Shown here: positions 1 through 47,230 of the stretch, in pieces
How positions within the stretch are numbered: position 1 is the first letter of the stretch
Layout of the letters: the number at the start of each line of letters is the position of its first letter
DNA from: Halococcus agarilyticus
Lineage (GTDB): Archaea > Halobacteriota > Halobacteria > Halobacteriales > Halococcaceae
DNA: 47,230 nucleotides
Assembly: GCF_000334895.1 (NCBI RefSeq)
Contig: NZ_BAFM01000021.1
Span: 1 to 47,230 of the forward strand
Direction of reading: 5' to 3'
The notes under the pieces: generated by a model
The model's input: only the letters and a program-made list of their open reading frames with translations
What the model was told of the DNA's origin: nothing
The model's database searches: none
Position numbers and translations under genes: made by a program

Positions 1-588
1 CTAAATTCCTCTTGCATAGTGCGCTATGATGGCACAAAGAAGGTGTGCAAATCATTCTAAATCAGACCTGCTCGAAGCTCGGTTCGTTCAGTCCTGTAAC
101 AATCGTAGTGCTGTTCTAGAAACGCCGCCGCCGAGATCGAACGGTCCGAGTTATTCGGATAGGAGGTTCCACTGAGAACCCTCAAACAACTGGAGCACCG
201 ATCCGGCGTTCTCCTCCACGGCCGCACCGTGATCTCGGTTGGCCGAAACACCGGCACTCACGCCTCACTCTTCACCGAAACATCCCGTGGGTTGTTCGAA
301 AACATACACGACCCGAAGCGGGAGAGGAATCGAATACCTCTGATTTTAGCCGAAGTAACGGCCGAAAATCGAAATCGTTGCCGCAACACCGGCCGAAGTG
401 GCTGTCCGAGATGCTTGGACGTGCTGGGTGACTCATCGGTCGGAGGGGACTCTCGACACGGAGTGGCGTCGCTCGCAATACGATCGCCACTCGATCTCGC
501 CCCTTCTGATCGAACGACGTCCGAACCGGGCCGGTCGTCCGACGCTCTTCGCCTCGGATGGGGCGCTGTGGTGCTTCGCCGTGAACGT
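1..588. other. Intergenic, no supported gene
   Basis: No reading frame here has recognisable protein features. The first roughly 120 bases are less GC-rich than the flank. Several frames stay open on both strands, but their products are Arg/Ser/Pro-rich, as expected of antisense or out-of-frame reading in GC-rich haloarchaeal DNA. No tRNA-like fold or clear promoter was seen. Confidence 0.5.
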
Positions 589-825
589 TCACCAGGCAGC
601 CACGAACGAGTCGAGACAGGCTGCATCACACGCGGCGAACTCCTCGAAGGACGACGCTGTGTCGGTCCCCATCCGAAACAGCAGCCGCTTGTGACGGCTT
701 CCGGTTTCGATCTCGTCGCCGCAGTTCGCGCACGTGGCCGGGCTCCCCACCAAGACGACCCGCGTCGAGACCTGTTCGATGCGTGGATGGTCCGTGGGGA
801 GTCGGCGTTCCGACGCTACTGCCAT
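589..825 (-). CDS. Small putative zinc-binding protein, haloarchaeal type
   Basis: A 78-residue protein with a CANCG pair near residue 32 and a CDAAC pair near residue 66, followed by a short aromatic C-terminus. Four cysteines spaced this way are typical of the many small haloarchaeal zinc-finger proteins. The second pair is CxxxC rather than CxxC. It lies downstream of the E1-beta gene on the same strand, about 120 bases away, so it could be co-transcribed, but nothing in the sequence ties it to 2-oxoacid metabolism. The function is unknown. The start is the first ATG of the frame. The fold call is an inference from the cysteine pattern. Confidence 0.6.
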   Translation of the reverse strand: MAVASERRLPTDHPRIEQVSTRVVLVGSPATCANCGDEIETGSRHKRLLFRMGTDTASSFEEFAACDAACLDSFVAAW

Positions 826-945
826 CGATACGAACTCCGTTCCCTGGCCGCTTAAACCGTGCTGTTCGTCCCGTTCGCCATCGAACGGTGGAGAATTTCG
901 AAAACCGTCTTCGTCGTGTGTCCGGCACGCTGCACCGCGATCGTT

Positions 946-1962
946 TCAGAACTCGACCGTCTCGAGGATGCCGTCCTGGATGCGCACCGCCTGCGGCAGG
1001 TAGTAGTCTTCGAGCGCGTGCAGCGGCATCGGCGCGTCGAAGCCTGCGATCCGCTTGATGGGTGCCTCTTGGTAGCACAGCGCCTCCTCCTGGATCGTCG
1101 TGGCGATCTCCGCGCCGACGCCCGCGGTCTTCGGCGCTTCGTGAACCACGGCCGCACGGCCGGTCTTTTCGAACGACGCCACTACGGTCCCGGCGTCGAG
1201 CGGCGAGAGCGTCCGGAGGTCGACAACCTCGCAGTCGACGCCGTGTTCGTCAGCGAGGTTGTCGGCGGCGATCAGCGTCGGGCGGGTCATCGCACCCCAC
1301 GTGAACACCGAGATGTCCGATCCCTCGCGGCGGACGGCGGCCTCGCCGAGCGACACCTCGTAGGATTTCTGGGGAACCTCCTCGCGGAACGCGCGATAGA
1401 TGAGCTTTGGTTCGAGGAACACGACGGGATCGGGGTCCCGGATCGCCGCGGTCAGCAGTCCCTTGGCGTCTGCTGGCGTGCTCGGCACGACCACCTTGAG
1501 GCCTGGTTCGTGGACGAAGAACGCCTCCTTCGACTCGGAGTGGTGTTCTGGCGCGCGAATCCCGCCACCGTAGGGCGCGCGGACCACCATCGGGCAGGTG
1601 TACTGGCCGTGGCTCCGGCTCCGGAGCCGGGCGGCGTGACTCACGAGCTGGTCGAACGCGGGGTACATGAATCCCATGAACTGCATCTCCGCGACCGGCC
1701 GCAGCCCCGAGAGCGCGAGCCCGATCGCCGACCCCACGATCCCCGACTCCGCGAGCGGCGTGTCGACGACGCGCTCCTCGCCGAACTCCTCGATGAGCCC
1801 CTCGGTCGCGCGGAACACGCCGCCGTTTTTGCCGACGTCCTCGCCGAGCACCATCACCCGGTCGTCGCACTCCATCTCGGTGTGGAGTCCCTCTCGAACG
1901 CCCTCGACCAGCGTCAGGCGCTCGGTCGCCGATTCCGCCTCCATGGCTGCCGCCGAACTCAT
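946..1962 (-). CDS. 2-oxoacid dehydrogenase E1 component, beta subunit
   Basis: A 338-residue beta subunit of a thiamine-diphosphate E1 (pyruvate or branched-chain 2-oxoacid dehydrogenase family). Conserved pieces include VLGEDVGKNGG (residues 38-48), DTPLAESGIVG (67-77, holding the glutamate that activates thiamine), and the APEHHSES region (137-144). With the alpha subunit it decarboxylates a 2-oxoacid and passes the acyl group to the lipoyl E2. Its ATG overlaps the alpha stop codon in an ATGA arrangement, so the two are translationally coupled. Substrate cannot be assigned from sequence: pyruvate, branched-chain 2-oxoacids and acetoin are all possible. No E2 or E3 gene follows in the 900 bases downstream, unlike the usual four-gene operon. 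Confidence 0.92.
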   Translation of the reverse strand: MSSAAAMEAESATERLTLVEGVREGLHTEMECDDRVMVLGEDVGKNGGVFRATEGLIEEFGEERVVDTPLAESGIVGSAIGLALSGLRPVAEMQFMGFMYPAFDQLVSHAARLRSRSHGQYTCPMVVRAPYGGGIRAPEHHSESKEAFFVHEPGLKVVVPSTPADAKGLLTAAIRDPDPVVFLEPKLIYRAFREEVPQKSYEVSLGEAAVRREGSDISVFTWGAMTRPTLIAADNLADEHGVDCEVVDLRTLSPLDAGTVVASFEKTGRAAVVHEAPKTAGVGAEIATTIQEEALCYQEAPIKRIAGFDAPMPLHALEDYYLPQAVRIQDGILETVEF

Positions 1963-3107
1963 CCGAGGACCTCCGCGAACGCGTCGTCGCCGTACTTCTC
2001 ACGGAGCGCGTTCAGCTCGTCGAGCTGTTCTTGGAGTCGATCGGGGGTCTCCTCGTAGACGTGCTCGATCATCCGTTCGGGTGCGGTCTCGGCCGTCTCG
2101 GCAGTCTCGATCGCCGCGGCGACCTCTGCTTCGACCCGGGTCTCGATCTCCGCTTCGCGCTCCGCATCGAGGACGTCCGTCTGGTACAGGTAGGTTTCGA
2201 GGCGGTCGAGCGGGTCACGGTCGCGCCACGCCTCGCTCTCGGCTTCGTCGCGGTAGACCGACGGATCGTCGGAGGTCGTGTGGGCACCGTAGCGGTACTG
2301 GACCGACTCGATGAGCGTCGGTCGGCGCTCGTCGTCGGTCGGCGCTTTCGCCTTCTTGATCGCCGCACGGGTGACCGCATACACCGCGAGCGGGTCCATC
2401 CCGTCGACGCGGACGCCCTCGACACCGTATGCATGAGCCTTCTCCGCGATGGTCTCGCTCGCGGTCTGGCGCTCCCGGGGGACCGAGATCGCCCACTGGT
2501 TGTTGTTGCAGACGAACACCGCCGGGACGTCGAACACGCCGGCGAAGTTGAGTCCCTCGTGGAAGTCGCCCTCGCTGGTCGCACCGTCGCCGAGGTGACA
2601 CAACACGGCCGTATCGTCGTTGCCCTGCAACATCTGTCCCCACGCCATCCCCATCGCCTGGGGGACCTGGGTCGCGATCGGGATGTACTCCGGCATGAGG
2701 TTGACGTCCGCCGGGACGGAGTACCCCTCTCGATAGCCCCGGAGCGTCTTCAACAGCGCCGCGAGATCGGCCCCGTGGACGTACTTCGCGGCGTGGTCCC
2801 GGTAGGTCGGAAACAGCCAGTCCTCGTCGTCGAGCGCGTGGCTGGTGGCGACCTGCGAGCCCTCCTGGCCGGTCATCGGTGCGTAGGTCGCGATCCGGCC
2901 CTGGCGCTGGAGGCTGATCGTTCGCTGATCGAAGTGGCGCGCGAGCTTGATGTCGGCGTACATCCCGAGGAGTTCCGCCTCGGACAGCGCCGGCGGCTCG
3001 GCGCTCGACAGGAGGGTGCCGTCGTCGTCGAGGACACGGATGGGCTCGTCGCCGGACTGGGCGGCTCCGGTGCTGTGCTGGTAGTCGGCGTCGTCTTGGG
3101 CGCTCAT
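1959..3107 (-). CDS. 2-oxoacid dehydrogenase E1 component, alpha subunit
   Basis: A 382-residue alpha subunit. The thiamine-diphosphate motif starts with GDGATSEGD (residues 173-181) and ends at NNNQW (201-205), the usual GDG...NN spacing. The loop RYGAHTTSDDPSVYRD (272-287) matches the regulatory/phosphorylation loop of the family. An acidic 40-residue N-terminal extension is typical of haloarchaea. The C-terminus is rich in Glu and Ala and probably helical. It is the first gene of a two-gene operon with the beta subunit. Haloarchaeal homologues have been linked to oxidation of pyruvate or branched-chain 2-oxoacids, but the exact substrate is not readable here. Confidence 0.92.
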   Translation of the reverse strand: MSAQDDADYQHSTGAAQSGDEPIRVLDDDGTLLSSAEPPALSEAELLGMYADIKLARHFDQRTISLQRQGRIATYAPMTGQEGSQVATSHALDDEDWLFPTYRDHAAKYVHGADLAALLKTLRGYREGYSVPADVNLMPEYIPIATQVPQAMGMAWGQMLQGNDDTAVLCHLGDGATSEGDFHEGLNFAGVFDVPAVFVCNNNQWAISVPRERQTASETIAEKAHAYGVEGVRVDGMDPLAVYAVTRAAIKKAKAPTDDERRPTLIESVQYRYGAHTTSDDPSVYRDEAESEAWRDRDPLDRLETYLYQTDVLDAEREAEIETRVEAEVAAAIETAETAETAPERMIEHVYEETPDRLQEQLDELNALREKYGDDAFAEVLG

Positions 3108-3718
3108 GGGTGGTGTGGGTCGGTCGGCTGGCTGCTGGCTGGCCGGTCGGTGCGATACTGTCTGGAACGGTCGAGCGATCGTGGCATCGTCATCGATGCC
3201 CGTCGACGACCGTCACGGTGAGCCCGATCCGCCCGGCCGCGACCGGCGGACCGACGCCGTGTCGTGGCCACGATTGACGGGGATGGCTCGCGTTCGGCAG
3301 TCCGCCAGCATAAATGTAAATGTGCCAATCGCGCGAAGAGCGGCGCTGGAGCGCCAGGATGGCTGAACAGCCGCGCGAGTCGATGGTTCGCTGGCGGAAA
3401 CCATACACTCCAGTCAAAGGCGATAGAACATAATAGTTTCGTGACTCCGGTTCACACGCCGATACCACCGGCGAATCGCCGGTCGGGACACCTACGCCAC
3501 CGCATGCAGCGTTCGTGACCCTGTTCACCACACTGATCGTTCGTCGCCCGCGAGGTGTTCCGCGGTCGCTGGGGAGACGACTCTCGACGCGACCTCCGTT
3601 CGAGAGTACCACGAGAACGGTTCTCCCCGCCTGCCGTGTCGGCCAAAGCACGCGCCGACGACCGCGGATCGACGGGTTCGCCGGAACGGTTTTGTGTGAT
3701 TGCCGGAACAGTATCGAC
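3108..3718. other. Divergent intergenic region, promoters only
   Basis: About 610 bases between the E1 operon (leftward) and the metallo-beta-lactamase gene (rightward). No frame looks coding. There are AT-rich patches near 3307-3325 and 3421-3440. A TTTTGTG patch about 25-30 bases before the ATG at 3719 would suit a short-leader or leaderless archaeal promoter. Confidence 0.4.
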
Positions 3719-4560
3719 ATGGAGATCACGGTTCTCGGCACCGGCAGCCCGGTCCCGACCCTCGAACGCGCGGGCACGAGCATCGCGCTCGCGGTCGGCG
3801 ACGAGACGCTGTTGATCGACTGTGGGCCAGGCACCACCCACCGCTGTATCGAGTACGGCGTCCATCCAGGCGAGATCGAGACGCTGTTTTTCACCCACCA
3901 GCACATGGACCACAACGCCGATTTCTTCCACTTCGTCATCGCGAGCTGGTCGCTCGGCCGAGAATCGCTCACGGTGTACGGCCCACCGGGAACCGACCGG
4001 CTGCTCGCGGCGCTCACCGACGTCTATCGGGAGGACATCGCCTACCGAGAACGGTTCTACGACGGCGCGGGTATCGAGGACATCGAGTGGGTCGAGACCC
4101 ACGGCGATCTCGCCGTCGAAGGCGAGGCCTGGCGCGCAAGCGCGCTCCGGGTCGACCATTCGATCGAGACCTACGCGTATCGGTTCGACACCGACGCGGG
4201 CTCGTTCGTGTTCTCCGCCGACACGACGCCGATCGAATCGCTCCCGGAGTTCGCGGCCGGTGCGGATGTCCTCTTGCAGGATGCCTGCGTCGCCCGCGAG
4301 ACCACGCCGCCGGGGGATCGGTGTGGCCTGGTCTGGGATCGCCTGACCGAGCCAATGTCGGATACACAGGCCGACCGACTCTCGCGGACCCATTGCAGTC
4401 CCGCCGAGGCCGGCGAGATCGCGGCCGAAGCCGGCGTCGAAACGCTCGTCCTGACCCATCTGCTCCCCTATCGGAATACGGAGGCGATGGTCGAGGAAGC
4501 GAAATCGACGTTCGGGGCGAGGTCGTCGTCGCCGAGGACGGAACGACGTTTTCGATATGA
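3719..4560 (+). CDS. MBL-fold (RNase Z-like) metal hydrolase, C-terminal frameshift
   Basis: Metallo-beta-lactamase fold hydrolase of the RNase Z/ElaC-like group. It shows an N-terminal VLGTGSP strand-loop, the zinc motif HQHMDH (residues 60-65), SADT (167-170) and LTHLLP (245-250). As written, the frame runs past residue 265 far into the antisense of the next gene. Adding one G to the GGGG run at 4514-4517 moves it to a frame that ends at 4560 with a natural EVVVAEDGTTFSI tail, for 280 residues in all. This is either a one-base sequencing error or a recent mutation affecting only the last 15 residues. The start is the ATG at 3719, which gives the typical family N-terminus. Substrate (tRNA 3' end, cyclic phosphodiester or other) is not determined. 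Confidence 0.85.
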
Positions 4561-4570
4561 TCCGAGTTCC

Positions 4571-5932
4571 TCAGCCCACGAGCCCGAGCTGGGCACCCGC
4601 GCCGAGCAGCCCGAAGACGATCACGAGCAGCGTGGCGACGGCGTAGTACGCCTTCGCGCCCGTCCCGGGCTGGAACCGGGCGGGGAGATGCTCGCGAACG
4701 ATGTAGTAGTTGGCGACGTAGTAGAAAAACTGAAAGACCGAGACCATGATCGCCGCCCCCACGACGAGCGTGACCGGCAGCGAGCCGATGACGAGCAGCG
4801 GAACGAAGCTGATCGCGGCCATCAGCACGACGAGTGTCTTGCGGACCCGCTCGGTGTCCATCTCGCGTTCGAGTACCAACGGAAGGATGTCGCTCGCAAC
4901 CCGGGGTGCACCGTCGAGGAGGGTGATGACCGTCGAGTAGAGCGCGGCGAACGCGCCGACGATCATCGCCCAGTACGCCCACGGCCCGAACGACGCCTCC
5001 AGAATGGAGCCGAGCGCGATGGCGAGGTTCTGGTCGGTCGGCGGGTTGGGGTAGAGCACGTTCGCTCCGAGCAGGATCATCGCGACGATGAGGACGAACG
5101 TGAACGCGTACGCGAGGTTGAAGTCGCGCCGACCGGTCTTGATCCACGCCGCGATGTAGTCGTGAAACTGCTCGTCGTGGGGATCAAGCTCCCGCTCGCG
5201 GAGTGCGCGTGCGCCCTGCTCTTTCGCCATCGACCAGCTCGCGAGGTTGATCGTCGTGCCGAGGCCGGTCGGGGCGAACCCCGCCATCGAGGCGAACAGC
5301 CCGAGGAACACCGCCGACCGGAGCTCGGGCACGGCGAACGCGGTCTCGGCGATCACCTCGGCCGAGGGCGGCGCGACGAAGATGCCGAGCACCAATAGGA
5401 CGCCGAGCGCGACGACGAACAGTTTGAGAACGGTTTCGAGCAGGCTGTACCGCGAGGCGATCACGAGAGCGGTCGCGACCACGATGAGGATGGCGTACGC
5501 GAGAAGCCGCCCGAGACCGGGGACGACCGCCGACAGGAAGCTGGCCGCCGCGACCCCGACCGAGCCGGCGATGATCGTCTGCGGAACGACGACGATGAGC
5601 AGCGTCACCCACTGCGCCCAGTGGTTCGGGCCTGGCAAGTCGCCGTACCCCTCGACGGGGTTGCGACCGACGCCGTAGTTGTACCTGACCCCCAGCTCCC
5701 AGCCGCCGTACTTCACGAGGAACACCGCGACCGCGATCCAGACAGCAAAAACGCCGTAGAGGCCGCTGAGCGTCGGCGCGAGCACGATGTGGCTCGACCC
5801 GATCGCGGTCAGCGCCCACAGCAACGAGGGCCCGAAATGGTTCCGGAGGAACCCGCCCCAGCTCTCGGCGGGGTAGTTCAGCTCCTCGCCGACCCGTTCT
5901 CCGTCCGTCGTGGTATCGGTGCTTGTTGCCAT
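4571..5932 (-). CDS. NRAMP-superfamily (SLC11-like) membrane transporter, non-canonical
   Basis: A 453-residue protein with about 11-12 hydrophobic segments and the general order of NRAMP-type transporters. The first membrane segment carries GPSLLWALTAIGSSH (residues 34-48), where classical Mn/Fe NRAMPs have the DPGN metal motif. The sixth segment reads MAGFAPTG, where MPH is expected. Both signature metal-binding motifs are therefore absent, which argues against ordinary Mn/Fe transport. The ATG at 5932 was chosen because the longer upstream frame is Arg-rich and unlike the family. It converges with the MBL gene (10-base gap) and diverges from the thiamine-diphosphate enzyme. The substrate is unknown. 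Confidence 0.8.
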   Translation of the reverse strand: MATSTDTTTDGERVGEELNYPAESWGGFLRNHFGPSLLWALTAIGSSHIVLAPTLSGLYGVFAVWIAVAVFLVKYGGWELGVRYNYGVGRNPVEGYGDLPGPNHWAQWVTLLIVVVPQTIIAGSVGVAAASFLSAVVPGLGRLLAYAILIVVATALVIASRYSLLETVLKLFVVALGVLLVLGIFVAPPSAEVIAETAFAVPELRSAVFLGLFASMAGFAPTGLGTTINLASWSMAKEQGARALRERELDPHDEQFHDYIAAWIKTGRRDFNLAYAFTFVLIVAMILLGANVLYPNPPTDQNLAIALGSILEASFGPWAYWAMIVGAFAALYSTVITLLDGAPRVASDILPLVLEREMDTERVRKTLVVLMAAISFVPLLVIGSLPVTLVVGAAIMVSVFQFFYYVANYYIVREHLPARFQPGTGAKAYYAVATLLVIVFGLLGAGAQLGLVG

Positions 5933-6192
5933 ACGCCAGCCGAACGAGCGCCGCCACAAGTATCTACTGGTCACGACGGCGAACCCACGCCGCGAGGACC
6001 GTCCATCCCGCGAGAACGTCCGGTTTGTCGCCGTGTTCCCGAACCGACCGACAGAACGAAGTTCTCCGGATCGAAACGCAGGTGTATTGCCACACACGAA
6101 TCCGATCTCGATCCCGATGCTGAGAACGCGATCCGCCACAGTCGGCCCTGTCTCCGCCCGTCGTGTGCGGCCAACCGGTTCACCACACAACC

Positions 6193-7893
6193 ATGACGAA
6201 AGTTAGCACGGAAATCGTTCGGACCCTAGAGTGCCTCGACGTCGAGTACCTGTTCGGCTACCCCGGCGGGCGAGCCATCGAACTCCTCGAAGCACTCGCC
6301 GGATCGGACATCGAGGTCGTCAGGCCGCGCGACGAGCGCGAGGCGAGCGTGATGGCCGAGATGTACGGTCGCCTCCACCGGAAGCCTGGCGTACTCACCG
6401 GCCAAGGACCGTGGATCGGCTCCATCGGCGCGATCGGTCAGATGGAGGCGCGGCTCGGCTCGTCGCCGATGGTGGCCATCACCGAAGCCTCCGAACGCGG
6501 CGATTACTCGACGCTCGCGCCCTACCAGCAGGCCCGGGGCGACTATGGAGGGTTCGCGCTCCCGAAGATCCTCGACGGGATCACCAAGGAGTGGTGGTTC
6601 CCACGGACACCGAACGAGACTCTTCGTTCCACGCAGCTCGCGTTCAAACACGCCACCGCCGGCCGTCCCGGCCCGACGGCAGTCGTTCTCGACGGCGACG
6701 CCGTCACCGCCGAGATCCCCGAGACCGACGAGCCGCCCACACTCTGGTCGCCCGAGGAGCAGACGCAAAACTGGGAATCGAGCCCCACGGCGACCGACGT
6801 CGAGCGAGCAGCCGACCACCTCGCAAACGCGGAGCGCCCGGTGATCGTGGCGGGCAACGGTGTCCACGCTGCGGGGGCCTACGACGAACTCGAAGCGGTC
6901 GCCGAGACCTACGACGCCGTGGTGACGACCTCCTACCTCGGGAAGTCGACCATCGCCGAGACCCACGACCTCGCGGCGGGCGTCATCGGCTCTTTCGGTC
7001 ACGAGGGCGCGAATCAGGCGGTGAGCGAGGCCGACGTCCTGTTGGTCGTGGGCTGCCGGCTGAACCCGATGGACACCAACTGGGGGGCCACGTCGTTCAT
7101 CCGCCCCGACGAGCAGACCATCCTCCACGCCGACGTCGACACCCGGAACGCGGGCTGGGTCTACCCTGCCGATGTCGGGCTGATCGGCGACGCGAAACAG
7201 AGCCTCGCTTTGCTCGGGCAGGCTGCCGAGGCGTTCGCACCGGGCAACGATTGGGCGCGCGAGCGAGCCAGCGACGCGCGCGAGTCGTTCCGCGCTCCCG
7301 AATGTGACGCCGACGACGAGCCCATCCTCCCCCAGCGCGCGGTCGCAGCGATCGACGAGATCGTGGACGAGAACACCCTCGTCACCGCGGACTCCGGCAA
7401 CAATCGGTTTTGGTTGCTGAACTACCTTCAGACGCCCGCTCGGCGCACCTACTTCGGCAGCGGCGGCGTCGGCGGGATGGGGTGGGCCGGCCCCGCGGCG
7501 GTCTCGGCGGCGATCACCACCGACAGGGACGTGGTCGCGGTCGCGGGCGACGGCGGGTTCACGATGACGATGACCTGCATCGAGACCGCGGTCGAGTACG
7601 GCGTCGCGCCGACGTTCGTGGTGCTCAACGACACCAGTCTCGGGATGGTGCGCCAGATGGACGACGAGATTCCGGGGGTGGATTTCCACGACACGGACTT
7701 CGTGCAGGTGGCCGAGGGGTTCGGGGCCGAGGGGATGCGGGTCCGCTCGCCCGAGAACCTCGCCGAGCGGCTCGAAAGCGCGAAAGCGGCCGACGTCCCC
7801 ACCGTGGTCGACGTCCGGATCGACCGCGACGAGGAGATGGTCGACACGCTCCAGTCGTCCTTCTACGAAGAGGTCGGCGGGCTCCACGAATAG
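6193..7893 (+). CDS. Thiamine-diphosphate enzyme, acetolactate synthase-like
   Basis: A 566-residue protein with the three-domain layout of acetolactate synthase and benzoylformate decarboxylase. The N-terminal pyrimidine domain has YLFGYPGG and RDEREASVMAEMYGR, which contains the catalytic glutamate position. The middle domain covers roughly residues 190-330, and the C-terminal domain has AGDGGF near residue 451 and VVLNDTSLG about 28 residues later. It is probably not the biosynthetic IlvB, since no regulatory IlvN subunit is adjacent. A decarboxylase or carboligase role is an inference. An NAD-dependent epimerase gene follows 71 bases later in the same direction. The ATG at 6193 suits the family start; the frame is open somewhat further upstream. 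Confidence 0.85.
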   Translation: MTKVSTEIVRTLECLDVEYLFGYPGGRAIELLEALAGSDIEVVRPRDEREASVMAEMYGRLHRKPGVLTGQGPWIGSIGAIGQMEARLGSSPMVAITEASERGDYSTLAPYQQARGDYGGFALPKILDGITKEWWFPRTPNETLRSTQLAFKHATAGRPGPTAVVLDGDAVTAEIPETDEPPTLWSPEEQTQNWESSPTATDVERAADHLANAERPVIVAGNGVHAAGAYDELEAVAETYDAVVTTSYLGKSTIAETHDLAAGVIGSFGHEGANQAVSEADVLLVVGCRLNPMDTNWGATSFIRPDEQTILHADVDTRNAGWVYPADVGLIGDAKQSLALLGQAAEAFAPGNDWARERASDARESFRAPECDADDEPILPQRAVAAIDEIVDENTLVTADSGNNRFWLLNYLQTPARRTYFGSGGVGGMGWAGPAAVSAAITTDRDVVAVAGDGGFTMTMTCIETAVEYGVAPTFVVLNDTSLGMVRQMDDEIPGVDFHDTDFVQVAEGFGAEGMRVRSPENLAERLESAKAADVPTVVDVRIDRDEEMVDTLQSSFYEEVGGLHE

Positions 7894-7964
7894 CAGTAGA
7901 ACGCTTTGCCGGCTTCGACGGGACAGCACAACCTTTTTGCCGATTTCCGCCGATCCACGAACCG

Positions 7965-8939
7965 ATGGCAACCAACGACACCGTGCTCGTGACGGGCGGC
8001 ACCGGGTTCATCGGCTCCTACGTCGCGAAGGATCTCGTCGACGCCGGCCACGATGTGGTCGCGTACGACCTCTCGACCGACGACCGCATCCTCTCGAAGC
8101 TCGGCGTTGCAGAGGAGGTCGCGATCCGGCGCGGCGACGTGAGCGAGGCGACCGACGTCGTGAACGCGGTCGCCGAGACCGGGGCGACGCACATCGTCCA
8201 CCTCGCCGCGCTGTTGACGAACTCGGCCGAGTCGAACCCCCGCGCTGCCCTCGACGTCAACGTTCAGGGGACGAGCAACGTCTTCGAGGCGGCGCGCACC
8301 CTCGACGATCAGGTCGAGCGGGTCGCGTGGGCGTCCTCGGCGGCGATCTACGCCCCGCCGCACAACTACGACGACGGCGGCGACTGGTGGGTCACCGAGG
8401 ACGATCTCGTCTATCCCGATACGCTCTACGGCGCGACGAAGGGGTACAACGAGCACCAGGCGCGCGTCTACAACGAGGAGTACGGCGTCGACCACGTCGC
8501 CATTCGGCCGACCGTCGCGTACGGCCCCTACCGCGAGACCGGCGGGAGCGCGTTTCTCGCCAATATCATCGAGAAACCCGCACTCGGCGAGTCGTTCGCC
8601 GTGGAGTACGGCGACCAGGAGATCGACTGGCAGCACGTCGAGGACATCGCCCAGGCGTTCCGCCTCGTGGCGTTCACCCCCGAAGAGGACCTCTCCCAGC
8701 GGATCTACAACGTCCGGGGCGAACTCGCAACCATCCAGGAGGCCGCCGAAACAGTCCGCGGAATCGTGCCCGACGCCGACCTCGAAGTGAGCGACGAGGG
8801 CGAACTGCCGTGGACCCAGCGCCTCGACATGACCGCGTTTCAGGAGGACACGGGCTACGAAATCGAATACGACCTCGAAACCGGCTTCCGGAAGTACATC
8901 GACGTGCTCCGCGAGGAAGAAGGGCTCGACCCGCTCTGA
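7965..8939 (+). CDS. NAD-dependent epimerase/dehydratase (extended SDR)
   Basis: A 324-residue extended short-chain dehydrogenase. The NAD-binding TGGTGFIGSYV glycine motif lies at residues 9-19 and the catalytic YGATK (YxxxK) lies in the middle, with the conserved AIRPTVAYGPYR after it. The family acts on nucleotide sugars, aldonates or amino-acid-derived substrates, and the substrate cannot be told here. Its ATG at 7965 is preceded by CAACCTTTTTGCC about 30 bases upstream, a possible TATA-like element, so it may have its own promoter in addition to read-through from the thiamine-diphosphate enzyme. Pairing with that enzyme hints at a common small-molecule pathway (inference). Confidence 0.87.
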   Translation: MATNDTVLVTGGTGFIGSYVAKDLVDAGHDVVAYDLSTDDRILSKLGVAEEVAIRRGDVSEATDVVNAVAETGATHIVHLAALLTNSAESNPRAALDVNVQGTSNVFEAARTLDDQVERVAWASSAAIYAPPHNYDDGGDWWVTEDDLVYPDTLYGATKGYNEHQARVYNEEYGVDHVAIRPTVAYGPYRETGGSAFLANIIEKPALGESFAVEYGDQEIDWQHVEDIAQAFRLVAFTPEEDLSQRIYNVRGELATIQEAAETVRGIVPDADLEVSDEGELPWTQRLDMTAFQEDTGYEIEYDLETGFRKYIDVLREEEGLDPL

Positions 8940-8963
8940 GACGGTTTCATTGCGACGGTCCGG

Positions 8964-9563
8964 CTATCCGGTCGTCTGGCTGTACTCGTCGACCCACTCG
9001 TTCAGGGTGATCCCCATCGCGGACTGGGTGATGGCGTTCGACGACGCCGAGTTGGCGCTCTTGACGAGTTCCGCCTCCAGCGTGCGCTTCGGTACCTCGC
9101 CGAGGAAGTGGGGGATCGCACGCTGCACAGTAAGGGGAACGCCGACCTCGTGGGCGAGCGCGTAGCCCGAGAGCGAGTGGGGGATCTCCTCGGAAGCGTA
9201 GCGTTCGCGGTCGGTTCCCGCAAGCCGTTCGGCGTCGACGTGATCGACGTACTCGTAGCATTTCCCGACGTCGTGGAGCAGACAGGCCGCGACGAGAACG
9301 TCGATATCGGGGTCGGCGTCGTGGAACTCGCGCTGCACGCGGGCGGATTCGAGCGCGATCTTCGTCACGCCGCGGACGTGCTCGACGTTCGTGATCTCGT
9401 GGATGTTCCACGCGTACGGAATGTCCTCGATGTCCTGCCAGCCACCACGTTCGAGTCCTAGCACCCACGCCTCGACGACCGCCTCCCTCAGTGCGTCGCT
9501 CTCGATACGATCGAGTTCGGAGTAGACCTCCCGGACCTGACTCTCGTAGTCCGGTGTGCCCAT
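8964..9563 (-). CDS. HD-domain metal-dependent phosphohydrolase
   Basis: A 199-residue HD-superfamily protein. The H..HD signature is visible as EHVRGVTKIA (H62) and CLLHDVGKCYEY (H97-D98), with a likely later metal ligand in the C-terminal helices. Such proteins hydrolyse phosphate esters or nucleotides. The gene starts one base after the stop of the EthD gene on the same strand, so the two form a tight operon with EthD first. The link between an HD hydrolase and EthD-type proteins has no obvious textbook explanation. It converges with the epimerase gene. Confidence 0.82.
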   Translation of the reverse strand: MGTPDYESQVREVYSELDRIESDALREAVVEAWVLGLERGGWQDIEDIPYAWNIHEITNVEHVRGVTKIALESARVQREFHDADPDIDVLVAACLLHDVGKCYEYVDHVDAERLAGTDRERYASEEIPHSLSGYALAHEVGVPLTVQRAIPHFLGEVPKRTLEAELVKSANSASSNAITQSAMGITLNEWVDEYSQTTG

Positions 9564-9564
9564 C

Positions 9565-10299
9565 TCAGTACCCCTCGACGTCCTCGGCCTCGTTCTTCCA
9601 GACCTTCTCTTCGCCGATGAAGCGGGGTCGGCGTTCGACGTCGAGGAAGTTGTTCACGTCCTCGCGGGCCTCCGCAGCCACTTCCCGAGTCGGATCGTAA
9701 TCCCGACTGCCCTCGCTGCCGAGGGCTTCGTGAAGATCGTCGAGCGTCTCGAAGTACAGTTCAGCGACGCCGTCGAACTCGGCGTTTTCGGGATCAGTGG
9801 GATAGACGGTCTGATAGCGAACGACGCCCTCGATGTCCTTCGCGAGCGGGGAGTGGTTTCCCTCCCAGTACTCGCGGAACTCCTCGTGGCTCATTCCCTC
9901 CTGCCGAACGAGGAACGCCGAGTGCTTGTAGAGGCCGTCGGTGTCGCCGTCGACTTCGTCCTTCCAGATCTTCTCCTCACCGATGAAGCGGGGCCGGCGT
10001 TCGACGTCGAGGAAGTTGTTCACGTCCTCGCGGGCTTTTGCAGCGACCTCGCGTGTGGGATCGTAATCCCGACTACCCTCGCTGCCGAGAGCCTCGTGGA
10101 GATCGTCGAGCGTCTCGAAATACAGCTCCGCGAGCCCATCGAACTCGGCGTTGTCGGGGTCGTTCGGATAGACGGTTTGATAGCGAACGACGCCCTCGAT
10201 GTCCTTCGCGAGCGGGGAGTGGTTTCCCTCCCAGTACTCGCGGAACTCCTCGTAGCTCATTCCCTCCTGGCGGACGAGCAGCGCGACGTGCTTGTACAT
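9565..10299 (-). CDS. Tandem EthD/dimeric alpha-beta barrel protein
   Basis: A 244-residue protein made of two nearly identical EthD-like ferredoxin-fold domains, residues 2-115 and 124-237, each starting YKH..LVRQEGMS and containing EFREYWEGNHSPLAKD. The copies differ at only nine of 114 positions. Single EthD domains usually dimerise to form a barrel, so a covalent pair would make one barrel from one chain. EthD proteins were first linked to ether degradation, but most members are uncharacterised. The ATG at 10299 gives the standard N-terminus (MYKHVALL). It sits first in an operon with the HD hydrolase. Confidence 0.85.
   Translation of the reverse strand: MYKHVALLVRQEGMSYEEFREYWEGNHSPLAKDIEGVVRYQTVYPNDPDNAEFDGLAELYFETLDDLHEALGSEGSRDYDPTREVAAKAREDVNNFLDVERRPRFIGEEKIWKDEVDGDTDGLYKHSAFLVRQEGMSHEEFREYWEGNHSPLAKDIEGVVRYQTVYPTDPENAEFDGVAELYFETLDDLHEALGSEGSRDYDPTREVAAEAREDVNNFLDVERRPRFIGEEKVWKNEAEDVEGY
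9589..10296 (-). repeat. Intragenic tandem duplication of the EthD domain
   Basis: Two 342-base units, 9955-10296 and 9589-9930, separated by 24 bases that encode the linker. They are highly similar at both DNA and protein level, indicating a recent duplication or ongoing gene conversion. Confidence 0.9.
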
Positions 10300-10451
10300 A
10301 CTCGCTCGGGCGTTCGGCGGCTCGTGTGATAAAATCACCGGGGTTCACCGAACACGAGGGCGACCGACCGTCCGGCCGTCCGAATCGATCCATCCCGGTT
10401 TGCCGAGGCAGTGGGATTTATGTGCGATCTGGCGGACTTTCCGAACGAACC

Positions 10452-11720
10452 ATGTACGAGCGAAGCTTCATGGAGGGAACGCGGGGGACCCAGGCCGTCG
10501 ACTGGGAGGAGCGCATCGACGTCAAGCGCCTCCGCGAGGAACGCTACGAAAAGACCCTGGAGCGGCTCCAGGACTCCGAGCTCGGCTCGATGCTCCTCGT
10601 ATCGGATCCCAACATCCGGTACGTCACCGGGCTCGCCATGACCGGCGGGAGCGGGGCGGACCACTACACGCTGCTCACCGAGAACGGCGACGTGGTCCAC
10701 TGGGACACCGCGGATCACGCCTCGAATCAGCGGTTCAACTGCCCGTGGCTCGACGATATTCGCTATGCGTGCCCCGGCCTCGGGAACGTCCCGCGCGCGT
10801 CGGGCCGCGACTCCGCGCGTGACTTCCTGACCGGGAAGATGGCCGAACTCGTCGAGGAGGCGATGGCGGAGTACGGCGTCGCCAAGGAGCCGATGGGACT
10901 CGACGTCGGGAGCACGGGATTGATCGACGCCTTCGAGTCGGATGGCGTCGAGGTCCGCACGAAGGAGTGCGTCGACCTGATGCACGACGCCCGGAAGGTG
11001 AAGACCACAGACGAGATCGAATGTCTCCGAATGGTCGCGGCGATCTGTGAGGCAGGATTCCAGAAAATCACCGAATCCGCCAGGCCAGGCAAACGTGAAT
11101 CGGAGGTCTGGGGCGACGCGGTGGGCGAGCTCTGGCGACACGGGGCGATGGCCCAGGGTGGGTACGTCACCAGCGGGCCGAACACGTGGCCCAAGCATCA
11201 AGCGAACACCACCGACCGGATGATGCGGCCTGGCGACATCGTCTACGCCGACTTCTACAACATCGGCTATCTGGGCTACCGGTCGTGTTACTATCGGACG
11301 TTCTCGATGGGCGAACCCACGCAAGCTCAAAAGGACGCCTACGAGACTGCGCGCGACAACCTCTACGACGTGCTCGAACGTATCGAGCCGGGCGCGACCA
11401 CCGACGAGATCGCGCAGGGATTCCCGGACATGGAGGGCGAGCACGCCGACTGGTACGACGCCGACGAACACTGGCAGATGACCACCAATCACTGGGCGCA
11501 CGGCCTCGGACTCCAGCTCTACGAAGTCCCGCTGATCTGGCGCGGACTCTCGCCGGAGCACCCGATCGAGATCGAGGAGGGGATGACGATGGCGGTCGAG
11601 ACGATGGAGCCGGCGGAGCGCCAGGGCGTCCGGGTCGAGGAGATGGTCGTCGTCCGCGAGAACGGCGTCGAGATCCTCTCGCAGTGGCCGGTCGAGGAGA
11701 TCACTCAAATCGACTACTGA
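10452..11720 (+). CDS. M24 family protein (creatinase/DddP-like) missing metal ligands
   Basis: A 422-residue pita-bread fold protein of the M24 family, which includes Xaa-Pro aminopeptidases, creatinase and the DMSP lyase DddP. It has an N-terminal creatinase-like domain (about residues 25-185) and a C-terminal catalytic domain. In that domain the metal-binding stretch reads VYADFYN...YRSCYYRTF. D267 is kept, but the positions where DddP and peptidases carry further aspartates are Y269 and C279. H350 (AHGLG), E383 and E397 are kept. A classical dinuclear peptidase is thus unlikely; a metal-free or mononuclear enzyme is possible. A TTTATG patch about 35 bases upstream may be the promoter. The ATG at 10452 is the family start. 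Confidence 0.82.
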   Translation: MYERSFMEGTRGTQAVDWEERIDVKRLREERYEKTLERLQDSELGSMLLVSDPNIRYVTGLAMTGGSGADHYTLLTENGDVVHWDTADHASNQRFNCPWLDDIRYACPGLGNVPRASGRDSARDFLTGKMAELVEEAMAEYGVAKEPMGLDVGSTGLIDAFESDGVEVRTKECVDLMHDARKVKTTDEIECLRMVAAICEAGFQKITESARPGKRESEVWGDAVGELWRHGAMAQGGYVTSGPNTWPKHQANTTDRMMRPGDIVYADFYNIGYLGYRSCYYRTFSMGEPTQAQKDAYETARDNLYDVLERIEPGATTDEIAQGFPDMEGEHADWYDADEHWQMTTNHWAHGLGLQLYEVPLIWRGLSPEHPIEIEEGMTMAVETMEPAERQGVRVEEMVVVRENGVEILSQWPVEEITQIDY

Positions 11721-12004
11721 GAACGGCTTTAGGGTTTAAGACAGGGCACATTTTTGACGGCATTGTTGTGAGATCCAACGTCGATAACCGATGTGTTCGA
11801 ACTAATCCCGACGCAAATGAGAGACCGCAGGCCACGCCCTCCCCAACCGATTCGCTTCGCTCCCGCTGGTCGCTCGCTCATCCCTCGCGCGAGTCGCGCC
11901 TTCGGCGCTCCCGCGCGCCACCGCTTTTAGTGTGTTCGGCACGAGCGGATTTCTCCTCGACGGCATAGAAACGTTTAGCAGGCTGCGCCCGACACCTATG
12001 GCAA
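11721..12004 (+). other. Intergenic with GC-rich haloarchaeal palindromic repeat
   Basis: No gene. The stretch from about 11836 to 11935 is rich in alternating CGCTCGCTC/GCGCGAG-type words and ends in CGCTTTTAG. This resembles the repeats at 35681-35914 and 37642-37905 in style, though it is not a close copy. It may act in transcription termination of the M24 gene. An AACGTTTAG patch near 11968 may be the promoter of the next gene. Confidence 0.45.
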
Positions 12005-13009
12005 ATGCAACTCGGTACTGGACTGTTCACCGGCCAGCGCCGCCCCGACGACGACCGATCGATGAGCGAGCTCTACGACGAGATCCTCACGCTCGGGCGC
12101 GCGATCGACGACGCCGGACTCGACAGCGCGTGGATCTCCGAGCACCACTTCGCCGAGGACGGCTATCTCTCGGGCACGATGCCAACCCTCGGTGCGCTCG
12201 CGGCCGCCACCTCGGACATCGAGATCGGGACGTGTATCGCGCTCGCACCGCTGTACGACGGCGTCCGTCTCGCCGAGGACGCCGCGACGGTCGATCTCCT
12301 CTCGGATGGTCGGCTCACCCTCGGGCTCGCCATCGGCTCGAACCCCGACGAGTTCGAGCAGTTCGGCGTGCCGATCGAGGAGCGCGCCGAGCGGCTCGCG
12401 GACCAAGTCGACCTCCTCCGGGCGGCGTGGTCCGAGGGCCCGCTCGACTACGATGCCGAGTTCCACGATGTCGCGCCCGACGTCACCGTGACTCCGAAAC
12501 CCGATCGCGATGTCCCGCTAATGCTCGGCGGCGCGGCGAAACCCGCAGTGCGGCGGGCCGCCCGGACCGCCGACGCGTGGTGTGCGCCCTCGAAGCTCTC
12601 GCTCACCGGGATCGAAAAGCGCGTGGAGGACATCCGGCAGGTTCGCGCCGAGGAGGACATCGACGGCGAGTTCACAGTCTATGCGCTCCAGCACGGCTGG
12701 GTCGGCGACTCGCGCGAGGAGGCGTGGGAGACGATGAAACCCGGATATTTCTACATCCAGCGCCGCTACGCCGAAATCTTCTCGGGCGAGCCGGTCGACG
12801 AACTCCCCAAGGAGCGCAAACAGGAGCTGAAGGACCAGGCGATTTTCGGCACGCCGGAGCAGGTCGCCGACGAGCTCGACCGCTACCGCGAGGCTGCCGG
12901 TGATGACGTTCACTGCGTGTTCCGTACTTACCATCCTGGTGTCGGCACCGACGCGATGGCCGAGTGTATCGAACGGCTCGGCACCGAGGTCGCGCCGAAG
13001 CTTCGCTGA
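12005..13009 (+). CDS. LLM-class flavin/F420-dependent oxidoreductase
   Basis: A 334-residue luciferase-like monooxygenase family protein with the TIM-barrel layout: an N-terminal SAWISEHHFAEDGY region, LGLAIGSNPDEF in the middle and LMLGGAAKPAVRRAARTADAW leading to the C-terminal half. In haloarchaea members of this family use FMN or F420 to reduce or oxidise small molecules; the substrate is not predictable. It lies between the M24 protein and a convergent IclR regulator, which might control it. The ATG at 12005 was preferred because it begins the characteristic MQLGTGLF strand. Confidence 0.87.
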   Translation: MQLGTGLFTGQRRPDDDRSMSELYDEILTLGRAIDDAGLDSAWISEHHFAEDGYLSGTMPTLGALAAATSDIEIGTCIALAPLYDGVRLAEDAATVDLLSDGRLTLGLAIGSNPDEFEQFGVPIEERAERLADQVDLLRAAWSEGPLDYDAEFHDVAPDVTVTPKPDRDVPLMLGGAAKPAVRRAARTADAWCAPSKLSLTGIEKRVEDIRQVRAEEDIDGEFTVYALQHGWVGDSREEAWETMKPGYFYIQRRYAEIFSGEPVDELPKERKQELKDQAIFGTPEQVADELDRYREAAGDDVHCVFRTYHPGVGTDAMAECIERLGTEVAPKLR

Positions 13010-13036
13010 AACGAGGCCAGCGGCCGTCACACAGAG

Positions 13037-13834
13037 CTACTCGGGCCGACCGCCCTCCCCGTTCGAGGCGTACCGGAGGTGGATGTGGATCTCGTCGATC
13101 GCGGCGAGCAGTTTGTCCGGCAGTTCTTCTCGAAGGAGGTCGCCTTTCACCCGGTTCGCGGGGCCGGAGATGCTGATCGCACCGACCGGATAGCCGTCGG
13201 CGTCGCGGATCGGCGCGCCGACCGCGTTCAGGCCAGTGATCGACTCGCCACGGTTGAAGGCGTAGCCACGGTCCCTGATCCCGTCGAGTTCGTCGAGCAG
13301 CTCGTCGCGCTCGGTGATCGTGTGCTCTGTCTGCTCGGGGAGGCCACAGTGATCGAGCACGTCCCGAACCTCCTCGTCGGGGAGCTGTGAGAGGATCGCC
13401 TTCCCGGCGGCGAGCTGGTGGAGATACCGTCGCTGGCCGACCCGTGCGGAGGTTTCGAGCGGGTTGTCGCCGTAGGCCTTGTAGAGGTGGACGCTGAAGC
13501 GACCGTCCTTCGCCACGAGCCAGACCTTCTCGTCGGTCTCGGCCGCGAGGCGGTCGACGAGCGGGCGGGCGGCATGGTAGAAATCGATCCGGTCGCGGGC
13601 GCGCATCCCGAAATCGAGCAGCCGGAGCCCGAGGTGGTACTCGCCGTCCGCACGGCCGATGAGGTCGTTGTTTTCGAGGGTCAGGAGGTGGCGGTGGATG
13701 GTGCTCCGGGCCATGTCGAGTTCGTCGGCGAGCTCGGCAAGGCTCATCCCTCCGTTGGACTTCAGAAGTTCGAGGATCCGGATAGAGGTCTCGGTGGTGG
13801 TTACCGGACGATTCGACCGTTCGTTGCCGGACAT
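13037..13834 (-). CDS. IclR-family transcriptional regulator
   Basis: A 265-residue regulator with an N-terminal winged helix-turn-helix (about residues 12-70, with SLAELADELDMARSTIHRHL) and a C-terminal IclR effector domain (about 85-260, ending with the AISISGPANR strand typical of the family). IclR proteins bind small catabolic intermediates and repress or activate nearby transport and degradation genes. The adjacent candidates are the sodium symporter on the same strand and the LLM oxidoreductase facing it. It is not very similar to the second IclR gene at 27566. Confidence 0.9.
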   Translation of the reverse strand: MSGNERSNRPVTTTETSIRILELLKSNGGMSLAELADELDMARSTIHRHLLTLENNDLIGRADGEYHLGLRLLDFGMRARDRIDFYHAARPLVDRLAAETDEKVWLVAKDGRFSVHLYKAYGDNPLETSARVGQRRYLHQLAAGKAILSQLPDEEVRDVLDHCGLPEQTEHTITERDELLDELDGIRDRGYAFNRGESITGLNAVGAPIRDADGYPVGAISISGPANRVKGDLLREELPDKLLAAIDEIHIHLRYASNGEGGRPE

Positions 13835-13927
13835 GTCCGGCGATATGTCGGTCCCTGTATTGGGTTTTGTGGACCACGACGGGACGATACGCCCGAACCG
13901 CAGTCGCGGAACGAGATGGTGATGATG

Positions 13928-15354
13928 TCAGTCGGCCGCTTCAGCCGTCCCGGTTCGACCGCTTCCCTCGATCCAGCGCACCACGCCGACGAACGGGATC
14001 CCGGTGAGGAGCGCGAGCCCCGCGATCACCGCCGTCGAAAGTGAGAGACCGGCGAAGTCGACGATCGACGAGTAGAACGTGAAGAGGAGGAAGAGCGGGA
14101 ACACCGTGCCGATCGCGTAGCGCCACGGGGTGGCGAGGACGCGTGCGATCGACCCCGCACCCTTCGTGAACTCCGCCACGGCCTCGTCGCCGAGCGCCCA
14201 CGCGGCGTAGATCATGAACCCGATCAGGCCGAGCGTCATGAGCTGGCTCACGAGCGGGCCGGCGACGAACGCGAACACGCCTCCGTCGAACGCGTTGATC
14301 GCGCCGGTCCCGAGGACGAGCACGAACAGACCGAGGGTGACCGGAGCACGGTCGTACCCGAACTCGTCGACGACGTACGACACCGGGATCTCGAGCATGC
14401 TGATCGAACTCGACAGCGCCGCGAACAGGACGACGAGGAAGAACGTCGCGCCGATGAACCGTCCCGCCGGGAGATCGGCGAACGCCCCGGCGATACTCAC
14501 GAACAGCGCGCCCGTGCCGCCGCCGGTCGGGCCGCCGACGACCGAGAACAGCAGCGGGAACACCACGAGCCCGGCGAGCACGCCGATCCCGAGGTTCAAG
14601 ATCGCGATGATCGAGCCGTCCGCCGGGAGCGAGCGGTCCTCGCCGAGATACGACGCGTACGTCAGCATCGTCCCGCCGCCGATCGAGAGGGTAAAGAGCG
14701 CCTGGCCCGCCGCCGCGCCGAGCACCGCCACGAAGTTGTCGGCGAGATACCCGCCGTCGAAGGAGAGATAGAACTCGTAGCCTGCAGCCGCGTTCGGCTG
14801 CTGGGACGCCCACACCGCAAGCCCAGCCAACAACACCACGACCGCGGGCATCATGACCTCGTGGTTGCCTCGATCCCCCCGCGGATGCCGGCGACGACGA
14901 TCAGTGCAGTCAGGACGAGGAACGCGGCCTGAAAGAGAAACGCCCCGAGACCGAAGTCGACGCTGCCGAAGTGGGCCTCCGGCTGGACGAAGTACGCGCC
15001 CGTGAAGCTCTCGAGGAAGTACCGGAGCACCCACCCGCCGACGACGCTGTAAAAGGAGATCAGCACGAGCGAGGTGAGGACACAGAGGCCGCCGAGTGCG
15101 GTCCAGCCGCGACCGCCCGTGAGCGATTCGAACGCACCGACCGGGTTGCGGTTCGCACGACGACCGATGACGAACGCCGCGAGCAGCCCGGGAACGCCGA
15201 CTCCGAGAACGATGAATAGATACGTGACCAGAAACGCGCTTCCGCCGTTTTCGGCCGTCAGCCACGGGAATCGCCAGATGTTACCGAGCCCCACGGCGCT
15301 GCCGACCGCCGCGAGAATGAAGCCGGCCCGTGTCGCCCAGGTGTCGCGTGTCAT
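13928..15354 (-). pseudogene. Neurotransmitter:sodium symporter family transporter, one-base frameshift
   Basis: A sodium-dependent symporter of the NSS (LeuT-like) family split between two frames. The first part begins MTRDTWATRAGFILAAVGS and carries the hallmark VGLGNIWRFPWL. It runs into a stop 168 codons on, at 14851, just after VAGIRGGIE. The second part resumes with NHEVMMPAVVV and continues through about eight more membrane segments to 13928. Restoring one C on the plus strand at 14868-14869 joins them into exactly 475 codons, the normal family length, reading IEGNHEVMM across the join. Substrates in the family are amino acids or other small zwitterions. Given the similar one-base loss at 4514, a sequencing error is as likely as real inactivation. 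Confidence 0.85.
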
Positions 15355-15549
15355 GTTGCCTCAAGCGAGAGGTACTGTCAGCAAAAGCCTTCTCGTTCCC
15401 CGATCCGGTGGTGGATCGGAGCCCACCGCGACGGCGCGATGTGGCAGCGTGGGCCGGTGCACTGATCACGGAGTGGAGTCGGCCGGAGCCGTTGCCCCGA
15501 CCGCTCGACTCACTCGTTCGACTCGAACGCCGGCCACGCCGCCTCGACC

Positions 15550-15951
15550 CGACGACCCGCCGACGAACGATCGATCGGGGTCGTAGCGCTCCTCGTAGGT
15601 GTCGTGGTACTCCATCAGCTGGAACAGAGTACCGGTGGGGTTGCGCGGCGAGACGAACAGCTCGGTGTAGATCTCGTGTTCCACCGCGAGCACGATCCCG
15701 ATCCCCAGTCGGCGCTGGTCGCCGTACGCGGGCGTCTCGACGCGCTCGTCGGCGTGACTCGCGAGGCCGATCCGATCGAGCACCTCGTCGGTGTGCGCCG
15801 AAACGTCCCCGAACGAGTTCTTGTCGCGGAACATCGCATCGCGTCCGGAGATGTCGTCGTCGAAGATCGACTGGGCAGCGAGCCGGACGTTCTCTCTGAC
15901 TGCGAGACCGCCGAAGACGTTCGTGATCTGGAACGACCGGCCGAGGCCGCG
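15550..15951 (-). pseudogene. Chimeric remnant: LivG-type ATPase fragment joined to VOC-protein tail
   Basis: One open frame contains two unrelated fragments. From 15951 to about 15676 it matches the middle of a branched-chain amino acid ABC ATPase (LivG): RGLGRSFQITNVFGGLAVRE, then AYGDQRRLGIGIVLA, the start of the signature region. There is no Walker A, Walker B or DEPT motif. At about 15675 it switches to HEIYTELFVSPRNPTGTLFQ and LMEYHDTYEERYD, like the C-terminus of a VOC/methylmalonyl-CoA-epimerase-type protein. Neither fragment could function. The join sits exactly where the LivG sequence would continue, which points to an illegitimate deletion between two former genes. Confidence 0.65.
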
Positions 15952-16189
15952 GGACTGATTCTCACTACGCAATAAACCCTTCGACCATGAGGAAGTCACA
16001 CGGGAACCGACAGCGACGACGAGTCGGCGACTGAGAGTGTTGTCGCGGTGTCCCGCAACTCCGTCTACGTCCTCGAAGGCCGTGTTCGTCAGCCGACGGC
16101 GGCGGTAGCTCTCACACCGTGAATCCGGGACCGATCGAGACGAAGGCGAAGGGTCGGTCGTCCCGGTTTCGAGAGGGACGCGAGAACGG

Positions 16190-16573
16190 CTATCCCGTCT
16201 TGTACACACCCCGAACGTCGGCCACGGGCGTTTCGTCCGCCGCCGTCACGGCCACGTCGACCACGCCGACGTCGCCACCCTCGCGAACCACGTCCGCCTC
16301 GGCGTGGAGATCGCCGGTGCCGGCTTCGAGGTAGTCGATCCGCATGTCGATCGTCGGCACGGGTTGATCGACGAGCGAGACCAGCGCCGCACCGCCGACC
16401 GTGTCGGCGAGCGTGAACGTGACGCCGCCGTGGGCCATCATTCGGTCCTGGTTCCACGACAGCTCCTCGCGCATCGGGATGTGGCCTTCGGCGTGACCGT
16501 CCGCCGCCGCGGTCACCTCGACGCCGAGCAGATCGGCGAACGGCATCCCCTCGAAGAACGCTTCGATGTCCAT
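16190..16573 (-). CDS. PaaI-family hotdog thioesterase
   Basis: A 127-residue single hotdog-fold protein. The motif HGGVTFTLADTVGGAALV (from residue 48) is the PaaI/YbdB-type active-site helix region, with N41 and D57 in the positions usually involved in catalysis. It would hydrolyse acyl- or aryl-CoA thioesters. It stands alone, with gene debris downstream and a 540-base gap upstream. The length matches the family. Confidence 0.87.
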   Translation of the reverse strand: MDIEAFFEGMPFADLLGVEVTAAADGHAEGHIPMREELSWNQDRMMAHGGVTFTLADTVGGAALVSLVDQPVPTIDMRIDYLEAGTGDLHAEADVVREGGDVGVVDVAVTAADETPVADVRGVYKTG

Positions 16574-17114
16574 CTCTGATCGCCGGTTCGGCGGTCGGCT
16601 ATTAAAGAATACCGGAGACCACGCCGCCCGATTCGAATCGGCGCGTCGGTCGCGTGCGGTCGTCTCGGCGCTCGGGCGAACTCCGAGCCGGTTCCGGTCG
16701 AAGAACGATCACAAGATCAAAATAATCTGCCGATCTTACGCATCGACCGCTCCCGAACGGCGAGGTTCAGGAGTCACGACCGAAACGGACCCGCGGCTCC
16801 TGGAGAGGCTTCGATTTGGGGCCTGATTCGGCTCTCGACGACCGATTGAACCCGAACGACATCAGCGGCTGCCGTCGGTCGGGTCGAGATACCGTCGACC
16901 GAGCGGGGATCGCGATCGTCAATCGAACGGATCGACGCGAAAGGTGGCTGAAAGGCAGTTTCACCGACGTTCTCGGGTGAAATTGGCGATCGGCCGATCG
17001 GGCGACGTTCAGTAACGATTCCCTGACATGACTGGCGAAGGTTTGGGCAATCACTTCTCAATCAAATCGGGGTGGCTGCTGTCGTCGATCTCGTCCCGCT
17101 CGGTGGCTCGTGGT
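16574..17114. other. Intergenic, no supported gene
   Basis: About 540 bases between the thioesterase and the Nudix-eIF2B gene. Open frames here give low-complexity Arg/Ser-rich products with no motif. The base composition is a little lower in GC than the flanking genes around 16690-16760, which may be promoter DNA or worn gene remnant. Confidence 0.4.
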
Positions 17115-18377
17115 TCACGACCACGCCGCGAACTCGCGCAACTCCGCCGCCATCTCGGCGACGTCGTTCCGTCCGAGATGCCCGTTCTCGGTGACGACGG
17201 TCACGTGCTCGGCCGGCGTTCGGTCGAACGTCGGGTTCGTTACGGTGAGATCGGCGTCGCCGTCGTAGACCTGATCCCGATCGCCATCCGCGAACTCGGG
17301 CTCTGGCTCTGGATCGGTGCTGATCTTGTCGCTCGCGGCGACGACGTACACCGGCACGTTCTCGTGGGCGGCGGCGACAGCGACGGCCCGCGTTCCGACC
17401 TTGTTCAGCACGCTGCCGTCGGCGAACACGGTGTCAGCACCGGCGACCACGGCGTCGACTGCGCGCTCCGCGAGGAGGTGGGCGGCCGCCGCGTCGATCG
17501 CGAGCGTCACAGGACGGTCGTCCGCGAGTTCCTCCGCGACGCCGACTCCCTCGCATGCGGGTCGCGACTCACAGACGAGCACTTCGTCGATCGTCGCCCG
17601 GTGGAGCGCGTCGAGTGCCGTCCCCGAGCGTGAGAGCGTCAGTACCGTGCCGTCGAGTCGCGCGGCCGCCTCGCGTGCGGCCGCCTCGTCAGCCTCGAAC
17701 GCGCGGTCGATCCCCGCAGTTGCGGTGCGCTCGACTGCTTCAGGGTTCCGGTCGTCGTTCGCCACGGCCATCGTGCGGTTGATCCGGTTCGCGACGACCG
17801 TCATGCTCGCTCGCGCCGTGCGAAGGGTCTCGGCGAGAGTCACCAGATCGCTCCAGTCACCGTCCTCATCCTCGCCGGCGGCCGATGCCGCGAGCACGCC
17901 GGCACGATCCCGGAGCACCTCCAGCGCGCGCACCGAGAGCCACGCCGAGCCGTGGTCGGTGTCTGCCTCGATCGTTTCGACCGTCGGCGCGACGCGCTCG
18001 TAGGCCGTCCAGAGGTCGGGAACCGTCTCGCGCCGACCGATTTCCGTCGGCGGGACCCACTCGAAGGCAGCCGTCTCGTAGTTCGGTTCGACTGCGCGCG
18101 ACTCGCAGTCGAACAGGTACGGGTGAATCTTCCACCGTGTATCGAGGTCGTCGTCCGTCACCGTGAACGACTTGCCCGCGCGGACGAACGAGATAGCATC
18201 GTCGAGCCCCGTCTCCTCCGCGATCTCCTCGCGCGCGGCCCCGTCGGGATCACCCTCGGCGTGACCCGCGACCGCGCCCCACCGACCGGCGTACGAGCCG
18301 ACCTCGTCGCTGCGGTGGAGCAGGAGAACTTCGCCACGATTCCGGAGAAAACAGGTAACGACGTGGGTTTCGTTCAT
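17115..18377 (-). CDS. Nudix domain fused to eIF2B/R15P-isomerase-like domain
   Basis: A 420-residue two-domain protein. Residues 1 to about 135 are a Nudix hydrolase with the box AREEIAEETGLD (preceded by GHAEGDPDGA, shorter than the textbook motif). Residues about 150-420 match the eIF2B alpha/beta/delta-like superfamily, with AIDAAAAHLLAERAVDAVVA, GADTVFADGSVLNKVGT and a typical C-terminus (AEHVTVVTENG). The latter superfamily includes archaeal ribose-1,5-bisphosphate isomerase and methylthioribose-1-phosphate isomerase. A joint role in clearing a nucleotide- or sugar-diphosphate metabolite is plausible but inferred. The ATG at 18377 starts the Nudix strand MNETHVVTCFL. It diverges from the phosphoesterase gene with 70 bases between. 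Confidence 0.85.
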   Translation of the reverse strand: MNETHVVTCFLRNRGEVLLLHRSDEVGSYAGRWGAVAGHAEGDPDGAAREEIAEETGLDDAISFVRAGKSFTVTDDDLDTRWKIHPYLFDCESRAVEPNYETAAFEWVPPTEIGRRETVPDLWTAYERVAPTVETIEADTDHGSAWLSVRALEVLRDRAGVLAASAAGEDEDGDWSDLVTLAETLRTARASMTVVANRINRTMAVANDDRNPEAVERTATAGIDRAFEADEAAAREAAARLDGTVLTLSRSGTALDALHRATIDEVLVCESRPACEGVGVAEELADDRPVTLAIDAAAAHLLAERAVDAVVAGADTVFADGSVLNKVGTRAVAVAAAHENVPVYVVAASDKISTDPEPEPEFADGDRDQVYDGDADLTVTNPTFDRTPAEHVTVVTENGHLGRNDVAEMAAELREFAAWS

Positions 18378-18447
18378 GGGTCTCCTACTCGTCGGCGGCG
18401 TTTGAACCTGGTGTAGGATTCTTGGGGCCAGGCAACGAAGCGGTGGC

Positions 18448-18945
18448 ATGGTTCGAATCGCGATCATCGCCGACACCCATATCCCCTCGCGCGCCGAGGC
18501 GATCCCCGAGTGGATTCGGGAGGAAGTCGAACGGGCGGATCACACCATCCACGCCGGCGACTTCGATGCGGCCGAGACGCTCGACGAGGTGCGTGCCCTC
18601 GCCGGCGGGGAACTGACTGCCGTCACCGGGAACATGGACCCGCAGTTCGATCTGCCGTCGGTGACGACGGTCGAGCGCGGCGGATGGGAGTTCGTCGTGA
18701 CCCACGGCACCGGCGACATCGACGGCTACGAGGAGCGCGTGGCCGGCGTCGTCCGCGAGACGGCTGGCGACGGACCGGCCGTCGGCGTAGCTGGCCACAC
18801 CCACCAGGTGCTCGATACCGAGGTCGACGGCGTCCGCCTGCTGAACCCTGGCAGCGCGACGGGGGCCGAACCGGCCGGGACGGCGACGATGATGGTTGCC
18901 GAGGTCGACGATGGTGACATCGACGTGGCGGTACACGACGAGTAG
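18448..18945 (+). CDS. YfcE/MJ0936-type metallophosphoesterase
   Basis: A 165-residue calcineurin-like phosphoesterase. All family motifs are visible in order: IADTHIPS (residues 6-13), HAGDFD, VTGNMD, VTHGTG and GHTHQ, which supply the two-metal site. Members hydrolyse phosphodiester bonds in vitro; the physiological substrate is generally unknown. The length is normal for the single-domain subgroup. It ends about 70 bases before the inverted repeat that precedes the Tm-1-like gene. Confidence 0.92.
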   Translation: MVRIAIIADTHIPSRAEAIPEWIREEVERADHTIHAGDFDAAETLDEVRALAGGELTAVTGNMDPQFDLPSVTTVERGGWEFVVTHGTGDIDGYEERVAGVVRETAGDGPAVGVAGHTHQVLDTEVDGVRLLNPGSATGAEPAGTATMMVAEVDDGDIDVAVHDE

Positions 18946-19011
18946 CGTCGAGCCCTGCCGAGAACACCGGTGCCATACGGCGCGATCGACGAGTAGGGTG
19001 GGAAGTACACC

Positions 19012-19045
19012 AACGATTAAGAGGGTGCCACACGATAGCACCCTC
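19012..19045 (+). promoter_or_regulatory. Promoter with perfect 8-bp inverted repeat, likely operator
   Basis: GAGGGTGC (19021-19028) and GCACCCTC (19038-19045) form a perfect inverted repeat around a 9-base centre. The right arm ends four bases before the ATG at 19050. A GATTAAG patch at about 19014-19020 lies 30-35 bases before the ATG, where an archaeal TATA box belongs. A repressor on this palindrome would cover the transcription start. As RNA it would be a hairpin next to the start codon. I read it as an operator (inference). Confidence 0.55.
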
Positions 19046-19049
19046 AGCC

Positions 19050-20273
19050 ATGGGCGTCGTCGTCATCGGAACCCTCGATACGAAGGCCGAAGAGATCGAT
19101 TTCGCGCGCAGCGTCGTCGAGGCACAGGGCGTGGACGTTCACGTCGTGGACGCGGGCGTGCTGGGTGAGCCGGGGTTCGAGCCGGATACGTCCGCGGCGG
19201 CGGTGGCCGAGGCCGCCGACACGAGCCTCGACGCGCTCCGCGAGGCGGGCGATCGCGGCGAGGCCATGACCGCGATGGGCGAGGGGGCCGCCGCAGTCGC
19301 GACCCGACTGCACGAGGAGAGCGTCCTCGACGGCGTGCTCGGGCTCGGCGGATCGGGCAACACGTCGGTGGCGACGGCGGCGATGCGAGCACTCCCGTAC
19401 GGCGTCCCGAAGCTCATGGTCTCGACGATGGCCTCCGGCGACGTCCGGCCGTACGTCGAGTCGAAGGACGTGATGATGCTGTACTCCGTCGCCGACGTCG
19501 AGGGGCTGAACCAGGTCTCTAGGACTGTGATCGCCAACGCGGCGCTGGCGATGGTGGGGATGGTCGCAAACGAGCCCGACGTCGGAGTCGAGGACCGTCC
19601 GACCATCGGGATCACGATGTTCGGCGTCACGACGCCCTGCGTCCAGACCGCTCGCGAGTGGCTGGAGGGCGAGGGCTACGAGACGATCGTGTTCCACGCC
19701 ACCGGCACGGGGGGAGAGGCGATGGAGGGCCTCGTCGAACAGGGAGTGATCGACGGCGTGCTCGACGTCACGACGACCGAACTCGCCGACGAGCTGGTGG
19801 GGGGCGTGCTCTCGGCCGGCCCCGACCGCCTGGAGGCGGCCGGGCGCGTCGGGGTTCCACAGGTGGTCTCGACCGGGGCGCTCGACATGGTGAACTTCGG
19901 GCCGAAAGACGACGTCCCCACCGAATTCGAGGATCGCCACCTCCACGTCCACAACCCCCAGGTGACACTGATGCGAACCACACCCGAGGAGAACGCCGAA
20001 CTCGGCCGGATCCTCGCCGAGAAGTTGAACGACGCGACCGGGCCGACAGAGCTCGTGCTGCCGCTCGGCGGGGTGTCGATGCTCGATGTCGAGGGCGAGG
20101 ACTTCCACGACCCGGAGGCCGATGCAGCGCTGTTCGACGCCCTCCGCGAGACGCTTGACGACGACACTGTCGAACTCACCGAAGCCGAGACCGACATCAA
20201 CGACGAGGAGTTCGCGCTGACGCTGGCGCGCCACCTCGACGAACGGCTGCGCGACGCGGGACACGACCCGTAG
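19050..20273 (+). CDS. Tm-1-like UPF0261 domain protein
   Basis: A 407-residue protein of the UPF0261 family, equivalent to the N-terminal domain of the tomato antiviral protein Tm-1. The hallmark [10 protein letters not shown] is at residues 7-16. [20 protein letters not shown] segment, [13 protein letters not shown] and [16 protein letters not shown] follow in family order. Some members have been described as ATP-binding; the chemistry is unknown. The next gene encodes the equivalent of the Tm-1 C-terminal domain, so this operon is a split Tm-1. The ATG at 19050 directly follows the inverted repeat. Confidence 0.88.
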
Positions 20274-20358
20274 CCTCGGAGGGCTCGTAGTCCGGGCGGC
20301 GGCAGCGACTCACCCGAACGTTCATGATGGCTGTCGACGAACCACACAGGTGAATCCG

Positions 20359-21186
20359 ATGAAACACACCAGATCGGAATCCATCGACGATCTCCGTGCG
20401 AGCGTCGACGCGGGTGAGGCGATCATCGGTGCCGGCGCGGGCACGGGCATCTCGGCGAAGTTCGCCGAGCGCGGCGGCGTCGACCTCGTCATCATCTACA
20501 ACTCCGGGCGCTACCGGATGAACGGTCGGGGATCGCTCGCGGGCCTGCTGCCGTACGGCGACGCGAACGAGATCGTCGTCGAGATGGCCCGGGAGGTCAT
20601 CCCCATCGTGGAAGACACTCCTGTGCTCGCCGGCGTCAACGGCACCGACCCGTTCCGCGAGATGGACACGTTCCTCGATCGACTCGCCGGCATGGGGTTC
20701 TCGGGCGTCCAGAACTTTCCGACCGTTGGTCTCATCGACGGAACCTTCCGCCAGCATCTGGAGGAGACGGGGATGGGCTACGAGAAGGAAGTGGAGATGA
20801 TCGCGACCGCCGCCGAGAAGGACATGCTGACGTGCCCGTACGTGTTCGACGAGGATCAGGCGCGCGCGATGACCGAGGCGGGCGCGGATGTCGTGGTCGC
20901 GCACATGGGCCTCACCACGTCGGGCGACATCGGCGCGGAGACCGTCCTCGATCTCGACGGGGCGGCAAAGCGCGTTCAAGCCATTCACGACGCCGCGACC
21001 GGGGTCGACGACGACGTCATGGTGATCTGCCACGGCGGGCCGATCGCGTGGCCCGACGACGCGAGGTACGTCCTCGACAACACCGAGGGCGTGGTGGGGT
21101 TCTTCGGCGCGTCGAGCATCGAACGCCTGCCGACCGAGGAGGCGATCGAACAGCAGACCCGCGAGTTCACGGAGATCACGCTATGA
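20359..21186 (+). CDS. Phosphoenolpyruvate-hydrolase-family TIM-barrel protein (Tm-1 C-terminal-like)
   Basis: A 275-residue TIM-barrel protein of the so-called PEP hydrolase family, related to the PEP mutase/isocitrate lyase fold and to the C-terminal half of plant Tm-1. Conserved pieces include [59 protein letters not shown] and [11 protein letters not shown]. The name does not prove the reaction. AGGTGA at 20348-20353 lies five bases before the ATG at 20359 and supports that start over the GTG at 20350. The stop overlaps the cupin start (ATGA), so the two are translationally coupled. Confidence 0.88.
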
Positions 21187-21584
21187 GCGACCACCACATC
21201 GAACCGGACGAGGTAGAGACGCTCGAATTCGACTGGGGCACGCTGAAGTGGCCCTGTACGCCCGACGAAACCGACAGCGAGGCGTTCAGCATGGGCGTCG
21301 TCCAGCTGAACCCGGGCAAGGGCCACGAGCGCCACGACCACCCCGACAGCGAGGAGATCCTCTACGTCGTGAGCGGCGAGGGGATTCAAACTGTTGGCGA
21401 CGAGGAGTTCGCCATCACCCCCGACGACACGGTGTACATCCCGGCTGGCGTCGAACACAGCACGGAGAACACCGGTTGGGAACAGCTCAGACTCGTCGCC
21501 GTCTACGGCCCACCGGGTCCCGAGGACGTGCTCCGGGACGCACCCGACAGCACGATCCTGCCGCCCGGCGACCTCCCGGAGTGA
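21183..21584 (+). CDS. Cupin-domain protein
   Basis: A 133-residue single cupin. Motif 1 is visible as [20 protein letters not shown] (residues 42-61) with the metal-binding His residues and Glu, and motif 2 as [13 protein letters not shown] (about 87-99). This small beta barrel usually binds a metal and a sugar or organic acid, acting as isomerase, dioxygenase or ligand sensor. It is the last gene of the Tm-1-like operon and starts inside the stop codon of the TIM-barrel gene. Confidence 0.9.
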
Positions 21585-21757
21585 GAGCCACACCGCTCGC
21601 GTTCACCGGACGACTCTCGCCGGCATACGAGCGGAGTCCACGAACCCGGGGTGCGATCGTCGCGCGAGATCGCCCGTCGCCCTCCGTTCTCGACTCCCGC
21701 CGCGACGGGCGGACTCCAGTGATACGCCCCGACTACGACACGATATCGGTCGCGGGC

Positions 21758-22126
21758 TCACTCGTGGATCGCGCGGATGCGGAGCCGTCGGTAGTCCGCG
21801 TACCACGTCCCGTCGTCGCGTAGCGCGGGTTCGACACGGCGCTCGATTCCCGAGAGGACGGCGTCGAGGTCGTCGTCGGGAACGCCCGAGAGGAGGCTGT
21901 CGCCGAACATGGCGAGCCAGTCGCGGAGCCCGTCGTCGCCGTCGAGCCGGGTCGGCCGATCGAACAGCACGGCGTACCGCACCGCGAAGCCGTGAGCTTC
22001 GAGACGCGTCGCGTACTCGCCGAGGCTCGGGAAGTACCACGGGTTCGTTCCTTCATATCCCCACTCGTCGAGTTCGGCCTCGACGGCGGCCACGATCGTC
22101 CCGACGTTTCCCCGGCCGAGGAGCCG
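21758..22126 (-). pseudogene. C-terminal fragment of a SAM-dependent methyltransferase
   Basis: About 120 codons matching the C-terminal half of a trans-aconitate-methyltransferase-like class I enzyme: GRGNVGTIVAAVEAEL, NPWYFPSLGEYATRLEAHGF and VRYAVLFDRPTRLDG. The N-terminal SAM-binding motifs are missing. Upstream sequence turns into the end of the ABC permease gene, whose stop is at 22147, so the 5' part of the gene has been deleted. No start or promoter is evident. It is likely a remnant. Confidence 0.7.
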
Positions 22127-22146
22127 AGAGCCCGGAGCGGGCCCGG

Positions 22147-23889
22147 CTAGACGAGATTGCTCCCGAAGTAGAGCGCGACGACGAGCCACGTGACGTACGT
22201 GGCCGCGACCGTCAGCACGGCGTCACGCCGGGAGAGATGCTGGAAGTTCACGAGCCCCTGTGTCAGCATCCACCCGACGACGAGCAGGACGACGGCGAGC
22301 GCACCGAAGACGAGGACCGTGATGAACCCGAACCCGAGCAACAACAGCGGCACGGCGAGGAGCGGCAGGGGAGCCAGCCCGTAGCTGACGACGACGATGG
22401 TGTCGTCGAGGTTGCTCAGCCGGCCGAGCCGCGAGCCGGCGACCTGGATCGCCACGAGCGCGAGCACGCCGAGCAGGAGCACGACGAGATACAGCTGGAG
22501 GAGCAGCATGACGACGCCCTCGATGTTGGCCTCCGCGATGTAGATCGAGAAGCGATCGGTGAACGTCGTCCCGAGCTCCTGGAGGGAGGGGTTGTTCAGG
22601 AACTCGCCCACGGCCCCGACGATCGCCGGCAGGAACATCCCGATCGCGACGATCGCCGTCGTGACCAGCACGGACACGAAGAGGAAGGCGAGCGCCTGGT
22701 CCGCGCTCTTGTCGCTCGCCCGATCGGCGAAGAACGCGCGCGGCCCACGGAGGATCCCCCCGAGCGGCTTCGTGTACCACTCGGCGAGGAGCTGTCGGCT
22801 GAACCCGGTGAAGACGGTGTCGAGACCGATGGCGACGATGATGAACAGCCCGGTGATGAGCCGCGAAAATCGTGGGCCGAACCCGCCGAGCGTGAGGACG
22901 TTCTGTGCGAGGCCGAGCACGAGCGCGCCCATCAGTACGCCGGTCATCGAGCCGTCGCCGCCGGTGAGCCTCGTCCCGCCCAAAACGACGGCCGCGATGA
23001 CGATCAGCGCCTGGCCGTCGCCCGTCCCCGGCGAGACGCTCCCGATGTACGCGAGCTGGGAGAGGCCGGCGAAGGCGGTGACGGCGGCGACGATGCCGAA
23101 GCACGCGATCTTGACCCGGTCGGGGTCGATGCCGGTCGTCTCCACCGAGTTGATGTTGTCACCCGTCGCGCGGACGTGCTGGCCGAACGTCGTCCGGAAG
23201 AGGAGGTGGTGGAAGATCACGAGGAAGACGAACACCCATACGATCTGGGCCGGGAAGGACTGGAACACCTGAGTACTCTCGTGGACGCCCGGAATGCTGT
23301 ACCGTATCGCGGGGATCGAAAACAGTTCGATGTCGGTGAAGGGGATCGTGACCAGGAACGGCAGGCCGTAGGTGCCGCCCATCGCTCTGAGTATCGGCCC
23401 GACCTCCGCCGAGGAGACCGTGACGGCCTGGCCGCCGAGCAGGAGGAAGTGAGCGCCCCGCAGGAGCGTCAGCGTCCCGATCGTGACGATGAGCGAGGGC
23501 AGCCCGAACTTCGTGACGAGAAAGCCCTGGGTGATACCGTAGAGGACCGCCAGCGTGAGGGTGAGCAGGATGGTGAACACCGGGCTGGCACCACCGGAGA
23601 TCAACACCGCACCGAGGCCCGCGGTGATCCCGAGGACCGACCCCACCGAGAGGTCGAACTCCCCCGCGATCATCAGCAGCGAGACGCCGTAGCCGATCAT
23701 GGCGACGACGGCAGCCCCGCGAAGCACGCGAATCAGGTTGTTGAGCGTCAGGAAGTTCTCGGCGTTCACCACGATCCCGAGCACCAACATCGCGACGAGC
23801 GCGACGAACACGCTCGATTCGCGGCGTTCGAGGATCGAGGCCGTCGCGTCCGTGATGCGGCGGGAGGTCGGAGCCGACTCGGTTGACAA
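22147..23889 (-). CDS. Sugar-type ABC transporter permease with long C-terminal extension
   Basis: Permease of the RbsC/FrcC-like group. The first roughly 350 residues carry the expected family signatures: MIAGEFDLSVGSVLG, GQHVRATGDNINSVETTGI and VVLGGTRLTGGDGSMTGVL. Typical RbsC proteins end near residue 320-340. This one continues to about residue 580 with a hydrophilic stretch and roughly five more membrane segments (ALAFLFVSVLVTTAIVAIGM, and others). No ATG fits the start: TTG at 23889 gives an N-terminus of about 580 residues beginning (M)STESAPTSRR; GTG or TTG codons at 23910-23928 are alternatives. It is the third gene of the ABC operon, about 140 bases after the ATPase. Confidence 0.85.
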   Translation of the reverse strand: MSTESAPTSRRITDATASILERRESSVFVALVAMLVLGIVVNAENFLTLNNLIRVLRGAAVVAMIGYGVSLLMIAGEFDLSVGSVLGITAGLGAVLISGGASPVFTILLTLTLAVLYGITQGFLVTKFGLPSLIVTIGTLTLLRGAHFLLLGGQAVTVSSAEVGPILRAMGGTYGLPFLVTIPFTDIELFSIPAIRYSIPGVHESTQVFQSFPAQIVWVFVFLVIFHHLLFRTTFGQHVRATGDNINSVETTGIDPDRVKIACFGIVAAVTAFAGLSQLAYIGSVSPGTGDGQALIVIAAVVLGGTRLTGGDGSMTGVLMGALVLGLAQNVLTLGGFGPRFSRLITGLFIIVAIGLDTVFTGFSRQLLAEWYTKPLGGILRGPRAFFADRASDKSADQALAFLFVSVLVTTAIVAIGMFLPAIVGAVGEFLNNPSLQELGTTFTDRFSIYIAEANIEGVVMLLLQLYLVVLLLGVLALVAIQVAGSRLGRLSNLDDTIVVVSYGLAPLPLLAVPLLLLGFGFITVLVFGALAVVLLVVGWMLTQGLVNFQHLSRRDAVLTVAATYVTWLVVALYFGSNLV

Positions 23890-24033
23890 CGTGTAACACC
23901 CATGCGTCACCACTTGGAGGAGACACAAATATCTTGCCTCCGTCGGGGCGGTTCACCGCCGCCGGCCGACACTACCGAGCCACGCGCTGGACAGACACGA
24001 GCACGCATCGAGTCGACAGCATCGATCGACGGA

Positions 24034-24897
24034 TCAGATCTCGCGTTCCTTGTGCATCCGCGAGACGATGTCCATCCGATCGATGTCGCCGGACACGTCG
24101 AGCGTGTCGACCAGTTCGCCGTCGCGCATGACGGCGATCCGGTCGGCGACGTCGACGAGCACGTCGATCTTGTGCGAGATGAGGACGACGGCCTTGTCGT
24201 CTTCCGGGATCTGTTTCACGAGCTCGATGATCTTGTCCGTCCCGGTGGTCGACACCTCCGAGGTCGGCTCGTCGAGGATGATGATCGGCGGGTCCCTGAT
24301 CAGCGCCCGGGCGACGGCGACCGCCTGTTTCTGCCCGCCGGAGAGCTCCTCGATCGGCGATCGCGGATCGAAGTCGAACCCGATCTCGTTGAGTAGTCGG
24401 GAGCTCTCCTCGACCATGCGCTCCTTGTCGACGTTGCGGAGGAGCGTGCCCCTGAGTCCCTCCTGTCGGGGCTCGAACCCGAGGAAGATGTTGCTCGCGG
24501 CGTCGTTCGTCGGCGTCAGGTGCTGTTCCTGATAGACCGTCGCGACGCCGGCCTCCTCGGCGTCCCGCGAGGAGGTGAAGTGGCGCTGTCTGAACGTCCC
24601 GTTCTCGCGGACGAGGATCTCGCCGGCGGTCGGCCGGAGCACCCCCGAGAGCATCTTCACGTACGTCGACTTCCCGGCCCCGTTGTCGCCCGCGATGGCG
24701 AGGATCTCGCCGCGCCGGACGTCGAGGCTGACGTCCTTGACGGCCTCGATGGCACCGAAGTGCTTGGTGAGCCCGCGCGTCTTCAGCACCGTTCGGCGCT
24801 CGGCGTCCTCGACATCCTCGGCGTCCGCCACGTCCTCGACGGCGCTCGCTTCGGGGCCGGCGTCCTCGGTCGGGACCTCCGATTCGGTATCACTCAT
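24034..24897 (-). CDS. Sugar-type ABC transporter ATP-binding protein
   Basis: A 287-residue ATPase with Walker A GDNGAGKST, signature LSGGQKQ, Walker B IIILDEPTSE and switch histidine in LISHK. It contains a single nucleotide-binding domain, like fructose-type FrcA, rather than the duplicated RbsA form, so a homodimer would power the transporter. An acidic 35-residue leader rich in Glu, Asp and Ala precedes the domain. It starts six bases after the binding-protein stop and is clearly co-transcribed with it. Confidence 0.92.
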   Translation of the reverse strand: MSDTESEVPTEDAGPEASAVEDVADAEDVEDAERRTVLKTRGLTKHFGAIEAVKDVSLDVRRGEILAIAGDNGAGKSTYVKMLSGVLRPTAGEILVRENGTFRQRHFTSSRDAEEAGVATVYQEQHLTPTNDAASNIFLGFEPRQEGLRGTLLRNVDKERMVEESSRLLNEIGFDFDPRSPIEELSGGQKQAVAVARALIRDPPIIILDEPTSEVSTTGTDKIIELVKQIPEDDKAVVLISHKIDVLVDVADRIAVMRDGELVDTLDVSGDIDRMDIVSRMHKEREI

Positions 24898-24903
24898 GCG
24901 GCA

Positions 24904-26241
24904 TCAGAGGTTCTGTTCCTGCCAATCACGGAGTTCGCTCCACGTGTTCCGCTGGAGCGCGTAGTCGACGTTCTCCTCGTCGACGTACGTGACGCCGAAC
25001 TCGAGGTGTTTCATCTCGATCCCACGGTCCAGATACATCCACGCGAGCGGGACGTTCAGGAACCCCTGGCCGTAGGGGTCCTGTCCCATCGTGAAGTCGA
25101 TGCTGCCGTCCCGGATGCTCGTCAGGACGGCTTCGGTGAAGTCGAACCCGCAGATGACCATGTCGCGGCTGATGTTGCCGCTCTCGACGGCCTGTGACGC
25201 ACCGACGGGCGTCCAGAACCCGGCACCCATGACGACGTTGATGTCCTGGTTGGTCGATAGTCGGCTCTCGACGCGGCTCTGGGCCTCGGCGAACTCGGTG
25301 GTGACGTCGAGCGTCTCGTCGATCACGGTCACGTCGTCTTTCGTCTGGAAGAACGATCGTGCACCGGGATCGACGCGCCGGGTGACGGCGGGATTACCCG
25401 GAAGACCGTTGCCGATCAGGACCGTGTACTGATCGGCGTCGAGCTGGTTCTGCATGCGATCGTAGGCTTCGGCGGCCATCGCGATCCCGCCCCGTCGATC
25501 CCTGATCCCGACGTGGGGGATGATGATGGGCGAGTCCTTGTAGCTGAACGTCTCCCGCATCAGCTCGTTGTTCCAGTCCTCCTCGGACGGCGTCGAGTGG
25601 CCGTTGATGACCGCGATGTCGTTGTCGAGAGCGCGCTGGATCGGATCGATGTAGGCCTGGTTGTCGAGGATCGTGGTCACGAGGACGTCCCGCCCACCCT
25701 GAAGCTGGTCGATCGTCGTGTTGATGATCTCGATCTGCTGACTCTGGCTCTGGGTTCCCCCCGACGGACCGTTGACGCCACCGTTCCAGCCGAACTGGTT
25801 GAGCGCGTCGTTGAACCCGGCGATCAGCGGCGTGAAAAAGGGGTTCGCCACGTTCTGGATCACGAACTCGGCCCGTCGCTCCGGGCCGGTCTCCGGGTTG
25901 GCGTTGTCGATCGGTGCCGTCGGCGGGGGCACCATCGGGATCCGCGAGTACTCGAAGTCGGTCGCGAACTCGGCCTGGCCCCCACCGCCTTGGCCACCCC
26001 CGCTCTGGTTCCCACCGCTTTGGTTCCCGCTGCTCTGATTGCCGCTGCTCTGGTTCCCGCTGCCGTCGGTTCCGTCGCCGCTGTCGGTTCCGTTGCCGGT
26101 GTCCTGAAGCACCGACGAGCAGCCGGCCAGCGCGCCCGCCGTCCCGAGCGCTCCCAGCTGTTTGAGTAGCTCTCGCCGTGGTATTCCCAGCTCTATCGAG
26201 AACGCACCCTTCTCTCTGATCTTCTCCCGATCGATCGCCAT
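24904..26241 (-). CDS. ABC transporter substrate-binding lipoprotein (RbsB-like, Tat-exported)
   Basis: A 445-residue sugar-binding protein. The N-terminus has a twin-arginine motif (RRELLKQ, residues 22-28), a hydrophobic stretch and a lipobox ALAGC with the lipidated cysteine at residue 41. A Gly/Ser/Asn/Gln-rich linker of about 45 residues with repeated SGNQS units tethers the domain to the membrane. The rest is a periplasmic-binding type I fold (VIQNVANPFFTPLIAGFNDA, TTILDNQAYIDPIQRALDND). Export folded by Tat is usual in haloarchaea. It is the first gene of the ABC operon. The ligand is probably a sugar or polyol (family inference). Confidence 0.92.
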   Translation of the reverse strand: MAIDREKIREKGAFSIELGIPRRELLKQLGALGTAGALAGCSSVLQDTGNGTDSGDGTDGSGNQSSGNQSSGNQSGGNQSGGGQGGGGQAEFATDFEYSRIPMVPPPTAPIDNANPETGPERRAEFVIQNVANPFFTPLIAGFNDALNQFGWNGGVNGPSGGTQSQSQQIEIINTTIDQLQGGRDVLVTTILDNQAYIDPIQRALDNDIAVINGHSTPSEEDWNNELMRETFSYKDSPIIIPHVGIRDRRGGIAMAAEAYDRMQNQLDADQYTVLIGNGLPGNPAVTRRVDPGARSFFQTKDDVTVIDETLDVTTEFAEAQSRVESRLSTNQDINVVMGAGFWTPVGASQAVESGNISRDMVICGFDFTEAVLTSIRDGSIDFTMGQDPYGQGFLNVPLAWMYLDRGIEMKHLEFGVTYVDEENVDYALQRNTWSELRDWQEQNL

Positions 26242-26400
26242 GTGTTACTCCGTGTCTTTCACCCACATAATTGTTTCCCTGTCACATACCCACGCGAGAC
26301 GACGATCGCCGTGGCTCGGGATCTCTCCGACGTCCTCCCGAGCGACCGCTCCATCACACCGCGAACGTTTATGTCGGTCGTCGTCGAACCGCGTGATGTC
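26242..26400. promoter_or_regulatory. Divergent promoter region, ABC operon versus isomerase
   Basis: A 159-base divergent spacer. For the leftward ABC operon, ACAATTATG on the minus strand (around 26268-26276) lies about 30 bases before the ATG at 26241, fitting a TATA box with a near-leaderless message. For the rightward gene, GTTTATG at 26365-26371 lies about 30 bases before the ATG at 26401. Two TATGTG words (CACATA on the plus strand) around the left TATA box could be regulator contacts. Confidence 0.45.
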
Positions 26401-27249
26401 ATGCGAGTCGGTGTCAACCTGTGGGTGTGGGGTGCGCCCATGACGGACGAGCGCGTCGATCGACTGCTCCCTCGCGCCGCCGAGATGGGGTTCGATGTCG
26501 TCGAGTTCCCGATCGAGGAGCGCGGCGGATTCGACTACGAGCGGGCAGGGACGGCGCTCGCCGACCACGATCTGGCGGGGAGCGTCGTGGTGGCGATGAA
26601 CGAGGAGCGCGATCTGCTCCACGACGACGGGGCCGTCCGCGAGAACGGCCGGGAGTACGTCCGCCACTGCGTCGACGCGGCCGCGACGCTCGGGGCGGAT
26701 CGCGTCGTGGGACCGCTCTACTCCGCGGTCGGGCGGACGTGGCGGATGAGCGACGCGGAGCGGGCCGCTGCCGTCGAGGACGTCGTCGCCCAGCTCCACG
26801 ACCTCTCGTCGTACGCGGCCGACCACGGGGTAACGCTGTGTGTCGAGCCGCTGAATCGGTTCGAGACCAGCGTCCTCAACACCGTCGAGCAGGGCGTCGA
26901 GGTGATCGATCGCGTCGACCACCCGAACTGCGATCTCCTGCTCGACACGTTCCACATGAACATCGAGGAGTCGTCGCTGTCGGCCGCGATCGAGGCCGCC
27001 GGCGACCGGATCGGGCACTTCCACGCCTGTGGCAACGATCGGGGGCCACCGGGGAGCGGCCACATCGACTGGCCGGCGGTCGACGCCGCGCTGGCTGACG
27101 CCGGGTACGACGATCAGGTCGTCATCGAGTCGTTCACCCCCGAGGTCGAGTCGATCGCGCGCGCGGCCGCCATCTGGCGGCCGCTGGCCGAGAGCCAGAA
27201 CGCCCTCGCGCGCGACGGCCTGGCGTTCCTCCGGAACCGCTTCGACTGA
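26401..27249 (+). CDS. Sugar isomerase/epimerase, xylose-isomerase-like TIM barrel
   Basis: A 282-residue AP-endonuclease-2/ketose-3-epimerase-like TIM barrel. Probable metal ligands sit in [10 protein letters not shown] (Glu), [11 protein letters not shown] (Asp, His), [12 protein letters not shown] (His) and VVIESF (Glu), the arrangement of D-psicose/tagatose 3-epimerases and related isomerases. An in-frame ATG at 26371 overlaps the likely TATA box, so the start at 26401 ([11 protein letters not shown]) is preferred. It is divergent from the ABC operon, with an IclR gene downstream, consistent with a sugar uptake and isomerisation module. Confidence 0.87.
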
Positions 27250-27565
27250 GTCGCCATCGCTTCGCCGGTCGCCGGTCTCCCACCGCCGGTGGCACACCGC
27301 GTTCCCCCTATCGAGACAGTCGGTTCGGCCCCGACGGGAGATCCGAAGCCACGCTCCGAGGGGACGCCGCATCGACTCGCCCAACACCGTTCCCGCATGG
27401 GAAACCGGGAGTCGAACCCTGCCGGAGGTCGCATCCCGCTCCCGGAACTGTCGTCGAAGGCGAGCACGCGCGAGCCACCCGTATGGGTCGTCGTCAAGCA
27501 ACCTCCCGACCGATCCGTTCGGTGTGTGGCATTCCCTATTTCAGAACAAGCTTTTAGTGAGGGCG

Positions 27566-28345
27566 ATGACAACTGTCACCATGGCAAAAAAGGCGAAACA
27601 CCCGGTCCGGACGACCGAGAAGACCCTCGCCATCGTCGAGGAGCTCAAGGAGCGGGACAGCGGGCGTCTCACCGAGCTGGCGGACGCACTCGACATGGGG
27701 AAGAGCGCCGTTCACAACCATCTCAGTACGCTCGAAGAGCACGGGTACGTGACCAAACACGGGACGGAGTATCGACTCGGGCTGAAGTTCCTCGAGATCG
27801 GTGGCCACGCGAGGAACCGGAACGCCCTGTACGAGATCGCCGAGCCCGAAATCGACCAGATCGCCGAGGAGACGGGCGAGCGCGCCAATTTGATGACCGA
27901 CGAACACGGGATGGGGATCTACCTGTACCGATCGAACGGGAACCAGGCGATCGATCTCGACACCCACACGGGGCTGCGCGCGCACCTCCACAGCACCGCG
28001 CTCGGCAAGGCGATCCTCGCCCACCGCCCGCCCGAGCGCGTCGACGAGATCATCGATCGGCACGGGCTCCCACCGGTGAACGAGAACACCGTGACGGATC
28101 GGGAGGAACTCTTCGATCAACTCGATCGGATCCGCGAGCGCGGGTTCGCACTCGACGACGAGGAACGCCTCCAGGGGCTGCGCTGCGTCGCGGCACCGAT
28201 CAAACCGGCGAACGGGGAGGTGCTCGGCTCGATCAGCGTCTCCGCACCCACGAGCCGGATGAGCGACGATCGATTCACCGAGGAGATCCCGGACGTCGTC
28301 CGCAGCGCCGCGAACGTGATGGAGCTCCGGATCAGGTACGCGTAG
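27566..28345 (+). CDS. IclR-family transcriptional regulator
   Basis: A 259-residue IclR regulator: winged helix ([20 protein letters not shown]) within residues 20-80, then the effector domain ([20 protein letters not shown]; ends with [11 protein letters not shown]). It lies about 315 bases after the isomerase in the same orientation and probably controls the neighbouring transporter, isomerase or Tm-1-like operon. ATGs at 27566 and 27581 are both possible, and the second gives a more conventional N-terminus. AAGCTTTTAG just upstream is a possible promoter element. Confidence 0.9.
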
Positions 28346-29210
28346 GTGCGGCTCTCGTGTATGTTCTGCGATTCGTGGCGAACCGAATACCGGTTCGGAT
28401 CGCTACTGGAACACTCTGTCGGTGTATTCGATCGAACTATCTGCTTGCGACCGGTTCTGACATATGGAACGCCGTGTTCCGATCGGTCGTCCGGTTCACC
28501 CGATCGCTCTCGGAGCCTCTGGATGCGGACCTCCATCACCGACACCTTGGCATCACCTGGCACAGCAGTCCGATGCAGAGGGTGTCACATACGTAGTTTC
28601 GTTACGGAGGTGGGACGAGTCGGCGCACTCGTACCGGGAACCCCTCCAACGAGCCAGCACCCCTCCGGTGCAGGGCCGACTCCACCCGACAGTTCCTTCA
28701 CGGTACTGGAATCGAGGAGTGTGATCTGCTGTACGACTGTACGAGGTTTGGACATTAATAGCTAAATTTCCGAGCGTACTCGACTCTTCGTCGAGCGTGT
28801 CGCCCCACGTCGTCTCTCGCCCGTGGACTCTCCGCGGCCGTTTCGTGGGTTCTGACTGCCGGGCGACGGTCGGTTGCGCTCGAACGGATTTCCGATCTTC
28901 AGAACCGAGATCCACGAGCATGGACGTGCTCGTTCGATCGACCCACTGCTCTCTCGACGTTCGGGCCCGTACCGCCTGCCAGCACGACACTACGACCGCT
29001 CCATCGCCACGGCAGAGTCTCGGTTCCTTCCGATGGTTTGTTTAGATATTTCTGTCTCCCGTTTCCGACGGCGACAGGCACGAGCCGCTTTCGTTCGACC
29101 GCTGAATCGCCTCCCAGTCGCCCGACCGCACCGCCGCACGGGGCTGAAACGAGCAGTCGATCGGGGCGGCGACCCGAAGTACGGAAGTGTCCCCCCACCG
29201 GAGGCCGGTC
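28346..29210. other. Long intergenic region, possible gene debris
   Basis: About 865 bases with no recognisable gene. GC content is lower in places, especially 28740-28790 with ACATTAATAGCTAAATTT. Short open frames on both strands show no family motif. It may hold degraded mobile-element sequence, but I cannot name one. Confidence 0.35.
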
Positions 29211-29966
29211 ATGAACGTCACTCCCGTCCCCGATCTCCCCGAGATACACGAGGGCGACGACCTCGGCGCGCTGATCGCCGAGCGCGCGGACCTCGCTGCC
29301 GCCGACGTGGTCTGCGTGGCGAGCACGGTGGTCTCGAAGGCCGAGGGCCGGGCGCACGACCTCGACGAGTTCCCGGCGGGCCCGCGTGCGACCGAGATCG
29401 CCGACCGGCTCGCCGACATCGCTGGCGAGGAGAAGGATCCCCGATTCGCCCAGGCGGTCCTGGAGGAGAGCACCGATCTCGTGATGGAGGCTCCGTTCTT
29501 GCTGACCGAGACGCGGTTCGGTCACGTCGGCGTCAACGCGGGGATCGACCGTTCGAACGTGCCGGGCAGCGACATCCTGCTCCTGCCGAAACGCCCGGAC
29601 GAGAGCGCGCGCCGGCTCCACGACGCGCTCTCCGTGCCGGTGGTCGTGACCGACACCTGCGGGCGGCCGTTCCGCCACGGCCAGCGCGGGGTCGCGATCG
29701 GCCGGGCGGGGCTGCCGGCGAGTCACGACTGGCGCGGCGAGCACGACCGCGACGGCCGCGAGCTCGGCGTCACGGTCGAGTCGATCGTCGACGAGCTCGC
29801 GGCGGCGGCGAACCTCGTGCTCGGCGAGGGCGGCGGCGGCGAGCCGGTCGCCGTCGTTCGGGGGTTCGACCTCGACGGGTTCGCGGGGAGCGACGAGCTG
29901 TTCCGCAGCGTGGACACCGACTTCGTCCGCCAGGCGCTCCGGGAGTGGTCGTATGCGCGCGATTGA
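29211..29966 (+). CDS. cofE: Coenzyme F420-0:L-glutamate ligase
   Basis: A 251-residue CofE, which adds glutamate residues to F420-0 using GTP in the last steps of F420 synthesis. Conserved stretches include VCVASTVVSKAEGR, a metal/GTP-site region around VNAGIDRSNVPG, and VVVTDTCGRPFRHGQRGVAIG with the family cysteine. The length is right for the archaeal form. It overlaps the following mer-like gene by 14 bases, so the pair is co-translated. No other F420 biosynthesis gene lies in the window. Confidence 0.93.
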   Translation: MNVTPVPDLPEIHEGDDLGALIAERADLAAADVVCVASTVVSKAEGRAHDLDEFPAGPRATEIADRLADIAGEEKDPRFAQAVLEESTDLVMEAPFLLTETRFGHVGVNAGIDRSNVPGSDILLLPKRPDESARRLHDALSVPVVVTDTCGRPFRHGQRGVAIGRAGLPASHDWRGEHDRDGRELGVTVESIVDELAAAANLVLGEGGGGEPVAVVRGFDLDGFAGSDELFRSVDTDFVRQALREWSYARD

Positions 29967-30933
29967 GCTCACGCCCGAACACCCGACCGAGCACCTCGTC
30001 GAGTTGGGTCTCGAAGCCGATCGGGCGGGGTTCGACACGGTGTTCGCGAGCCACCACTACAACAACCGCGACCCGTTCGCCGCATTAGCGGTGCTCGCCG
30101 AGCGTACGGACGAACTCCGGCTCGGACCAGGCGTCACGAACCCCTACGAGACTCATCCGGTGACGCTCGCCTCGCGGGTGGCGACCCTCGACGAACTCGC
30201 GGACGGCCGCGCGGTGTTCGGCGTCGGGCCTGGCGATCCCTCGACCCTCAGAAATCTCGGTCTCGACGACGAGCGTGGGCTCCGATCGGTGCTCGAATCC
30301 TTTCAGATCGCCCGCCGACTCTGGGACGGCGAGCGGGTCGACCACGACGGCACGTTCGTCGCGCGGGACGCCGGCCTGAACTACGCGGTCGGCGATATTC
30401 CGGTGTACGTCGGCGGCGAGGGTCCTGAAATGTGCCGAATGGCCGCGAAACACGCCGACGGACTCCTCTACAATGGCTCGCATCCGGACGATCTCGAATG
30501 GGCTGCCGAACGGGTCGCCGAAGGGCTCGACGACCGCCCGGTCGAACGTGGAGAGTTCGATCTCACGGCGTACGCGAGCGTCAGCATCGCCGAGGACGCC
30601 GCAGCGGCCCGCGAGGCTGCCCGCCCGCCGGTGGCGTTCATCGCTGCGGGCGCGCCACCGCCCGTCGTCGAGCGCCACGGACTCGATCCCGACCGTGCGG
30701 ACGCGATCGGCGACGCGATCGCGGCGGGCGAGTTCGACGCGGCGTTCGACCGCGTGAGCGACGCGATGATCGACGCGTTTTCGATGGCCGGCACGCCCGA
30801 CACGGTCGAATCACAGCTCGGCGCGGTGTTGGAACACGCCGACAGCATCGTCATCGGTGCGCCGCTCGGTCCCGATCCCGAGACGGCTATTCGCCTTGCT
30901 GGGGCGGTGTGCGACCGATGCTTTCGGGCATGA
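29953..30933 (+). CDS. mer: F420-dependent methylenetetrahydromethanopterin reductase-like protein
   Basis: A 326-residue LLM-family TIM-barrel enzyme close to Mer, which reduces 5,10-methylene-tetrahydromethanopterin (or the folate) with reduced F420. Visible features: FASHHYNNRDPFAALAVLA near the N-terminus, LGPGVTNPYETHPVTLASR, VFGVGPGDPSTLRNLG and IPVYVGGEGPEMCRMAAKHA. Non-methanogens use it in one-carbon metabolism. It overlaps cofE by 14 bases, linking cofactor synthesis to its user. The exact substrate is inferred from family and context. Its 3' end overlaps the convergent small membrane protein gene by 47 bases. Confidence 0.88.
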   Translation: MRAIELTPEHPTEHLVELGLEADRAGFDTVFASHHYNNRDPFAALAVLAERTDELRLGPGVTNPYETHPVTLASRVATLDELADGRAVFGVGPGDPSTLRNLGLDDERGLRSVLESFQIARRLWDGERVDHDGTFVARDAGLNYAVGDIPVYVGGEGPEMCRMAAKHADGLLYNGSHPDDLEWAAERVAEGLDDRPVERGEFDLTAYASVSIAEDAAAAREAARPPVAFIAAGAPPPVVERHGLDPDRADAIGDAIAAGEFDAAFDRVSDAMIDAFSMAGTPDTVESQLGAVLEHADSIVIGAPLGPDPETAIRLAGAVCDRCFRA

Positions 30934-31108
30934 TCCCCGAGACGAGCGCGCCGGCGGCGAGATAGCCGAGCACGGCAACCGCGAACAGCACGAACACCGC
31001 ACCGAACAGCAACAGGATCGCCGAAAGCGGGTCGGTGGTCGCGACCTCGAAGAAATCGTTTGCGAGTGCGAAGACGTTGTTGAACAGCCGAACGGCGATG
31101 TTCGCCAT
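30887..31108 (-). CDS. Small membrane protein, haloarchaeal hypothetical
   Basis: A 73-residue protein with an N-terminal amphipathic stretch (MANIAVRLFNNVFALANDFF), one long hydrophobic segment (residues 29-59) and a short polar tail. No family recognised. The ATG at 31108 was preferred over upstream alternatives. Its last 47 bases lie under the end of mer on the other strand. Confidence 0.65.
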   Translation of the reverse strand: MANIAVRLFNNVFALANDFFEVATTDPLSAILLLFGAVFVLFAVAVLGYLAAGALVSGIMPESIGRTPPQQGE

Positions 31109-31183
31109 ACCGACCGTCCGATCGGGAGGTACTTGTGTGTATCCGTCCGCCACGGTCAAGTGACGGTGCTGCGAAACGAGTGT

Positions 31184-31339
31184 ATGACCGACGATATCGA
31201 GGCAGGCGACGACCGAACAGCGGTGGTGACGACGTATGCGTGGACGCCGATCGGGGAGTGCGAGGCGTGCGGCGGGACGGCCGCGACACGGTGGCGCGAC
31301 GGCGAGGCCCTCGTCTGTGGGTCGTGCAAGTCGTGGTGA
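31184..31339 (+). CDS. Small CPxCG-like zinc-finger protein
   Basis: A 51-residue protein with two CxxC pairs, CEACGG (residues 28-33) and CGSC (45-48), forming a zinc ribbon after a short acidic leader. Tiny zinc-finger proteins of this kind are common in haloarchaea and some affect stress or motility; this one has no assigned role. The ATG follows an 80-base divergent spacer from the small membrane protein. Confidence 0.72.
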   Translation: MTDDIEAGDDRTAVVTTYAWTPIGECEACGGTAATRWRDGEALVCGSCKSW

Positions 31340-31408
31340 TCGAACGCCGCCGTGGAGGCACGGGATCGCTCTCGGGCCGTCCGCGAGGCCGAGGCGCGCC
31401 GGACGGAG

Positions 31409-31804
31409 CTACCGCTCGTCCTTCCAGATCAGCCCCTCGAACCCCGATCGCATCACGGTGGTGCCGTCCTCGTCGCGGCAGTCGACCGAGCACGCGATCT
31501 CGTAGCGGTCGTCGCGCTCGGTGACCCCCGTGACCGTCACCTCGCAGGTGATCGTCTCGCCGGTGTACACCGGCTTGCGGAACTCGTACTCCATCGTGCG
31601 CGCGAGCACGCCGAGATCGCCCCCGATCTTGGTCGGGAGGGTCGCGGTGAGCAGTCCCTGGACCACCAGCCGCCCCTCGTCGTCGGGCTCGGTGTGGATC
31701 GCCTGGCGGTCGCCGGAGACCTCGCCGAAGCGCTCGACGTCCTCGTGGGTGAACGTCCGCTCGAAGGTGTGGACGTCGCCCTCCTCGGGTTCGGTCGCTG
31801 GCAT
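31409..31804 (-). CDS. MaoC-like hotdog dehydratase
   Basis: A 131-residue MaoC-type (R)-specific enoyl-CoA hydratase domain. Family pieces: FTHEDVERFGEVSGDRQAIH (hydratase-2 motif with Asp and His), VVQGLLTATLPTKIGG and FRKPVYTGETITCEV. Members hydrate enoyl-CoA in fatty acid or polyhydroxyalkanoate metabolism. The ATG at 31804 (MPATEPEEG) fits better than the upstream one. No other fatty-acid gene is adjacent, though an enoyl-CoA hydratase lies about 3 kb away. Confidence 0.87.
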   Translation of the reverse strand: MPATEPEEGDVHTFERTFTHEDVERFGEVSGDRQAIHTEPDDEGRLVVQGLLTATLPTKIGGDLGVLARTMEYEFRKPVYTGETITCEVTVTGVTERDDRYEIACSVDCRDEDGTTVMRSGFEGLIWKDER

Positions 31805-31896
31805 GGCCGAAAGATGGCGATGCACCGGGATAGTTCTACGGGGGTCCGCGACCGCAGCACAGTTGTCCGTGCCCCGCGAAGCGGCGTTTCGAGAGC

Positions 31897-32760
31897 ATGG
31901 GTTCCCGCGAGCCGATCGATGTCGCCGACCGAACGCATACCGTCGTCACGCGCACGTCGAGCAGTTCGGACGACGTGGTGACGAACTGGATCGAGGTCGA
32001 AAACTCGGTCGTCGAACTCGTGATGCAGTACGGCACGGCGGTACATCTGTCTATCGACGGGCCGATGCTCGAAGAGCACAGCCCCGAGACGCTCGCTACC
32101 GTTCGTCGACTCGCTCGCCTTCGAAAGGACGAACAACTCCTGACACACGGGAATCTCGCCGAGTATCGCGCCTCGTTGCCGGACGAATCACAGCTCGTCC
32201 GCGAGTGTCTGACTGTCGATCACGAAACGGACGCCGGACCCGGTTCGTGGCGAGTGTTCGGCATCCACGAACTCGCCGTCGTTCGCGAGGACGCCTGGCT
32301 TTATCACTCCGTTCCACATCACAGGCGCAACCGAGACGTCAACGCGGTGGTCGACGGGCTCGTCGACGAACTGAACGAAATGCTCGATACGATGTTCGGT
32401 TCCGGATCGTTCCCCGTCGGTCCACTCCTCTCGTGGGAAACAGACGGCCGACGGTACGAGATCGAATCGGACCATCTGCGCGTCGACACCCCGACGTGGC
32501 AGGAGTGGGCCGCGTTTACGCTGAGTGGACTCACCGACGTCTATCCCGAACCGGAACGACTCGAACTCGTCTGTCGATGGGGTGGGACGCCCAAAACAGA
32601 CTCGGTGGTGCTCCGTGGGCTTGGACACGTGTTCGACCGACTCACCGCCGATCCGCCGACGCGCATCGGCGTTCCCGACCGCGAGACGCTCGACGAGGTC
32701 GTCGCGGCGCTCGGGACAGTCGCCGAAAAGCTCGACTACGACCTCACGATTCACGACTGA
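31897..32760 (+). CDS. Conserved haloarchaeal hypothetical protein
   Basis: A 287-residue soluble acidic protein without signal peptide, membrane segment or cysteine cluster. It alternates predicted helices (ETLATVRRLARLRKDEQLL) and strands, with a notable WLYHSVPHHRR motif and a C-terminal helix (DEVVAALGTVAEKLDY). I recognise no family. Codon choice is like its neighbours. It diverges from the MaoC gene with about 90 bases between. Confidence 0.7.
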   Translation: MGSREPIDVADRTHTVVTRTSSSSDDVVTNWIEVENSVVELVMQYGTAVHLSIDGPMLEEHSPETLATVRRLARLRKDEQLLTHGNLAEYRASLPDESQLVRECLTVDHETDAGPGSWRVFGIHELAVVREDAWLYHSVPHHRRNRDVNAVVDGLVDELNEMLDTMFGSGSFPVGPLLSWETDGRRYEIESDHLRVDTPTWQEWAAFTLSGLTDVYPEPERLELVCRWGGTPKTDSVVLRGLGHVFDRLTADPPTRIGVPDRETLDEVVAALGTVAEKLDYDLTIHD

Positions 32761-32820
32761 GAACCGTGACGGAATCTCCAACTGCAATCGCCAGGCGCGC
32801 TGGCGTTGCCCTGGCTCCCG

Positions 32821-33948
32821 CTACTTGATCGCGGACAGCACGACGTGCTCGGCCCCCGTCCGGCGTGTCTCGATCCGATCGAACTCCGAGAGGTGGTTCC
32901 GGAGATCGAGGTCGCGATGGTGGACCGTCGTGAGTTCGCCGCCCCGCGCGAGAACGTCGGCGATGCCGGCGAACAGCTCGGCAAGCACGCCGTCGCTGGC
33001 GTGGGTCGGCGGGTTACAGAGAACTCGATCGAACGTCCGGTCGGCGACGCCCGCGGTGCAGTCGGCCGTCACCACGATGGCGTCCACACCCGACGCCCGC
33101 AAACTCCGCTCCGCACACGCCGTCGCGACGCGATCGTCGTCGGTGAGCCAGACCTCACAGTCCGCGGCCAGGCCCGCGTACGCGCCGATCGCGCCGTAGC
33201 CACAGCAGGGGTCGAGGACGCGCTCGCCGTCCTCGACGGTCGCGGTTTCGAGGAGCAGGCGCGTCCCGTCGTCGAGTGCGGTCGGCGAGAACAGTCCCGG
33301 CACGGTGACGAGTTCGAGCGTCGCGCCATCGATCTCCGGCCGGATCGTTCGCGGGGAGACGTACGTCGGCGGGTCGAACGAGTCGGGACGGGTCGCCACG
33401 AGGAGCCGCCAGTCCCCGCGCGTGGCGCGTCGCTCGACCCCGGCCGCCATCTCGTCGAGGTGGGTCTCGTAGCGCGCGAGCCCGGTCCGCGGCGCGGCCG
33501 CGAGGAAGAGTTCGTCGCCAGGCCCCAGCACGGAGAGTGCGTCCGCGATGCGCTGGGTGCCGACCGCGAGCGGCGTGTAGGGTTTCGGCGCGTAGGCGAC
33601 CGTCTCGAACGTCCCGCCGAGAGTGGTGAGGTCCGCGACGGTCGAGATTTCGACGTCGGCGTCGTTCCGCCGCGCGTTTCGCTCACAGAGCCGCGCCGCA
33701 CGGGCGCTCGATTCGGTCAGGTGAGCACTCGAAGCGCGCGCGGCGAGAACGGTGCCGACGACGCCGTAGTTCGCTTCCGGAACGAGGAGTCGACCGGGGT
33801 CGGCGTCCCAGAGCGACTCCACGAGCAGGAGTTCGGCGGTTCGGAACGAGCGCTCCGAGCAGACGCCGTCCGCGGTGGCGAAGCGATACTCCGGACGAGC
33901 CCCCGATACTCGTGATTCGAGGGCTAGCTCGTCGGTTGAGCGGTTCAT
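32821..33948 (-). CDS. RsmC/RlmG-like class I SAM-dependent methyltransferase
   Basis: A 375-residue protein with an apparent duplicated layout like RsmC: an N-terminal degenerate methyltransferase domain and a C-terminal active one. The latter carries SAM motif I as LDPCCGYGAIGAYAG and the catalytic NPPTH, typical of N2-guanine or N6-adenine RNA/DNA methyltransferases. In bacteria this family modifies rRNA guanine N2; the haloarchaeal target is not known. The ATG at 33948 (MNRSTDELALE) is preferred, as upstream codons give an Arg-rich run. Confidence 0.8.
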   Translation of the reverse strand: MNRSTDELALESRVSGARPEYRFATADGVCSERSFRTAELLLVESLWDADPGRLLVPEANYGVVGTVLAARASSAHLTESSARAARLCERNARRNDADVEISTVADLTTLGGTFETVAYAPKPYTPLAVGTQRIADALSVLGPGDELFLAAAPRTGLARYETHLDEMAAGVERRATRGDWRLLVATRPDSFDPPTYVSPRTIRPEIDGATLELVTVPGLFSPTALDDGTRLLLETATVEDGERVLDPCCGYGAIGAYAGLAADCEVWLTDDDRVATACAERSLRASGVDAIVVTADCTAGVADRTFDRVLCNPPTHASDGVLAELFAGIADVLARGGELTTVHHRDLDLRNHLSEFDRIETRRTGAEHVVLSAIK

Positions 33949-34428
33949 CGGCAGCGTCCCTCGATCGGTACCGGCGCGTGACGGCGACGGTCTTCGGCGG
34001 GGCGTTCGGAGGATCGGCGGTGCTGTGGGTCGTGACGCGGTCGCGTCGACGGTGATGGCATTGACGTGGGGTGGGGTCGTGACGATCGGCGAGCGGGACA
34101 GCCCACGCCCTGCGCTCTCGGCGAGAGTCCGTGGAAAACGGTTCGCGCGTGGCTCCACGCAGGACGCGAACCAGGTGCCGATCAGCGTGACCGCCCGACA
34201 GGGACTCCGACCGATCGCGTTCCGGTCGGTCCGTCGGGCCGCCCACAGCCGGCGAGCCGGTCGATCCGTCCGCACGCGCGGCGACCGCGCGATCTCAGCG
34301 GAACGGCGTCGACCGAGAGCGCTTTTTCACTACACGCGGTCTTCCGTCACCAGCGCGCAAAAACGTTGTCCCGCGTCGGCGGGGTCCGTCGTCGGCGAGA
34401 CCACCGACGCCGCCGAGCCCGATTCCGC
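33949..34428. other. Intergenic, no supported gene
   Basis: About 480 bases. The antisense-open frames are Arg/Pro/Ser-rich. The end near 34321-34370 is AT-richer (TTTTTCACTACAC, CAAAAACGTTG) and may hold terminator or promoter signals. Confidence 0.4.
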
Positions 34429-34710
34429 CTACTCGTCGACGATCGACGCGAGCTCGTCGATCGGGATGATCTCCATGGTCTGCATGTCGAGCCCGTAGTT
34501 CTCGACGACGAACGCGGCCTTGAACAGCTCGTCCCGACTGGGGGCGTCGAACAGGAGCAGGAAGTCGTACTCGCCGAGAACCGCGTAGCTGTCCGTGAGC
34601 TCGATGTCGTACTCCCGGAGATCGTGGTCGACGTCGCCCCAGACCGAGGCGAGTTTCTGGGCGTTCTGGGGCGGGTTGCGGATCTTCACCATGGAAACGT
34701 AGTTTGCCAT
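34429..34710 (-). CDS. GYD/Lrp-like dimeric alpha-beta barrel protein
   Basis: A 93-residue GYD-domain protein starting MANYVSMVKIRNP, with the family motif LGEYDFLLLFDAP near residue 55. The fold is a dimeric ferredoxin-like barrel, often a ligand-binding or monooxygenase-related domain. A perfect TATATAT-like word overlaps the ATG at 34710, which would suit transcription from an internal ATG at 34692. However, the family N-terminus supports 34710. Divergent from enoyl-CoA hydratase. Confidence 0.82.
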   Translation of the reverse strand: MANYVSMVKIRNPPQNAQKLASVWGDVDHDLREYDIELTDSYAVLGEYDFLLLFDAPSRDELFKAAFVVENYGLDMQTMEIIPIDELASIVDE

Positions 34711-34856
34711 ATATCTCTGGAAGCGACGCGAGAAGATGAACATATCGTCGCCAGATACCCGCTATGCGGCGAGAACGGACAGAGTTACGCGAGCTGTGGC
34801 GTTTCGAGACGAGCCACCGAAAGACATCCGGTAGTGCGGCGACGAGTGGGGGTCGT

Positions 34857-35624
34857 ATGTCGTGGGACACGATCGACCTCGACCGCGAAGACGGCGTGAC
34901 GACCATCACCGTCGACCGACCCGACCGACTGAACGCACTCAACACGGAGACGCTCGAAGCGCTCGAAGACGCGCTGGCGGAGGCCGAAGACGCCCGCGCG
35001 CTCGTCCTCACGGGAGCGGGCGACGATGCGTTCGTCGCCGGCGCGGACATCGCGTACATGGCGGAGCTCTCGGTCGCGGAGGCGCAGGCCTACGCCGAGC
35101 TCGGCCACCGGGTGACCGACGCGATCGAGGCGTTCCCGGCCCCGGTGATCGCCGCCGTCAACGGGTACGCCTTCGGCGGCGGCTGTGAGCTCGCCCTCGC
35201 CTGTGACCTCCGGGTGGCTTCCGAGCGTGCCGTCCTCGGCCAGACCGAGATCGACCTCGGGATCGTCCCCGGCTGGGGCGGCACGCAGCGCCTCTCGCGA
35301 CTGGTCGGCGACGAGCTCGCGCGCCGGCTGGTCTTCTTCGGCGAGCGCGTCGACGCCCAGGACGCCCACCAGCACGGGCTCGTCGGCGAGGTCGTGGCGC
35401 ACGACGAACTCGACGATCACGTCGGGGAGATGGCCGCCGAACTCGCCGCGAAGCCGAAGCACGCGCTCCAGGCCGCGAAGGAGGCCCTGAATCAGGTCCA
35501 CGAGTCGCCGCAGTCCGTCGGCCTGACCTACGAGCGCCGGGCGTGGAGCGGGCTCTTTGGAACCGACGACCAGCGCGAGGGGATGCGCGCGTTCGTCGAG
35601 GACCGCGAGCCGGAGTTCGAGTAA
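34857..35624 (+). CDS. Enoyl-CoA hydratase/isomerase (crotonase)
   Basis: A 255-residue crotonase. The oxyanion-hole strand reads GADIAYM. YAFGGGCELALACDLRVASE carries the first catalytic Glu and LGQTEIDLGIVPGWGGTQRL the second, so it should be an active hydratase rather than a Glu-lacking relative. It acts on enoyl-CoA in beta-oxidation or 3-hydroxyacyl-CoA turnover. The ATG at 34857 begins the family pattern MSWDTIDLDREDGVTTIT. Confidence 0.93.
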   Translation: MSWDTIDLDREDGVTTITVDRPDRLNALNTETLEALEDALAEAEDARALVLTGAGDDAFVAGADIAYMAELSVAEAQAYAELGHRVTDAIEAFPAPVIAAVNGYAFGGGCELALACDLRVASERAVLGQTEIDLGIVPGWGGTQRLSRLVGDELARRLVFFGERVDAQDAHQHGLVGEVVAHDELDDHVGEMAAELAAKPKHALQAAKEALNQVHESPQSVGLTYERRAWSGLFGTDDQREGMRAFVEDREPEFE

Positions 35625-35680
35625 CGGCGGCCGAACGGCGTTTCGACTTCATTCGAGCGCTTTTGACGCTGGCGGTAGCG

Positions 35681-35914
35681 GGGCGGGCCTGGCGGATGAA
35701 GGGCGAGACGCGCGAGCGAAGTGAGCGCGCGTCGAGGGCTTCGGCAGTGTTTGGCGGTCGCGGGAAGCGTAGCATCCGCGCGAGCACAGCGAGCGTGGTT
35801 CGCCGCGAACGAGCGCAGCGAGTGAGCGGGTGTTTTTAGTCCAGGTTTTTGCGAGGAGAGGTGCCCGCAGCGCGCCGGAGGCGCGCGAGGACACCCGACG
35901 AAGTAAAAAAGTGG
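35681..35914 (+). repeat. Intergenic repeat, copy A, with T-tract at a gene end
   Basis: A GC-rich repeat that matches 37642-37905 in inverted orientation. Shared blocks in order: GGCGGATGAAGGGCGA, GAGGGCTTCGG, TTTTTAGTCCAGGTTTTTGC and GAAGTAAAAAAGTGG. Reading leftward from the MFS stop codon at 35915, the first bases are CCACTTTTTTACTTC, a likely terminator, followed by palindromic GCGCGAG/CTCGCGC words. Confidence 0.75.
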
Positions 35915-37264
35915 CTAGTCGTCCTGGGGAACGATGTCGGCACCTGGTGCGACGGTATCGGCAACCGTCTCCTCGACCTGCGTGTAGACGAACACGAGGC
36001 CGATCGCCGCGAGCGCGGCCCCGAACGCGAAGGGGTAGACGAACCCGAACCCGACGAGGAAGCCGGAGGCGAGCGGGCCGATGGCGACCCCGAGCCCGAA
36101 CGCCATCGTGAGGATCGAGAGCTGTGTGCCGGACTGGCCCTTGCCGGCGAGGTCGCCTGCGAGCGCGAGCGCCGGCGCGAACACCATCGCCACCGCCACG
36201 CCCTGGCCGAGCCGGACGGCGATCATCAGGAGGGGTTCGGTCACGAGACCCTGGACGAACGTGGTAGGGACGAGCAGGACGAACCCGGCGACGAGGAAGG
36301 GACGGCGGCCGTAGCGGTCGCTCGCCTGACCGATCGGGACCTGGAGGACGACGTTCGCGATGACCACGGCGGCGAACTCGACCGAAAAGAGGAACGGTCC
36401 CTGATCGAGTCGGCTGTTGATGAGTTCTTGCAGGGTCGCGAAGAGGCCGATGCCGATGGCCATGAACAGCGTAGCGAGGCCGAGGGTGAACACCGGATCG
36501 AGGAGATGTTCGCCGGTCGGATCACGGATCGCCACCGAGAGATCTTCGCCAGCGGCGGCCTCGGTCTCCGGCGGGTCCGAAACCAGCAGCGTCACCAGCG
36601 CGAAACTCACCGCCGCACCGAGAACGGCGACGGCGAACGCGGCCTCGAAGCCGGAGACCGTCGTGCCGAACAGCTGGTAGCTGACGACGCTCGTCCCGGA
36701 CAGTCCGCCCGTGATGAGGACGCCGGCGACGATCGGCCCGAGGCCGAAGCCGAGCAGCCGGAAGGTGTTGAACACGCCGAAGTTCTCGCCCCGGTCGACC
36801 GAGGTCGCGAGCTCGTTCACCAGCGCGACCGTCGCCGGGATGGTGAGCGCCGCGCCGAGTCCCTGGAGCATTCGGAAGGCGACGACCGCGTAGTAGTTGT
36901 CGACGAACGCGTAGGCGGCGCTCGCGACCCCAAGCAGCGCGAGCCCGCCGAGGATGAACGGCCGGCGTCGACCGGTTCGATCCGACAGCCGACCTGTAAA
37001 GGGCTGGCCGAGACTGTTGAGGAAGCCGAACAGCGAGAGCACGATCCCGATGAGGAGCTCCTCCGACACCGCGATGCCGCCCACCTCGACCCCGATCAGG
37101 CCCTCGATCGGGATCTGTCCGCTGGCGATGTACAGCGGCAGCACGACGATGAGAAAGGAGTTGGCGATCGAGTCGGCCATCCGAGCGAGCGCGAGCACGA
37201 GCACCCGGCGGTCGGTGCCGAGGAACGTGGCACGAAACCACTCCCGCAGCCGTCGAAAAACCAT
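35915..37264 (-). CDS. Major facilitator superfamily transporter
   Basis: A 449-residue MFS protein with about 12 membrane segments in two halves. Loop 2-3 motif A appears as GRLSDRTGRRRPF (after GQPFT) and its repeat in the second half as GQASDRYGRRPFL. It begins with a short basic N-terminus (REWFRATFLGTDRRVLVLAL). The overall pattern resembles multidrug or sugar efflux members; substrate unknown. It diverges from the TFS gene by about 115 bases and ends at repeat copy A. Confidence 0.9.
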   Translation of the reverse strand: MVFRRLREWFRATFLGTDRRVLVLALARMADSIANSFLIVVLPLYIASGQIPIEGLIGVEVGGIAVSEELLIGIVLSLFGFLNSLGQPFTGRLSDRTGRRRPFILGGLALLGVASAAYAFVDNYYAVVAFRMLQGLGAALTIPATVALVNELATSVDRGENFGVFNTFRLLGFGLGPIVAGVLITGGLSGTSVVSYQLFGTTVSGFEAAFAVAVLGAAVSFALVTLLVSDPPETEAAAGEDLSVAIRDPTGEHLLDPVFTLGLATLFMAIGIGLFATLQELINSRLDQGPFLFSVEFAAVVIANVVLQVPIGQASDRYGRRPFLVAGFVLLVPTTFVQGLVTEPLLMIAVRLGQGVAVAMVFAPALALAGDLAGKGQSGTQLSILTMAFGLGVAIGPLASGFLVGFGFVYPFAFGAALAAIGLVFVYTQVEETVADTVAPGADIVPQDD

Positions 37265-37380
37265 CTACCCGCTTCACGCCTTGCGCACCTATCACGGTTT
37301 CCTTCGCGGCACGGAACCCGCGCGACTTAAACCGCTGAGGCACCAACCGCGAGCGACCGCGCTCAGCGCGTGATTCCATC

Positions 37381-37641
37381 ATGGCAGACGACGACTACGC
37401 CGATCTCTTCGAGGAGATCACCGGCGAGACGGGCACCACCGAGTCCCAGGAACAGTCAGAGGTCATCGACGTCACCGACGCCGAGGACCGGGGCCTCCCG
37501 ACGACCGACGTCGAGTGTCCCGAGTGTGACAACGACCAGGCGTACTGGTACATGCAGCAGATCCGGTCGGCCGACGAGTCCGAAACCCGCTTTTTCGTCT
37601 GTACCGACTGTGAGCACAGCTGGCGCGAGGACGATCACTAG
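37381..37641 (+). CDS. tfs: TFS/RpoM-like transcription factor, C-terminal ribbon only
   Basis: An 86-residue protein with the TFIIS/RPB9-type zinc ribbon: CPEC (46-49) and CTDC (74-77). The loop QIRSADESETRFF (60-72) keeps the acidic Asp65-Glu66 pair that stimulates RNA cleavage by stalled RNA polymerase. Standard archaeal TFS proteins are about 105-110 residues with a second, N-terminal ribbon. Here the first 45 residues are an acidic cysteine-free leader. It should insert in the polymerase funnel but may be tethered differently, or compete with full-length TFS. The stop is followed directly by a T-tract within repeat copy B. Confidence 0.85.
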   Translation: MADDDYADLFEEITGETGTTESQEQSEVIDVTDAEDRGLPTTDVECPECDNDQAYWYMQQIRSADESETRFFVCTDCEHSWREDDH

Positions 37642-37905
37642 AAGCACCCACCTTTTTACTTCGAGGCATCGCGCTCGCTGCGCTCGCACTCAACCCCTCG
37701 CAAAAGTCTGGACCAAAAACCTCCGCTCGCTCGGCCTTCGGCCCCGCTCGCGATAGAACTGTTGGCGCTCTCCGCACAGCACCACCGAAGCCCTCAGCGC
37801 GCGCTCCCTGCGGTCGCTCGCGCGCTTCGCCCTTCATCCGCCAGGAGAGCAACGCTCTCCTGAGCCTCGGCTCACTTCGTTCGCCGAGACGCCAGGCCCG
37901 CGCCG
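37642..37905 (-). repeat. Intergenic repeat, copy B, inverted relative to copy A
   Basis: The reverse complement aligns with copy A across most of its length, with an extra block of about 50 bases (including a GCTCAGGAGAGC/GCTCTCCT hairpin). The end next to the TFS stop codon reads CACCTTTTTACTTCGAGG on the plus strand, the same T-tract and distance from a stop codon as in copy A. Confidence 0.75.
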
Positions 37906-37972
37906 CCACCACACCGCTACCGCACCAGTACCGCGGGCCTTCAAGAGCGCTCGGCGCGTACAGCCACCACCG

Positions 37973-38575
37973 ATGCCGTCGGTCCCCGACGAACGCCTCG
38001 CGGAGGGCGGGTGGGAACTCGCCGAGGAGACCACCGAGACGCTGTTCCAACTCGCCGCCGTCCGGGTCGAGGGCCACACGCTCGTCTACGAGGACGGCGA
38101 CCGGCGCGCAGCGATCGAGGCGGCGAGCGACGGTGATCTCGGCGGACCGTGGCGATTTTTCTTCGCTACCCGACTCGCCTTCCATCCGCCGCTCGCGCCA
38201 GGCGTCGGGCCCGCGATGATCCGCTCGACGGTGACCGCCGAGGCGCGCCGCGCGTTCGTCGCCGACCTCGAAGCCCGCGGCTTCCACTCCATCGACCGCC
38301 GCCGCACCGAACGGATGCGCACCGACGGCGGCAAGCGCGCCCGACTCACGAACTACACCGCCCGCTACGCCGTCACATCGAGCGCTCACGACAGCGAAAT
38401 CGCGATCGAGGCGTGGCTGGCCGTCTGGATTCGCGATGGAACCTTCCGGATCGCCGGCGGAGCCTACCCCACGAGAGGGTTCGACGAACTGCTCGCGGCG
38501 CTCGGCGTCGAGCACGAGATCGACCCGACCACCGACCGCGAGGAGCTGCTCGAACTGCTGCGGGCCGTCGAATAG
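37973..38575 (+). CDS. Conserved haloarchaeal hypothetical protein
   Basis: A 200-residue soluble protein without cysteine or membrane segment. It has a basic patch (SIDRRRTERMRTDGGKRARL) and a well-formed alternating strand/helix pattern ending with a Glu-rich helix. I recognise no family. The ATG follows repeat copy B after about 65 bases. It converges with the 38605 gene. Confidence 0.7.
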   Translation: MPSVPDERLAEGGWELAEETTETLFQLAAVRVEGHTLVYEDGDRRAAIEAASDGDLGGPWRFFFATRLAFHPPLAPGVGPAMIRSTVTAEARRAFVADLEARGFHSIDRRRTERMRTDGGKRARLTNYTARYAVTSSAHDSEIAIEAWLAVWIRDGTFRIAGGAYPTRGFDELLAALGVEHEIDPTTDREELLELLRAVE

Positions 38576-38604
38576 CCCGCCAACCTGTGCATCTCCGTGC
38601 GCCG

Positions 38605-38982
38605 TCAGAACGTCGACAGCGCCTCGCGGACCGCCGCCGTGAGCGCACCGTCGGCACTGATCTGAACGGGGGCGTCGAGCCGCCGACCGAGGCGGCCAGG
38701 CTGCGCTTCCGCGCCGAGAACGGCCACGACCCGCCCGCGCACCCGCACCACGAGGGTGAGGTCGGCCGCCGCGAGCACCCGCGCCGCGCCCGGCAGCACG
38801 CCGCGCACGCGCCGAATCAGCGTCGCTCCGACCGCGACCGCGGGCACCGTGACGTGGATCCGGTTGGCCGCGGCCTCGACCGTGACCTCGTGGCCGTCGA
38901 TCGACGCCGCGAGGTCGGCCTGTACGTCGAGCGGCGCGAGGTCCTCGTCGGCGATCGCCGCGAGCGCGCGCGAAGCGTCCAC
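38605..38982 (-). CDS. Hypothetical protein, GTG start
   Basis: A 125-residue Ala/Val-rich protein with a predicted beta-rich core (VTVEAAANRIHVTVPAVAVG, LTLVVRVRGRVVAVLG). A GTG at 38982, two bases after the upstream stop codon, is the best start: the frame continues open upstream but only as the antisense-like overlap of the 71-residue gene. It forms a tight operon with that gene. No family recognised. Confidence 0.6.
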   Translation of the reverse strand: MDASRALAAIADEDLAPLDVQADLAASIDGHEVTVEAAANRIHVTVPAVAVGATLIRRVRGVLPGAARVLAAADLTLVVRVRGRVVAVLGAEAQPGRLGRRLDAPVQISADGALTAAVREALSTF

Positions 38983-38984
38983 GG

Positions 38985-39200
38985 CTACGGCTCGCGCGTC
39001 GTGATCCGGAGCGTCCCGTCGACGTGCCAGTGGGCGTGTTCCGCGTCCTCGCCGGCCTTCGAGGGGACCGCGACCTCCATCTCCTCGAACTCGTAGGTGA
39101 TCTCCGCGCCGCGGCCGGTCAGCCGGTCGTACAGCCCGATCGCAAGTTCGGGCCACGTCGTCGTCTCGTCGAGCCGCTCCTCGGGTTCGGATTCGCTCAT
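38985..39200 (-). CDS. Small haloarchaeal protein, possibly amphi-Trp-like
   Basis: A 71-residue acidic protein with a helix (WPELAIGLYDRLTGRG) followed by strands (AEITYEFEEMEVAVPS, HWHVDGTLRITT). The layout is reminiscent of the amphi-Trp domain, but the match is weak. It precedes the 125-residue gene by two bases and follows trmI by about 60 bases on the same strand. Confidence 0.62.
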   Translation of the reverse strand: MSESEPEERLDETTTWPELAIGLYDRLTGRGAEITYEFEEMEVAVPSKAGEDAEHAHWHVDGTLRITTREP

Positions 39201-39261
39201 GTTTCGTTCTCACATGGAACGTAGTGGGCTTATACCCCGAGGTCACCGAAGAACTGGCCGG

Positions 39262-40023
39262 TTAGTGCCGCCCGAAAACGAGATATCCCGTATGACCCAC
39301 GCCGGCGGTCGAGGGACGGGTGCCGCGCTCGTCGAAGTCCATCTCGCGCTGGATCGTCTCGTAGGTCTCGACCGCCAGCCCGGCCTCGCGGGCACTCTCG
39401 ACGACCGCGCGGGAATCCTCGACGAACGGCGAGTAGACCGCGAGATAGCCCCCCTGTACCAGGAGGTCGGGCGCGTGCTCGACCACCGCCGGCGCGTCCT
39501 CGGTGTCGAGGGTCACGAGATCGAACCCCGAGAGGTCGTCAAGCGCGTCGCACACGTCGCCGGTGCGGACCGTGGCGCTGCCGGGCCCGGGAGCCGCCGT
39601 GACGCTGCCTTCCGTCTCCGCCCCGCCGACGCCCGCGAGCGCCATGTTCTCGCGCGCCACGTCGGCGAACTCGGAATCCTGCTCGTAGGTCACGACCGAC
39701 GCGCCGGCCCGCGCGAGATACGCCGCGAGCACACCGGTTCCGGTGCCGGCGTCGAGCACTCGATCGCCGGCCGCGACGCCGGTGTGACCCATGATGAGGC
39801 CGATGTCCCGCGGCATCATCGGCGCGCCGGTGCGCTCGAAGTGGTGAAAGAGGTCGGGACCCCTGAGTTCGCGGACCCGGAACTCGGTCCCGAGGTGGGT
39901 TTCGAGGGTCTCGCCGGGTGCGACGTCCTCCGGCACGTCGAGCACGCCGAGATCGGTTTCGAGCCGGTCGCCAGGCCGGCGGAGATACTCGCGATCGTCG
40001 GTGACCAACAGAACGGCGGTCAC
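39262..40023 (-). CDS. trmI: tRNA (adenine-N1) methyltransferase, TrmI family
   Basis: A 253-residue enzyme of the TrmI/Trm61 type that makes 1-methyladenosine at position 57/58 of archaeal tRNA. An N-terminal small beta domain ([14 protein letters not shown]...) precedes the Rossmann domain, whose SAM motif reads [19 protein letters not shown]. The later [12 protein letters not shown] and [10 protein letters not shown] match motifs IV and V of the family. The start is GTG at 40023, overlapping the NAC stop codon (GTGA), so translation is coupled to NAC. The same nac-trmI pairing is familiar in haloarchaea. Confidence 0.9.
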
Positions 40024-40427
40024 TCCAGCCGCGAGACGGCATCCGCGAGGTCGCCGTCGGTCTCCTCCAAGGCCTCGCGCGCGTCGTCCTCGCTCGCGTC
40101 CGTCCGCTGGGCGACGATCTCGACGTCCGCTTCGGGGATGCCGTCCCCACCGCTCTCGCTGCCAGTCCCGGCGTCGCTCGCACCGTCGCCGGCCCCGAGC
40201 GGCGTCGCCTCCTCGCCGGCCGCACGCGTCTCGGGCTCGCCCGTGATGGTGTAGGTCGCCTGGCCCTGGGCGTCCATCCGCTGGACGTCCGGCTGGTCGA
40301 AGACGAGCTCCTCGTCGCCGGTGCGGATCACGATCTCCTCGGCATCGAGCTCCTCGATGTCGATGCCCATCTGTTCCATCATCTGGTTCAGCTTCCGGGG
40401 GTTCATCCCGCCGCCTCCTCCGAACAT
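40020..40427 (-). CDS. nac: Nascent polypeptide-associated complex protein
   Basis: A 135-residue archaeal NAC. The N-terminus [20 protein letters not shown], the beta-barrel NAC domain (to about residue 65), a Gly/Asp/Glu/Ser-rich linker and a C-terminal UBA-like domain ([19 protein letters not shown]) follow the family order. It binds ribosomes and emerging nascent chains as a homodimer. It is the first gene of a coupled pair with trmI. Confidence 0.93.
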
Positions 40428-40755
40428 GAGGGACGGAACGGCCGCCAGCGTCTTGTCCCTTCGGGTTCGCCGTCACGGGAATCGATCTTCCGATCCGGGC
40501 GAATCGTCCGTGCGAGTCGCCCGAGTACCGCCGATTCTACGAGAGCGCTCTTTTCGAACCCATCGTTCGGCTGTATCGTCGTTGACACTCAAATGCTGCA
40601 ACGGTCTCGTGGCGGACGCATATGGTAGGATGCCGGCTCCGGATGGGAAACGGACGTTCCAGCGCTCGCAGTCGCGTCGACGGACGGCAGTTCGCTCGGC
40701 CGTCGAACGAGGGCTGTCGATTCGATCGTGAACGGTGGAGCGTGGAGGACCACGA
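40428..40755. other. Divergent intergenic region
   Basis: About 330 bases between nac and the DUF2182 gene. No coding signal. It probably contains the two promoters, with an AT-richer stretch near 40560-40630. Confidence 0.4.
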
Positions 40756-41595
40756 ATGAGCGTCGGCCACCGCGTCGCGGGACGGTTCGCGGCCGCGTTC
40801 CGGCTGCCGCTCGATCGCGCGACCACCGCCGTCGTGGCGATGCTCGGGATCGACGTGCTGTGGTGGGTACTGACGATCGGCGGAGCTGTGCCGATGCCGG
40901 GCATGGCGTGGCTGATGGAGCAGGGCATCCCGATGACCGCGCCGGGCGCGATGGAACGCGGCGTCGCCCACGCCGGCACGGTCGACGCCGTCCTCGGCTA
41001 CCTCGTGATGTGGGGCGTGATGATGTGGGCGATGATGCATCCGGCGATGCTCCGCTTCGTCCGATCGTACGCCGACGCCCACGAGGGCACCGCGTTCGCC
41101 GCAACGGCAGCGGTGACGACGTTTCTGGGGGGATACCTCGGGGTGTGGGCGCTCTCTGGCATGATCCCGCTCGCGGTCGACGCCGTGCTCCCCGGGGGAA
41201 TCTACGGGTTCACGCGGGCACACACCCATCTCGCGATCGGCGGGGCGCTCGTGCTCGCCGGCGGCTACCAGCTCTCGGCGTTCAAGCAGTCGCTGTTGGA
41301 TTCGTGCTGTGCGAACGTCTGCTCGCACGCGACCGGGGCCGTGGCGGCGCTCGCCGAGGGCGTGCGCCACGGCGCGCGGTGCGTGTTGATCTCCTTCGGC
41401 GTGTTCTTCCTCGTCATGCCGGTTTTCGGCGAGATGAACCCCTTCTGGATGGTCGCGTTGACGGGCGTCGTCGCGCTCGAACGCCTTCCCGAGTGGGGGC
41501 GGGAGGTCGCGGTCGGGTCGGGCGTCGTGGCGGTTCTCGCTGGACTCGTGGTCTGGCTGACTCGTCCGTCCCTCCCCGTCGCCTTCGGAATGTGA
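40756..41595 (+). CDS. DUF2182 (COG5486-like) metal-binding integral membrane protein
   Basis: A 279-residue protein with about seven membrane segments. The family signature is visible as MWGVMMWAMMHPAMLRFV (methionine-rich, about residues 88-105) and YQLSAFKQSLLDSCCANVC (176-194) with a cysteine cluster. Methionine, histidine and cysteine suggest binding of a soft metal such as copper, but the function is uncharacterised. GGAGG at 40744-40748 lies seven bases before the ATG at 40756 and decides the start over the GTG at 40735. Confidence 0.85.
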   Translation: MSVGHRVAGRFAAAFRLPLDRATTAVVAMLGIDVLWWVLTIGGAVPMPGMAWLMEQGIPMTAPGAMERGVAHAGTVDAVLGYLVMWGVMMWAMMHPAMLRFVRSYADAHEGTAFAATAAVTTFLGGYLGVWALSGMIPLAVDAVLPGGIYGFTRAHTHLAIGGALVLAGGYQLSAFKQSLLDSCCANVCSHATGAVAALAEGVRHGARCVLISFGVFFLVMPVFGEMNPFWMVALTGVVALERLPEWGREVAVGSGVVAVLAGLVVWLTRPSLPVAFGM

Positions 41596-41912
41596 CAGCT
41601 GGACCACGCCGAGCGACGACACTCCACCGGGCGACACCGTCGAAACGTTTTTTGCTCGGTGAAATCTACGGATTTATCGCAGCACCCGGACGACGCGCCG
41701 ACCCGCGGCGCGGATGACGTCCCGCCGACCAGCATGGCGTTCGTGCCGATTCCGGACGGGCGTGGTCCGGGGTCTCGTGGGGGAACGGGGTTCGTCGGTT
41801 CGGCGACGGACTATCGTGGGTCCGACGCCGCGTCGACTGTGACTTCTCGCTGCGTGGCTGCTGCGCTCCATCGCTCTACAGCCGTTGCTGTCGGTCGATA
41901 GCGAACACAACC
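41596..41912. other. Intergenic; contains one arm of a direct repeat
   Basis: No gene. CGTTTTTTGCTCGG near 41643-41657 looks like a terminator or promoter T-tract. At about 41687-41720 is a CGGACGACGCGCC...CGCGGCGCGGATGA block that recurs near 42993-43020. Confidence 0.4.
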
Positions 41913-42470
41913 ATGATTGGGGAAGACGCGTTCTGTCCGAAGACGGGTGCACCGCTCACCGAGGAACAACAGTACGACGACGCGGGCCGACCACGCCGGG
42001 TCGTCACCGCCGACGAGGAGTCGCTGGCGGCCGACGCGGCCGGCGAGCTCACCACGGGCGCGGTTCGCTCCTCGAAAGCCGCGCTGTTCAACCGGTTTCG
42101 CCGGTGCCACGAGCGTCACCACGAGACCGACGACGCACTCTATCGGAAGGCAGCGCTCGCGCTCGCGCGGCTCAAGCGCACCGCCGAGGACACCGAATCG
42201 TGGGACGTTCACGTCTGGTACGCGCTCCGAAAGCGCCTCGCTGCGGCGGGTCACGACGTCGAGTGGATGCACGCCCACGTCGAGCCACGCTGTCCGCACT
42301 GTCACAGCCGACTCCGGTACGAGGCGTACGCCGACACCGTGACCGCCCGCTGTGTGGCCGGCTGTGGCGGTCGGCCGGATCAGCTCACGGCGATCCGGGA
42401 GACGATCGCCGCGCTCTACACCCGCGCGTTCGACACCTCGATCGATCCCGACGAGTTCGTCCAGTTCTAG
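41913..42470 (+). CDS. Haloarchaeal zinc-ribbon protein with in-frame TAG before a conserved-looking tail
   Basis: A 185-residue protein with an N-terminal CPKTG, a basic helical middle (SSKAALFNRFRRCHERHH) and a C-terminal ribbon with CPHCHSRLRY and a CVAGCGG pair. I recognise no named family; nucleic acid binding is plausible. After the TAG at 42468-42470 the same frame stays open for 26 codons to a second TAG at 42549-42551, reading SILPADTAAEGDGEPSIGS then FWWLRD. This looks like a natural acidic, aromatic C-terminus, so the first stop may be a nonsense mutation, a sequencing error, or be read through. Confidence 0.7.
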   Translation: MIGEDAFCPKTGAPLTEEQQYDDAGRPRRVVTADEESLAADAAGELTTGAVRSSKAALFNRFRRCHERHHETDDALYRKAALALARLKRTAEDTESWDVHVWYALRKRLAAAGHDVEWMHAHVEPRCPHCHSRLRYEAYADTVTARCVAGCGGRPDQLTAIRETIAALYTRAFDTSIDPDEFVQF

Positions 42471-42590
42471 CGATCCATCCTCCCGGCCGACACGGCCGCC
42501 GAGGGGGACGGCGAGCCGTCGATCGGTTCGTTCTGGTGGCTTCGGGACTAGAAAAAACAAAGTTCCCGGCGGACGCGGTGGCAGTCGTCG

Positions 42591-42848
42591 ATGGGACTCA
42601 CCGAAACACCGCCGGAGGATCTCGCCGAACGCGAACTGTTCACGGAGTTCGTGGATCTGCTCGACGAGTCGGAGGGATCGCAGGAGGGGTACAGCGAGGC
42701 CCGCATTCGGGCCCGGCGCGCGGACCTGCTCGCGGAGATCGGCGAGCGACTCGAAGCGCTCGAAGCCGCGAAGGCACTCATCTGTGACGCTGGAGCCGAC
42801 CCCGAGCCCCAACCAGCGCCGCGACGCGAGCCCAATCAGGAGCTGTAG
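42591..42848 (+). CDS. Small acidic helical hypothetical protein
   Basis: An 85-residue protein, strongly acidic, with a predicted helical hairpin (DLAERELFTEFVDLLDESEG and ADLLAEIGERLEALEAAKAL) and a proline-rich tail. No cysteine cluster apart from one Cys. No family recognised. It begins about 40 bases after the second TAG of the upstream gene and may be co-transcribed with it. Confidence 0.6.
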   Translation: MGLTETPPEDLAERELFTEFVDLLDESEGSQEGYSEARIRARRADLLAEIGERLEALEAAKALICDAGADPEPQPAPRREPNQEL

Positions 42849-43410
42849 TCCACACGATCGCCGTCGTAGCGGGAACGCGCCGCGGATGCCGAGCGACGAC
42901 CGTCCGATCGTTCCACTGTCTCTGATTACCCTGCTGTACGATCTGGCGTCCTTTTCCCTTCGGTGGCCTATCGTTGAGCACGGAACGACGCCGGACGACG
43001 CGCCCCGCGGCGCGGATGATCCCCGGCCGGACAGCTGCCGGTCTCGATCCCCGTGGTCCGACGACGGGCCGTAGATGCACGTTCGGGATCGGCGTCGTCG
43101 AGGGAGGGGTCCGGCGTCCCGTTTCATCGCCGATGATCACGACTCTGCTTCTGGTCGCGTGGTGGTATCGACGACGAACCGCTCATGAACGCAACGGGGA
43201 CGACGACGGTACGTCGTCCGTCCGATAGGACGCGTTCGTTCCGCCGTTTTCGATCGGTTCGGTGCATCTCTCAGCTACTCGAAATGGAAACGACCCACCG
43301 ATACAGTCGAACGGCCGTCGATCGTCGACCCCGATCGATACCCCTTGTCGATCGGATCGATGGCGGAATCGTGCCGGAACACCGCCCGCGCCGTCGGGGG
43401 GTGGACTGAG
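42849..43410. other. Intergenic; contains second arm of a direct repeat
   Basis: About 560 bases without a supported gene. It contains CGGACGACGCGCC...GCGGCGCGGATGA near 42993-43020, similar to 41687-41720. A 31-codon frame from 43134 begins with a hydrophobic stretch, but is too short to support. Confidence 0.4.
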
Positions 43411-43893
43411 ATGGCGCGCAAGGACATGCGCCTGGTCGAGGTGATCACGCTGTCCGAGCACACCCGCGAGACGGTGCTCGACGTGCTCGACGCCAACGAT
43501 CTCGACTACTCGATCTCGGATCACACGAACGACCCCGACACGTCGGCGACGATCTCGTTCCCGCTGCCGTCACACACCGTCGAACCGATCCAGAACGAAC
43601 TCGCGGCGCTCGATCTCGGCGAGGACATGTACACGGTCGTGGTCGAGCCCGAGACGATCACCTCGGATCGACTGGGCGAGTCCGACGACCGTTTCGAGCA
43701 GGTCGAGGGGCTCGGCCACCAGGGGATCTCCCGGAGCGAGCTCCACTCGAAAGCGGCGGATCTCATCCCCGATCTCGTGATCTACTCGCTGATGACCGCG
43801 ATCACAAAGTCTCGGTCTACCTGTTGTCTACCCACTTTGTTCGGCCAAAATCCACTCCCGTACCGCGATTTCACATACGGTCTACAAGAATAA
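43411..43893 (+). pseudogene. DUF389 (TIGR00341) membrane protein, truncated at an element boundary
   Basis: Residues 1-131 match the cytosolic N-terminal domain of DUF389 proteins: MRLVEVITLSEHTRETVLDV, SATISFPLPSHTVEPIQNEL, YTVVVEPETITSDRL and LHSKAADLIPDLVIYSLMTA. In full-length relatives this is followed by several membrane segments. Here the homology stops right at the first membrane segment, after MTAI (codon 43801-43803). The next 29 codons (TKSRSTCCLPTLFGQ...) are unrelated, low-GC sequence ending at a stop at 43893. The gene has evidently been cut by insertion of, or a deletion next to, the element that follows. Confidence 0.8.
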
Positions 43894-43925
43894 AACCCCT
43901 ACGGTCGAACCCGTCTTGTCAACCT

Positions 43926-44087
43926 TCAATCGTTGAACGACAGTACAGTATAATCGTTCGCTCCACACTCCGGACACGAGGAGTTACCCATTATGTGAGT
44001 GCCTGACACGGTACGACCGACCGTTAAAGTGTACCCACACTCGTCACACTCCGCTGGTCGGACAGATACCGCTCGGGTCGGGGCCAT
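43926..44087 (-). CDS. 53-residue zinc-ribbon protein
   Basis: A small protein translated from the ATG at 44087: MAPTRAVSVRPAECDECGYT..., then SCPECGANDYTVLSFND before the stop. CDEC (14-17) and CPEC (38-41) make a classical treble-clef or ribbon zinc site with a 20-residue loop. It is too short for usual gene-calling limits. Its own TATA box lies about 20-30 bases upstream, so it is probably expressed from a very short leader. Role unknown; DNA binding or RNA polymerase-related regulation are possible. It is flanked by an imperfect inverted repeat (43896-43911 and 44220-44235). Confidence 0.72.
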   Translation of the reverse strand: MAPTRAVSVRPAECDECGYTLTVGRTVSGTHIMGNSSCPECGANDYTVLSFND

Positions 44088-44103
44088 GGTACAAGGTACG
44101 GTT

Positions 44104-44120
44104 GTATATTATATTATACT
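44104..44120 (-). promoter_or_regulatory. TATA box for the zinc-ribbon gene
   Basis: On the minus strand the run AGTATAATATAATATACAA ends about 17-30 bases before the ATG at 44087. It is the strongest AT-only TATA-like word in the window and lies where an archaeal leaderless promoter is expected. Confidence 0.6.
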
Positions 44121-44414
44121 GTCGAACTCTCTCCTCTACCGGCCGAAACCATTAGTGTCCGACCGCAGTCATGCGGTTTCGGGGGTATCTGAAAAGTTAG
44201 TGCGAATACGCGGAGCAATGTTCGACCCGTAGGGGGTGGGGGGTTCCGGTCGACAAAGTGCCCTGCGCGGGGATACTCGGTTTTCCTTCGGCTGAAACCC
44301 CTGTTATCGTATGGTAGGGAGTCTGAGCTATCGGCTCAAACACTCTCTAAGTAAACCGAGAACGGAAGGGTGCCCTCATACCCTCCGATCCGGTCCGTTG
44401 CTCTGGCATCGTGA

Positions 44415-44448
44415 GGGGGAGGTTTGGTTCCTGTCCCATGCCTCCCCC
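44415..44448 (-). terminator. Hairpin downstream of the SWIM gene
   Basis: GGGGGAGG (44415-44422) and CCTCCCCC (44441-44448) are perfect 8-bp arms around an 18-base loop, about 70 bases beyond the stop of the leftward SWIM gene. It may stop transcription or protect the 3' end. No strong T-tract follows, so this is tentative. Confidence 0.4.
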
Positions 44449-44516
44449 ACCACGTGCCATATGCGCGGTTAACAAAGTTGTTGTGGCCGGAACAAGATGA
44501 AGCCGGTCGGTACTGG

Positions 44517-45092
44517 TTACGTTCGGCGGAACACAACCCCCGTCTCGTTGTCGGGGCCGAGTCCCGAGTATAGTTCTTCGATCCGGTAGCCGGCGTCCCG
44601 TGCGACCGACAGGGTACGGTCGAGCACAACGGTGGACAAGCGCAGGCTGATTTCATCCTCGCGGACCACAACCCTCGCGTCCGGGGCCTTCGATTGTAGT
44701 TCGTCCGCCACGTCGTTGATGTCGGTCTCGACTGGGGACGGGTCGGCCACGACCGTACCACCGTCGGCCGCGACCGGCTCGGGTGCGGTCGAAGCCGTCG
44801 GGGTCGTCTCGACCTGTTCGATATGGTCCTCCACCGCGAGCATGTGTTTGCACGACTCGCCCGCGTCGGCCCGTCGGTATCGGTAATCAGGACACCGGCA
44901 GGCTTCGGCTCCACCGGTCGACGGGTCCACGTCGACAGTATAGGTGTGGTCGGACTCGGTACCAGTACCGTGCGACCGGTTGCATACGTTGTAGTGTTCA
45001 TCGTCCGCGCGGACGATATCGATATCTTCGTACTCGGCGCGACGTTCGACCTTTTCCGAACTACTAAGTTCGGACGTGTTCGATTTGGTCAT
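44517..45092 (-). CDS. SWIM zinc-finger domain protein
   Basis: A 191-residue protein. A SWIM finger (CxCx(n)CxH) is seen as ACRCPDYRYRRADAGESCKH, ligands C65, C67, C81 and H83. Before it lies a small beta unit (DEHYNVCNRS...HTYTVDVDPS); after it an acidic linker and a C-terminal alpha-beta region (ARVVVREDEISLRLSTVVL). SWIM proteins bind DNA or protein and are common in haloarchaeal plasmids and proviruses. The ATG at 45092 lies at the base of a hairpin in the leader and is the best start; the upstream frame is not conserved-looking. Confidence 0.8.
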   Translation of the reverse strand: MTKSNTSELSSSEKVERRAEYEDIDIVRADDEHYNVCNRSHGTGTESDHTYTVDVDPSTGGAEACRCPDYRYRRADAGESCKHMLAVEDHIEQVETTPTASTAPEPVAADGGTVVADPSPVETDINDVADELQSKAPDARVVVREDEISLRLSTVVLDRTLSVARDAGYRIEELYSGLGPDNETGVVFRRT

Positions 45093-45142
45093 GCTGGTTG
45101 GACTGCCAGCAAAACGATCCCGGCATCCTACTGCCGGGGTCG
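45092..45142 (-). promoter_or_regulatory. Tandem leader hairpins of the SWIM gene, attenuator-like
   Basis: Two stem-loops fill the leader. The first (45115-45125 with 45132-45142) has 11 pairs with one G-T and a six-base loop. On the minus strand it is followed directly by TTTT, like an intrinsic terminator. The second (45092-45097 with 45106-45111) pairs TGCTGG with CCAGCA and includes the A of the start codon. The arrangement suggests attenuation or translational control (inference). Confidence 0.45.
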
Positions 45143-45600
45143 TCGGTTTTGACCCCCGAGGGGACCGTTTTGCCTTACTATAGCCTTGTATCGCCATCCA
45201 CTTATAGGTATCTTATATATTCAAATAAGTAACAATGTAACTAAACCTAATACTGATATCAACAGAAAAGACGCCGACGGCGACCGGACCGCCGTGCTCG
45301 AATGGCAATAGGGAGGGGACCGCACGATCATACCGCAGGGGAGTTGCGGGCGTGCGGGCGGGGCCGACGCCCGCCATACCATACAGCCCGTTCCCTCCGT
45401 CGTTCGCGGTGCTCACTCCCACCCACCCACCTCCACGGTCGCGGGCGCTTCGCGCCGGGCTTTCGCAAGAGCGAGTGTAGGAGCGCGTAGCGGGCGCGCG
45501 ACCGTTGCGGTCATACCTCGCTATGTCGAGTGGGACCCGATCACATCGGGGCTGATCGGGACCCGTCGACCCGGACGAAACCGATTCGGGGAGGACCCGG
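45143..45600. other. Non-coding spacer with AT-rich patch and GC-rich repeats
   Basis: No gene. 45200-45260 is very AT-rich (TTATAGGTATCTTATATATTC) and probably contains the SWIM promoter. 45264-45510 is GC-rich with overlapping palindromes such as GGGCGCTTCGCGCC. 45530-45600 carries repeated GGGACCCG (twice), GGACCCGG and TCGGGG words just before the next TATA box, which may be regulator sites or part of a replication region. Confidence 0.4.
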
Positions 45601-45602
45601 AC

Positions 45603-45609
45603 TTATATG
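45603..45609 (+). promoter_or_regulatory. TATA box for the 45633 gene
   Basis: TTATATG lies 24-30 bases before the ATG at 45633, giving a leaderless or nearly leaderless message. GC-rich repeated words lie immediately upstream. Confidence 0.55.
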
Positions 45610-45632
45610 TCACTGAGTATTGCACTTGGGAT

Positions 45633-46049
45633 ATGGGCGAACGCGGAACGAACTACCAGATTGAATGGATGGTTGATCCGGAAGCCGAAGAGGAGTCTAC
45701 AGAGGAGTTGTTAACCGAGATCCGTGAAGAGGTTAGCGAAGACATACAAGACCGGGGTCGAGTACGAAGAAACAGTATTGATCCGATGACTTTCGCATCA
45801 ATCGCTATGCTTAGTATAAATAGTACTTCACTTTTGATTCAAATTTACCAATACTTGGACGGACGTGACGGTTCTACAGTGGGTATAATGAAGGTGGAGG
45901 ATGGTGATAGTATCTACGCCGATAATGTGGAGAAGACAGAAATAGAAGAGATTGGTGGAACATATATCGGGAATGTGGAAGGCGATCTTAATTTATTTGA
46001 AATTTCTCCAGAACAGGCGATCGAACTTAGTGAAGAACGTGAAGAGTAG
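45633..46049 (+). CDS. Small hypothetical protein with one hydrophobic segment
   Basis: A 138-residue protein in three parts: an acidic N-terminal helix region (residues 15-40, EEESTEELLTEIREEVSEDI), a hydrophobic segment (DPMTFASIAMLSINSTSL and on to about 75), and a C-terminal beta-rich part with IGGTYIGNVEGDLNLFEI (107-124). Codon use is much more A/T-rich at third positions than in the rest of the window, which fits an imported gene. No family recognised. The C-terminal GNVxGDxN pattern resembles repeat strands seen in some defence-associated effectors, but this is only a visual impression. Confidence 0.65.
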   Translation: MGERGTNYQIEWMVDPEAEEESTEELLTEIREEVSEDIQDRGRVRRNSIDPMTFASIAMLSINSTSLLIQIYQYLDGRDGSTVGIMKVEDGDSIYADNVEKTEIEEIGGTYIGNVEGDLNLFEISPEQAIELSEEREE

Positions 46050-46064
46050 AGAAAACCAGATCGT

Positions 46065-46125
46065 TCGGACAGTCCGACACTGCTCGGGCCACACAAGTAC
46101 AGGTCTCACCGCACCGGATCGGTGC
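46065..46125 (+). terminator. Two hairpins after the 45633 gene
   Basis: TCGGAC-A-GTCCGA (46065-46077) begins 16 bases after the stop codon, and GCACCG-GAT-CGGTGC (46111-46125) follows. Either could end the transcript. No clear T-tract follows either one. Confidence 0.35.
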
Positions 46126-46164
46126 CGGTGGGGTGACACGGTGTACCATGCGGCCACACGGGAT

Positions 46165-46184
46165 ATAGATACTACTGTATCTAT
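46165..46184. promoter_or_regulatory. Perfect 8-bp AT-rich palindrome, operator-like
   Basis: ATAGATAC (46165-46172) and GTATCTAT (46177-46184) with a four-base centre. The preceding GGATATAG could be a TATA box. It has the look of a site for a dimeric repressor, but no gene starts close by on either strand. Confidence 0.4.
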
Positions 46185-46287
46185 GCTCGGTGCGTGGCGA
46201 ACGCGAAAGGGTCGGCCGTATAGGAGTCGAGACCGTGCGACCGACGGACGCCCCACTACGGGCGTATGAATAGCAACGTCCGGACGA

Positions 46288-46421
46288 AACCAGCCATGCT
46301 GGTTGCGGACTGATGGGGCATCGATCCGTGAGAACCACGGAAAGGCCGACGTTCGTCCGCAACCGAACATTGGTGTGTCCGGAGGTTGCGACGTGTGCCC
46401 GCAACCAGCTAAGCTGATTGC
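46288..46421. repeat. Cluster of related GCAACC/GGTTGC palindromes
   Basis: Two palindromes share a core: AACCAGC-CAT-GCTGGTT (46288-46304) and GCAACCAGC-TAA-GCTGATTGC (46401-46421, one mismatch). Between them lie GTCCGCAACC (46355-46364) and GGTTGCGACG (46384-46393) in opposite orientations. The same GCTGGTTG word occurs at the SWIM start codon (45093-45100). This could be an iteron-like origin or a regulator-binding cluster. Confidence 0.5.
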
Positions 46422-46432
46422 GAACACACAAA

Positions 46433-46750
46433 GGGGGAGTAGGATCGTACCAGTACGTAACAGATCCGTATATTTAAACCTTTCGGTAGTTGTTTAACTT
46501 ACTCGGTAGAATCTTGTAGACTGGTACGTTCCGACCGGAACGGTTACGCTCCGGCTCCGGTGTAGCGAGACCGTCCGAACTGGTTCCGTTCGATCACGAC
46601 CTCACTACACCACCAGACCCTCCCACCTCAGGGGACCCAAACCGAATACGCAGAGACGCCCTTAGTGGGGCGTCTCATCGGTAGCCAAGCTCACACGGAC
46701 CATTCTGATGTTTCACTAACTTAACTAATAAGGGACGATCCTACTCCCCC
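46433..46750. repeat. 16-bp perfect inverted repeat bounding a 300-base non-coding module
   Basis: GGGGGAGTAGGATCGT at 46433-46448 recurs as its reverse complement at 46735-46750. A shorter related word, GGAGTAGG, follows at 46852-46859. No target-site duplication is evident next to the repeats. Confidence 0.65.
46495..46676 (+). ncRNA. Possible structured non-coding RNA
   Basis: TATATTTAAA (46469-46478) would place a start near 46500. Downstream, no frame codes, but strong pairings exist: CGTTCC-GACC-GGAACG (46527-46542), GGTGTAGCGAG (46559-46569) with CTCACTACACC (46601-46611, one mismatch), and a perfect 9-bp hairpin GAGACGCCC/GGGCGTCTC (46653-46661, 46668-46676) that could end the molecule. 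It lies inside the 16-bp inverted repeats. No known RNA family recognised. Confidence 0.3.
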
Positions 46751-46894
46751 CCGTTCGACCATCCGTATGGATAGACGGAGCGATTTCACGCGAGACGTGA
46801 CGACTCCGCCCATACCCTGCTAAGGGTCGAGGCGACCCCCGAACCCGCTTTGGAGTAGGGGGATAACTACGTCAGTTGAAGACGGGCTTACTTC

Positions 46895-47047
46895 TTAATT
46901 TACCTTATATCCCCAGCTATTTAAAGCTTTCGGGAGAGAGATGCTAACGCCCCTCTTGAACGTACATTCAGGATCGATCCGGCCACACTCGTAGATGTCG
47001 GCCGGTAATCGATCGGTGTCGTGGCCGACCTGTTGCGGACCGAACAT
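46895..47047 (-). CDS. Possible 50-residue small protein
   Basis: An ATG at 47047 opens a 50-codon frame: MFGPQQVGHDTDRLPADIYE, then CGRIDPECTFKRGVSISLPK and a short tail to TAA. Its balanced composition looks more protein-like than its surroundings and it has two cysteines six residues apart. Against it, TATA-like words (CTATTTAAAG, CTTATATCC) lie inside the 3' part of the frame, and no promoter is evident upstream. Unrecognised and weakly supported. Confidence 0.27.
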   Translation of the reverse strand: MFGPQQVGHDTDRLPADIYECGRIDPECTFKRGVSISLPKALNSWGYKVN

Positions 47048-47230
47048 ATCAGTTTGCTTTGAGAGCCGTCAGATTGCTCACAGATCGTTTGTGTCAAATT
47101 GCAATGGCTACCCCTTGGGACACAACAGACTTGATTACAGGCTAATCTGGGGAGATAAAAAGAAACCCATCGCCAACTGATCTGTTTGTGGGGCGACTTG
47201 TCAACGTCGGGCGGGACGTGTTGTTTTGAT
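47048..47230. other. Window end, unexplained low-GC sequence
   Basis: No supported gene. A 61-codon plus-strand frame ends at 47180 but has no family features. The sequence GGAGATAAAAAGAAACCC near 47151-47168 is AT-rich and may be promoter DNA for a gene beyond the window. Confidence 0.3.

Follow-up and report, generated by a model that had tools for sequence, protein, structure and literature searches.

A probable site-specific integrative element of an RHH-integrase family inside a DUF389 gene of Halococcus agarilyticus, and its relatives in other haloarchaea

A DUF389 gene in the draft genome of Halococcus agarilyticus is divided into two halves that lie on different contigs, and the best explanation, to which we assign a probability of about 94%, is that a site-specific integrative element of an RHH-integrase family was inserted into the gene by its tyrosine recombinase. 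The window analyzed here is one entire contig of this genome (C21, 47,230 nucleotides; the genome is 58 contigs, 3.48 Mb), and it holds the 5' half of the gene and the left part of the element; the other half of the gene and the right part of the element are on contig C29. The single DUF389 case is an ordinary event in an unusual place, and the family, with the apparent change of target among its members, is the interesting part.

The divided DUF389 gene and its probable recombination core

The features of the window are the following:

43411..43804, plus strand: N-terminal (5') half of the divided DUF389 gene; 131 codons ending in ...LMTAI
43790-43804, no strand: attL core TGATGACCGCGATCA; its only other genomic copy (attR) is at the end of the element on C29
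43804..43840, no strand: inverted repeat of 7 bp, ACAAAGT/ACTTTGT, immediately inside attL; GTCTACC occurs twice between its arms
43805..47230, no strand: left part of the integrated element, 3426 bp, stopped by the contig end
43926..44087, minus strand: zinc-ribbon-like ORF, 53 aa, with weak Pfam matches that are all under the cut-offs
44517..45197, minus strand: 226-aa ORF with a weak SWIM zinc-finger-like segment (E 0.23; phrog_17897 E 0.0008) and partial relatives
45633..46049, plus strand: 138-aa ORF of the element

The sequence-only reading had proposed that the gene is cut at its first membrane segment by a low-G+C element, and its description of the boundary is borne out: homology to DUF389 ceases after MTAI at 43804, the start of the first membrane segment, after which the DUF389 frame reads 30 more codons of unrelated sequence to a stop at 43893. 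Composition shifts at the same point, from a G+C of 0.672 outside (40001-43789) to 0.552 inside (43805-47230), and the right part of the element has a G+C of 0.513. The element is thus low in G+C as claimed, but the window, ending at 47230, holds its left part alone.

The lost C-terminal half, which the sequence-only reading had proposed to look for beyond the window, was found on C29 by a Pfam DUF389 search of the same genome, as an open frame of about 230 (230-232) codons on the minus strand at 9308-10000 of locus L012 (C29:15000-28354); Pfam DUF389 covers 26-170 of 230 aa. This frame begins ATG ATG ACC GCG ATC AGC, so that the core itself gives the half-gene an in-frame ATG ATG (L012 9985-10061), and the motif TATAAG is found about 25 bp upstream, within the element; a leaderless transcript of the C-terminal half-gene is conceivable on this basis.

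Both halves terminate in the same 15-bp core, the attR copy being at C29 24984-24998, and a pattern search of the 3.48 Mb genome returned exactly these two copies and none of the reversed control pattern. With the flanks rejoined, the site reads CGCTGAT-GACCGCG-ATCAGCG, whose 7-bp arms form a perfect dyad about a 7-bp spacer, and this is the layout expected for a tyrosine-recombinase core site. The rejoined attB is in the top 1% of flanking-DNA positions for dyad symmetry score at arm lengths 7 and 9. The inverted repeat ACAAAGT/ACTTTGT had been put forward as a possible mark of the recombination site, and it is indeed right at the boundary (43804-43810 and 43834-43840), where its first base is the core's last, but the exchange site is the 15-bp core immediately to its left, and the meaningful repeat is CGCTGAT/ATCAGCG, which becomes visible only once the flanks are rejoined. 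ACAAAGT/ACTTTGT is weak on its own because such 7-bp repeats are not rare in element DNA (with a spacer of at most 30 they occur in 365 of 3381 overlapping 45-nt windows of the left part, and in 48 of 2000 random 45-mers); it may be an arm-type protein site.

When the N-terminal half was searched against 60 genomes, the source genome included, matches 79-93% identical over all 130 residues were found in four congeneric genomes (G002, G008, G007 and G005), each with an intact gene. The empty sites of these relatives carry a single core, and in an ungapped comparison of 200 bases the joined flanks are identical to them at 188, 195, 167 and 167 positions, respectively; this match to empty sites indicates insertion and not deletion. 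A gene could also be truncated without a mobile element, by deletion alone or by rearrangement at short direct repeats, and repeat-mediated deletions at 10-19 bp repeats have been described in haloarchaea (PMC3119063, in the part of that paper used here). The half-gene on C29 together with the empty sites already refutes this possibility, and we leave it almost no probability: the 3' half exists with an intact integrase adjoining it, four relatives have a single-core empty site, G+C falls on both sides, and a related element in genome G004 has weakly matching small genes. The checks that the sequence-only reading had proposed for an insertion (the missing half, an integrase next to it, and an empty site in related strains) all gave positive results.

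C21 and C29 are linked by the core that they have in common, by the two halves of the gene and by comparison with the relatives, and not by read-through, because the middle of the element is missing from the assembly; the last 151 bases of C21 have no overlap with other contigs. In a 58-contig draft in which both contigs end inside the element, the truncation might instead be the product of a contig mis-join. We consider such a chimera very improbable, since each contig passes its junction about 3.4 kb from its own end, the core is common to the two contigs and found nowhere else in the genome, and the same architecture is present in many independent assemblies, some with contigs of several Mb. 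Under insertion, a small plasmid-like element would have entered the chromosome by a tyrosine-recombinase exchange between its attP and the attB within the DUF389 gene, at the start of the first membrane segment. The integrase would cut inside the 7-bp spacer of the dyad, the RHH protein would bind beside the core and control or direct recombination, and excision by the same integrase would restore the DUF389 gene exactly.

The integrase, the RHH-like gene and the cargo

Inside the core on C29 there is an RHH-like gene and then an intact 333-aa integrase (PF00589, E 9.9e-25), whose gene starts about 555 bp from the core. Residues R169, K194, H277, R280, H303 and Y312, which we take to be the catalytic ones, are invariant in an alignment of five family members. 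The RHH-like protein (MARSQINLKLSPEQK...SLSHLIR) has no Pfam match, and we presume it to be of the RHH type from its motif; it aligns to four others at 25-40% identity. The core starts at L012 9985, which is 64 bp from the M of MARSQIN (10049), so the element has the family layout, with the RHH ORF directly upstream of the integrase and the core about 60-80 bp before the RHH start. It also has what marks tyrosine-recombinase elements, namely an enzyme of the Phage_integrase family and an att site whose core is duplicated when occupied and single when empty. Two other assignments were rejected: an SSV-type (suicidal) element, as the 333-aa integrase ORF is uninterrupted and the core is not within it but upstream of the RHH ORF, and a tRNA-targeting element, as attB is DUF389 coding sequence.

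The assembled parts of the element total about 6.8 kb, which is a minimum size as the middle is unassembled. Its nearest relative, in G004 (integrase identity 51%), is complete at 6472 bp and has small genes beside the integrase that match those of the H. agarilyticus element weakly, so the latter may be little longer than its assembled parts. The stretch at 46260-46900 of the window has few ORFs; words resembling GTTGCGGAC recur in it, there is also a stem, AGACGCCC/GGGGCGTCT, and the stretch could hold a replication origin.

Cargo was examined with Pfam and PHROGs tables for 59 ORFs from 21 elements, six of them from the H. agarilyticus element. The matches include DUF1424 Rep proteins in two, HNH-type matches in four, one primase, one CARF protein and several HTH proteins. 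A PADLOC scan of the cargo gave the CARF protein and otherwise weak hits only, with no common defence theme. The integrase matched 13 of 72,556 plasmid records, none above 41% identity. To judge from these contents, plasmid-like integrative elements would fit best. An integrated virus is the alternative to be weighed: tyrosine integrases are common in haloarchaeal proviruses (PMC8371274, in the sections used here), and the full size of the element is not given by an assembly that lacks its middle. There is, against this, no capsid, portal or spike protein among the 59 cargo ORFs (from the assembled parts of this and 20 other elements), where Rep, primase, HNH and HTH proteins are present instead and a terminase small subunit is matched once, weakly; only one of 50,697 phage records matches the integrase, at 27% identity and weakly, and neither the integrase nor the SWIM-like protein matched anything in scans of viral contigs. 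We therefore think a provirus quite improbable. As the cargo of L168 and L063 illustrates, a primase or Rep-like proteins are present in some members, whereas others have no more than a few small ORFs (L063, at about 2.7 kb), so the smallest elements may depend on helpers.

A family of elements within protein-coding genes

A search with the integrase alignment found matches at E ≤ 1e-60 in 57 of 392 genomes of the order, and a search of a contig collection gave 38 loci; the ten haloarchaeal ones entered the analysis, and the other 28, all with bacterial titles, did not. The 53 regions compared are 40 from part of the 57-genome list, the ten haloarchaeal loci, one locus each from G004 and G012, and that of the H. 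agarilyticus element. By a motif rule, an RHH-like ORF precedes the integrase in 38 of the 53, to which the family analysis is confined; removal of three duplicates leaves 35 elements, the H. agarilyticus one included, which are not all independent, since the integrase sequences of L137 and L139 are in part the same. The layout of the family is core, about 70 bp, RHH gene, integrase gene, variable cargo, core. Twenty of the 35, at 15 target sites, lie within a protein gene, have a core at each end and give back the reading frame when the flanks are joined; six more are gene-internal on weaker evidence, two are at gene ends and seven were not placed. Most members with assigned sites lie inside protein-coding genes. 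The assignments are as follows, the first 14 lines being gene-internal with the frame restored:

DUF389: the H. agarilyticus element
Secretion ATPases, two sites: L057; L061 and L130
Eco57I/PglX-like methylase: L168
TspO: L060
Beta-propeller-like gene: L063 (core only 8 bp)
Zinc-ribbon membrane protein: L064
TctA: L068, L148, L161, L162
ABC-2 permease: L070, L158
GNAT protein: L149
GAF protein: L155
ABC exporter: L156
Pilin-like gene: L129
Uracil-DNA-glycosylase-like gene: L141
Old-yellow-enzyme-like gene: L134
Inside a gene but defective: L154 (frameshift), L142 (exact core absent)
One gene end only: L069, L131, L132, L151
At gene ends: L062 (3' end), L152 (5' end)
Not placed: L066, L135, L137, L138, L139, L144, L145

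The target names for L063, L129, L134, L141 and L168 are presumptive, being taken from sequence motifs with no database match over the cut-off, and the two cores of L068, L129 and L134 differ by one mismatch. Joining the ABC-2 permease halves of L154 would put the frame off by 1 nt, and the gene would thus not be regained on excision; this is possibly an imprecise or decayed insertion. In L069 the open frame of an N-terminal half resembling a multicopper oxidase (9003-9989) meets no stop before it enters the element's RHH gene, and a multicopper-oxidase-RHH fusion protein is possible. In two genomes (L142 and L151) a creatininase-like gene is interrupted close to the same YAVEW motif, with more intact or partial creatininase copies near the elements.

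Control windows also yield matches of 11-16 bp, so repeat length was rejected as proof of att sites; as it is not significant alone, gene restoration and comparison with relatives were required as evidence. Ten joined proteins were scanned, and in five a single Pfam domain runs well across the junction (T2SSE twice, TctA, ABC2_membrane and TspO); in a sixth, the GNAT protein, the domain crosses it only just. Among 31 genomes of the genus of G036, the beta-propeller gene is full-length in 21, including G362, and in G036 it is in two pieces (1-137 and 133-322). For the pilin-like gene, 30 genomes of that genus were compared, G036 not among them: 26 have it as a single piece, G362 alone has it broken (20-142), and three show no match. 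Residues 1-240 of the secretion ATPase are complete in nine of the 15 genomes of the genus of G333, which is itself one of the 15 and has two pieces.

Accepted cores were picked by hand near the RHH start, so the core-RHH distances are selected and are not an independent test. Dyad symmetry of attB was rejected as a family rule, with just 4-5 of 18 sites (the DUF389 site included; L142, L066 and L154 excluded) in the top 10%. Inverted arms common to both element ends exceed the 95% level of shuffled sequences in 12 of 19 elements, equal it in one and are below it in six; none above that level were found in the H. agarilyticus element. An integrase tree with target labels is likewise not evidence, as its 18 changes are the minimum possible for 19 labels.

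L063, L064 and L129 have integrases with 84-89% identity to one another, yet the targets and cores of the three elements are unrelated; just inside their cores are similar repeats of about GTATTAACAACGCAAACA, with the inverse at the other end. At TctA, one site at the same codons is hit by integrases as little as 37% identical (L068 and L148), L068 and L148 being in one orientation and L161 and L162 in the other, and this is a convergent choice of one site. These patterns suggest the hypothesis that the core is exchangeable and that the arms are what an integrase keeps. A bolder proposal, that integrases are retargeted by the swap of a 13-15 bp core while they read conserved arm repeats inside the element and take any core it brings, which would let nearly identical enzymes such as those of L063, L064 and L129 enter unrelated conserved genes, and that the elements act as reversible knock-outs of host genes, is one we put forward tentatively and think rather unlikely.

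Conditional excision could also make the insertion a regulated switch that restores DUF389, as with the bacterial nifD and skin elements, which would be compatible with site-specific integration. The intact integrase has been kept, and the arrangement is reversible by design, joining of the cores restoring the frame here and in 19 other members. We judge such a switch improbable all the same: the core occurs only at attL and attR, with no excised (attB) junction in the assembly, and the genes that are hit are many and varied and belong to no common pathway.

Comparison with known systems

Most described sites of archaeal integrases are tRNA genes; protein-gene targets have been reported on occasion, among them HMG-CoA reductase (virus BJ1), a cation efflux gene and an AsnC gene, and section 19 of the same review asks whether intragenic sites have dyad symmetry and recombine (PMC8371274, in the sections used here). 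The Haloferax gibbonsii elements are in tRNA genes (PMC7921747, from an excerpt), and Halorubrum ezzemoulense has 19 integrase-bearing islands, mostly of low G+C, the word "interrupt" being absent from that paper (PMC11078007). An RHH-integrase family that splits protein genes was not found in a search of an open-access library. The family appears to be scarcely described, and it would break many different conserved genes by precise and in principle reversible insertion.

Archaeal integration into protein genes has been reported but thought exceptional, and the family gives 15 such sites with empty-site controls, as well as small elements that are complete (the smallest about 2.7 kb) and sister integrases whose targets differ. 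If specificity does travel with the short core, these would be a natural experiment in recombinase retargeting and a source of small tools for haloarchaeal genetics. For annotation, some "truncated" haloarchaeal genes are split and possibly restorable.

The H. agarilyticus element is like other archaeal tyrosine-recombinase elements in its integrase at one end, short duplicated core and catalytic residues, and unlike most of them, which use tRNA sites, in that its family lies mainly inside protein genes and has an RHH gene between core and integrase. It shares with SSV-type integrases an archaeal tyrosine recombinase on a small integrating element, but in SSV-type elements the integrase gene is split on integration and here it is intact (for these comparisons, PMC8371274, sections as above). 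Thaumarchaeal elements also have short att sites (13 bp in one example) and protein-gene targets verified by empty sites, but all 14 protein-gene integrations there are 3'-distal, whereas the DUF389 insertion is internal and cuts the gene (PMC6563490). The nifD element of cyanobacteria and skin and SP-beta of Bacillus similarly lie in a protein gene whose frame is expected to be regained on precise excision; their excision is reported to be tied to cell differentiation (PMC4874684, PMC6957869), whereas in the present family excision is a prediction and the targets are diverse.
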